From: Panorpa germanica
Lineage: Eukaryota > Arthropoda > Insecta > Mecoptera > Panorpidae
DNA length: 64,000 nt
NCBI GenBank assembly: GCA_963678705.1
Contig: OY783214.1
Span: 14,322,001 to 14,386,000 of the forward strand
Direction: 5' to 3'
Position 1 is the first letter of the stretch. Each line of letters begins with the position of its first letter. The translations under genes and the position numbers were made by a program. The notes below the pieces were generated by a model. That model did not search any database. It was not told the DNA's origin and saw nothing but the letters and a program-made list of their open reading frames with translations. Below, one piece after another: positions 1 through 64,000 of the stretch.

Positions 1-294
1 ATAAAAAAACAGCAAATTTAATTAAGGAATTTAAAGTAAATAGGGTAGACAATAAACAAAAAATGGTTCTATATATGTTGTGTCATTATTATCATAGTAA
101 ACATAGTAAAGTGTGTGTGCGTGTGATGTCATTTACTACCAACAGCTGCATCGTATGAAGTTACAAACTCATAAATAAAATATTGAATTTCTTGTATCTA
201 ATATTTTTATTACATACAGTTTTTAGATAAATATAATAATCAATTAGTAAAATTTATAATATAAAAACTATTTAAAAAATAAATAAAGTAATAT
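1..294. other. 3' flank of the glycosyltransferase-like gene
   Basis: AT-rich. On the minus strand an AATAAA motif lies at about 204-209, roughly 90 bases after the stop, and may end the transcript. No exon carrying the missing C-terminal part of the family is seen here. Confidence 0.5.
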
Positions 295-2911
295 CTAAAC
301 AAGTTTTAAGCCGTGACACTGTTCGACGACTTTTCCTCTGCAGAATGATTGCAAAGCATTCTGAATAATTTCCACAGCAGATTTATAACCTAATTTAGCA
401 CTAAATAAAATTTCCCAGGTTAAAGCGTGACAGGGTTGCCATGCGCTAATAAGAGCTCCGTCATTTCCATGTAACAAAGCTACTTCCGTATGTGTTTCCG
501 GTATAAAAATAAAAGAGTTATTAGTCTTATTGAAAGTTCTTGGTAAGCGATTTTCACTGTTATTTTGAATGCCGTGATTCAAAAAATTTGTTTTAAATGA
601 TTGGAACATATCGTATATTTTGTTTAACCTAGATTCTGTCTTATTTAAAGGAACTATGTTTATTATATGAGTAGTATTTTTTACTGGTAATTCATTGTTA
701 CCAATAGAACGACGTTTAATAGTTTTAGCTTTTATTACAGTTATATTTTCTTCGGTTTTCGTTGCATTCTTTTCAGCATTTGTTTCATTGTTAAAGTTAG
801 AGTCAGTGTTACCCGATTGGTTTATATATAAGTTAATATCTATAGCTGTTCCACCACTATTCCAAACTGCTAAAGCTCTGCAAGCTAGTAGAACACCGGA
901 GTCATCCAATTTCTTCCATGATGTGTATAATATTGATTTTTGAAAGTATTCTTCAATATCAGTGATTATAAATTCGACGTTAGCATGGAGATCGATAATA
1001 TCTTCGTAAATAACATTATCTAAACGTTTTTTTACACTTTTGTGTTTATTTACATAACTTGAAACACTTCCTTTCTTTAAAATAATGATCCGTATAGTTT
1101 TGTTTGGGTACGTATGAGATAGGTTTGCAATAAATTGCAGTTGCAATTCTGTGGTATCGTTTATTATGCAAGTGTGTATTGTAGGTGTTATAGATGTATT
1201 GTCCAGAGCACATTTCCTGTACTGTGTACTTCCGGTAGCAGTGCAAATCAATACCACCACGAAAAGTAACATGCCTGCTCCTATTAAGATTGCTATTTGA
1301 AGACATGTTGTGGCGTGATCTGAAATATAACAATTTATAAAGGGTGAATTTGATGTAGACTAGACGAAAAAATGTTACTTGACATATTATGTTTAATGTC
1401 CTATTTTAATGCTATTAGAATCATAAAATTACCCTATACACATATCGCCTTACAAATAAACCTGTTATAAAATTTATACCAGGTATAAACTGATAATAAG
1501 CCTGTCCGAACGGGCTTTATACCTGATATAAATTTTATAACAGGTTTATTTGTAATGCGAATAAAGTTTTGATATTATGAAGGTCAACCTTAAAAAATGT
1601 GTTCGCTCAAAATGTCAATGTTTTGAGCCAACGTTACCCTCTTTGATTGAAGTTTAATAGTTTATTACTATAAAAGAATATTGTTAAGGAAGGTGCAATC
1701 TACGTCGTTGTTGAATCGCTTTTTCAATATATCAAACCAAACTTAAGTTATATGCAGTTAAAAATTACCTAATTTCAGACTTAATTTTTTAATATTTACA
1801 AAAAAAATATTTTTTTTTTATTTCAACAACCACTTAGTTTTAACCTTTATTTATCATTTTATAAACTTTTTTTCTTCAAATTTTGATTATTGTACTTACA
1901 CGGCATTGGCAGCCAACGCACTTTTTCCACTACAAAAATATTCAGCGATAAATGCCCTAAGATTAAGATAGTTAACAGGCAATAGTGTAGAAAATATTTA
2001 AAATAAACAGAGAGGACCTATACGTTCTGCCACGCTTTTTTAAATTTCTTTTTGTTAATGTAAACATCATTTCAACATTTTTTTATATATATATAATCTC
2101 TAATAAATAAAATAAACTAAAAATATACTATCCCAGTAAACAATTTGGTGAAGTGCCCTATTTAGTGACGTTTCTATCACTATTTCACTTCAATTATAGT
2201 TCGCATCAACTTTAACTTCATTTGTATTCCGACAGGTGGAGTAATTTCGCCATTTCTAGCCGATAAAGTAGACATTTTATATGAAAAATGTGAGAAACTG
2301 AACTATAAATGAACTCTTTAATGACAAAAGAATCATAACGCATCTTCAATATGATGTCAAAGTGACTCCAAAATGTTTACTGGTATGTTATATCTCAGTT
2401 AAGTGCTTGTATAACTGTCTCATTTTTTCTCATACTACGTACGCATAAGTGCTTCTTGCTTACTCATTGACAGATGCTAACAAAATAAATATATAATCCA
2501 AATTACGATAGTTCGGCGGCGACTTATACTTAAAAGAGGTTATAAGAGCGATATAAATCAATAATACGAAAATAAATTTTATCTTATTCGTTTCTATACA
2601 CATTATAGAAATATAAGTGAGTCAGTGCTTTTTAGTTATATCGGCAGTTTATACCCCACAACTTATTTTAAGTATGAGTCGCCGCCGAACTCTCGTAATT
2701 TAAACTATAGCAAGGCAGACTTAACTGCAGCGTGCGCTAAAGGGGTGTCAAGGTTTCTAAAAGTATTTGCAAACTCACCTGGCCAAAGTATTACTACTCT
2801 TGCTACGCCCTTATGAAGACTGCCGTTTCTGCCAATTGCTCTTGACATGTCGAGATTATCTTCTTCAGATTCTTCAACCAAAAGACCACATTTTTCAGAG
2901 TTTTTAACCAT
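295..2911 (-). CDS. Divergent A4GALT-like (GT32 / Gb3-synthase family) type II membrane glycoprotein
   Basis: Two coding exons on the minus strand: 2911-2779 (44 codons plus one base, donor CCAG|gtgagt) and 1319-295 (acceptor atttcag). They join in phase to give 385 aa. The predicted order is an acidic 44-residue cytosolic tail, a membrane anchor at about residues 50-72, then a lumenal part with about 13 N-glycosylation sequons. The stretch at about 108-210 lines up, from memory, with lactosylceramide 4-alpha-galactosyltransferases: a THPESHVLVL-like block reads SHTYPNKTIRIIIL, NVQMLPLDL reads NVEFIITDI, and R-x4-W-x2-GG-x3-DxD reads R192, W197, GG200-201, D205-I-N207. The DxD is therefore DxN, and the usual SD before the arginine is absent. 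About 110 glycosylated, low-complexity residues (about 211-320) separate this from a block resembling the family's NGAFLAF segment. The family's C-terminal part (FYPI, HxW motifs) is absent. The exon structure is well supported. The family call is inference; the protein may be a pseudoenzyme or simply an unrelated secreted protein. Confidence 0.6.
1446..1559. mobile_element. Hairpin MITE (family 3), copy 1, in an intron
   Basis: Left arm 1446-1489 and right arm 1516-1559 are 44-bp inverted repeats with two mismatches around a 26-bp centre containing CTGTCCGAACGGGC. The element is almost entirely stem. It lies in the intron of the glycosyltransferase-like gene. Confidence 0.85.
2132..2384 (+). 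mobile_element. MITE family 2, copy 1 (253 bp)
   Basis: The ends are CCCAGTAAAC and GTTTACTGG; the interior is shared with copies at 34458 and 40767. It lies in the intron of the glycosyltransferase-like gene. Confidence 0.85.
2501..2700. mobile_element. Foldback / MITE with 35-bp G+C-rich terminal repeats
   Basis: Inverted repeats at 2501-2535 and 2666-2700 (centre GTTCGGCGGCGACT) match with two mismatches and enclose about 130 bp of AT-rich sequence. It sits in the intron of the glycosyltransferase-like gene, 79 bp from the exon 1 donor. No second copy is seen in this window. Confidence 0.65.
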
Positions 2912-3354
2912 ATTACAAATAGAAACATTAAATGTAAAACTAAATAATTATTTTATAAAAATGAACGCACATCTATTATCTATGGAATACTTAATTTAAG
3001 AATAAATAAAAATTAGATTAAATATTTGTTATTATTATCGTAAAAACAATTTTATATGAATGTATAATTTTTTTTAAAATGTTGGAAATATTTATTATTT
3101 GTTATGAAATTGTTCTAATACCATCTTTGTTTCGTTACTATTGTTTTGTACCAGCCTACTGCAAGTGCAGGTGCAAAATGAGTCCTGTGGATATGCAAAC
3201 TTCGTTTTAAGACGTAGTGTACATAATATTATTGTTCTAAGAAAAAATGAGCATAAGCATTGTTGCATTTTACGTAAGCTACTGATATAACGCAGTGCCG
3301 TAGCTACGATATAACCAGTGGGACCCTTGGATAATCTAACCGAGAACACGGTTT

Positions 3355-3983
3355 TTGGGCTTGTGTCCTATGTCTTAATTTCTATAAAAGTGTACTATAT
3401 ATTGACAAAGTGGGTTACGAGAACCTACAATGTCCAATTATTTTTTAATAACTCCTTATATGTTAAGAGATATTAACAATTAAAAAAGTCATTTTTTCCC
3501 TTTAATTATTCAAGAAATTCAACGTTGTACACATTCAAAATGCATGTGACATCACAAGCGCTGCCAACCTTACAGCTCATAAATCTCTGCTATATGTATT
3601 TATATATCAATATATCAAATATAATTTACAGCTATTTCAAGGAACAATCAAATTTCAATATTATGTCTGCCGTAACAGGGTTAAATAAAATAAAAACTTA
3701 TTATTCTTTGACTTGACTTGATTATTTCGACTACCAACAGCTGCAAAACATTACCACAGTACTGACCTACTCAACAAATAAGTGACGTTAAAATGCATTT
3801 CACGTCATACAAATATGGTCGACCATTTCTAGCGCTAAAACTACAATTCAAATTTTTAATTGCTATATCTACGTCAATATTTAGATATTTAATAAAATAG
3901 ACACACCAATACACATTTATTAACGTCAATTTCAATCAACAATTGAAAAATCGACCACTAAAAAATGAGGACACAAGCCCATT
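3355..3983 (+). mobile_element. MITE family 1, copy A (~629 bp)
   Basis: The terminal inverted repeat is AATGGGCTTGTGTCCT, with AGGACACAAGCCCATT at the other end. The interior is non-coding and shared with nine other copies here. The first two bases of this copy are changed (TT). It lies 3' of the mucin and 5' of the glycosyltransferase-like gene. Confidence 0.9.
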
Positions 3984-4614
3984 GGTAATGAACTCGTCGT
4001 AATATCATATTACTTGCCTAGGTGTGAGATGGAGAGATATGTGTGTTTAAGGCTGTAACTTCGTGAAGAGGAGGGGTAGGGGGAGGCGTAGAAGAGCAAA
4101 TACCTTCAACACCTCCATTACCCTATAAAGACCATTCAAAACAATTCAAAATTACATCTGGAAGAGCACGGTTCCTTGGAAAGCGAGTTTCCTGAAATAT
4201 TCTGACATAACCGGTAATAAATATTCTCAAAAGAACATATTATGGATAAAACGAATTAAATTTAATAGTGTGATGAGTTTCAAGATTCCAGTAAACTTTT
4301 GGATTTATATTTTTGATATTTTATTAACATTTAGTTATTTTAATCATGCATCCATCTCTGTGTACTGTATTTTTTCTGTTTTAAATATAATTTACAAAAT
4401 TAAAATTTTTATGACTTTTTTTTTTATTATAATAAACAAGCACCCGTAGGTCGTCGCTGCATACGTCTGCCTCCCCGCTTCTATTCTCTTCCACATTTTA
4501 ATCACTTTGTTTACTTTTCTTAAAATAAAATCAATTTTAATGTATTTTTATTTCTGGATTTTATTTTTGTAAACATAAAAGTAAAATATGTATTACGTAT
4601 ATTCAATGGGCTTG

Positions 4615-5235
4615 TGTCCTACGTCTTAATTTCTATAAAACTGTACTATATATTAATAAAGTGGGTTACTAGAACCTCAAATGTTCAATTATTTTTTAAT
4701 AACTCCTTATATGTTAAGAGATATTAACAATTAAAAAAGTCATTTTTTCTTTTTAATTATTAAAGGGATTCAACGTTGTATACATTCCATGTGACATCAC
4801 ATTCCTTGTGTAAGGTTACCAACCTTACAGCTCATAAATCTCTGCTATATGTATTTATATATCAAAATATAAAATATTATTTACAGCTATTTCAAGGAAC
4901 AATAAAATTCCAATATTATGTCTGCCTTAGCAGGGTTAAATAAAATAAAAACTTATTCTTCTTTGACTTGACTTGATTATTTCGACTACCAACAGCTACA
5001 AAACATTACCGCACTGACCTATTCAACAAATAACTGACGTTAAAATGCATTTCACGTCATACAAATATGGCCGACCATTTCTAGCGCTAAAACTACAATT
5101 CAAACTTTTAATTGCTATATCTCCGTCAATATTTAGATATTTAATAAAATAGACACGCCAATACACATTTATTAACGTCAATTTCAATCAACAATTGAAA
5201 AATTGACCATTAAAAAATGAGGACGCAAGCCCATT
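4615..5235 (+). mobile_element. MITE family 1, copy B (~621 bp)
   Basis: Same orientation as copy A, with both terminal repeats present (one GGACGCAAG variant). It is separated from A by 630 bp of unrelated sequence. Confidence 0.9.
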
Positions 5236-5572
5236 ATTAAATAACGTTTATGCAGTATGTAAATCTTAAATACGGTTTGTCTTTTTCTTTTTTTAAATAA
5301 TATTTTTTAATATAAGTTTTTGTAACAAAAATTAAAACTTACTTGATGTTGTAGGTGTATATTCACCGCGTTTGTTTCTTACCGATAAAAAGAAATTATT
5401 CACCTAGCTAACTCGCAGTAATTAATTTTAATAGCCGTAATTTCGTCATCGATATTACGAGAGTGATTTAGATGTTTTATGCTGACATGCAATTACGAAA
5501 AACTGTCGACATTATTATTTAAGTGTTCCAATAAATATTAAGTAGGTTATGTAGATATTTGTGCCGACCCGG

Positions 5573-6112
5573 AATGGGCTTGGGTGCTCATTCTTTAGTG
5601 GTCGATTTTTCAATTGTTGATTGAAATTGATGTTAATAAATGTGTATTCGCGTGTCTATTTTATTAAATATCTAAATATTGACGAAGATATAGCAATTAA
5701 AAGTTTGAATTGTAATTTTAGCGCTAGAAATGGTCGGCCATATTTGTATGACGGAAAATGCATTTTAACGTCAGTTATTTGTTGAGTAGGTCAGTGCTGT
5801 GGTAATGTTTTGTAGCTGTTGGTAGTCGAAATAATCAAGTCAAGTCAAAGAATAATAACTTTTTATTTTATTTAACCCTGCTAAGGCAGACATAATATTG
5901 GAATTTTATTGTTACTTGAAATAGCTGTAAATAATATTTGATATTTTGATATATAAATACATATAGCAGAGATTTATGAGTTGTAAGGTTGGCAGCGGTT
6001 GTGATGTTACATGCATTTGGAATGTGTACAACGTTGAATCCCTTTAATAATTAAAGGGAAAAAATGACTTTTTTAATTGTTAATATCTCCTGAAATATAA
6101 GGAGTTATTTTT
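5573..6112 (-). mobile_element. MITE family 1, copy C, inverted and truncated
   Basis: Inverted relative to A and B. It starts with AATGGGCTTGGGTGCTC and loses similarity near 6112 (GGAGTTATTTTT), so its last ~90 bp, including one terminal repeat, are missing. Confidence 0.85.
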
Positions 6113-7155
6113 AGAATATTTTTTCTTTTCTCTATATTTCACAAGTTGAAATTTCTCACTAAAATTCAATGAGTTGAATGCAATACAAATTATAACAACT
6201 ATTTTCGGCAAACTAATGGCTTTATTATTCAATTTGAATACATACATTTATTAAAAACAATTATAAATATTATAAAAATAAAACTAACACATTCAAACAA
6301 TACAGTCTATATACATTGCAAGTTAATTATTATAAATATACAAGTAATTTATATTTTATAGTTTTTTTAATAATCGATACAGTCTAAAGAAAATTACTGG
6401 ATATTTATTGCTTAACGGACCAGTGTTTACTGACTGGGTAATACATTTCTTAGGTTGGTAGTTAAATTATTTAAAATAATTTCTACTAATTGAAAAATAA
6501 TTTTTACTTTATTTAAATTACTTGTTTGTTTATTTTTCACACAAAATCAATCACACAAATTATTAATAAATTAAATTAATAAAGCAGTAATTAATTTATT
6601 TATAGTATTGTTTAAGAAATCAGTCTATTAGGGTTATGTTCAAACTAAGAGTAATAACTGTTTTTTTAGGTTAAAAAGTAGTTGTTTTTAGGTTAATAAA
6701 TATTCTCTTATTATCGTTTTAATTAATGTTTTCTAGACTGATTACTTAAAGAGAAATTAACCACCACCAAATATACCCCAACGAATTCTCAGAACCATAT
6801 ATTAACATAAGGTAAAGAGAATTCTTTTTTAAAGAATTTTAAAAATTCAGTACGATTGTTTATTTAATAAATAATTGTAAATGCAATATCATTTCGTATT
6901 ATTAAATTTAAATGTTACTTTATAAATATAATACTAATACTAATATTAATACAAGATACAGGTTAAATTAGTATCCCGCTAAAAACAAAACGTAAAAGTA
7001 ATATCTTTTTATAACCTATAAATTTGTGTGTTCAGCGAGATCTTTTGATTACATTTGTATCTTATTGCTTATTTCGTTGGGTTTCTAAAATTTCGTTTCG
7101 TGATGTATATTGTGGACACCTTTTTTTATTATCACTGAGTCTGTAAATTTCTTAT
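6113..7155. other. 3' flank of the mucin gene
   Basis: AT-rich, non-coding. A minus-strand AATAAA at 7125-7130 lies 25 bases after the mucin stop and is a plausible poly(A) signal. Otherwise nothing recognisable. Confidence 0.5.
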
Positions 7156-7425
7156 TCAATAAACACCTGTATTATTAATGTCAACCGGTATTCCAATTCT
7201 GGATTCTTGTGGAGCGTCAACACATTGTGGCAATCGCATTGATCTTTCGCATCGTTCTGTCATTGGCCAGTAAGTGTATCCTCTTGGGCATCTATAGACC
7301 ATTCCCGTTAAGTTTTCGGAGTGTTTTGTCTGTGTACACTTTAAGAAAGTTTGGGAACAGTAACTTCCATTCAGTGGGAAGTGTCCTTCAGTAGGACAAA
7401 GTTGTTTTGAAGTTCGAATTTTTAT
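7156..7425 (-). CDS. Mucin last exon: tenth chitin-binding domain
   Basis: The acceptor atttcag precedes position 7425. The 89 codons run IKIRTSKQLCPTEGHF and onward with six cysteines in chitin-binding spacing (LCP, SYC, LKC, YRCP, ERC, PQC), followed by a short tail ending NNTGVY and TGA. The preceding big exon ends exactly at a GCTCCG|gtaagta donor. The few codons read beyond that donor are intron. The domain is the most divergent of the ten and lacks the FYRCVDNG signature. Confidence 0.85.
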   Translation of the reverse strand: MKIRTSKQLCPTEGHFPLNGSYCSQTFLKCTQTKHSENLTGMVYRCPRGYTYWPMTERCERSMRLPQCVDAPQESRIGIPVDINNTGVY

Positions 7426-10400
7426 CTGAAATAAAGAATCTGTTAATGATATATTTATAAATTAACTGTATATTAAGTGCGCTATACTTACCGGAGCATC
7501 TTCATCCGCAAGTTGTCGAATACTTCTTGCACTACCTGTCGAACATGGACTAGTTTCAGATGCTTCCACACACTGAATCCTTTCATTGTCGTATACTGTT
7601 CCATTCGGGCAACTTAAAACAACAATATTAAAGTTCATGCTATTAGGTCTACTACTGCATTGGTAGAAGTTATTGCACTGAGTTGGGTGTCGTCGGAAAC
7701 CTGTTGGACATACGAATACAGATTGTCCTTCTTCCAGATCACCAGGACATGAGGAGTTGCCACTGCTTGGTCGTGATGTTGTAGTGGTAGTTGACGAAGT
7801 GGTTGATTCAGTTTGTGATTGTGTTGTTAATTCAGAATCTGTGGTTGTTGGTGGTTCGGTATTTGGAGTTGTGGGACTGTCGGTTGTAGTTTCCACTACT
7901 TGTGTTGTTGTATCCACTGAACTACTTGTTGTAATGGTGGTAATTTCTGTTGTTGCATCCGTTGTTGTTACTTCTGTTGTAACGGATGTAGGGTCAGTTA
8001 TTGCTGCATTTGTTGTTGTTTCAGTTGGAGCAGGGGATGCAGAATCTGTAGTGGTTTCAGAAATAGCTGTTGTACTATCAGTTGTGACTGTTGTTCCATC
8101 GGATGTAACTGTTGTTCCATCGGATGTAACAGTTGTTCCATCGGTTGTAACTGCAGAAACATCGGTTGTAACTGTTGTGGCTTCTGTTGTTACTGTTGTA
8201 GCTTCAGTTGCGTCTGATGTATTAGGACCCTCTGTAGTTCCCTCTGTTGTAATAGTAGATTCAGTTTGTTCTATGGTTGTTATTTCCGTTTGAGAAGATG
8301 TTGTACTTTCACTTCCTGAAGTAGTTGTTTCACTTATTTCAGTTGTAGAAACTCCATCTGTTGTTGTTGATGAAGATAATGTTGTTCCGCTATCTTCAGT
8401 TGTAGTTTCCGTTGTACTCTCAGTAGCAGTAGTTGTTGTTTCTGTTTTTCCATTTTCTTCTTCTGGTGTTGTAGTAGGTGTTGGTTGAGTTCCAGTACCA
8501 GAGCAATCTCTTGGGGGATAAACAGAATTTTCATGGTTACATGTGTCTAAACTGGGATCCCATATGGTACCTTCTGGACAAGTAAAATGGTAGATAGAGA
8601 ACCGTTCTCCTTTATCTGTATCCCAATCTACACATCTATAATACTTCTTACAATCTGTGGGATTCGAATAAAAACCTGCTTTTGTACAAGTGAAATTTCC
8701 TTTTGGTGTCTCAGTTGTGGAAGAACTACTAGTTGTAGAATCTGGTTCTTTAGGTTGCTCTGATGACGTTTCTTGATTACCACTTGTTGATGTTGCAGAT
8801 GTTGTTTGTGGTGAAGAAGTTGATGAAGATTCTTGTGATGTTGTCGATTCAGTACTTATACTAGTAGAATCAGTGGAGCCGGAAGTCGTAGACGCTTGTG
8901 ATGTAGTTTCTACACTACTTGAAGTTGAAGTTGATTCAGCACTTATACTAGTAGAATCTGTGGAGCCGGAAGTCGTAGATGCTTGTGATGTAGTTTCTAC
9001 ACTACTTGAAGTTGAAGTTGACGACTGTGTAGTAGAAGTCTCTGTTTCATTATTTGAACTAGTTGAACTTGGCGATGATGATGTAGGTTCTGAACTTGGT
9101 GTTGAACTACAGCCTTGTACAAGGTATTCGTGATTACAACCCTGAATTTCATTATCCCAAGCTGTTCCATCCCCACAAGTGAATTCATATCTTGTAAATC
9201 CGCCTTTCCCATTATCAACGCACCTGTAAAACTTTTTGCAATTGTTAGGATCTCCCATAAATCCTTCTTGTTTACATTCTGGTGCGTTAGTTGATGGACC
9301 TGATTCCGGGGTGGCACTTGTTGTAGACGCCGTAGTAGTACTTAACTCTGTGCTAACTGTTGTACTAGATTCAGTTGTACTATTATTTTCAGATTCCTTT
9401 CCGTCTTCAGTTGGTTGAGCTGTACTTGACTGACTTGAGGATTCTGTTGAGGACGCCTCAGTGGAGGACTGTGTTGTAGACGATTCCGTTGATTGTTGAT
9501 TTTCTTGGGTAACTTCATTTCCTCCACTTTCAGTAGTACCTTTGCTACAAGTAGATACAGCATATTCATGATTGCAAGCAAGTATTTCGTTGTCCCACGC
9601 AGTTCCAGGACCGCAATTGAAATCATATTTAGTGAATCCACCTTTACCATTATCAACACATCTGTAAAACTTTTTGCAATTGTTTGGATCACCCATGAAA
9701 CCTTCCTGATTACATTCTGTGCCGACAGGTGATGGAGATGACGTTGTTGCATTTTTGTTACTTTCCTCTGTTGTTTGATTAGAAGATTCTGAACTAGTGC
9801 CGGAATTACTGGATCCTGTAGAAGTAGTTGCACTTTCGGAGGTAGATGTAGATCCTGAAGTTGACGAACCGCTAGAGCTTGTTGAAGTACCTGAACTTTC
9901 AGAACTTGTTGAACTTTCTGATGAAGTACTAGTTTCAGAGCTTGTTGAACTACTCCCCGAATCGGTGGAACTACTGGAGCTGGTAGAACTGCTCGAACTT
10001 GTTGAGCTACTGGAGCTGGTTGAACCACTAGAGCTGGTTGAACTGCTCGAACTTGTTGAACTGTCGGTAGTACCTTGAGCAGATTCTGTAGTTTGAGTCT
10101 GATTTTGATTTGTTGTCGTTTGTTGTTGTGTTGTTGAAGAATTTTCAGAACTTGAAGTGGAGCTGCTTGTAGTTCCGGAACTGGCTGTCTCTGTATTAGT
10201 TGTTGTACTTTCTGATCCTGATGATTGAGTAGAAGTGCTTCCTTGTGATGCATTACCACAAAGTGGAACAGATGCTTCATGGTTACAGCCTTGAATTTCA
10301 TTATCCCAACCCGTTCCTTCACCGCAAGTAAAATCATACTTTGTATAACCTCCTTTACCGTTATCCACACACCTATAAAACTTTTTGCAATTTTCAGGAT

Positions 10401-13400
10401 CGCCCATAAATCCTTCTGTTTTACAAACATTTCCTATCGGAGATGGTTTCGAAGTTGTTGGTGTCTGTGTTGAACTTTGCTCAGTAGTTGGTGCGCCTGT
10501 TGGTGTACTTTCTTGTGAAGAAACCCCTGTTGTGGGTTCGGTTTGTTGCGATGCTGGTGTAGTAGTTTCATATGACGGAACGGTTGTTGTTTCTTGCTGT
10601 TCGGTTACAGTTGTTAAAGGAGAAGATGTCTCTTGCTTGTTTTCAGCTTCAGATGACGATTCAGTTGATTGGTTACTTAATGTTGTTTCTTCTGTACCCT
10701 GTACATTTGATTGTGTTGTCGTTTCTGGTTGACTAGGTGGTTGTGTTATAGGAGTTGTACTTTCAGATCCTTGTGTTTGTGTAGTTGATCCCGAAGATCC
10801 TTGACTGCACCCTGAAACTACTGATTCATGGTTACATCCTTGAATATCATTATCCCATGCTGTTCCATCTCCACAGTTAAAATCATATTTTATAAAACCA
10901 CCACGACCGTTATCAACACATCTGTAGAATTTCTTACAATTATTTGGGTCTCCCATAAAACCTTCTTGCTTACATTCTGTTCCAACAGGTGATGATGTGG
11001 GTGCATTAGTTGTTGTAGGTCCACTTTCTGTGTTGCCTTGCCCTGAACTTGAAGAGGTTGTTCCAGATTGTGATTCTGAACTGGAACTAGACGATTCTGA
11101 AGTATTTGATGATGTTTGTGAGCTTGATCCAGATTGCTCTGTTGACGTAGCACCTGAGCCATTTTGTTCGGAAGTTGATCCTTGCTCAGTCGTCTGTTGA
11201 GAGTTTCCTCCAGTTTCTTGCGATGAAGAATTGCTTTCATTGGTACTGCTAGTTGAAGTTTGTGATCCTGAGCTCTGTCCAGTTGAACTTTCGGCAGTAG
11301 TCGTTTGTGAACTAGAACTGGAACTTTGTGAACCAGAACTCGAACTTTGAGAGCTAGAAGTTTGAGTGCTAGAACCTTCAGATGTAGTAGTTTGAGAAGA
11401 TGTAGAAGATTCTTGTTGATTATTGTTTCCATTAGATGCATTTGAGTTGGAACTGCTAGTACCTGATTCATTCTTGTTATCTGAATTTGCACTACCTGTT
11501 CCACCTGAACCATTAGATGTCTGACTTGATTCTTGATTATTTGTTTGACCTCCTTTTCCGCAACCTTGAACTGCCCATTCATGATTACATCCTTGTATCT
11601 GATCATCCCAAGCGGTTCCTGGTCCGCAACTAAATTCATATCGAGTATAACCACCTTTGCCATTATCAACACATCTATAGAATTTGCTACAGTTGCTTGG
11701 ATCTCCCATGAATCCATCACGCTCACATTTACCATTTGAACCGGCAGGTATAGACGACGCAGTTGTGGTTGATGTACTTTGGTTTTCATTAGATGTTATC
11801 TGATTTTCCTTTTCCTCAGTATCAGGATTTTGGGTTGGAGTTGGACTTACTGATTCATTACCGTTGCTACTACTTTGTGTAGTTCCGCTTTGGCTGCTTT
11901 GAGTTCCTTGGTTGTTTTGGTTTGACTCAGAGCTTTGAGATCCACCACTGGATCCCTGTGAGGAGCTAGTAGTTGATGAAGTTTGTTGATTTGTTTGACT
12001 TGATTGATTGTTACTTCCGCCGGATTGATTTTGATTCGATTGCGTGCTTTGACTTGATTGTGTAGTACTACTTGACTGAGAACTTTGACTTGTTTGTGAG
12101 TTTTGGTTAGATTGAGTACTTTCACTTGTTTGTGTGCTGCTGCTGGATTGGGAACTCTGAGTTGTTTGAGAGGTTTGACCACTTTGAGATGTTCCATTTG
12201 CTTGAGAGTTTTGACTAGTCTGAGATCCTCCATTGGATTGAGAGCTTTGACTACTCTGAGACCCTCCGTTTGATTGAGAACTTTGAGTTGTTTGAGAACT
12301 CTGGCTACTTTGGGATCCTCCGTTTGCTTGAGAACTTTGACTTGTCTGAGAACCTCCATTTGTTTGAGAGGTTTGACCACTTTGTGATCCTCCATTTGCT
12401 TGAGAATTTTGACTAGTCTGAGATCCTCCATTTGTTTGAGAGCTTTGACCACTTTGGGATCCTCCATTTGTTTGAGAACTTTGAGTTGTTTGAGAACTCT
12501 GACTACTTTGAGATCCTCCGTTTGCTTGAGAACTTTGACTAGTCTGCGATCCTCCATTTGTTTGAGAGCTTTGACCACTTTGGGATCCTCCATTTGTTTG
12601 AGAACTTTGACCACTCTGAGATCCTCCACTAGATTGAGAACTTTGACCACTCTGAGATCCTTCATTAGATTGAGATCCTCCACTAGATTGAGAATTTTGA
12701 CTTGTTTGAGAGTTTCCACCGGACTGAGTATTTTGGTTAGACTGTGAGTTGCTACTCGATTGAGAGTTCTCATTTGTTTGAGTACTTTGAGTTGACTGAC
12801 TGCCTGTTTGTGAAGACGATCCACTGTTACTAGCTTGAGATGATTGACTCGATTCTGAACTACCTCCAGATTGTGATCCTTGGCTATTTGATCCACCAGA
12901 AACTGATCCACCTTTACCGCATCCAGGCACAGCCCATAAGTGGTTACATCCTTGAATTCTATCATCCCATGCCGTATTTTCTGCGCAGCTGAACTGATAC
13001 TTGGTGTAGCCTCCTCTTCCATTGTCAACACATCTATAAAACTTCTTGCAGTCTGCTGGATCTCCAATAAATCCATCGGTCGTGCATTGCACTGTTTGGC
13101 CAGGTGCTAGAGGTTTCTTTGTTGTTGGCGGTATAGTAGAAGTTGTTACTGTGGTCTGGGAAGTAGTTGTTGAAACTTTGGTTGTAGTTTGAGGTGCACC
13201 TGTTGTAGTGCTTGTAATAGGCTCCTGTCTACTAGTTGTACTTTGCACGGAGGCAGAAGGTGGTTTATTATCAAAACTACTGTCGATTTCATTCTGTTTG
13301 CCTCCACATTGTTTTCTACCGGAATCTGTTGGATGCACACATACATCCAGACCAGGAGAGAATACCGTTCCAGGACCGCATTGGAATCTATAAGGAGTTA

Positions 13401-16400
13401 ATTTGTCCCCCCATGCTACACATCGGTGGAATACAGCGCAGTCATTCGGATCAGGATGAAAGCCTTCGCTTGGACATTTGAACACCGATCCTTGTCGAGA
13501 TATTCTTCTGCGGGAATGCACTGCAAATAATAATAGCAGTATTTAGCTAATAATCGAAACAAATATTATTATCATACTCGTATTATTATAAATAAAATAT
13601 TTGTTATTTTATAAGATATGCGAAAATAACAGACATGTTTCAACACAAATATTTATTTAATTATAAACACATGTTCTGTAGTATTTGAGTAGAAATATTT
13701 CTATTCGTATTATAATTTAGTTTACTCGTTTCTACAACTGAAATGGCATTTGTTTGTTTGCTTGTAACCTTTGGTGACCTTTAACAGTATGCGAACACCT
13801 ACTTCCTACCGCATTTATTGTAACCCAGGTTTATTTCTGAATCTACAGCGTTCTTTGTAAGTTGATTGAAAAAACAATTATTTATGAGATAACTGGTATA
13901 ATACGTGTTATTATTGTTGCGTTGAACAGGCGCTTCAGATACTAAATTTATTTTTAAATACAGTTTACACTACTTTTGTAAATAGCCTATTTTCTTTGTG
14001 TGCAGGGAGAGATGACATCTTCCTCCCGTTTCCTTTATTTTCCACGTTTTACTAAACCGTTATTTAATAATGCTTACACGGGTATTGTTTGCTTGTCGAC
14101 CCTTACTATGATACGTGCAACACCCGTGTAAAACAAAGGCGCCACTTTGATCTACAGATAGATGAAGCACAAAATGAAAACGGACGTATGAAGTAAAGGT
14201 TATTATTGACGAGGTATTGATAAACTTAAATTAAGTAAAAACTTAATTGATAAAATATTTTTCTTAGATTAACTGCTGAAAAATTGGGCCGGTAGTTGTG
14301 ATAGTCGAGGCCGCAATCTAATCTTGGAGTAAAAATTACTAAATTCTACGTTAATTCTTCTTTGTATGTGTCGTTAATTTTATAACCGTATTTTTACGTT
14401 CATCGAATGTTCATTCACTCAGCGATACAAACGGCTTGTAACCTTGAACGAGGACCCAGCATCTCGTAGCCAAAGTTGTCGTAGGTTAGTATTGACTGTA
14501 GTGTTGTAGTATAGTCAGGTGAGACTAGTGTAAGAGTGACTGTGGGAGAGTTCTAACAAAACACACTTGCGCAGGCGCATGGGCATACAATACCAGTCAA
14601 CGATACTGAACACTGAACAACCGATCTATCGGACACTGACCACAGCCTCTGACGCAATGGTAAGGTCGCTGCTATTATAATATACACATACTATACAACA
14701 TAGAATCGATATTTATTCTCATAGTAATAAATATAAAAGTTTTATTGAATAAATTATAATACATTTGTCTGCTTTTTATGATAGTTACTTGTGGGAAAGT
14801 TTTATAGATAAGTTTTTTTTTGCAAAAAGTTTTTACAAATTTGAGAAGAAGTGTTTGGATGAGCCTTATTGAGATAACATTTTATATTTATTTGTGTAAT
14901 GTAAGGCTGGGTTTACACGACATTATACTGCACGTTATTTACAGTATTCGATCATAAACGTATATGGCAAGATAAATGTACTAAAATGAAATTTGCTATA
15001 TGTTTAAACTAAGTAAATAAATAAAAAAACACTGTTTAATATAGGTATTATTTAAGTTTTATTAATTACATTTATTTGAATAGGACAAATCAATAGAGTA
15101 CGGACTTTGAAGCGAAGGTAGCCAAATTATTGTTGATTTGGAATTTTTGAGTAAAATATTGTCTGTGACGCCGCTTGAGTTGCAACGCGATTTTTATATA
15201 ATTCTATAGTTTTATCCCACATCATTATATAAAATAATAAATGAATATCTGTAAAAGATTCATCAAACATTTTCTAATAATAATCTGGAAACACGTGCAA
15301 ATGATACTTCAGCACTAAACACTTGTTCGGTTACTATTCGATAAAAGTCACGCCGTGTAAAAGATGCCGTATGTGCCACTGCAAGTCGAATACGTTAAAG
15401 TTCATTCGATTTGCTTGACAAGTCCGGTGAGTGTTCGATAAACGTGTTTAGCTTTGTACGTTTTTTTGCAGTACAAACGTCGTGTGGATGATTCTGTATA
15501 AAATATATGCGCCACTGTTTATTCGATAAGTGTTATACTGCAAAAAAACGTGCAGTACAGTGGTCTTGTATATGAAGGCGCGTGTGTGGAATCCGTATCC
15601 GTTTAGTGTCGGTAAATACAATAGATAAAAGCGTTCAAATGTGTGCTTAGGCCATATTGGAGGTGCTGTCCGCACAAGTGTTCACAACAGCGTTTGAAAC
15701 GTATTTAATTACACAAAGTTAATAAGCAACTACATCGTTAAATTACTTTAAATTGTATTTTACGTATTTTGATCTTTCAATAATTGCGTGTAGATAGTTA
15801 AAGCAACTCGTTAATATCATGGAAAACATTAACAAGAGTCAATTAGAATCGTGAGCTCCAACAGCGGTCGTACACTGTGTTTACGCTTTTTTCTAAAACT
15901 ACTTTCATTATTAAAGGATTAGAAAAAATCAATTTTATGTTAGTTCTACACCACGGACTATTGACGTCTCCCTTCTACAATAGAGATGATATTAAAAGAA
16001 GATGAAAGAAAAAGAAATGAAAGATTTGTACGGTTCAACTTTTCTTTTAACATGAGTTACAATCTTTTATAAATTGAACTATAGTTACATTTTGTACCTA
16101 ACTAAAAAAAGGATATTGAAAATTGCTTTAGGTAAAACAGGTTTTCACAACAACCAGGATAATTTATCAATTATCAAATGGTACATTATTTATCTCGCAA
16201 CAATTACGTAATTATTAGCTACTAAACGTCGGATAATAGCTAAAAATAAAGTAATAACTATAAAAATAAAGTTCTCGTTAAAGTTAGTGTAAAGGAATTC
16301 CTATCTTTACAAGATTCGCTCTTAGATTCTCTGGACCGTGGTCAATGACTGTTGAAATGGAATCTAGTTCATAAAGAGTATTCAAAGCACTTGTTTTCAA

Positions 16401-17363
16401 TAAGGAATAGAGAGCAAGGGAATGAAATGTGATAAACAGGAAATGTACAACTAATATATATATATACACATTGCTGTAATCGAAGATGTAATAAGATAAA
16501 TACAATTACATAGATAAATCATAAAAATGTTAGAATAAGTGAAACGTGCTGAGTAATAATTTGACGCGAAGGAATAACTAACAGGGGAATAAGATTATTT
16601 CCTTTATTCATTAACTAACGCGCTTAAAATAACATTTTTATAGCAAATACCTCACAAAACAATATCCGCTTTACAAATAAACCTGTTATAAAATTTATAC
16701 TAGGTACAAAACCCGTTCGGACAGGCATATTCTCTGTTTATACTTGGTATAAATTTTATAACAGGTTTATTTGTAAAGCGGTATATATATATACAGACAA
16801 TTATATTACATTTTTTTAAAGAAAATTTTTATTTAAACGAAACTAGTACTCTTTTAAGAGTCCGTTATTTTTGTAGTTAAGGTTTTTCTAACATAACAAA
16901 AGTTACCTATTACGTAAACGATTTTACATTATATACAACGTTTGGTGATCTAGTTTACTGTTTCTTGAAACATAAATCTATATCTTTGCACATTAACATA
17001 CTATAAAACTTCTTAAAAACACGTTTTAAAGATTATTACAACTGAAGAAGTCTAATTTAAGGATTAAAGGCTTTTTGAATAGCTATACTACAATAAATGA
17101 ACACCTGGCTAGATTAAATATTACTTGATTTTGCTTTTAAGTAAATTACTTGGTAAATTCTTTGGTAACATTCACCCATCTCAGTTTCAAAAATTGTTTT
17201 CGTGACGATATCGCGTGATTATTTAATTACTCAATTATGCTTAAAGAAATTTCACTTAAAAAACTGTCTGTTTGTTTGTTTACTTACGATTTGGTGTCGG
17301 CGTAGCTGTGACAGTCAATATTAAAGCTGTCAATAAAGTTCCCCGCACTAGATTTGCCATCAT
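7156..17363 (-). CDS. Secreted mucin with ten chitin-binding type 2 (peritrophin-A-like) domains
   Basis: Three coding exons: 17363-17288 (signal peptide), 13520-7492 (giant exon) and 7425-7156 (last domain, TGA stop). All junctions keep frame (C|TG at the first, phase 0 at the second), giving about 2,124 aa. Ten six-cysteine ChtBD2 domains sit at about residues 38-98, 171-226, 621-679, 874-930, 1057-1113, 1293-1350, 1439-1497, 1636-1698, 1962-2018 and 2045-2103. Domains 2-7 share the signature GFMGDPxNCKKFYRCVDNG and NHE near the fifth cysteine. The linkers (up to ~390 aa) are almost pure Ser/Thr/Gln/Asn/Gly or Thr/Glu, typical of O-glycosylated mucin stretches. The family binds chitin in cuticle, tracheal intima or peritrophic matrix and acts outside the cell. 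Domain layout and size recall Drosophila Mucin related 89F, but orthology is not proven. A further 5' UTR exon is likely because an acceptor (cttttgttacag) lies about 67 bases before the ATG. Confidence 0.9.
8843..9016 (-). repeat. Tandem duplication of 87 nt in the mucin linker between domains 7 and 8
   Basis: Two adjacent 87-nt copies (8843-8929 and 8930-9016) encode the same 29-residue block (core ETTSQASTTSGSTDSTSIS), with only a few base differences. This is a recent in-frame expansion of the Ser/Thr-rich linker. Confidence 0.9.
12130..12715 (-). repeat. 36-nt coding minisatellite in mucin linker 2-3
   Basis: The linker between domains 2 and 3 is an array of about 12-residue units of the form GGSQSGQSSQTN, around 14 copies. 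Small substitutions (S/N, T/A, G/S) alternate regularly. A longer higher-order block ending SQSSQTTQSS recurs, which indicates unequal exchange of multi-unit segments. On the DNA it appears as repeated gatcctcc(a/g)tttg and ttgagaactttga motifs on the plus strand. Confidence 0.85.
14440..14665. promoter_or_regulatory. Promoter-like island with NRF-1/Ewg palindrome inside the mucin intron
   Basis: A patch of near-balanced base composition in AT-rich intron. It contains TGCGCAGGCGCA at 14578-14589, the consensus of NRF-1 and its insect homologue Ewg, and several TCAGT initiator-like motifs on the minus strand. On the plus strand a GCAATG|gtaagg at 14657 could be a start codon followed at once by a donor. 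No downstream exon was identified. Confidence 0.35.
16666..16781. mobile_element. Hairpin MITE (family 3), copy 2, in the mucin intron
   Basis: Arms of about 45 bp (CCGCTTTACAAATAAACC outward) with three mismatches. The centre (CCCGTTCGGACAG) is the reverse complement of copy 1's centre, so the two copies are in opposite orientation. It is flanked by TA-rich sequence. Confidence 0.85.
17288..17363 (-). CDS. Mucin first coding exon: signal peptide
   Basis: Reads MMANLVRGTLLTALILTVTA then TPTPN, ending in C before the donor gtaagta (17287-17281). It is a good signal peptide with a likely cut near residue 20. The split codon C|TG joins the big exon as Leu-His-Ser-Arg-Arg-Arg. An in-frame TAG lies four codons before the ATG, so the start is secure. 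Upstream, ttttcttttgttacag at about 17431-17446 looks like an acceptor, so this exon probably begins at 17430 with about 67 bases of 5' UTR. The exon is too short to be found by open-frame length alone. Confidence 0.85.
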
Positions 17364-18504
17364 TTTGATTAATTGCTACCCCAGTTCAAGGGGTTTTAAC
17401 AAATTCTGTCGATAGAATGGTCAAAAGTTTCCCTGTAACAAAAGAAAAACATTTTATAATATTCTGACGCCTGTTTGTCTTGCTTGAATATTATATGAAT
17501 ACTGTAGTATACTGTGAAAACAAACACATAAAAAAATCCATATTTTTGTTGATTTTGGGTGAAAACATTGAAACATGACATAGTTTTTTTATGATGTTTC
17601 TTTTAATAATTCATTTCCTTGTGTACGTGATATTTTTTCGTAATAATTCTAAGTTTTAGATGGCGCTTTCTGTAGTACAAGTTTTTTGGAGGTTAGGTTC
17701 TCAAATGATGTATACAAATGTAAAATGTAATCCCAATAAACTACACTGTAAAAAAGATTGTTTACTGCAAGAAAATGATTTAGACGCCTCTTTCTTAGCC
17801 TCTAGGGCTGCACGTAATTGTCTAATACATTGAATCATATACACACGCGCTCTACTGATTTAAAAGTCACTGTGCAATGCAGTCTTAGCCTTAGAAAGAG
17901 GACCAAATTGGGGCGCCACGTTGAGAGCTAAATCGAAATAAAATTGGTTAAGGAAATTTCTTTATAAAGTTCGAATATGTATCGTCGAAAACCACAAACC
18001 ATAAACCCTCCTTAAATGCTATATATATTTTTCTAACACAAATATTTTCAGCGCGCCAAACGGCGGATTACTGTACTAATTCATGAGCTACATGCAATGA
18101 TCTCCCATTTCAACCTATAATAGTAGTTTTTCTCATCAATCAGTAGACTACACATAATCCATTCCATATACAGTAATCAATAGCATTGTATCTTATCTCT
18201 TGGGGATTTACTAAACATTTTTCCTTTTACAGAACTGGACGTCCTTAACCATCGCTCATCAAGTTTTGCTGTCCACTAAGGTCGTTTATATTCCAACTTG
18301 AAATTACATGTTACTTTGTAATTACATATAAAAAAAGTTCGTGTTTTAAAAGTAACAGATTGTCTGGTTTTCTCCCAGTTGCTATTAAACAGTTTCTGCA
18401 GAAACCGGATAGCATACTGTGTACTCTATATAATGGTTTGGAATTCTTAAATATTTAGTGTTCCTAAATAAAACAATGGCTTGACAAGTGTTATTCGGAT
18501 TCGG

Positions 18505-18712
18505 AATTTTTCACCCTAAAAAGCAGTGCCTTTTCACCACACGAAATTCAGATTTTTCCATTGTTTTAAAAATTATAAAAGTAGAGTCATTAAAATCACC
18601 GTAACTGCTAAACTAATGGTCCGAATGTAACGAAATTTTGACCGTTTGAAGGTTGGTACTATCTAGAAACAAGTCATATAGATTGTTCAATAGTGGCGGC
18701 ATCTATATGTCT
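18505..18712 (+). repeat. Dispersed repeat, copy 1 (pairs with 46424-46632)
   Basis: Shares ACACGAAATTCAGATTTTTC, TTGAAGGTTGGTACTATCTA and CAATAGTGGCGGCATCT with the later copy, same orientation, roughly three quarters identical. No coding capacity or clear ends; an old interspersed element of unknown type. Confidence 0.7.
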
Positions 18713-20049
18713 ACTATATGTGTTATATATTAACCTATTAGCTCAGCTAAGAATTGCTAGACCGTCCTAAACGGATCTATGTCTGTATAATTAAACAACA
18801 ATAGGAACAATTCCACATAATTGTAGTAGTGATTTACAGTCTGTACGACCTTGTCGAAGAACACGTGCTATTTCTCGTAGTCTTGCAATTATTTTTAATA
18901 TGGCGTGTATAATTAGTTAGTTGATTGATGCACCTATATTGTCAGCATATGATCGAGATTGTACTATTCTACATGCAGCCTGTCTAAACCTGTCTGGACC
19001 TGTCTGCAGTTTCGCACAAAGATTTTTAATTGCTCAGATGTTGTTATTTAGCTACTTCAAGTAGACAGATATAAAGTGTGAGCCATTAAATGTGACAATA
19101 AATTACAGGCTTCAGCAAGTCTTGTGGAAGTAGTGTGTCTAATGGATTCATGGCAGTTAGTCTTTGTCATCAGCTCGTATTTGATTTGGTTTATTACAGA
19201 GTTAAATATCTACTGTAAACAGGTATGATAAATCTTAAGCTGTACCTTCTACTTAAAGGAATAATGTTTCAAAATTTCCTATATTTTAGAGAAAGACTTT
19301 TGGCTTCCCTAATTTAAAAAAAAAAGAACACTTTTTGCTACCTAACTTTTAATCCGCAAGTGATAGAAAGTTGAAATTTCGTTGATGTATTGCGCTATAC
19401 AATAGGCGTTAAATTCTATCTCCAATGTTTTTTTTTTTAAATCCAACCCTCTATCCAATTCGATTTGTATTTATTCAACTGTATTTTAAAAGTACGCAGT
19501 CTTGGTCTCACTGAATGACTATAAAGTTGTTAGATATTTCTGGTTGATTGCAAAACATAATAACGCTTCTTTTTATTGGCTAGTCGCCTATCGAAGTATT
19601 TCCATATAATGCCATACCATATACCGTCTGTCGTGTTATTCAACTCGTATCAGTTTATTTTGTATGCAATCTGCAAGCAGGCGTGCGTGTAGTGCCTTGG
19701 GTTGCATCATCAAGGTCGATTGGTAACTGACCAGAGAGTAGTTACCAGATACCAGAGATGTACCACGGTACTTGACCATGAAAGTGATTATTTTTTGTAT
19801 CTATTGTACTTGAAAATATGTATGTTATTAGTACAATTTTTGTCTTCTTTATCTGAGAGATAATTTAACAATCAGAGGAAAATATTCTGAAAAACTAATC
19901 AGTAATATAGAAAGCTGAATAACTTAAAGAGTCTTTTAACAAGAGGAGTCATTTTAAATGAACAGAAAACGCAATCTTTTTGTGAAAAGTGGTGATACTT
20001 TTATTTTTGAGGTTAGTAATGAAACACAAAATGTACCAAATGTTACCGC

Positions 20050-20687
20050 AATGGGTTTGTGTCCTATGTCTTAATTCCTATAAAAGTGTACTATTTATTG
20101 ATAAAGTGGGTTACTAGAAACTCGAATGTTTAATTATTTTTAATAACTCCTTATATGTTAATAGATATTAACAATTAAAAAAGTCATTTTGTCTCTTTAA
20201 TTATTAAAGGGATTCAACGTTGTACACATTCCAAGTGCATGTGACATTACAATCCTTGTGTAAGGTTATCAACCTTACAGCTCATAAATCTCTGCTATAT
20301 GTATTTATATATCAAAATATCAAATATTTTTTACAGCTATTTCAAGGAATAATAAAATTTCAATATTATGTCTGCCTTAACAGGGTTAAATAAAATAAAA
20401 ACTTATTATTATTTGACTTGACTTGATTATTTGACTACCAACAGCTACAGAACATTACCACAGCACTGACCTATTCAACAAGTAACTGACGTTAAAATGC
20501 ATTTCACGTCATTCAAAGATGGCAGACCATTTCTAGCGCTAAAACTACAATTCAAACTTTTAATTGCTATATCGCCGTCAACATTTAGATATTTAATAAA
20601 ATAGACACGCCAATACACATTTATTAACATCAATTTCAATCAATAATTAAAAAATCGACCACTAAAAAATGAGGACACAAGCCCATT
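20050..20687 (+). mobile_element. MITE family 1, copy D (~638 bp)
   Basis: Full length with both ends (AATGGGTTTGTGTCCT and AGGACACAAGCCCATT). The interior matches copies A and F closely. Confidence 0.9.
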
Positions 20688-22880
20688 AAGGTTGTATGTT
20701 GACGGGGATACATTTCAATGACAGGTCTGGTTGAAAGACACTATACGGCCTATAGTAGATAAAGCCTTCGCCTCAGTCTAACTAAAATAAAAGGCACCAC
20801 TGTGAACATATATGTGAACACACATATATGTTCGATTATTCGTGCTGCTTCTGTGTGATAGAGCCCTAATAGTGCGTCTCATTTTTCAATACTAGCAAAC
20901 ACTTGCTAGCTTGACACAACTTAGTTCTAAGATTCATTTTCTACTTCCATATAGAAATTATCTTGCAATACAAGTTTCACACATGCTTTACATTTTCTAT
21001 TTGGGTTTTATTATGTTTATAAGTATAAAGAACTATTCTAGTCAAATTTTGACAGGCAAAGAATTAATCCAGCTTAAATTTGCGTGATATTTGCGCGTAG
21101 TATATCCAATGCAGGTCACTCGGTTAACGGGCACACGCCCACATCTCTTTAGAATTACGAACACGTCACAAGAATGTGTTTGTCATGCAAATCATTGCAA
21201 ATTATCATGTTGAACTATCAAAGAAATGTCAATATCTGTTACCAAGTACAAATGCATTGAAAGAAGGTGTTAACAGAGGTGTATTAAGAGCCGGATTGAT
21301 CTTATGACCTTAATTCAATTGTATACAGTCTTGTTTTTCGAGTTCTTAGTTTTAATTCGGCACTATTACCATCAGTGCTGCGAAATTGGTAAAGAAACAT
21401 CCGATTTGTGGTCCGACTTTGACTCCAGCTACAATTTAGACAAAAAGAAATACTAAAATATTTGATGTTATGCGTTAAAAAAGTAAGAAAGAAATGATTC
21501 AAAACTTGAGCCAAAATTCAATTTGCAACGAATAAAAATGTATACTTTATTAAAAACAGAAATACTACTGGAAAAACACACTGCATCGTCATATTCTGTT
21601 TTATTCAAAGCTAGTTTGTTACAAACTTTTCATAGATTTGTTAATTTGTAGAACATGATCGCGGAATATTTGCTAAATCTCATATTCTATTTTGCGTAGT
21701 CTTTTATCGTCTTTGAACCTGTTACAACCTGTATAATTTTCAGATTTTTGCGGTTGGCACTACAGTTATTCCATGTGATTCACAAATCTGTCTATACAAA
21801 ATCTTAAAAGAGAAGTTGACCTTACTAATTTGTTAAAAAACAGCAAGACAAATAAAGTTTGACAACAAAAATAAATTATTTTATGTAAAATAAGAGATAA
21901 TCGTATAACGGTTTTGCAAACTGGTATTAAAATTGGTCAATAGTTCGCATATGTAAATATTTAATTATTTTGCATAAGTTTAAATCACGTGGTGATAGAT
22001 AGTACAGGTGTAATGTAAGAGATGGCGCCAAAAACGGTAGCTGACGATATAACTCTAATATCAATATGGAATTGTCAACAGCACATAATCCTAGTGGCAA
22101 ATAACTGCTTCAGGGGATTACCCAAGATATGTCAATATTAACAGTTCTTTTAATACAGTTATGGCCAAGGTGCGATTACATATTCAATTTACAAACCTTG
22201 TTTTAAATTTTAATATTATTCAGCTATTTGTTATTCAAAATCTGATATTATTGATATTCATGGATGACCCCTAAGTGGTTATTAAGGACTGTCGAGGAGA
22301 AAGAAACGAATAGTGGCACACAACCACCATGGTCAAGTTTAATACCGCTTTTTCCTACTTGCTCCTTTACAATAAATTTTGCCCACCATGTATTTAACAG
22401 TTAACACCTTATTTCAAATTAGTCTGAAGCTTCTGAATTATATAAACATAGTACAAATATTCTTGTATAAACATTTGTTTTATTAATGTAATAATTATCT
22501 TCAATTAGCATTAGTTTTATATTAAGACATGTGAGAAGTTGAATGCTTTTAATATATACGAATATGTAAGTATATATATAGTAATTATAATAAGTATTAA
22601 CAACTCAATCATAACTTTATTTTATTGTATTTATATTTTATATCAGTTACTTTAAAAATAATGCAAATTTTAGCTGCATTTGTCATAAGCTTGTTTATTA
22701 ATAGGCTTGTGTTATTTTAAAATAAATGATTCAACATAGGCCTGATTTTAATATAATAATTGTGCTTTAAATTAAAAAAACATAATTTAACCTTGATGTT
22801 ATATTTGCTGTAAGCTATTTTATAGTAAATATTTAAAATTTGAACTGGTATATATGTAAGAACAAGTCTGAATGAATAAG

Positions 22881-22990
22881 TTTGGGGTGGCGAACCTATG
22901 GCACGTGCGCAGTGGCACTTCAACGCTTTGATATCAATTATGACTAGATACAAATGATTGGGGTGGGACCTAAAGCACGCCAGCAATTCC
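22881..22990. mobile_element. hAT-like terminus remnant
   Basis: GGGGTGGCGAACCTATGGCACGTG resembles a known class of hAT ends that read CAGGGGTGGCNAAC. The motif GGGGTGGGACC and CACGCCAGC follow within 100 bp. No matching opposite end or target duplication was found. Confidence 0.4.
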
Positions 22991-23639
22991 AAAAATAATA
23001 TTTACATTTTTTTGGTACGTACTTAAAAGCAGTTCATTATCCCTGCTGTTGGTGTTAAACTGCTCCGTGATTCAATGTCATTGTCACCATCACCATCACC
23101 GTCTGCGGTGACCTCCAGGAACGTGTGAAGTCACGGCATGTATAAACAACTATTTTCCATGTGCGTTTTGTGTCGTATACTTAATTAAACTGCGTAACTG
23201 CTTTGTAGCAATAAAAATAATAATTGCAACTATCAGAGTGTGTTTAGTTTTATAAACAGTAGATAAAAGATATTCCATACATGAAATTTTCATTTTAATT
23301 AAATTAAAATTAGTACATAGTTGATTTAGTTATCATAGGCATAACAGGTGGCGGTGGTATTTGTCAAGTAAAACTTAATAGTTACCATTGCATAAAAGTT
23401 GAGAGTCACAAGTCAAAATAAAGAAATTTAAAGTGGATTAGTTTGGGGTATATTTAATATAAATGTTTATCAAATTATTAGTGTAGTGTAGCGCCTCTAA
23501 TATCTGAATTCGTACTCTTTTGAGCCACGTATTGGAAACTCAAAATCTATGTGCTTTAAGGTTGGTAACCTGTAAACTTGCCAAAGTTCTATCTTGAATA
23601 TGCTATCTCTTTTACGCTCTGTTGTATAAAAGAGATAGC

Positions 23640-23825
23640 AACTAACAGTTGTGATGTCACATGCAGTTGCAATGTGTACAACGTTGAATCCCTTTAATAA
23701 TTAAAGAAAAAAAATTACTTTTTTATTTGTTAATATCTCTTGAAATATAAGGAATTTCTAGTAACCAACTTTATCAATATAGAGTACAGTTTTATAGAAA
23801 TTAAGACATAGGACAAAAGCCCATT
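23640..23825 (-). mobile_element. MITE family 1, end fragment H
   Basis: Inverted ~186-bp fragment ending AGGACAAAAGCCCATT. It covers only one terminal third of the element, from the GTGATGTCACATGCA block outward. Confidence 0.8.
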
Positions 23826-24204
23826 GTCACGGCAATGACGGTATGTTGAAAGTTCTCCAATGGTGTAAAATTTAAAATGACAGCTCTTGTTGGAGACGTT
23901 ATATACGAGACTAAATATTTTTTAATATGTTTTATAACAAATGTAAAAATTCAAAACAATCGTCAGTAACAAATGTTGCCTGTCATAGACGAGATAAATA
24001 TGTATGTTAAAGCATACAAGTGTCATAAATGGAAACATCTTGCAGCATAGAGCTGTCGTCTGTGTCGCATTTCTTTCTTAAACCCTTACCAATTCTTCCA
24101 ATGACTTCTTTGTCTACAGAAACTGCAATCGGAATGTTATTTGTTTTATATCATTGTATTCTTAGTTTGCAAGAAGTTTAAAACTTGTTCGTGACTGGTG
24201 CAAG

Positions 24205-24402
24205 CAGAGGCGGATTGAATAGTGGTCAAAGTATTAAGACAAAGATGCCCAGCCAGAAATTCAAGTGGCTTGTTTCTTTTGTGCTCCTCAGGACGCTCAT
24301 TCGCTTGCTGGTATTGTGACGGAAATTCTATTTCTTTCTCAAAAAAGCATATAGAATTTGTTATGGTTTCTGTGACAGTACTTGCAAGTTGATCCGCCAC
24401 TG
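24205..24402. mobile_element. hAT-type MITE (198 bp) with 8-bp target duplication
   Basis: Ends CAGAGGCGGATTGA and TTGATCCGCCACTG are hAT-like inverted repeats. They are flanked by GGTGCAAG (24197-24204) and TGTGCAAG (24403-24410), an 8-bp duplication with one change. It is too short to encode transposase. Confidence 0.85.
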
Positions 24403-27400
24403 TGTGCAAGAGCCTAGTAGTCAACGAATACAACATAAAATAAATAAAAATAAACAAGAATCAAAATCGCTATCAAACTTATAAATAATGTACGAGTATT
24501 GTGTAATGCGGTTGGGGCAACATTGTCTGCCAATTAGGAACAATGCCGGTTACTTGGCATGATTAGGATGCCAGGCCCCCTGGGTATTGTAATTGTCCTT
24601 AAGTTTAATACAAAAATAACAAGTGTTAACCGCTCTGGGTAATTATCTGGCATGCTATATACGTTGACGAAGAACTGATTAGAAAGATATATCTATAGTA
24701 TAAACAAATAAACAACTAGCATGAAGAAATTCTTTTTATTTATTTAGCTCCATTTCAGTTTTTATTCATTGTCATTGAAAATATACTTTATTTAGTCGCC
24801 GAAATCCGTCGTCGAGTCGAGCATTTTCGGGGCAGTCATTTTATCTTTTCCATCCCAAATTTTAACATGGAGATTCGGCCGCCATTTTGAACAGAAAATT
24901 GTAAACAGTTTTATCTGTTTATCTTGAAAACTATAAGATCCACAAAAAAATTGTAAGATGCTTTTTTGTAGAAAGTAATATTATCTACAATTTTTATTAA
25001 TAACATTTCTATGTAACTTTTATAGTAAAAAAGTTATAACCTAAAATATTTGTTAAAACATTTGCTTGTTAATATTGACAAAGAAAATCTTATCCTCAAC
25101 AAATGAATATCTCACAAGTTCAATTCATGACGCGTAACGTCAGGGAAAATGTTAGAAAAGAATGCCCTAAGTGATGTAAAGAACAGACTGGTAAGATAAC
25201 TTTTTCTTGGATCTGTGTGTGGTCGCAAAACAATTTTAGGTTAAGGCGTATTTGTTGCATGTGGTCACCCTAACAACTACAACAAATGTATTATTAATTG
25301 TTAATGCGGGGGAAGTCTTCAATTACTCACTGCGCCATGATGACACATTACAAGTAAAAAGAAAAATACCAATAATAATTATAACCATATTATTAACATA
25401 TGTACTTCATTAACCTCAATTTATAACCTAATTTTGTAATGTGTATTTCCAATCGTTAACTAATCAAACTACAACGATTTCTTAACTATAGGTAAGTATA
25501 AAATACTAATCAACTAACGATAATTATTTAAAAACTATTGTAGATAAGTTCATTAACTTTTCGTGGAATAAAACTCTCATTATTTGTAAATCATCAATAA
25601 AATTCTTTACAACGATTACAAAGCAAAACGTTTTTTATTGTTCATCATTGTTTGATTTTAATTAACCTTAAGTTGTATTGTATAAGAGAACAAAGGTTTT
25701 TTTAACATTTAAGTTACGTTATAATGAGATTAACGATTAATCATATGGACTATTTACACGCCTACATAATAATTTTGACATGTCGTGAAATAAAAATAAT
25801 TAGATCACCTGTTTTTATAGACAATATAAAAAAATTCCCTTGGGGTATATCTTCTAATAACAATGCACCCTAAATTGTAAAGGCATTACTAAGTTGCAAA
25901 CTGTTACATTATATTTACGAAGATGTATTGAGTCTTTTCAAGTTAACAAAAGAAAATAAATATTTATTCTACTACATTTCTAAAGTTGATTGACTTGATA
26001 AGTATTTATTTTATTTGAAATCTACTTGTAACTTTGTTTAGCAATTGACTAATTTGGCAAGATTAAATTTGTATAATCCTTTAGGAAATGAGCAATCTTA
26101 ATTATTAAGGAGAGAAAGCTGATTGTTCCGTTCCGATACATTTAGTTTCGTTTCCGTTTGTTTTTGAAATGTACTAATTTTCTGGAAATACCCGGGTAGA
26201 AATGTAATGCTTGAATTAGCTTAAGGAACTCTAACAAGTTAAAATCTTGTACACTGCGTTACAATTTCTATGTGAGAGGTCGGAAATGTACCTTTGAAGC
26301 TTGTAGCAAACTTGAAAGTTGAACTGAAAGACAAGCTTTTCATAAACAGTCACGCTTATATAAAACATTTATGATCACTGAATATTTACAAAGAAACCAT
26401 TTCTGGTTAGATCAGCTAAAAACATGGATGGAACGATCTTGATAAAAATAGTGATGCCTTTAATGGCATAACCCGCTTGTGGCGCTGTAAACAAAATCCA
26501 AAAGCTATCTGTCAAAAATGATAATGATTTAAATAAAAGTTCTTGGCATTTTTAATATCGTTGAATAAATGAACATGTTAAAAACTTTCCTACATCAATA
26601 GTAAGAACCCTTTTGATTGACACCAACACTTTTACTAAAACTTAGGTTAGAAATCGCAAGCAGTTCATGTGGAAAATGGGATCAGAACAGACGCCATCTT
26701 GGCGGACGAATAAGTCTCATAAGAGAATCACACTGAACCTTGCCTTTGCCAGACTTGAGTACAGGACCATGGTTAAAACTCACGTTCGATAAAGTACCAT
26801 TTATGAGTTCCTTACTTTATCTTCCTAGATAAAAAATGTAATTAGTAATTTAATTTTAAATGAAAAATTTGGGTACAAAGTCGTAATTTAATCAATCTTT
26901 ACAACATCACTATTATATTTTAAGTAGATATTATTATATTATGAGTCTTTAACATATTACAAAAAGCTCAGCCGATAGAATCCCCCCTTAAATCTTTTGG
27001 CCCGTGTCAAGATGACGCGGCACAGCATTTATTAAAACAAACAAAACATCACATAAAACTAAGCCATTGTCTATTTCCACGTATAATTAAGTTTGTTAAA
27101 TAATTACAGGTGTATTTTGAAGTGTGGCAAAGTGCTCTGGTTACGTCAGATGTTTATGCAAAAAAATGAAACATCAAAAAAAGTTTGATAATTTATGCGT
27201 GTCAATTCCTTTGCGCTTGTTGTTAAAGGTAGTAATTAAAGTTAATTATAGCTATTTTAAGACAAGAAAAAATTTAATTATATTTGTGTGTATTTCTCAG
27301 TGGTTTCACGAAGATCTGATTCAAATAAATATTTGTAAATTCATGCGAAATACTAAAACAAAAAATGAGATGAAATAAGATATACAACAATAATGTTATA

Positions 27401-27809
27401 TATGGTCCTCTATCAATATATCAATAACTAATTTTTTTATCTTAGGACCCGCTGATAATATAAGGAAATATTGTTTTTATCCGACAATTTTTCAAGATGG
27501 CGACGTCTGCAGATGTTCAACGATGGGAAAACTTCACGTCACAAAACGTCACAAAGAACAATATTTTAGTACTGTAAAATAAATAACGGAAATTTTGTAA
27601 ATAATTACAATTACAACGGTAATACAACTCAGCTAAAATTTTCACTCTATTATTTTACAAATGAGTGATAATCAATCGATCTGTTAGATAGAAATACTTT
27701 GCCAAGTTCATTGTTAATTCACCGCACATTGAGTTTATATATTGAATAATTAACACAACAATTAGCACCTACAACGTACTCATAATCATGTTCGTCGGCA
27801 AGTTCGTTT

Positions 27810-27836
27810 CGTGTTCGTGCTCGTGCTCGTGCTCGT
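27810..27836 (+). repeat. (TCGTGC)n hexamer repeat
   Basis: About four copies of TCGTGC in an otherwise AT-rich region. Confidence 0.8.
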
Positions 27837-30582
27837 ACGACGTGTAACAAGAAAGGAAACACGTAACTAATTGACACGTGTCAAAATTGATAGTCTGTCA
27901 AATGATTGATTTATTATTTACGAGTTTAACATGCATTCACTTACTTGCTGATTGCCGGTGCATACAACAATGGAATAAAAAGTTCACTCATTAAGAGTAC
28001 GTTTGATTAATACTGCATAAAAACGTCACAATGGTCGAAAGTGAAACTATAAATCATGCGTGATTATTTTCTAACAGAATATGAATTTCTTTGTAGATTT
28101 CTTAGCCGAGATCATTGAAATCAAATGTTGAGTTCGATTTGTAGCTGCTGACACACGTAATTCAATATGATTTACGATTTTGTTTTCTTGTCCAACATAA
28201 ATCAGATTCAGATTCGATTTAAATCGAATGGTTTACGCATTTACATGATAAACGGTCAGTCTAAATCTGAACAAATTGTAGATCTGATTTTGGAAAGACC
28301 AAAACAGTTATATTTTGATATATAAAATATATCTCTTATAATATTGACATAAAGTTCTATCTATTTTTTTAACGTTAATGCTGAGTTTTGTCACCGATAA
28401 AGCTACGTCCATCTCATAATAAGATGTATAATTTGTCTATTTCTATTATGAAAGGAAACTACGAATTAAGCCATTATTTTGTAACTTTTCCTCTGGCGTA
28501 ATTCATTTTTAATTGTTAATATTAGCAAAAAAAGCTGCATTTTCACTACAATTTTATTTCATAATATTAAGTTCAGAGAAAAGTTACAAAATTGGACCCT
28601 TAGATTATGAAGTTTTCGATCATGTAGTTCTCTCTAATTATTAATGACGTATTACCTAATTAAGACAACAACAGAAATCAAATAATTATACTACAGCAAC
28701 TATCTTATTAAATGATTCATATCAATATTATATTGAAGCGTCGACTATCATTAAATCTTCATATATATGTAATTACTTAAAAACAATTATTATTTGTTCG
28801 TAATTTTATGTTTGCTTTTTTAATTAGTTCCGCAAATATTCAATAATATGGTATTTCTAAAATCACCTTTATAGTTCTTTCTATCTTTTTGAAAAAGATT
28901 TTTATCTTTAACTGAAACACTATTTCCTATATTTTAGAAAATTAAAAAATTTCTACCCCATTACGGGTTAAGTTTTCACCATAGCTACTTTTTGTTTTTT
29001 GAAATAACTAAGAAACGTTTGCACAATTAATAGAAAAATTTAGGATTTAAATTTTCTAAAACTCCTGTTTTCTAATATGACTAGAATTCCAATATCTACA
29101 AAATACAAAAGAATCAAAACCTACAAATATTTTATTTATTTAAATAAGATCTTTTTATGCAATAAAAAAACAAATAAAGGAAATGTGGTATAATAGTTGT
29201 TACAAAAGCGAATGGCAAAAGAGAAAACATATTACAACATTATTTACTTTCAAATTCAAGTTCAAGTTGAAGAATAAATTGAAGTTCATTGATTTGCCAT
29301 TCTTTTTTTGCGTTTCTGACAGTTCAGGTCATCCAATCGGAAGCAAACAAGTTTCTACATGTAATAAATTGCAAAATTAATTATAGTATAATATTAACTA
29401 ACGATTTGGCCATTAATTTTACCACAGGAAAGCTTTTAGAATTTAAAATAACTCATTTGAAATATTTGAGTCATAAATCCAACAGAATATTCTCTCTTAT
29501 TGCTATTAGTATCATAAAATTACCTTTTCTTAGATTTATAAAACTAACAAGACTTCTGTGAGGATTAATAGCTCAATAAAATTACCACTTGCATATTTTG
29601 AATCATAAAAAAACTTCTTGAAAATATATCTTGGTTTGTTATACATTTTCTGTGCATGCCTCATTCATAATAATGAAACCCAAGTTCTCTAGGCTCTTTG
29701 TTGCATCATACATCAGCTTTATTTTAGTGTGCAGGGCAAATTTTATCGTAAAGCGCTTTCAGCCAGCGCAATCTGTCATTGGGTAAAAATACTGGCTCTT
29801 GGAAATTTTGCTGAATTGGATTTATACATTGCAACTTTAAATTTAATATAAAATAAGATTTTATTTATCTATCATACTCGTATATATATAAAATAAATTT
29901 TTGTTTATTATCTAATTTAATAATTAAAGTGTGGGGCGTCTAATTTTTAATACATTTTTCATTACATTTCATTTTGTTACATTTTATACGCTATATATTA
30001 ACATAGGTGACCCTCACAGATTTTTATTTTATTTTTATTTTATACTCCTGCTTTTTAATCATAATGGTTATTTTACTTTTATATTTATTATCTACTATAT
30101 TACCTCTTCTGAACTACAAATGAAATTGTTATCCATAAAAGTGTGTTTTCAAAATTTGAGCACAATCGATAAAAATTGATTGCGAAGAAACAACCGCCAT
30201 AAACGATTTAAATAAAGAACTTAGAAAAGCTACTAAAGAATTTCAGTTTTCTTTAAAGTGATCTAAATTTGTAGACCAACATTTTTTTCAAAATATACAT
30301 ATATAAAATAGAAGTTCAGTAATTCTAATTTTAAATTATATAAATAATTATTAATTTTTAAATAAATTTAGTTAATCTCTTGTAAACACAAACGTAAACT
30401 CATGGATTATTTAACGTAACATTTTTCACCTAATGTTACATTTTGTAAAACTTTTAAGAAATGTATTTCTAAATACTAAAGATAACTTTTATTATGTAAT
30501 CTGTTATGTAACAAGTAAACTTTTTTACGTTAAATAAACCTTAAGTATATGTAACTGTGTTTAGCGGGTAATAATCACATAC

Positions 30583-30752
30583 CTGTTAAAAAGCACACTG
30601 TTAAAATCACAAACACAATTAACCACGTGAAGATTTCATCCACAAAGTCTTATTTATCATCGAAACACATCCTTAAATCAATTTAATATTAATGACTCAA
30701 AAAGTTTTTCTTTTTTTTTGGTTACATGCGCGAGCAACCACTGATATGCGAT
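30583..30752 (-). other. Candidate non-coding 5' exon, possibly of the mucin
   Basis: This stretch is bounded by the TATA/Inr pair and the donor aacag|gtatgt. It holds several short ORFs that stop quickly. One frame encodes a hydrophobic run (WLIVFVILTVCFLT) up to the donor but lacks an ATG after the preceding stop. Joined to 17430 it would form the mucin 5' UTR across a 13-kb intron. This is inference. Confidence 0.25.
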
Positions 30753-30781
30753 GATCTTGCGAAACGCGAGCTACTTATATA
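30752..30781 (-). promoter_or_regulatory. Candidate minus-strand core promoter (TATA plus initiator)
   Basis: On the minus strand TATATAAGTAG starts at 30781, with TCATCG 29 bases downstream (A at 30752) and TCAGTG with A at 30742. The surrounding 60 bases (GCTCGCGTTTCGC) are unusually G+C-rich. A good donor (TTAACAG|gtatgt) follows at 30583, giving a 160-170-base exon that is probably non-coding. The nearest acceptor on this strand that needs a 5' exon is the mucin's at 17431. Confidence 0.4.
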
Positions 30782-32220
30782 GTTTTAAAATGATTGCAAC
30801 CCCCACTCCACACCACTGCAAGAAGACTACAAGACACAAGTAAGAACGTATCACTTGGATCATACCTTCATTGTACCCATTATGTATAAGAAACATCAAC
30901 AACATCAACAACCCATGGCAATGACTTTGAAGAGGCAATATTTAACACCAGAAGTCCAAACCATTCACCGATGTTTTATAATACCCCAATTGTCAGTTAA
31001 TGATGACGTCACTACACTGATTTGTCATCCGCTCATTTTCAATTCATGAGAGATTACGATAACGTTCTGATTGGTTTGTTGTCTTGTGTAGTGTAGAGAC
31101 ACCGCACCCTGTACCCCGCACCTCGCACACCTGGGACAGGTACAGGTACGTTAGCCTTTGCACTTGGTGCGCAAAAAATAACGGGTGTATGATATATGTA
31201 TAGCCGAATATGTGTGTTGGTCCAGATAGTGCTCAGAGCATCATGATTAATTCTAACACTATAAATAAAAGTAGTTATTAGAATATAAATCTATTAAATT
31301 TGCAAATGATTTCAAGTGACTCTTACACAGTAAGGTGTATTGAAGTTGATCTACACTAGAACACTTTATCATGAAAGCATGACACAACGAATTCGGGGCA
31401 CTACACGAAGAGGACAAATTTGACATATTTGTCACGCTAGAACGATATAGAACGTTTACTAATTTGAATATATCACCTGAGTTCAAGAAATGAATTAGAT
31501 TTTAAATGACGTCATCCACTGGAGACTTTTATGAGCGCCTAGGAAGAGTCCTTTCACAGCATCACAAGAGTGATGTAACAATCTCCACTTTCAACTCAAA
31601 CATTGTTCACTGAACTCTAAACAGTATGAAAATAATTAATTTATTGTATTTAAAATATAAAAATTTGTTATATGTGTAAAGAAAATGATTAATTACAATT
31701 AACATTAAGAACATAAAAAAATACACGCGTGTTTTTGAAAATCGAATTAATTTCTTTCCAGTTGATCTTCTTATGTGTTTGTGTGTGTGCATTTTCCAAG
31801 AAAAGAAAGAACAAGACCAAAAAAACAAAATAAGATTAAAAAATATTTTTTTTCATTTGTGTGACCTCACAAATAAGGAAGGAGTTCAACATGTATGACA
31901 ATAAAGACGAGAATGGGTTTCAAAATCGAAGACATTTGTATGACGCTATTTATAGATGACCCGCTAATTAACCTTAACAAAAGCAAGCAAGTAAAAAGGT
32001 TGTTTCGTGTTCGAGTTATTTAAGTTCAAAATATCTACTATATCTCGTAGACACTTATAAAATTATTAAAACCTAAGATACTTGAATATTTTATTACAAA
32101 TATGAATAAAGTAATAATCGCAACAAATTATATTTCCGTAAAAACATTTGCACATTCGTCTGCCCCAATAATATCCGCTACTTTTGCTGTAAGGCACAAT
32201 TATAACAGTTTTTACGCTAT

Positions 32221-32266
32221 AATTTGCATTAATAAATAAACAACTGTTTATTTATTAATGCAAATT
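32221..32266. repeat. Perfect 46-bp palindrome (22-bp arms, 2-bp centre)
   Basis: The arm at 32221-32242 (begins AATTTGCATTAATAAATAAA) is the exact reverse complement of 32245-32266, separated only by AC. It would extrude as a cruciform or form a hairpin in RNA. Confidence 0.95.
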
Positions 32267-32479
32267 GACAATTCCTAATGTCATTTACATCAATATACTG
32301 TATCAATGTCAAACAATATTTAAATTTTATGTTAATTCTTAAAAAGTAATGTTACTTGCAATATCTTCTGTAATAAATTCTCTAAAAACTTTCAAGATTT
32401 AAAAATCAAATAAAAACCTGTTTTGCATTTCACGATTACGTTTATTTTAGCTCTTGTTACGAACCGAAGGAATCCAGAC

Positions 32480-32630
32480 CAGAGGCGGATGATAGAGTGG
32501 GCACATAGCTGGAGAGCCCCCTTTGGATGAATACAATTAAATCTTTCGTAAGGCAAAAACAAAATATGTCGTTATTCAAAAGTTATTATGTGTAGCGCAT
32601 CTGCCCGTCAGACAACCTAATCCGTCTCTG
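32480..32630. mobile_element. hAT-type MITE (151 bp) with 8-bp target duplication
   Basis: Ends CAGAGGCGGATGA and TAATCCGTCTCTG. Flanks ATCCAGAC and ATCCTGAC match in 7 of 8 positions. The interior is unlike the 24205 element, so this is a different subfamily with related termini. Confidence 0.85.
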
Positions 32631-34457
32631 ATCCTGACCATATTTCTATATGCATCGTTGTTGTATCTTGCGTTTTATTATCTTGCCGTAACCTTGTTAT
32701 CAGATTCCGCGTAAGTGAAAATAAATTAGGAAAATAGCAGCAAAATTGTTGAATTTACAATAACAGTAAAACTTGATAGTTACTCTTCTGAAGTTACAAA
32801 CTGACATTTCCGGTGTTACGTTCTTGTATCATCTTTGTCCTTTTTACTAAAGCGTTGTTCAATCCATAACTATCTCTACAACAAGTGTTAACCTTGAGTT
32901 AACAATAGTATTGCCAGATAAAGTAAAGTTATTGACAATCGTCAGCTCTGGCAACACTTTAAGTCGTTAACAGTTATCAATTTGTTTGGGAATAAATCTA
33001 AGAAGGTAAAGATTGTCAATAACGTTTATTTATATCGTTAATTTAACGTTAATGTTCTTACTAAAACAGGTATACAGAGCTTAGCGAACATATAAGAATT
33101 TAATCATAGAAACATACACCTGGAACATTATAATGATTAGTTATGTATAGCTCATCTGATGGAGCATTGATAAGAAAGACAATGTGTAAGATAACATAAT
33201 GTAAATAACAAATATGTATAATAACTTCCAACGGCAAGGCTATAGACCTGATAAAAGATCAATTTTACTCGCCGCTAGAGCGTTCCTGTTTTGTTATTAC
33301 CTTGCAGTTGCATATTTTATGCAGGAATTACTTTCAATTTTTTTTGTGCAAATGCAAGCAACTGCAGTTCAGGATTCATGATAACCGCTGCTTTTATTGT
33401 AGCTACTCGCAACTGTACAACTAGATAAAATAACAATATTCGAGTTCAATGCAAGGTAAAAAAAATTAAGAAATGTTTACTATTAAACGTAAAATTCAAC
33501 ACAATATTTAATGCTACTAAAAGGTTATATGCACATATTTTATAATAAAACGTAAGACTCAATATAATAAAAAATTAAAATAAATATAATTTGAAAAAAC
33601 ATATGTATTTTACTCTAGCGGTAAGCCTGCGCTAAACTTACAAAAGAAGCCTTACAAACTTTACAATATACATGGAAAATAAGCTAGCAGCTAGATAATA
33701 TTAACGCTTAGTTAATCGAAAAGATGTACTACACATTAAATAATAAATACTTATTAGTAGATCTCACGCTCAATAAATAGAAATGAAACTTGAAATTTGA
33801 AAAGATATTATTCCCTTAATTTCAAGTCCTTTTCTACCCTGTTGATCCGCCTAAATCTTAAGAATGTGCACGCATTGCGTCGATTGTTAAAGTAATTTTG
33901 GTGTAGACACAAAAAAAGAATAAAACTTAATTAAAAAGAACTCGTTAAGTTGATTCTCAAAGTAGTCTAACAAGTTTTTTATAAATAAACAAAAATGCCA
34001 ATCTGTGTGTTTTCGTTAAAACATTCCTACAAGTCTGCCTAGCGTAATTCAACCGAATGGTGTTGATACACATGCTAGAGTTAACATGCTCTTCATGCTT
34101 TTCTTGGAAATGTGCTGCTACTAGCATGTGTATTCTGAGTGTGCTATTTAGTGGCGGGCTTATCGCAAGCAAACTACTCGTATTGAATCGACACCCTGCG
34201 GTACGGTTGAACTGGGGTGTGCTTAGAGCATGCTATTTGCTATAGTAGCTCTGGCTATGGATTATATAAATACATTTTAAAGTATTATGTATTATACTAT
34301 ATATAAGGGTTGTTGCGCAACTTTTGTCATGGCAACATACTTATATATTAATGTTTATCGTTTTTTTTACGCAGTTCTTTGCGAGCAATAAGTCGATTTT
34401 CTTGAGTTCTGTCGCAAAATACTGTCAATAATAAAATGCAAATCTGTAGGTTCACTT

Positions 34458-34719
34458 CCCAGTAAACATTTGGTGAAGTGCCCTATTTTGTGACGTTTCT
34501 ATCACTATTTCACTTCAATTATAGTTCGCATCAACTTTGTCTTTATTTGTATTCCGACAGGTGGAGTGGTTCCGTCATCTGTAGCCGATAAAACAGACAT
34601 TTCATATGAACGATTGTGAGTAACTGAACTATAAATGAAGTCTTTCATGACAAAAAAATCATACGCATCTCCAATATGATGTCAAAGTGACTCCTAAATG
34701 CTCTAAAATGTTTACTGGG
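34458..34719 (+). mobile_element. MITE family 2, copy 2 (262 bp)
   Basis: The ends CCCAGTAAAC and GTTTACTGGG are complete and flanked by TT on both sides. The interior shows a few substitutions and an extra CTCTAAAATG near the right end. Confidence 0.9.
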
Positions 34720-35166
34720 TTATAGGAGTAACATTTTGAACGAAAAGCCTCCTTGATATGAAGAGGTTATTTTCATAATGATATTTTATAAATGACCTTA
34801 ATCTAACATATAAGTAGCATGCGAAATTAAAGCATGTGTGAACTTATCAAGAGTATGCTTAATTATATTTTTTGCTAGGATCAAAGAAAGCATGCTTTTT
34901 ATATAGCATGTGTGTCCACACCTTTATAATGGACTCTCCTTCCTTCTGACGTCGCATGGGGTATTATTAATGGTTTTACGATTATCAACCGATAGACAAT
35001 AGTGCTAACTAGCTATTACAATCATTTATAATGTTTCTTCATGTTAACAGTTTGACGTTGATCTGTTTCAATGAATAACACTTGAGGTAAGCGTTCATTG
35101 GTCCACTACGTTCGCATTGGTTAGGTTGTCTAAACATGGAAGTAAAGGGAAGCTGGAGAGAAGACG

Positions 35167-35192
35167 TATAAAGGCGGTAGTAGTCGGTTTCA
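35167..35192 (+). promoter_or_regulatory. Candidate plus-strand core promoter (TATA plus initiator)
   Basis: TATAAAGG at 35167 is followed 25 bases on by TTCAGTG, the insect initiator consensus, with the predicted start A at 35192. A (GA)n run follows immediately. The spacing is slightly short. A splice-ready coding exon begins about 250 bases downstream, which raises the likelihood. Confidence 0.4.
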
Positions 35193-35193
35193 G

Positions 35194-35194
35194 T

Positions 35195-35233
<39 letters not shown>
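35194..35233 (+). repeat. (GA)n microsatellite
   Basis: About 16 GA units just downstream of the candidate start at 35192. It would lie in the 5' leader and could also act as a GAGA-factor platform. Confidence 0.9.
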
Positions 35234-35234
<1 letters not shown>

Positions 35235-35443
35235 CATTAAGGTAAACGTCCACAGGTTAGCACAGAAAGCAGTCAACACATTCTGTTTAATAAGTGAAAT
35301 GTAATAGTCCTATATAGCTTTATCAGCATTTATATAACCATCAGCATCATCAACATCAACACACGGACTGCTTTTGAACCAACTCACGCGGTTCTTCTTT
35401 GGCAGAACTACTATACGAAGAGAGAATACAAGTAAACAAAATA

Positions 35444-35514
35444 ATGCCTGATATAGTGTCTGCTTTCCGTGATTGCCTGGCAAGAGCCTCATCAGGATCC
35501 TTGCAACATCTATG
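35444..35514 (+). CDS. Candidate first coding exon of an unidentified gene (partial)
   Basis: ATG in context aataATGCC opens 23 codons beginning MPDIVSAFRDCLARASSG plus two bases, ending CTATG at a gtaata donor. Base composition is clearly richer in G+C than the surroundings. It lies 252 bases after a TATA/Inr pair. The leader holds only one upstream ATG, an ATG-TAA start-stop at 35299. The continuation is uncertain. An exon at 53931-53997 with a strong acceptor fits the phase and would end the protein at 45 aa. I do not recognise the protein. Confidence 0.35.
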
Positions 35515-37485
35515 GTAATATTTTACTCGGGTTGATTAGTCAACGATTTTTTCATTTCTTTCTTAACCTTTGATATTGGCACGAACTCGAATATCACAGG
35601 TAGAATATGTCCTAAAATCAGAATTCGTGTTATGAATATTTTGATAAGATTAGTTCTATAATACATTTTTCTTGGAATAATATCTTTGCAATACAAGAAA
35701 CCAAAAAGAACGTCACGACAAATGACAACGATGTGTTACGAAACAACAAAATCAACTAAGTGGATTATTATTTGAGCTCGCATTTGTCATTAGCGTGGTG
35801 TACTCGTCTACCTGGCAAGGTTAAGGTGAAGGTAAAGGTGACAACTATTTCATTGTCCTCATTATTCGCTTATCAAGCGTCGGTAATCATCACACAACAC
35901 ATTAAACGCAAGCGCATGCGCATTGAGTCATCAATATTCCTATAATCAAATCAATGAACATTGCATTCACTAAATCAAATAACAAATAAACTTTCAATTT
36001 TATTCATGTTAAAAGGAAGAGTTTAATCAAACAAAAACTTGTTTTTAAGTAAATTAAATTAAAATTGATTGATTTTTTTTATCAAAAATACTTTGAATTT
36101 CTGATCTGGATTTTGTTATAAAAAGGTTCATTAAAGTGAGAAGAAATGTTGAGTCATCAGTCTTAAAGGACTACGATCTGTGTTTTTATTCGAAATTTAA
36201 AAGTAATTATGTTTTTAAGGTAAAATTGTTGACCAAATACTTACGCAAATCATTTGCAAAAAACAGGAATCGTAAATTATTTGAGACAAATGATGAATAT
36301 CTTATAGTACACCTTTTTTAGGAAGAGGATGCAACGTGTAATGATGGTTTTTATGTTAAAATTATGTTATAAGATTTTGTTTGTTTAATTAAATGGTCTA
36401 ATACACATTGGTCATGCTGGGTACAGGTTTGTTTCGATTTTAGTTTCATTTCATATTTCCAGAGTCCGGAATTTACTCAATCCGTTCAATTCTTAATTAG
36501 CAGTGCTATCAGTTCTCTGTTCAGTCGGAGTAGTGCTGAGAATTTTAAAGATCTCACGGAGCAGATTTTTAGAAATGTGGCCTCTACTTTATACGTAAAG
36601 AAATAGGTCCAATAATGATAATGTAGGTTTAAAGAAATAACCATCGTGTCAGTTCTCCGTCTCTGTTTCCGTTCGCTTTTTAATGGTAGTATTTACACAC
36701 AGGAAAACAAACAGTTCGACTTAAACTAAAACTAAACGGAGAACTGATATATTCGTGTAAAATGCTCTGAACTGGTGTACACTACCTCTTGGAAACCACG
36801 TGGTTTTAAATTCTGGCGTTGAAACACGACGACATGACCTGTCACGAGATAGTAGCGCCACTAGTTAACATAAGGTGGAGCCGTAAATTTGTCTATAGGT
36901 ATTGAGACCCAGTACGCCCCTGCTTGCAATAGTGACTGTTGACATTCATGTACAGTTGACATTGACACCTATAAGTTTGCTAACAAATTGGCATTGTTGT
37001 GGTAGACCAACACATAATTAGCTGCCAAATTGCATATTTTTTAACAAGATGCATTTTTGTTTGTTTTTACTAAATTTTGAGGTGTCATTTACACAAAAAT
37101 GTCGGTGTTGTCAAAAATAAATAATATATAAGACATACAGGTATTTCCAAGTATACTCGTACTCGCAGAGGTAATTGAACTTAAATGCTCATAACCTGAA
37201 ATTAGAATCAAATTTGCAATTAACGACAATCAATATTAATAATTTATTTATGCTAATCTCTTAATATTCTAATCTAGACAAAAGATAGGCACTAGGCGCG
37301 GATGCTATTAATGCTTCTTAGAGAATTCGGAATTCTTTTGCTGCTGATTGGACGTAGAGTTATATAAGAAATAGCGTGTTCAGAATTAAAGAGGATGAAG
37401 TCTATGTTCTGTTTCTTAAGTACAACTGGACATGAGTAATTTTACTGCTGCAAGATAGAAAAAATTATTTTCAACAATCGTCATA

Positions 37486-37644
37486 CGCATGCAAAACTGA
37501 ACTTCAAATTTTAAACAGCAATATTTCTCTTAACTTTGAGATATTAAAAAAATAGAAACACCAATATGCTTCAATAATATATTAACCAGTATTTCCATAA
37601 AAAATTAGAAAAACCACCCCTAAAACTAAGTACACAAGCCCATT
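37486..37644 (+). mobile_element. MITE family 1, old diverged end fragment
   Basis: The ending TACACAAGCCCATT and the preceding ATAGAAACACCAATATGC and AACCAGTATTTCC stretch align to the right third of the element with many changes. This is the oldest copy in the window. Confidence 0.6.
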
Positions 37645-39061
37645 GAATTTGGAACAAAAGCTCTAAAAGTGGACTTGGTACACTTCCGTTCTCTGTACGT
37701 CTAATGACATATCGAGTATGGATTGCTAATTTAAATATGTATTTGTGTAATATGAAAGAGTGGTATAAGATAAATCAATAATGAAATGTATTTTTACCAA
37801 ACTGCATTATAATTTAAAATAACACGAGAAACCGCAACTGATTAATTCTTGGGATACCCAAAGTTTTGTGTTTGCGATTCAATTTAAACAGTAATACGTT
37901 GATAAATGATTTGTAAATAAAATTATGTAAATAAAGCTGTGTCATAAGAAGAGTTCAACAGGACAGAGCACTAAGAACATTACTCATCAAAGGTTTCGAG
38001 ATCTTTAAGATGCTGTCTGTGAAATAATCTGGGTCTACCTGCTAAACACAGTATATTTAATGTTTATTTAATATTTTTGTCTTTTAATTATTCCTTTTCT
38101 TTATTTTGACTAAATATTAAGTTACAATTTCATGCAAATGCTTTGTTGAAACAAATGCTAATTACATATAATTAGAATACTGTCCAGAACTTGCAAATTA
38201 TTTAATGAATTCAAATATTAAACACATCAGTCAAAAGTCCTAGAACTTGATAGGTGAAGTGGAAGTAATGGACGTGCTAATACAAAATATTAAGAAGAAA
38301 AAACAAAAAACAAGTTATTTTGACAATCAGATAAAAACAGAACAAATGGAAACAGCATAAAGTAATAATATAATTTGAAGTTATATAATAAGAAATATAT
38401 GAGAAGCGGCATAATACAGACACGGACCTGTTTTAATTTTACGCTTGTACTGTAATGTCTTCCGTTCTGACTTCTGGAGAATATTCAAATGACGGCTCAT
38501 TAATATTAAAATTAAAATTGTTTTTTTCAACATACCAAAGCGATTCGCAAAATATATTACCTGTACATTCTAACTGTAAATGCTAAATCCTGGAAGAAAT
38601 ATAAAGAAGTGATTTCTTCTTATAAGACACATACTTATTTGCATATTATATTTCTTTATGCTTTTTTGTGGTTCTTTTATGGCAGCTTATGGCTTAGAAT
38701 CCACTTAGGTCGAATTATCCGTTCTTAACAAAAAATTCTTAGGTCAACATATATATCGCTATATCATATATATCGCAACTGCTTACTGTTTACTGTCCTA
38801 ATAAACATAATTATAACCTAAATATAACTATAACTAAAATTTGTAGCAATTGATTTTGTATCGGACCTAAAGTGTTCTTGTATTTTTGTCTCATGAGCCG
38901 CGAGAATTTGAAATCTGGCAAGAAAAAAGTAACAAGTTAAGACTATTTTTGTTTATTTCTTACCCCTTAACTTGTGGGCTTCATCTATTTTATATTACAG
39001 TACTTTAACCAACGGTAAGTTTTAGGTAAGTATATTTCCTTCTTTTTATATATCCTTTCTC

Positions 39062-39690
39062 AATGGGCTTGTGTCCTCATTTTTTAGTGGTCGACTTTTC
39101 AATTGTTGATTGAAATTGATGTTAATAAATGTGTATTGGCGTGTCTATTTTATTAAATATCTAAATATTGACGGAGATATAGCAATTAAAAGTTTGAATT
39201 GTAGTTTTAGCGCTTGAAATGGTCGGCCATATTTGTATGACGTGAATGCATTTTAACGTCAGTTATTTGTTGAGTAGGTCAGTGCTGTAGTAATGTTCTG
39301 TAGCTGTTGTTAGTCAAATCAAAAAAATATATATAAGCTTTTATTTTATAGAACCCTGCTAAGGCAGACATAATATTGAAATTTTATTGTTCCTCGAAAT
39401 AGCTGTAAATAATATTTGATACTTTGATATATAAATACATATAGCAGAGATTTATGATCTGTAAGGTTGGTAACCTTACACAAGGATTGTTATATCACAT
39501 GCACTTGGAATGTGTACAACGTTGAATCCCTTTAATAATTAAAGAAAAAAAATTACTTTTTTAATTGTTAATATCTCTTAACATATAAGGAGTTATTAAA
39601 AAATTATTGAACATTTGAGGTTTTAGTAACCCACTTTATCAATATATAGTACACTTTTATAGAAATTAAGACATAGGACACAAGCCCATT
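39062..39690 (-). mobile_element. MITE family 1, copy E (~629 bp, inverted)
   Basis: Complete, with AATGGGCTTGTGTCCTCA and AGGACACAAGCCCATT at the ends. It is flanked by CTC on both sides, a possible 3-bp target duplication that other copies do not clearly show. Confidence 0.9.
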
Positions 39691-40512
39691 CTCTGTATTT
39701 TACTGACATACTTTATGACAAGTCAAATAGATATGATACTTGCTCGCTAATTTATCTACTACACGCAACTTTATTAAAATAGATAACCATAAAATGTTCA
39801 TAGTAATTCAAAGCAGAATGAAAAAGATGGCAATACTCATAGCAGCTAAATGCATAAAATTAACAGGTTTAATATTATGTATATAAAGTTCTTAGCGTAA
39901 CTAATGGCACCACTAAATAATAACCTCGCTAAAATCTGACTTCTTTACAACAGTTTTACGTTAGTAGAGTAAATATTTAAAATAATAAATTGTGTACAAT
40001 TCCAAGAATGTATCAATAATATAAGATCGTATTTATTATATTGTACATTTATAAATCGCCTTGACCTACACTGTGGGCTGTAAGCTGTCAGCTGTCACTT
40101 GCATACATAACGATTACAGTACAGTTCAGTAAAGTACAGAAACAAAAACAAACATGGACAAACATAACCTATAAACGTGTGTTTGCGTCACAGTGTTCGT
40201 TTGTCTTCCTCGTTCGAAGTAGCCCGTTGCTTATTTAAAATGCCAAATTCACTGAAAGTAGGTAAGCCGGTACGCGCCCACTTTGCGAAATTCCATAAGA
40301 AGTGAGTCAAGGCAAAACCCGGAAGAATTTACGATCAGATAAACTAAGATTACCGAATTAACTTACATAAAAAGAGATTATTAGCCTGAAACTATAACAA
40401 GGATTGGTTTACAATACATTATAATAATAACTCAAACTTTATATCCCGCCACGCTCCATATCCTGACTATAATATAGGCTTATTACAGAAACAATATTTA
40501 AAATGTAGCGTC

Positions 40513-41403
40513 AATGGGCTTGTGTCCTATGTCTTAATTTCTATAAAAGTGTACTATATATTGATAAAGTTGGTTACTAGAACCTCAAATGTTCAATTAT
40601 GTTTTAATAACTCCTTATATGTTAAGAGATATTAACAATTAAAAAAGTCATTTTGTCTCTTTAATTATTAAAGGGATTCAACGTTGTACACATTCCAAGT
40701 GCATGTGACATCACAATTGCTGCCAACCTTACAGCTCATAAATCTCTGCTATATACTCGTATATTTCCCAGTAAACAATTTGGTGAAGTGTCCTATTTAG
40801 TGACGCTTCTCTCACTATTTCACTTCAATTATAGTTCGCATCAACTTTATCTTCATTTGTATTCCGACAGGTGAAGTAATTCCGCCAACTGTAGCCGATA
40901 AAGTAGACATTTTATATGAAAAAATGTGAGAAACTGAACTATAAATGAACTCTTTTATGACAAAAAAATCATGACGCATCTTCAATATGATGTCAAAGTG
41001 ACTCCAAAATGTTTACTGGGTTATATATCGAAATATCAAATATTATTTACAACTATTTCAAGGAACAATTAAATTTCAATATTATGTCTGCCTTAGCAGG
41101 GTTAAATAAAATAAAAACCTATTATTCTTTTACTTGACTTGATTATTTGATTACCAATAGCTACAAAACATTACCATAGCACTGACCTACTCAACATATA
41201 ACTGACGTTAAAATGCATTTCACGTCATAAAAATATGGCCGACCATTTCTAGCGCTAAAACTACGATACAAACTTTTAATTGCTATATCTCCGTCAATAT
41301 TTAGATATTTAATAAAATAGACACGCCAATACACATTTATTAACATCAATTTCAATCACCAATTGAAAAATCGACCAATAAAAAATGAGGACACAAGCCC
41401 ATT
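40513..41403 (+). mobile_element. MITE family 1, copy F, interrupted by a family 2 MITE
   Basis: Both ends are intact. The interior is split at the CTGCTATATGTATTTATATATC region by a complete 254-bp family 2 element (40767-41020), so family 2 was mobile after this copy arrived. Confidence 0.9.
40767..41020 (+). mobile_element. MITE family 2, copy 3, nested in family 1 copy F
   Basis: The ends CCCAGTAAAC and GTTTACTGGG are perfect inverted repeats. The flanks (TTT and TTA) compared with the empty family 1 sequence suggest a short TT target duplication. The interior is non-coding and contains ACTATTTCACTTCAATTATA, as in the copies at 2132 and 34458. Confidence 0.9.
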
Positions 41404-44400
41404 GAAATTCATTAGGAAGCAAGTATTTATTGTAATCTATTTTTTAATATCCTTTGCCATTGCCCCTGCGTATTATACAAAAGCAAATACAAGTACATCA
41501 AGTATTTATTTCCTTATTATTACACAATATTGAAGTGTGAATTAAACAAACAAACAGAGTAATCAAAATATTGAAACTGGACATGAGATTTTGTCGGCTA
41601 CGAGTGTGCTGATGCCCATCACTTTACAACGCATGTACGAATAAATTATGTTAAAAATAGATCCCCTTGCTTGGATAAACCGACATGACTTTAACACGCA
41701 CAGGGTGTGCTGGTGAAAACTAATCATTTTAGGTGATTAATTTTTAAATACATTCATTTGCAACCTGTTTAAAATACGAATAACACAGCCCTGCGAAAAA
41801 AAAGTTTCCAAAATTATTAACTGATTTTCTCCAATATCACGTAAAGTTATTTCAAAACAGATAACACTAATTTAAAGACAATGACATATATATTAAGTGT
41901 TTTAATATTGACATTTACTATGTACCAGAAATACACAAATTTGAAAATCTATCCAAATGACGTCATCGACACGTTTTTCAACCTCGTACATGCATATTTC
42001 TTCACTCCAGTTTCTCTTTGCTGCCACGTTTGGTACGATATTGTAATCTATTGTATAATCTATCTGAAGTGTAGATGCTTTTGAAGCCGATATCGCAGAA
42101 ATGCTGGCGATGCTCATAGCAACACATTTATACGAGTAAATATATAGATACCGCTGATCCTTGCTGCAAATGCTTTTCATTCTGCTTCCCTTCTCTTTCA
42201 CGCATTGACGGTCCGCACCTTTTTTAGCACTCGCAAACACCTATTTGAAATTACCTTTTGTATTACCTCTCACGCGAAATCAATTGTATCCATCCACAAT
42301 TACCTTCCAGCATATTTGAAATTATCTTCACCTTATCTAGTCAAAGTTGAACAGAATTTTTGTAATCTGTGGTTGACCTACCTCTACCCCCTCTCACGGT
42401 ACCCGTCTGCTTCTACGTTACATTCAAAAAACCAATGCGTTGTGGTCTAAGAAACCATCAAGCGCTAAATTTTGCGCAACATGTTCTATCGTTTCACCCT
42501 GTGTTCTCAAACCAGATCTTATAGTTGCAATGAATACACTAGAGTGTGGAGTACCGAGTGCCGAGTGAGATAATATTAACATTAACGACCACAGGCAAAA
42601 TGATATAATTGCAAATTAAGAAACATGTTAACCAGAGATTACATAGAAAACACATTACACGACTGGAACTCGTACCGGCTTATCGTTAGAGAGACTGAAT
42701 ACATTTGTTTGCGCGCTTAAAGTTAATAAAGCTGTTTGTATGTTATGAATAATTTTGTGGTCACTTGAATAACGTGTCGTAATGTTGATTTAATGTCAAT
42801 GAACATTGAACGCGTTAAGATAGACAGAACCCAACGCACGTCCTGGCGATTATGTAATTATTAAGTATACTCTTTGAAAGAAAACTTATATTTCACTAAG
42901 GCATAAAAATGAACCTTAATTGTATCTTACTACGCAACTGCATTTGTATGCGATGTGTCGAAAAGAAATGGGTATTTATAATTTAAAAAGCCCGCGCTGA
43001 TTATTTTATAAAACTCTTTTCTTTCGTAAGGTGGCAGCACTGTACTCAATTACTATACCAAATATTGCTTTTGTTTTTGAAGTAATTGCTCAATTACTAT
43101 GCCCGTTTATGTGAATTAGAGTGAATTAGAGATCCAGTAAGCACAAATGTAGCAGATACGTTTATTGATTTATTCTGTGTTTATTATGTTTCCAAGAGAC
43201 AAACTCATACCATACGTTGTTCATTTCTATTGTCATCCATCCATCAGTTTATTTACCTTTGAGGAGTGTCACATTCACATTTTTGTCGTTGTTTAACTAG
43301 TCCATTCATTTAGTAAGATGATGATTTGATAATGTGTGTGTGGTTGTAGAACAAATGTGTTATTTAAAGTAAGACCGCACCCATGTTGCTTTAAATTAAT
43401 CCATTCCTCATTAACCTGTTAGGTTCGTAATGGACAATATACGAGTTTAAAATGATTCAGCAAAAAACGTATTATGTTACACTAGATGTTTAAATATTGT
43501 TTAATATATGTAATAATTAGGAAGTCCTCTCATACTGCAACCACTGCAATTTTTTCAGTAGGGTGTAGTCGCACTAGCACACTTTATCAAGAAAGGCCCT
43601 CTCTATTTTATTGTTTATTAATACACCACTAGATGTATACGTCGACATTAAAGTGTCAAAATGAGATCTATTTCAGGTCACATTTACATGCGTAAATAAC
43701 GTGAGCAGTGCCAATAGTATCATTTGTGTTTATAATTATTACATTGGGTGCGAAACGGTGAGAGTGGAAAACGTTACATACATACAGGGCTGACAGTAGT
43801 GTACATATATACACCGTTGTATTCATAAACATTAAAGTAGATGGTTTAAAGGAGACAAAGATAAAACAATTTCGCCTTTTCAATATCAACATTTCATTTA
43901 TTGATCCATACTCGTCTTTGTAAGAAGAAATTAAGTTCAAGTTAGATCTTATGAAGGTATGACATATCTCTCTTCGGCAACAGCTGATTAATACTGATGC
44001 ATACATCGCGTAATGACATGGTGGCCTTTCTTGGTATAAAACTTCTTCTTATCTCAAAGTTCTTTTCAAAAGGATGGCTTTAATGTAGGATGCAAGCTTC
44101 GGTTAGTCGATAGGTTTATTCCAAAGTTGCATCTGCATATATTGAAAATTTCTTTGCTTCAAGCTTAGCCTACTTTTAAGTTGCCTTCTGTAAGTAAAGT
44201 TAGTAAAACAGTAGGTTGAAAAAGTCTAAACAAATCAAACTATAACATTTAACCGTTAGTTTATCTTTACCCAATTAAAATGTAAATTTATTTGCATTCC
44301 ATATTAGCAAAATTCCATTTTGGTTAATCATATTCAAATGAACACAGCGCAAAGAAAACAGTTTTATTGATGTAACTTTTACGTAATGAATTATCTACAA

Positions 44401-45209
44401 TAACAGTAAGAACGGGCTCCGTATCAACTCCATGACCCCTGGATCAGAAGTCGCGTGAGAGAAAGAGTGGAAGTTGACTATAACGATTTAACGCATTGGG
44501 TGGTTGAGGTGGTTTGAGTGGTTTGAGTGGTTATACGAATTGTGACCTTGGCCATGACACTGGCACGATGCCAATAACGCCGTTAGGAAACAGGGCGGCC
44601 TCCAATGTGAGCGACAATCGAATAACAAGTTTGACTGGTGGACAATATACCAAATACTACACTACTTTTACCTTAGCTATGATATTTCACATAACAATAC
44701 CTTGATCAGTGATATAATGTATCTATATACGTTAACACTCAAAATTTTGTACTTTATTTTAAAAAGTATCTATTGCTCTGTGTCTCTAGCTAGATACAGA
44801 ATGGGTTTGCGCTATTCGCTACTATGAATACTCTTAGTACATCGCTGTAGCTTCAACCCAGTCCTGGCCGTGACTTCATGCAAAGAATCAGAGGTATCCA
44901 CTCAATGGAGACGCTGATTTTGAATTTATGGACCAAACACGTGTCTGAGGGACACGAGGAACACAGTGAGATTGGACCAAAATAGCATACAGTTTGCATG
45001 TGTTGCAGTTAGGGTACGTAGATTACTTTACATAGACTTATTTTACAACACATAGATACAACAATCAACATAGATACACATAAATACAACTGGAAATATT
45101 ATTATTAATAATTGTTTATTGTTCGCCTTTCGGCTTTACAATCTACATTCTTAATACATTTCATTTACTTCAACTTACAATTAAATTTACATTATTCTAG
45201 ACCTTTTTA

Positions 45210-45540
45210 ATTCCAAAAGTACTTTCTGCTTCTTCTTCTCTTGACTCTCTTCCTTCATTTTCCCTAGACTTCCTTCTGTACTGGTCTATTCCCTAGTCTA
45301 TTTTTCTGGGCTGAAGTTTAACTGTTTCCTCGCTACTTCTTTCTTTCTCCTGCTTCCCTTCACTGTCTCTTTTAGTACTGCCTTTCTCTTCCTGTTCCTT
45401 GTGCAACCCAGCCACCAGCTTATTTATTCTCCTGTTTTTTCTTTCCATCTTACTATTTCCGTCATCCACCTCTTTCCTTCACTGCCTCCCTTTAATAGCT
45501 GGCCAATATTCCTTTCGCTCGCTACTTTTTCCTTCACAAC
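45210..45540 (-). other. Strand-asymmetric polypyrimidine tract
   Basis: About 330 bases in which the plus strand is dominated by C and T (CTTCTTCTTCTC, CTTCCTTCATTTTCCC, TTTCTTTCTCCTGC). Read on the minus strand it yields Lys/Glu/Ser-rich frames broken by stops. It may be an eroded coding fragment or a simple-sequence derivative. Confidence 0.35.
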
Positions 45541-45974
45541 TGGAAATATATTCACAAAGATTATTTGGTGGATATATCTTGGCGCAAAAATTAATTGTGA
45601 TTGACACAAGTTTTATTTGTTTGAATGCAACAACTGATTAATTAATGAAACAGAGTGTGACCTAGACGTCTTCCATCCTTCTTTGCTTCTCTTCCACTTT
45701 TCATACGATACATCCAATGCGTTTGATGCTAGCCATGCGGTCCTGTGAACGCTCGCCATTATCGAGAAATCACCTGACAAATTAAACTTCTTAAATTAAC
45801 TATCTTAAATCTAAATGAATAACTCAATTAGTATTATCAAATTAGTACGTAATCACTCAAATGGTAAATCGTTTGGCAGATCTCGTTGACCCGACTATTA
45901 ATAAAAACAATTTGTCAATCATTTTTGAGACGAGTGTCATTATGTCTTTTGTATGAAATACTACTAGTAATTAT

Positions 45975-46006
45975 ATATATGTATATATATGTGTGTGTGT
46001 GTGTCT
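45975..46006 (+). repeat. (TA)n/(TG)n compound microsatellite
   Basis: Alternating TATATATATG runs pass into seven TG units. Confidence 0.9.
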
Positions 46007-46423
46007 GTTGTGTTATATCAGACTATTATCACAGAATACTAATGTTTAATCTACACTATGAATTACAACAACTGTATAACAAATAAAAAATAAACCGTCA
46101 AAAATGTAAATACATATTTCTACTCACGCAATACGCAAATAAGGTGCGTGTTGAAGCTATATAAGAAATTTTATTACATAAACCATATATGTTACCTACT
46201 AGAAAATAATCAATCAAACTGAAAAATTAATTTCTACTATTGGGTTTTAATATTTCTTTATTTGATGTAGGTAACCGAATTTGGGTGACCTAAAATAATA
46301 GCTCTGATTCTATGAACAATCATTTTTGATTAAATCCTCATTTTTCTCCGTCATGTCCTTTTTCCGCATTGTTCACGCTTTGGTTTTAGAAATTTTCAAT
46401 AAAATTTTGGCAATCTATTTTTT

Positions 46424-46632
46424 CCCAATTAAAAAGCAATGCTTCTTTTTATTCACACACGAAATTCAGATTTTTCCATTATTTTGAAAATTGCAAAAGT
46501 AGCAACACTAAAATCACTGTATCTCGTGAACTAATGGGCGAAATGTGCTGAAAGTTGGACACATATTGTTTGAAGGTTGGTACTATCTAAAAAGCATATG
46601 GATTTGTCAATAGTGGCGCCATCTTATGATCT
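46424..46632 (+). repeat. Dispersed repeat, copy 2 (pairs with 18505-18712)
   Basis: Same blocks as the first copy in the same order, with GAACTAATGGGCGAAATGTG where the other has CTAACTAATGGTCCGAATGT form. Neither copy shows terminal repeats. Confidence 0.7.
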
Positions 46633-48840
46633 TATTGTGTGATGTATTAATACTAATTTATAGAATCAGAACACAATCCGACTGCAGCTAAACTAACCTT
46701 AAATTTCCAATAATATTACAGCCGTTACACCTACGCTAGTTACTCATGTAATGATGAATGACAATTTAAAGTAGGATCACGTTATCCATCAGTTCTGCCA
46801 ATTAATTCAACATTATGTCACTAAAAAAGCGATAAACCAATAATTTATATTTTCAATCAAATATAATATTTGAGGTTTTTTAGGTCAAACGGTCAATTTG
46901 GGCGGACCTCATTATGGTAATCCAAATCGATAAATACTACAGAACATAACACTGTGGCTGACGTCACCATTCTCGTTGTCTGTGAACTGTGCTGACTACT
47001 GAGAAGCACACCTCGAAATAATCGCGCAGTTATCGTTATTTCTTATTCGTTATATTGACATTTTTGGCACAACGAAATACGGTTTAACATAACAATGATT
47101 TGTAAAGTGAGGTTATGGAACTTGTTTATGCGGAATACCATATGCGTCCCTGACTTTGGCATACTTTGCATCAAACCATTTGTAAAAATAAATGTATTAG
47201 TTGATGTCCTTGTGGTGTAATTGACAGTGATACAAGGACCGCACACTATACCTCTAATCCACCTCCAATCCCGACAAAAAAGCTTTTTCTTCAACAAATT
47301 TTAAAGTATAAATTAATAAATTGAATAATTTATTTTCTGTGGCGCGGGTCCTAAGCATGTGCCTACGTTGCATATGCTTAAAAGCGGCTCTACTTCATTT
47401 ACTTAACCTTTTATATTACAAAGAAAATGTACTATATACATATTTATACTTTAACTTTTATATGCGAAGTTACACCAATTCAATTTGAGAACATTCTTTA
47501 TTATAACAGCATCATTCAATTTAATTTAATTGGTCGATGTTACTATACACTCATCCAGACAGTGAATATACTCATAAAAAAAATACATATATATTTTTTA
47601 TTTCATATTCTGGATAACAGTCAGTCGTTCAATTATAACAAAACTGGCAGAGTTACAAAGAGCTGAAATCAATAAAGCCGTCGGTCGTGCAAACGTTTAT
47701 AGACTGAAATTAATTCAGAATTCAATCCACATAGCGATATACTCGTAGTTGTACACGTACGTATGGAGTTAAACTTATTGGCGAATATAAACAAGAGTAA
47801 CTGTCTCTTGAATCGCGGAAACGTTGCGATTGTATTTACTTGTATGTGTTTTAAGCTCCAAAGGAGTTACTTTTCGTTATCTACAATATCTTCGGCAAGT
47901 GAGGGGCCACAAAATACGACAACAACTATACATGCTATTCCATATTTACACGTGAAAAACTTACTAAATTAAAACTATGTAGTAAAATTGTTCAAATAGG
48001 TTCTATTCTAAACAGCTAATATAAGTCAAAATAACAGATTTCATGTTTATAGATTTATAAACGCTTACCTATGAATTATTTATTTACAAACTCTTGCAAT
48101 GGTACAGATTTGTCGTTGTCGATAAATATCTGGAACACGGTAGAATTATGTGTTTAACTGTTAAAGAGTTACTACATCGATCATAAGTTAGGTGGGGGTG
48201 GAATGTATCAACTTATACGTATATTACATATACAAGTACATAGAGAAACCTATGTACAGAACTTCTTAGCAAATATTTAAGATTTAAGAAAGCTTAACAT
48301 TGTGAAATATTTTTATGTAGTAACTTGTACACGTTTGTGAAGGACTCCTGCTGTTATATCTTTAAAAGAAATAACTTTACTATTAATATCTTATGACAAG
48401 ATAAAAACAATCTGCGAGTATATAAAAACATTCATTAACTTCAACTTTTTCTTAAAATGTATAACTGTTTACTGAATTGATCTTTATTCAACAAAAGCAG
48501 AAACCGTAGTAAATGCATTTTACGGTATGCAAATAATAATTTGGACATTCTAGCGGACCGGGACCATTGCATTGGGCCAGTCAATGCACCCGGTTGCATC
48601 GAACCTGCACTCATGTACTGTTAACTGCTAGGTCGTTGATTGCATCATTTGGTATTTAGTATTTACACTTCATAAGACAATAAAATTAAAAAGATGTCGA
48701 ATACTTGAACATTTATGCCAGACGTAATCCTATATTATGTACATATTTATTTTATTTTTTCCTGTTGGCAATGCATGCATACATGCCCCGAAAAAGAACA
48801 TTCTTAAAGTTATAAAACTAACCTCAAATTTTACAAAGAC

Positions 48841-48983
48841 TAATTTAGTGAAGTGTCCTGTTTTGTGGCGTTTCTATCACTATTGTTATTCAATTATAGT
48901 TCGCATCAAGTTTATCTTCATTTGTATTCTGACACGTGGAATGGTTTCGTCATTTGTAGACAATAGAATAGACATTAATATGA
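48841..48983 (+). mobile_element. MITE family 2 fragment
   Basis: About 143 bp of the family 2 interior (AGTGAAGTGTCCTGTTTTG to ATAGAATAGACATTAATATG), diverged and lacking both terminal repeats. Confidence 0.7.
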
Positions 48984-49077
48984 ATAGACATTCATATGTT
49001 TTTGTTAATTTTGCATCACTTCTTTGCTTACGAATATTTATAGTAGCGCAGTTTAAACCTAAGGGTACAATGTACTA

Positions 49078-49444
49078 AATGGGCTTGTGTCCTATGTCTT
49101 AATTTCTATAAAAGTGTACTATATATTGATAAAGTGGGTTACTAGAACCTCAAATGTTCAATTATTTTTTAATAACTCCTTATATGTTAAGATATATTAA
49201 CAATTAAAAAAGTCATTTTGTCTCTTTAATTATTAAAAGGATTCAACGTGGTACATATTCCAAGTGCATGTGATATCACAATCCTTGTGTAAGGTTACCA
49301 ACCTTACAGCTCATAAATCTCTGCTATATCTCCGTCAATATTTAGATATTTAATAAAATAGACACACCAATACACATTTATTAACATCAATTTCAATCAA
49401 CAATTGAAAAATCGACCACTAAAAAATGAGGACACAAGCCCATT
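49078..49444 (+). mobile_element. MITE family 1, copy G (367 bp, internal deletion)
   Basis: Both ends are present, but about 265 bp between two GCTATAT direct repeats of the full element are missing: CTCTGCTATAT runs straight into CTCCGTCAATATT. This indicates microhomology-mediated deletion. Confidence 0.9.
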
Positions 49445-50502
49445 GTACAACACAAAAAATTATTTATTTATAGTTTAAGCAAATGTATATTTCGCTTAAT
49501 TTAAATTTAAAGGATATATGCTTTATGCTTACTTAGAAAATAAATAATTTCCGTCTATAACGACGTCATTGTTATAGTCGTTTAAGATAGGTTAGTCACC
49601 AAATGATTCAATCTTAACTGAACATGTTTAATCAAGGCTGTGGCATGCCATCCAAGAAACAAAAAAGAAGTTAAAGTACACATCACTGCTGGGAGATCCA
49701 ATTTATATTTTACGTTATTAAACCAATTAAATGCTAATATTAAAATATAAAAGTAATCTTTGAAATAAATAAAACTAATTATAATTTATATGCAGAAGTT
49801 AATTACAACGGTACAAGATGTTCTCTAGAGTCTTAAGGTAGATCGGCGAGAAGTGCTTTTAAAGAACATGCAATTAATTACGTGCAAAAGTGTGCAGTGC
49901 AATGATTATTCAAAAATTGAACCACGAAGCACTTATTTCCATGTATTTAGGACTTAAAAGGTTGAAGAACACGCAACGTTGGTACATTTAATAAAGTAAT
50001 TACGTAATTTTGGAGTAAATTATTACTGCGCTGACTTACAGTGTTTAGCGGCATCTTGATTAATGCGTCTATTGCTTTATTGGATATTTTAAATCATTAA
50101 CGATTGTGTACGTCATTTAATTATTTAATTTCTTTTCAAATTAAAAAAGTAACTATAATATTGATATTTAATATTTGACATTTCACTTTTTCAGTCATAT
50201 TTTGGCAGCCGTATTAGGAATATTGAGATTATAAACATAGTTACGTATATGTAAGGGTTATATAACATAAAACACTTTACCTTTTATATACATTTTTTTA
50301 GGTTAATATAATGTAAGATTACATAACACAAACGTTATCTTTCGAGATAAATTTATGTTTTCTAACAACAATAAAACTTACAAAATCATTGTTACATATT
50401 AATTAAAATAATAATAAAAGATTTTGAATGTTTTTTGCATTTATTTAATAACAATTTAACAGAATTATGTTAAATTTCGGTAAATAATAAAACGTAATAG
50501 GG

Positions 50503-50974
50503 AATGTTGTACACATTCCAAGTGCATGTGATATCACAATCCTTGTGTAAGGTTACCAACCTTACAGATCATAAATCTCTGCTATATGTATTTATATATC
50601 AAAATATCAAATGTTATTTACAGCTATTTCGAGGAACAATCAAATTTCAAAATTATGTCTGCCTTAGCAGTGTTAAATAAAATAAAAACTTATTATTCTT
50701 TGATTTGACTTGATTATTTGACTACCAACAGCTACAAAACATTACCACAACACTGACCTACTCAACAAATAACTGACGTTAAAATGCATTTCACGTCATA
50801 CAAATATGGCCGACCATTTATAGCGCTAAAACAACAATTCAAACTTTTAATTGCTATATCTCCGTCAATATTTAGATATTTAATAAAATAGACACGCCAA
50901 TACACATTTATTTACATCAATATCAATCAACAATTGAAAAATCGACCACTAAAAAATGAGGACACAAGCCCATT
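50503..50974 (+). mobile_element. MITE family 1, copy I, truncated on the left
   Basis: Starts inside the element at TGTTGTACACATTCC and runs to the intact right end AGGACACAAGCCCATT. Immediately beyond it (50975-51012) is a short shrunken piece of the element's other end (GACATTTGAGGT, TTATAGAAATTAGGACAT) in inverted orientation. Confidence 0.85.
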
Positions 50975-52029
50975 GGACATTTGAGGTCCTGATTTTATAG
51001 AAATTAGGACATGATTCACACCAACCGTAGTTCTTTTATAAAGACTACAACAGTTTAAAACAAATTACCCTTAAGAATTTAATTAAGAATTAAATTTACA
51101 TTAAAAAGAAATGTAGGTTATGTAGTACTTTTATCAAGTATCATAAAAGAAGAACTGAAAGGTTCAAGAATCATTTTGTTAAACAAACTAAAAATATTGC
51201 ACATGCATTGTATGCATCTGAGTCATGGTATGCATCTCAGGTATTACCTTCGAAGCACCACGAACGCGGAAATAAAACCATGTCCAATCTTTTCAAATTT
51301 AAAAAATTGGTCAGCTGATTTTAGGTCAATGATTGTTTAAAAACGAAGCAGTTTTACAAATGGGTTTTGACAGGTTGATAATAACCGATATATAAACGAA
51401 ATGAAATTAACTAATTAATTTTTAACGTCGGTCTACATCCAGTGATGATGAGTCCTATCACCGATGACTTTCTAATAAGTTGGCAGGTTTTATGGTGTCA
51501 CACTACAGCCTAATGAGTGTGAGGTTATGTCGTTCACTGACAAATTTTGAACATTATTTTGGCATTATAATTGTTTTCTACTATTATTTAATAAATCTGT
51601 TAATTTTCTTAACCATTTTACGTACACACATTAGGTAATTTCTTAAATCATGACTTAATAATATTCACCGGGCTTTGCCCCCTCAATTAGTTCGTATAAA
51701 AGTAACTGTATATTATTAAAAATTCGATAACTAATTAAAAAAATAATTTATGATTATTATATTGGAATGTAAGAATATTACCTCATATGAAAAGGATTTT
51801 AAAACAAGTTTCACCAAAATCTATAATTTAAATATTACGTCAACTTCCAATAACTTTCCGTCATTTGATATAATGTAAGTACCGTTGTCACTCTCTAGGC
51901 ACGATGGGCAAATTAGTCCCGTGACTTTCTGGTTAAATGATAGTAACTAATTAAGGACGTTGCTGAGATACAAAATTAATATTTATTGATTTCATACGTA
52001 GCACTCCAATGGAGAAAATGAATCTTGGA

Positions 52030-52135
52030 ATTAGTTTGTAGCAAGCTACAAAGTGTTAAACTTGCATTGCAAGGCAGTTTCTATATAGAAAGCTATAGCT
52101 TGTGGTAAGCTATAAAGTGCGAAACTCGCAATCCA
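52030..52135 (+). repeat. Diverged tandem duplication (~70 bp unit)
   Basis: GTAGCAAGCTACAAAGTG with AAACTTGCATTGCAA is followed by GTGGTAAGCTATAAAGTG with GAAACTCGCAATCCAA. The copies are imperfect. Confidence 0.5.
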
Positions 52136-53930
52136 AATCAAATTTCTACAGGCTTTCCAGTAATCATTTTGGAGTTAGTTGACTAGCCTGTCAAAAATCT
52201 CTTCCATTTTTGGTACGATAAATCCAATGCGTTTGATGTGAGATATATTAAAAGATTGCCAGCGGTTTCACAATACATATATAGCAGAGGAATAGATACT
52301 TCTTTTACGAGAAATTGTATAAAAAACTAATATATTCATATTTTTCATTTCATTATCAAATAAATTATGCATTATAATATTTAATAACCAGTATTAAATC
52401 CGTCTCCTAAAGAATATGAAATTCATTTTTAGTTTTTTCTCACATAACAAAAATGAAGAGTATAATATTTATAAATTATCTAATAAATTAATTTAATAGC
52501 TTGTCACTATGTTGCAGTATTATCAAATAACGGTCAAACATATACAAAACAAATCAACATATATGTATTTGTTTAAATCTGCGAAGTTGGATTCGCAGTG
52601 ATTCGCAGTGTCAGTGTTTCAGTACCTGTCGATATCGCAGTGCTGCCACCTTGGGGCATTCACCTTCATTCATTAATTTTAGTGCTATTTTTAAATGACC
52701 TGAAGCTCTAAAATATTCAGTTTCTCTTAACAATATTATACAATAATACCAATATTAACTTAGCTAATTCACTTAAATATTAATAAGTGAAATTAACTTT
52801 ATTTTATCTATATATTTTTGAACATAACATAGACAAAAATAACATGTACGGAACACAAAAAATTTGCAAGAGCATCTTTACCATGAGTTCAAAAGTGGAT
52901 TATATTAAGGATATAATTAGTAGCATGTAAATTAAATAGACAGCTGAGGCCTTGATAGATTTACTTTATTTGCACAATGACAAAATAAAATGCGCACCTG
53001 TTTTTAAATTAGCTTATAAATCCAGAAAACAAAGGCAATGTTCCGTATCAAAAAGCTACCATGAATTTACATTAACATCCTGTGTGATACACAGAGATTT
53101 ATAAGATCACCGTCTGAAGTTAGTTAACATACAAAGACAATAAAAGATAAATATATAGTGTCTTATACCGTAACGGTCAAGAACTCTTTGAATTAAATAA
53201 ATAAAGTCAAGTTACTAAAAACACATTTATAATAAAAAAAAAACAAACAATGGTCGTTAGAGAAGAAATTCTCTTTCTTATATTTTAATAATTGTTTTTT
53301 GTTTTGTAAGTAATGAGGGAACGTTGCTGATGAACAAAGTGACACACTTAAGGACATTACCCTTGAGGAATTATGACTGGATATATATGAATTGGAGATT
53401 TATGTACTTATTTACCAAATCAGAGACTGCACTTCATGTTTACTAAATATTTACCTTTTTTATTCGATGAATATATCTGGTAATAAACTTTATAACTTCA
53501 TTGATTTCTGCAGCTTGTATAATATATACATAAAGTAAACTAGCGAGACGAAAGAAGCCATTGCACCTGAAGATGAGCAACCTTGACAAAAATGAGCGCC
53601 TGAGGAAGTATGTCTGCAGTTTTTTTAGCAATAGAACAAATTGTTGCTCATTTTTCTTAATATATTTTAAAGTACATAAGTAATTAAATGTAAATAAGTA
53701 GCGTCTATTTTTTATATCTTTCCAATTTTTTTCTCTTAATTTGTCTGATTAAGATATTATTCTATTTAAAATATTTATTCGAGAAATTACGGCGTTAAAG
53801 ATGGATTAAACTTTGTAGATGTTAGGTGCCGTAAGCAGTTGTTCTTATAATTCTATACGCTAGTGATTCTTTATTATTATTACAAATTTATTTACAGATG
53901 TTAAGTAATTTGCTTCTCTTAAATTTGCAG

Positions 53931-53997
53931 GCGCAGACCGCGATTGATTGCTGCGATTAGACAAGTCTTACTTCAAAATCTAGTAATTTATTTATGA
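53931..53997 (+). CDS. Candidate second/terminal exon of the same unidentified gene
   Basis: A pyrimidine-rich acceptor (tgcttctcttaaatttgcag) precedes a short G+C-rich stretch. Only the frame needing two carried-in bases stays open (W-RRPRLIAAIRQVLLQNL, TGA at 53995-53997). The 35514 donor supplies exactly those two bases. The link would span an 18.4-kb intron and is inference. It could equally be a 5' UTR exon leading to UBE2O. Confidence 0.2.
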
Positions 53998-54128
53998 ACT
54001 TTTATTGAAACAAAATTAATGTTAAATTCTTTTTATGTCAAAAAGAATTATATTATTGTTTAAAAGTACATTAATATATAAATGATATATTCATATTCCC
54101 AGGCTACAAACCTTGCGTAACAGTTTTT

Positions 54129-54137
54129 AATCGATAG
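54129..54137 (+). promoter_or_regulatory. DRE-like AATCGATAG motif upstream of UBE2O
   Basis: The motif differs by one base from the insect DREF site TATCGATA and lies about 160 bases before the UBE2O ATG. DREF sites are common in promoters of housekeeping genes. A single short motif is weak evidence. Confidence 0.3.
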
Positions 54138-54197
54138 AGCAACTGGCAAAGAAATAGTCAGTAGTTAAAATTAGAAGCACTAGGTCTTGTTTATTCC

Positions 54198-54239
54198 ATG
54201 GTGAAAAAAACAATAAGGCTGTCAGCTGGCTTTGGCTAG
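54198..54239 (+). other. Possible 13-codon upstream ORF of UBE2O
   Basis: An ATG in good context (ccATGG) opens 13 codons, ends in TAG at 54237-54239, and lies 58 bases before the UBE2O ATG. It matters only if transcription starts upstream of 54198, which the sequence does not settle. Confidence 0.35.
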
Positions 54240-54297
54240 CCAACAGCGTGTGTTAAAAATTAAATCGTTTTTTCCTTATTCGACATTTCATTCGAAG

Positions 54298-57200
54298 ATG
54301 GCTGGACATAATCTTGTTGAAATTACTGATCAACATTTTTTTTATGAAGATGAAATATTTCGGATTAATAAAAAAGGTAAAGTTAGTTTTGGGATGGTGA
54401 TGGAAAATTACGAAGCTAGTTCTAGTGATCAAGATTCTGATAATGGAACACCAAGTATTACCCCAATCGCAAAAGGCGAACTTAGAGTCGCATGGCATCC
54501 TACCGGCAGGGAAGAAGTAATAAAGGATTCCACGGCAAGTACAATTTTGCAAATTTTTTAGTTGATATAATATAAAACGCGTCATAAAACATCACTTTAT
54601 TCTATTACAATATTACTCTTAGTAAATTTGAACTTTTAAGATACTCCATAATACTTTAATCATGAATTAAATAATAATAATTTCCGACCAAATAATAGTA
54701 CTAGCAATACCTGTGTTAATGACATATTAAGAACTGTCTAGAATTGTTTCTATTTTTAAATAATGCTCCTAGCCTAATTTACTATACTGCTTTCACTTGT
54801 TCTGCAGACAATAAATTATATTTCTAATAAAAAGAATAATCAGAATATAAGGGTACTTCTTAAGAACGTGATGTAACTATTCATACTTACAGGTTGGATT
54901 GGCAGATAGATCACTAATGCCTGGTGACGTTGTTAGACGAATGATACCAGGAAAAGATACTCAAAGGGGATATTGCAGAGATATAAATGTCAGAGCAGCT
55001 GTGAAAGTTAATGGCACACACTTTGTAATTCCACAAGTTACATCGGAACGTTTAAAGCCCTTGGAACAGTTTACACCAGATTTGGCTGTCTGTTTAGATT
55101 CATGGGTAATATTTATTCCAAGTAACACGAAAGTAACATATACGTAAAGAATACATAATGTATTCTACTTTTGTTCTTTCAATTTAATAGGTGGGTAGTA
55201 CACGTGTAGTAAATAGTAAAATGATTCTTGAATCCGCCGATGGTTCAAGACTTGCTTGGAAAGATCTGGATTCTTGTCCATTTGAAGATTATCAACAATC
55301 GAAAGGAAAGTTTGATAATGCAATAGGTTCTATATTCTACCCTGGACAAACTGTTGTCTCTACTTTGGGTGCATTGGATAGTGCTGATTGGATAAATATT
55401 TCAAAAGAAATGACTTTATTACGAAAACATAAAAACAAGGACCACAAGGTGATTAATTGAAATTTTCAAAATGAGAAAATGTTTAGCTTTTAGATGAGAC
55501 AAATTTGGTGAAATATTAATGGTGTGATTTAATAGTAATAGTTGTATAATTTTTGTTTTAGTTTGTTGTGCTCTCTATAGACATAGAAAGTGTAGTTGTA
55601 CATTGGCAATGTCGAGCTCTTAGTCATGAAAACGAAGGGGGTCATGAAGGTACGCATATTCAACCGAAATCGTTAATTGAAGGTGATGATCTCAAACGAC
55701 TGCAACTTTTAAATCGATTTGAGCCCTGTACTTTGCAAGTTAGCGATAGAAACTACTTAACTATAACGGATAGTGATACAATTTTGCACGCAAAAGAATG
55801 GAGAAAACAACAAAGTAAGTCAATTCTAATCCTACTAAAACTATGTACCAATGCATATATATGTATATCGAGAAAAATATTTATGTTTGATTGTTTAGGT
55901 TGTGAATATCGTTCGTTACTAAAATCTTGTTTAAGCAATAGTTTTCTAAAGGATGATGTTCCACAAAATAAGACTTCAAATACTTCAAGTGACGTTTCAA
56001 CGAATACAGAGTCTAAACTAAAATTGCAATTAATGAAAAATTCAAAAGATATTACTGCTAATAGTAATGTTCCTCCATCTGAAGAACGAGAGGAAGACTG
56101 GCAGTCAGATAGCAGCTCGGGAAGTACAACTACACATTCGTCGTGCAGAAGTAGCGATTCTTCTAGAACTGTTTATTCCAAACCTCCAGTTTTAGTTACT
56201 AAATTATTGAAAGGAAAAAAATTGAAACGCACTAGACGAAATTTTATAACTACTGTACCAACTGCACCAAAACCTGGCGATAGGATTGTTGTAGAAACAT
56301 TATCAACACATAGTACTGCGAATGTTGTGTGGCAAGATGGCCAAGTGGAATGTAATATACCATCCATCGATTTGTATCCCATTCATCATTTGGATGATCA
56401 AGAGTTTTTTCCTGGAGATTTTGTAATATCTGGAGCTGAAGGCGTAGGATCTCCATCGCTAAGAGATTATGGTGTGGTACAATCAATGAATCATCAGGGC
56501 CGCACGGCTGTTGTCAAATGGTTTAGAACTTATACCAGCAGTGATGAACCACGGTAAGTCGAGTACTTAATAAACTCTTAAGAATAAACCGTATTACTAA
56601 GACTAATTATACAAACTTTATTTTTACTGTTTAGGCCAGCTCTAATTGCTGAAACTGAAGTCAGTGTATACGATTTAAAAGATCATCCTGATTTCCAATA
56701 TCGACCAGCAACCGTTGTTATTAGAGTAGCTAATTTTGTTGGGGAGGATTCAGCTTGCACAGCGGGCCAAGTACGTATTAATGAGAGGAAAACGAAATTA
56801 ATATTTAGCTACATAATAATGAATTTTAACCGTCGTTTTAGGTTATTGATAACTTTCCAGAAGGTAAAGTAAGAGTTTGGTGGGTAGATGGGCATTCAAG
56901 TATGTGCTGGCCACAAGATTTGTTTAAGGTATGAAGAATATGCATAGAAAATAATAATAAGTTTAATAAGAAAGTGTTTAATATAAAATTTTGACTGTAG
57001 ATAGGAGAATACGATTCTGATGATGGTGATTTCTGGGCGGACAATTCTTCAGAAAATGATTCATGGGAAACTCAAAGTATAGAAAGTGTGGATCCTGCTT
57101 CTCCCGGGGCTCCTCCAGAACTAAAGCCTAAATTAGCTGCTAATGTGGAGCGTGCTAGAAGAGCTATGGCTCGTTTAGAGGAAATATTTACGCAAAATCC

Positions 57201-60150
57201 ATCACTTCAAAGCCATGAGGTAAAGTTTATATTTAATTATTATATTAAGTTATTTGTTATCAATTTTACCGAATATTCAACATTTTGTGATCTAATTAAC
57301 TGCTTTTTCAAAAATAAATATACCCTTTTACGTATTACCATACTTAGAATACTTCTTAAGAACACCCTTTAAAGGATTATAAAATCTTAAAAAGTTCGTT
57401 CAAGGATTAAGAGTTTTTAGAATGGCTATAAAATATTATGTTTTGCATAAGTGAATGTAAGGTAACATCCATGTTTTGCTTTTTGTGGAAAATAATCTAT
57501 AATAGAAATATTTGGTTAAATAAGATAAATTGGTTGTTATAGGTAATGCGAAAGTTGCTGGATGTTTACAAAGAATGTCGGTATCTGGATCGGTTAATGG
57601 AAACCTCATTTTTTCACGAAGATCATTTTCAGGTATGAAGTTATTTTATTTTATGTAATTATGTTATATTATTTTTATATAAATATTACTTCAGGGTTTA
57701 TTGGAACGTGTTCGCGAACGTGGTTCTACGAGTGCTGCACAACAAATACAGGACCACATGTCTCGTCTATTTAATCAAGAGCCAATATCTAAATTAAATA
57801 GTTCTATTCGTGAAAGTGAAGATACTCTCAAAACAACAGATCTTGCATCAGAACCTCAGAAGGATTCTTCTACTCTAGAAGTAAAAGTCAAAGAATCGAG
57901 ATCGAATATGGCACTTGATACATCAAAGAGTAATTTGAAGTTAGTATCAAATAAAGAAAATAATTGGTACCCCACTAAAAAAAGTATTAAACTTATAAGC
58001 AGATCAAATTCAACCATCGTTGCAAATGTGGTTCAAAATCAATTAATTAGTAAAGGTGCACAACTTGAACAGAAGCAATCTAAAACCTGTAGTGTTGAAA
58101 ATCAAAATGGAACTGTAACTGGTGGTAAACAAATAGAATGCTTAAATTTGAAAGCTGAGAAACAAATGGAGGGTATGAATCATAATGAGAAGCCAACTAA
58201 AATAACCAATAATATCAATCTTGCTGGAATAAAACCAGCAGGTGATTTAGAAATTATTCCCAAAGTTGAGTCTACGTGTAAAGATGAACATTTAAGTGAA
58301 AATCAAACATCTGAGAATAGTATTGAACATGAAGCAGTAAGTAGCAACGTAAATTCTAATTTAATAATTCCAAATGAATCCACGATTGAAGATAAACTAG
58401 GTGGTAATATAAGTGATGAATTACAAAAGAAAGATTGTTTTGAAACTGATCATAAACATAATGATTCTGGTATATTTTCTCAATCAACTAAGGCTTCAGA
58501 AGAAAGTACCGAGAGTTACCCAAGTTCTACAGAATTTTTACTGAATGATGTTGTGGGGTTATTAGCAAAGCAAGCTCAAAATGTGGAACATGAATTACAA
58601 GGTAGTGTATTAAGTAATATCTCATCTGATCATGAACTCAACGCAATATTAGACCCTATTTACTAACCACACGTTTATTTTAGATAAGAAAGTGAGTTCT
58701 GCGACGGCATCTGCTCCACATGCCTCAACCCAAGTCGATGGTGGACAACATATTTGTGTTCGTGTTTGCTCTCTTATAAAAGCTCAATTAGTTTTGGCCC
58801 ATGGAGAGGTAAAGTAGTTTTGGGATAAATTATTTTTAGATAAATGTTTGTTCACTAATATGATGTTAAAAATATAACAGATTGTTCGTCGATATGGAAT
58901 TACAACTCCATCAGTAACTGAAATTGCCAGTAATAATTCGGATGATCCACCTGATAATGAAAAAACAGTTTCTGACGGACCTAATGCATCTACATCGGGT
59001 ACAAGTGAAATACATGAACCGGATGATCTGGCTGAAGGATTTTCTATAATGGATGCTGCTCCTAGTACGCATAATTATTATTTAACAATGCTTCATCCTA
59101 TAGAACCTCAGAGTTTTTTCCGAACTGTAAGAAAAGAACTTAGACTACTAAAAGGTGGACTCCCACCAGGCGTGTGGGTGAAGTAAGTAGAATAGTAATT
59201 AGTTTTCTTTAATAATTTAACAAACAATTATAAAAAGAATTGTTTTTTATATTTAGAACGTATGAAGATCGAATGGATCTATTTTCTGCATTAATTAGAG
59301 GTCCAAACAATACACCTTATGAAGATGGAATGTTTCTCTTCGATTTTCAACTGCCGAACGATTATCCGACATCACCCCCATTTTGTCATTATATTAGCTA
59401 CTGTTCTGATCGTTTGAACCCAAATTTATATGAAGATGGAAAGGTTAGGATTTTTAAATCAATTTACACTATGTAGATAAGATATATAATGTTAAAACCC
59501 ATGACCTTTTATTTTTTAATTTGTATTTAGGTGTGTGTCTCACTACTTGGTACTTGGTCTGGACGTGGAACGGAAATGTGGTGTTCTTCTAGCTCACTTC
59601 TTCAAGTGTTAGTATCGATTCAAGGTTTAATTTTAGTTTCTGAGCCGTATTTTAATGAGGCGGGATATGATAAACAGAAAGGTAATGAAAATAAAAATTT
59701 ATTACTTTAATTAATACAATTCTTCTAAAAATAACTAAGAAATGTTTGATGTATATATATTTTATTTTTACAACAGGTTCCCAATCTGGTTGTGAAAATT
59801 CGCGTATGTACAATGAAATGGTAGTTTTAAAACTGGTACAAGCCACAACAAAATTACTTCGTAATCCACCTGAAATATTTAAAGAAGAAATATTGTCTCA
59901 CTTTAAATCACGAGGACATTCTTTAGCACAACGTTTGGAAAACTGGATGATGTTATCTGAGTCTCATCATCAATTGCATCCCACAAGTCCTATGACACCA
60001 GTAACCTACCGTCAGAATGCACCTTTTGATCCTATAATTCCCCCAGATTTTCCACTGATTCCAGCTAGTAAAGGATTCTGTTTGTCACTTAAATCTGCGT
60101 TAGAAGCGTTTAATGAAATAGTAAATGGCCTATCTCCGGCAAGTACGTAG
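54298..60150 (+). CDS. UBE2O: UBE2O, (E3-independent) E2 ubiquitin-conjugating enzyme
   Basis: Fifteen exons: 54298-54534, 54893-55105, 55191-55448, 55562-55814, 55899-56553, 56635-56770, 56842-56928, 57001-57219, 57543-57632, 57695-58601, 58684-58808, 58881-59182, 59257-59443, 59531-59681, 59777-60150. They sum to 4,194 nt, one frame of 1,397 aa. UBE2O is a large hybrid E2/E3 that ubiquitinates orphan and basic proteins in cytosol and nucleus. Visible parts: N-terminal CR1-type region (about 1-330), a basic NLS-like [10 protein letters not shown] (about 421-435) after an acidic/Ser-rich stretch, CR2 region (about 440-620), coiled coil (about 660-730), a long variable linker, then the UBC fold (about 1130-1330). 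The UBC has [18 protein letters not shown], with NPN in place of HPN and catalytic Cys1225, then [16 protein letters not shown] and ENSRMYNEM, all close to the human protein. The ATG at 54298 is the first in frame. Length is near the human protein (~1,290 aa). Confidence 0.97.
54535..54892 (+). other. UBE2O: GC-AG intron of UBE2O
   Basis: Exon 1 ends GATTCCACG followed by gcaagt, the classic GC donor. The acceptor is cttacag at 54892. This join keeps frame and gives [20 protein letters not shown], matching the human LEDRSVVPRDVVRHM segment. No GT donor nearby gives that result. Confidence 0.85.
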
Positions 60151-60170
60151 TAACTCGTGAGTGATTAAGA

Positions 60171-60176
60171 AATAAA
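60171..60176 (+). terminator. Poly(A) signal AATAAA of UBE2O
   Basis: AATAAA lies 21 bases after the UBE2O stop codon and is followed by T/G-rich sequence (tttttggaatgttatt). Further AATAAA motifs occur downstream, for example about 60276, so longer 3' UTRs are possible. Confidence 0.5.
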
Positions 60177-63100
60177 ATTTTTGGAATGTTATTATATGTG
60201 TAAATTCAAGTTTATACGATATTTAAATTTTAGTAAAGGAAAGTTTGGTGTTTATTAATACAAACTTAAAATTTAATAAAGAAAATCCACTTATATTTTA
60301 AAGTTACTCTCATGAACATATATTTTAAAAAGTTCAATTGAGATTAAATTATTTATTTAGTTTTCGCTAATTTTTGAAATATATAAGTCACCTATTGTTT
60401 ACATTTATATTAAATTTTATATAAATTTTTTGTATTTTTGGATTTTTTTTAAATCAATTAATTTCAAGAAATGTTTGTTATTATGTTATATAGTCTTGAA
60501 GAGATAGTATTATTAAAAGCTTTAAATTTGTAATAAGTATTTAGGTTATTTTAGTTATTTCCTTCTTATGAGTAACTAATAATACTCATTTATTTTGATA
60601 TACTTTTGTTATGTACCTGTGTTATATTTATAAATTTTTTTTTTTTGTATTAATATCTTTAATTTTGCATAAAAGTAAACTACGTACAATATAATTTATT
60701 GTTTTGTAATCTACAAAGGGCACCGACCTTTTTGATTGGTAAACTAAAGGTTTCCTAAGTTTAATATTAATAATTAAAAGTTGTTCGTTATGAATTTACA
60801 TATTTATTTTATAATCTGTCGATTATTATATGCTGTTAATACTCATTTATTCTTAAATATTATTTTGTTACGTAGTGTTATTGTTTATTTATAAATATTG
60901 TTTTCTTTGTACGTAAAAAGGTGTTTTTTTTTCAACATTTGAAATGTATTAATTGATTGGTAAAGTGATCTCTAAGTTTAATGTTTACTCACACATACGA
61001 TTGCAAATTGCTAATGATAATAATTTGAAAACATACTCTTGAATGTGCTTTAATACAATATACATCTAATCGCACAATGAATTATATTTGAATTATTTTT
61101 TTCATTATTTAGAACATGCAATAAATTTTAATATAGTGCTAATAGTATTTATTATTACATCATTAATAAGTGCTAAAGTGCCTACATTTTGGTTGCTTTT
61201 AATTATCTAATCAGAGTTCTATTGATTTTTCGTTTTAAACAATAAATATTTAAAAATGATTCAAGTAAATGTTGGTATAAAAATTATTACTTTTTGTAAA
61301 TTAGGCTCGAAAATGTAAGAAGTAGATATTATTTAGTTTTAAGCATAGTTGCTAGTTACTAAAAATCAAAGCAATATAGTTAAAATAGCTTAAAATTACA
61401 AATCTACAATTTATTATAACCAAGTGTATTACATTTTTGTTGTTGTAACTTATATATTCAAAATCAATCACAGTTTGTATGTTACTCAGTATTGTAAATG
61501 GTTTAATTTTATTGAAACTACTTAAATTCATTCTAAAATGAACTCAATTTGTACATTTTTGGTTAACTAATACCTTTTAAATAAGACTCCTGATATTTAA
61601 CACCCATTATATATAACCTAGTCACTAAAGTAAAAATTTGTTTTAAATTTGTTCTATAAAACTGAAGATTGAAAATCGAATCTAATGGAGAAAGACATTT
61701 TCTCAAATACTAGCAAAAGTTCCTAAAACAGCAATTTATTTTTTGATGAGATCTGGGCATGTAGAAACAAATTTAAAATAAAAATGTGTTAAGAATATAA
61801 GATTCCATATTAGAAAACTTTTTTTATGTTGAAATGTAATCAATTAATTAATTAAACTTTTGAACGTGTAATAAAACAAAATTTGTCTTGTTTTTGCGTT
61901 TAGCAAACGTAAAATAATATTCATTTGTCACGTAATATTCATATGTATTTTGTGCACTATAAATAAAGATTATTGGTATAAGGAATACTGATAATATACT
62001 ATATATTTATTATTTGTTTGGAAAATATAAAAGTGTTTTATTAATGTTACTTTCCTCTTAGCTCTTCCTTTAATATTTGTTGCGCAGTGCTCTCTTTCGC
62101 TCTTTCTCATATGCACAAAAGTAAAAAATAATCTTGGTGCATCGTGTTTCGAATTTGGCAACGTTACATTCCTACCAAACGTACCGGCCAAGACATTACT
62201 TTGCATGACTTGTTTACGTTGGGTGTTTGTGATGGGTCCTTTTTGCAACTATATTTACAAAAATAAAAGTATATGTGGTTGTATAATAATCAGGCGTTAA
62301 ATTTATAAACTAATAAAGCCATCTATGAAGCAAATGAATTACTTCTTCTGTTATATCTATTGTATAACAGATAGCGCAGTCTATATTTAAATTATTGCTA
62401 AACAATTACTTTTGAAAAATTAATTAATAATATCTGTCAAGATAATCAACAGAGATTCTACATGATAAATAATTTACTAAGCTGTTAACGTTTTAAAAAA
62501 CATTACAAATTTCAAAGCGCCTGATCCTCATTCGAATACTATAACACATTTACATAATGGGTCCTTCAAAATAACGAATTACTTCATTCCATTTATATTT
62601 TTTATATTTCTCCGCTTTATGAACATTTTTTCATGCAGTTATGTTGGTTGGTTATGCTATAAAATAAAGAACTGAGTCATTATATTTTAAATATCTACGA
62701 TTTTCTGACATTTTATAATAATATATTGTTATATCTTTCAAAAGTGGGTAATGTTTTCTAACGTAGCATGTTCTACTGATTTCAAAAAGAAAAATTATTT
62801 TTAAAAATCTATTACGGCTCAAGTATAATATGCTGATATCTCGTAAACCAAAATACTTATCTAAATATGAATTGAAAATTTAAAACCAGCATTTACAATT
62901 ATGTTAATTATCGTCATAAAAATAAAAAACAATTTTGGTCCATTTTTATGAAAAGTAAGAAGGCTATACTCTTCTTCCCATATGGAACTTTTACACAAAA
63001 ATAGTCATAACTTGCATAAACTGCAAACTTGATTTTAAACAACGTAATTTAAGTTGCCTGCTCTTCAGGCTTAACAATTTAAAATGTATTTATATATACC

Positions 63101-64000
63101 TAATGTATTTTAATTACTTTTGAGAAATATTTGAATGCTGCTGGCTTATAGATGTCGCTAGTTTCTATTTAAATTGTTAATAAATTATAATTGGTTTAAG
63201 GGTATGATGAGTTTAATATTAAAAAGAGATAGTTAAAGAGAATGAAATATTTTTTCTGCATTTATAATTTCTTTGTAATAAAAGCAACAGAAAATTATTT
63301 TCAAGATTGTAGATTTGACAACAAAGAATATTTTCCGTTCATAAAGGTGCATTTTTTTGTAATTACGTGCTTTTCCATTTCGCTATTGTTTTGTTTTTAA
63401 TTACTCTCTGCAGTCATTCAGAAAATATATTTTAATTTACAATTGCAATGTATAATTAAAACGAAACTTTATTATTTATTTATGTTATAATTTTTATAAT
63501 AATCAGAATCATTTAAAAAATGGCTATTTTACTAATGGTTATGAAAATAGTAATGACAAAAGGACGAAAAAATTTGGTAGAAATTTTGTTTTAATAAATT
63601 TGAAAAAGCTATGCACATGTCTTATAATAAGTTTTCGACTTGAAAAATAGGACGCTTCCCAATTGTTGAATCGATAGAATTATGTATGAACATTATTTTG
63701 GCTGACGCAGCAGCTGAAACCAACACATGAAATGAACAGCAAACAGAAATTAATTTAACAGCGACATGAAAGCTATGATTTAGTTTCTGTTTTAATTAGT
63801 TCTACATATAATTAAAAGTTACAATGTATTCATTGTTGATTGAAAGAACTTCTGATTGAATGGATAAGTTTGCTCATATTGATTTCAATTGAATAAACAA
63901 ATGTACAACATTTTCTATTTGTTTTACATAGTACCTCACAATAGAAATATTTACCTTTATTATGTATATTTACTCATTAATAATTTATTATAATTTTCAA
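60177..64000. other. UBE2O 3' region and intergenic DNA
   Basis: Strongly AT-rich, several AATAAA motifs, no MITE of the families above. A short patch at 62050-62240 is less AT-rich and carries a minus-strand frame of 92 codons without recognisable features. Nothing else supported. Confidence 0.6.

What the first reader, a model, noticed from the sequence alone, without database searches (positions are those of the whole stretch)
295..2911. A4GALT-like protein with a degenerate DxD and a glycosylated insertion: possible pseudoenzyme
The spliced 385-aa product keeps the topology and several blocks of the GT32 Gb3-synthase branch (type II anchor, NVEFIITDI block, R-x4-W-x2-GG-x3-D). The metal-binding DxD reads D205-I-N207, and the preceding Ser-Asp is gone. 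About 110 residues dense in N-glycosylation sites are inserted, and the C-terminal motifs are missing. The conserved reading frame argues for a retained non-catalytic or re-purposed Golgi/extracellular role rather than decay.
Basis: partly seen in the sequence, partly recalled or inferred. Interest (0 to 1): 0.7.

Follow-up and report, generated by a model that had tools for sequence, protein, structure and literature searches.

The report
Possible inactive sugar-transferase relative, unproven
An intact insect-like gene makes a membrane protein rich in sugar-attachment sites that faintly resembles a sugar-adding enzyme lacking key active-site parts, but the family link could not be proven.

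Summary
The minus strand carries a clean two-exon gene (2911-2779 and 1319-298, stop 297-295) for a 385-aa single-pass membrane protein with D205-I-N207, about 100 surplus Asn-rich residues and no tail after CHGLKLV. Sequons after the anchor are enriched: 13 against 5.2 expected, reached in 4 of 10,000 shuffles, which favours a real secretory glycoprotein over a decaying frame.

Pfam gives no hit for the exon-2 protein, four fragments or a version without the Asn-rich stretch; recalled human A4GALT and another GT32-like exon of this genome do ring. Against human A4GALT/A4GNT alone the similarity is marginal: 10 of 1000 shuffles equal the DxD block, and another frame scores higher. Two single-sequence models were too poor to show a fold. 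The gene looks single-copy; no canonical Gb3-synthase gene was found, but that absence is soft.

Best reading, about 45%: a strongly diverged, probably non-catalytic A4GALT-like glycoprotein. It fails the GT32 membership tests.

The parts
2779..2911 (-). Exon 1 (133 coding bases): first in-frame ATG and a predicted cytoplasmic tail of about 50 residues (completed by exon 2)
   Evidence: First ATG of the open frame 2947-2705; donor CAG|GTGAGT
1320..2778 (-). Phase-1 intron, 1459 bases, GC 0.29, holding two hairpin-like inverted repeats
   Evidence: GT-AG ends; repeats
298..1319 (-). Exon 2: membrane anchor and the whole lumenal part; stop codon at 295-297
   Evidence: 354-codon open frame 295-1359; spliced translation
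1237..1302 (-). Predicted transmembrane anchor, about residues 51-72
   Evidence: 19-residue hydropathy peak 2.9 starting at residue 53; highest in windows starting after residue 80 is 1.18
817..894 (-). Block resembling the GT32 R-x4-W-x2-GG-x3-DxD region (residues 187-212), with D205-I-N207
   Evidence: marginal, 10 of 1000 shuffles as good
514..810 (-). Asn/Thr-rich stretch with 8 sequons (residues 215-313, edges arbitrary)
   Evidence: 92 of 10,000 shuffles reach 8
298..468 (-). C-terminal part (about residues 329-385), faintly like the Gb3_synth region; lacks WGxxGP, FYPI and HxWN
   Evidence: its best local alignment lies in the expected place for A4GNT and the typed consensus, not for A4GALT; -1.1 bits with the profile; no tail found 3' of the stop
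206..211 (-). Possible polyadenylation signal AATAAA

Best explanation
An intact, apparently single-copy gene for a type II membrane protein of the secretory pathway, rich in N-glycosylation sites. It most likely descends from the A4GALT/alpha4GT (GT32) branch and no longer transfers sugar. Inferred mechanism: the lumenal domain keeps a degraded nucleotide-sugar-binding core without the metal site (D-I-N for D-x-D, no Ser-Asp, no WGxxGP, no C-terminal HxWN) and acts as a partner or stabiliser of other Golgi glycosyltransferases, as human A4GALT pairs with B4GALT5. Shown: gene structure, hydrophobic anchor, sequon enrichment, no second copy found. Inferred: topology, descent, fold, loss of catalysis, Golgi location and any partner.
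For: Clean splice sites and a 385-aa frame; shuffled exon 2 reaches at most 170 codons in 2000 shuffles. Sequons after the anchor 13 against 5.2 expected, 4 of 10,000 shuffles. The same register around R192...W197..GG...D205-x-N207 is chosen by the three-row profile, by hhalign (P 0.0063, probability 5.9%), by local alignment of the N-part to A4GALT, A4GNT and the typed consensus and by a recalled lepidopteran-type sequence with phmmer. With the three-row profile, which includes my typed consensus, the window frame ranks 1 of 2550 frames, though only at E 0.2. The human DxD is described as indispensable, and heterodimers with B4GALT1 and B4GALT5 are reported (passages of PMC11546571).
Against: No Pfam match at E up to 10, while controls ring. 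With a profile of the two human proteins alone the insert-free part scores 1.6 bits (full 0.9, N-part 2.9) against a top shuffle of 8.3, and the frame is not among the 10 best printed of 2550 frames. Lumenal local alignments were equalled by 18 of 1000 (A4GALT) and 73 of 1000 (A4GNT) shuffles; N-part 22 and 173; C-part 55 and 25. The C-part's best alignment to A4GALT falls in the wrong region. Glocal alignments were equalled by 33 and 30 of 1000. Block: 10 of 1000 shuffles, and one other frame of 1892 scores higher. BLASTP of the recalled lepidopteran-type sequence found nothing meaningful (best E 5.5, not at the block). No paralogue or orthologue and no usable fold.
Confidence: 0.45

Rival explanations
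1. A lineage-specific secretory glycoprotein unrelated to glycosyltransferases; the R-x4-W-x2-GG-x3-D block and the weak C-terminal similarity are chance.
For: Pfam empty; human-only tests marginal or null; another frame of the window scores as well on the block.
Against: The same block register recurs with several references; the C-part's best local alignment falls in the expected region for 2 of 3 references (A4GNT and my typed consensus); one anchor near the N-terminus.
Confidence: 0.37
2. A decaying A4GALT-family gene: loss of the C-terminus and active site, still open by chance, on its way to a pseudogene.
For: Missing motifs; no canonical copy found in the genome; no tail seen 3' of the stop.
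Against: 385 codons without a stop and good splice sites; sequon enrichment.
Confidence: 0.1
3. A still active, highly diverged GT32 that uses D-x-N or another metal site.
For: The GG and the first Asp of the motif are kept.
Against: Several other family motifs are missing as well (in the accepted alignment); the human enzyme needs its DxD (passage of PMC11546571).
Confidence: 0.08

Closest known systems
A4GALT / insect alpha4GT1 and alpha4GT2 (GT32; Pfam Gly_transf_sug PF04488 + Gb3_synth PF04572)
   Same: One anchor near the N-terminus; faint blocks, R-x4-W-x2-GG-x3-D
   Different: No Pfam match; D-I-N for DxD; no Ser-Asp, WGxxGP, FYPI or HxWN; about 100 extra Asn-rich residues; 13 sequons after the anchor against two in the human enzyme (passage of PMC11546571)
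GT32-like exon at G000:C17:2271113-2271403 (L004:1393-1683) of the same genome
   Same: Same genome; S-D-x2-R-x7-GG around its acidic motif, where the window protein has R-x7-GG without the S-D
   Different: Matches PF04488 over its cut-off (24.5 bits, E 4.5e-5); motif GGLFLEND; no link to the window protein was shown
Cosmc and similar non-catalytic glycosyltransferase relatives (recalled; Cosmc was seen only in a reference title)
   Same: Would work alike: an inactive lumenal relative that aids an active enzyme
   Different: Another glycosyltransferase family (recalled); no partner is known here

Membership tests
GT32 / A4GALT | Match to Pfam Gly_transf_sug (PF04488) | tested here: not met
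   0 families at E up to 10 for the exon-2 protein, three window fragments and a version without the Asn-rich stretch and a 41-aa block; controls ring. HMMER's filters can hide weak matches.
GT32 / A4GALT | Match to Pfam Gb3_synth (PF04572) | tested here: not met
   control recalled human A4GALT 2.8e-39
GT32 / A4GALT | DxD metal motif | tested here: not met
   D205-I-N207
GT32 / A4GALT | Significant sequence similarity to known members | tested here: inconclusive
   Marginal or null with human sequences only; weak with a set that holds my typed consensus and with a recalled sequence
   Absent from the product (read by eye); C-terminal profile found nothing better than E 2.3 in 204 minus-strand frames of the adjacent 6.4 kb
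GT32 / A4GALT | GT-A fold | tested here: inconclusive
   Single-sequence models, mean pLDDT 36.8 and 50.4; too poor, so no fold search was made
Type II secretory-pathway membrane protein | Single anchor near the N-terminus, with the part after it in the lumen | tested here: met
   Anchor: one hydropathy peak. Lumenal side: inferred from sequon enrichment. Golgi location not tested.
Retained pseudoenzyme | Orthologues share the loss and evolve under constraint | not testable with these tools
   The window's assembly has no relatives here (note); scans of viral and prokaryote contigs confirmed no relative

The most novel reading that the evidence does not exclude
This lineage has lost every canonical alpha4GT gene and kept only this single-copy, catalytically dead derivative, rich in N-glycosylation sites, as a non-enzymatic Golgi or surface protein.
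Probability: 0.15. Interest if true: 0.6.

Novelty: new variant of a known kind. Interest (0 to 1): 0.3.

Why it matters
If orthologues confirm the descent, it would be an A4GALT-family pseudoenzyme in an insect in which no active family member was found, a natural test of what the family does without catalysis. As it stands it is an intact orphan-like glycoprotein gene with a plausible but unproven ancestry.

Tried and rejected
Pfam on the exon-2 protein, three fragments, a version without the Asn-rich stretch and a 41-aa block: empty. Solved-structure search: one chance-level hit, an mRNA-capping enzyme, E 1.8. Viral and prokaryote contig scans: 12 and 39 stretches matched a peptide pattern, none confirmed. 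Own-genome searches for paralogues by protein and by DNA: only the gene itself.

Own-genome searches for canonical members: families PF04488 and PF04572, four protein queries and three motif patterns. One real GT32-like exon, L004, came and was confirmed; it scored 20.9 bits against 8.5 for the window gene. The other hits, L005-L007, scored at chance with the local profile. The Galactosyl_T control gave 76 matches. But the PF04488 family search gave no match and so missed L004, and introns could split the motifs, so the absence of canonical members is not firm.

Two structure jobs gave models too poor to search; no fold search was run. Literature: in six searches I saw only listings (10 of 31,990 papers; 1 of 1; 10 of 10; 10 of 17,614; 0; 10 of 19); nothing listed describes such a lepidopteran protein. 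I saw passages only of PMC10337751, PMC10702092, PMC11160473, PMC6154994 and PMC11546571.

Full report
Gene model. On the minus strand, exon 1 (2911-2779) starts with ATG and ends at a strong donor; a 1459-base GT-AG intron follows (2778-1320). Exon 2 (1319-298) ends with a stop at 297-295, and an AATAAA lies at 211-206. Over 2000 base shuffles of exon 2 the longest frame in six frames was 170 codons, against about 341 in the gene. GC by codon position falls 0.40, 0.35, 0.27; the intron is 0.29.

Protein anatomy. A tail of about 50 residues precedes one hydrophobic segment (19-residue peak 2.9 from residue 53; highest in windows starting after residue 80 is 1.18). The 313 residues from 73 on hold 13 N-x-S/T sites where shuffles average 5.2 (4 of 10,000 reach 13), and the Asn-rich stretch 215-313 holds 8 where shuffles average 3.7 (92 of 10,000). 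I take this as the strongest sign that the protein is made and has its C-terminal part in the lumen; use of the sites is inferred.

Is it a GT32? Pfam reports nothing for the exon-2 protein, four fragments or a version without the Asn-rich stretch. The same kind of scan gives recalled human A4GALT E 2.8e-39 for Gb3_synth, a recalled lepidopteran-type sequence 5.9e-29, and the own-genome exon L004 4.5e-5 for Gly_transf_sug. Local alignment of the part after the anchor was equalled by 18 of 1000 shuffles for A4GALT, 73 for A4GNT and 0 for my typed insect-like consensus; for the N-part 22, 173 and 0; for the C-part 55, 25 and 11. The C-part's best alignment lies in the expected region for A4GNT and the consensus but not for A4GALT. 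A profile of all three scored the insert-free part at 8.6 bits against a top of 8.3 in 2000 shuffles (1588 reported), and the window frame ranked 1 of 2550 frames at E 0.2. A profile of the two human proteins alone gave 1.6 bits for the insert-free part and 0.9 for the full protein, against a top shuffle of 8.3, and the frame was not among the 10 printed. The 24-residue DxD block was equalled in 10 of 1000 shuffles, and the window frame came second of 1892 frames. Glocal alignments were equalled by 33 (A4GALT) and 30 (A4GNT) of 1000. hhalign gave P 0.0063 and probability 5.9%. The recalled lepidopteran-type sequence ranked the frame first of 2550 but at E 1.4, and BLASTP with it found nothing meaningful. 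Because I wrote the consensus, and recalled that sequence, after reading the window, the human-only tests are the fair ones, and they are marginal to null.

Fold. Two AlphaFold2 runs without relatives gave mean pLDDT 36.8 (exon 2) and 50.4 (137 residues around the block), so the fold remains untested.

Genome context. The window lies at G000:C11:14322001-14386000 of a 464-Mb assembly of 249 contigs. From contig sizes and gene content I take it to be an insect, probably a moth or butterfly; this is inference. Protein and DNA searches found only this copy. Two families, four protein queries and three motif patterns found no canonical Gb3-synthase gene. The Galactosyl_T control gave 76 matches, but the PF04488 search missed the real GT32-like exon L004, so absence is not shown. 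No remnant of the missing C-terminal tail was seen in 204 minus-strand frames of the adjacent 6.4 kb (best E 2.3).

Reading. If the family link is right, the protein lacks the DxD, the Ser-Asp, WGxxGP and the HxWN region and should not transfer sugar; a review calls the human DxD indispensable and reports heterodimers with B4GALT1 and B4GALT5 (passages of PMC11546571). A helper or scaffold role is then the most likely. The chance that the link is right is near one half to 0.6, summed over my readings that assume it. It should not be filed as a GT32 member: tested defining features were not met.

Corrections made on re-checking: coordinates of the anchor, the block, the Asn-rich stretch and the C-terminal part; the colinearity argument, which a glocal alignment cannot support, was replaced by the local results; omitted negative results were added.

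Noticed in passing
window 7465-13542 (-): A 2026-codon open frame with nine matched peritrophin-A chitin-binding stretches separated by Ser/Thr/Gln-rich, mucin-like linkers, on the same strand as the gene.
   Followed up: partly
window 3356-6109: Three copies of a roughly 540-640-base repeat, two direct (90-95% identical in pieces) and one inverted (94%), just upstream of the gene.
   Followed up: no
window 1445-1560 and 2492-2709: Two hairpin-like inverted repeats inside the intron (arms 45 and 50 bases, 96% and 86% complementary), possibly MITE-like.
   Followed up: no
L004:1393-1683 (G000:C17): A GT32-like exon with GGLFLEND in place of GGxYxDxD, matching PF04488 over its cut-off.
   Followed up: partly
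window 55562-56554 (+): Frame with UBE2O SH3-B domain matches.
   Followed up: no
G000:C10:10703164-10739933: Cluster of seven near-full-length and two partial Galactosyl_T matches, all on one strand, seen in a control search.
   Followed up: no
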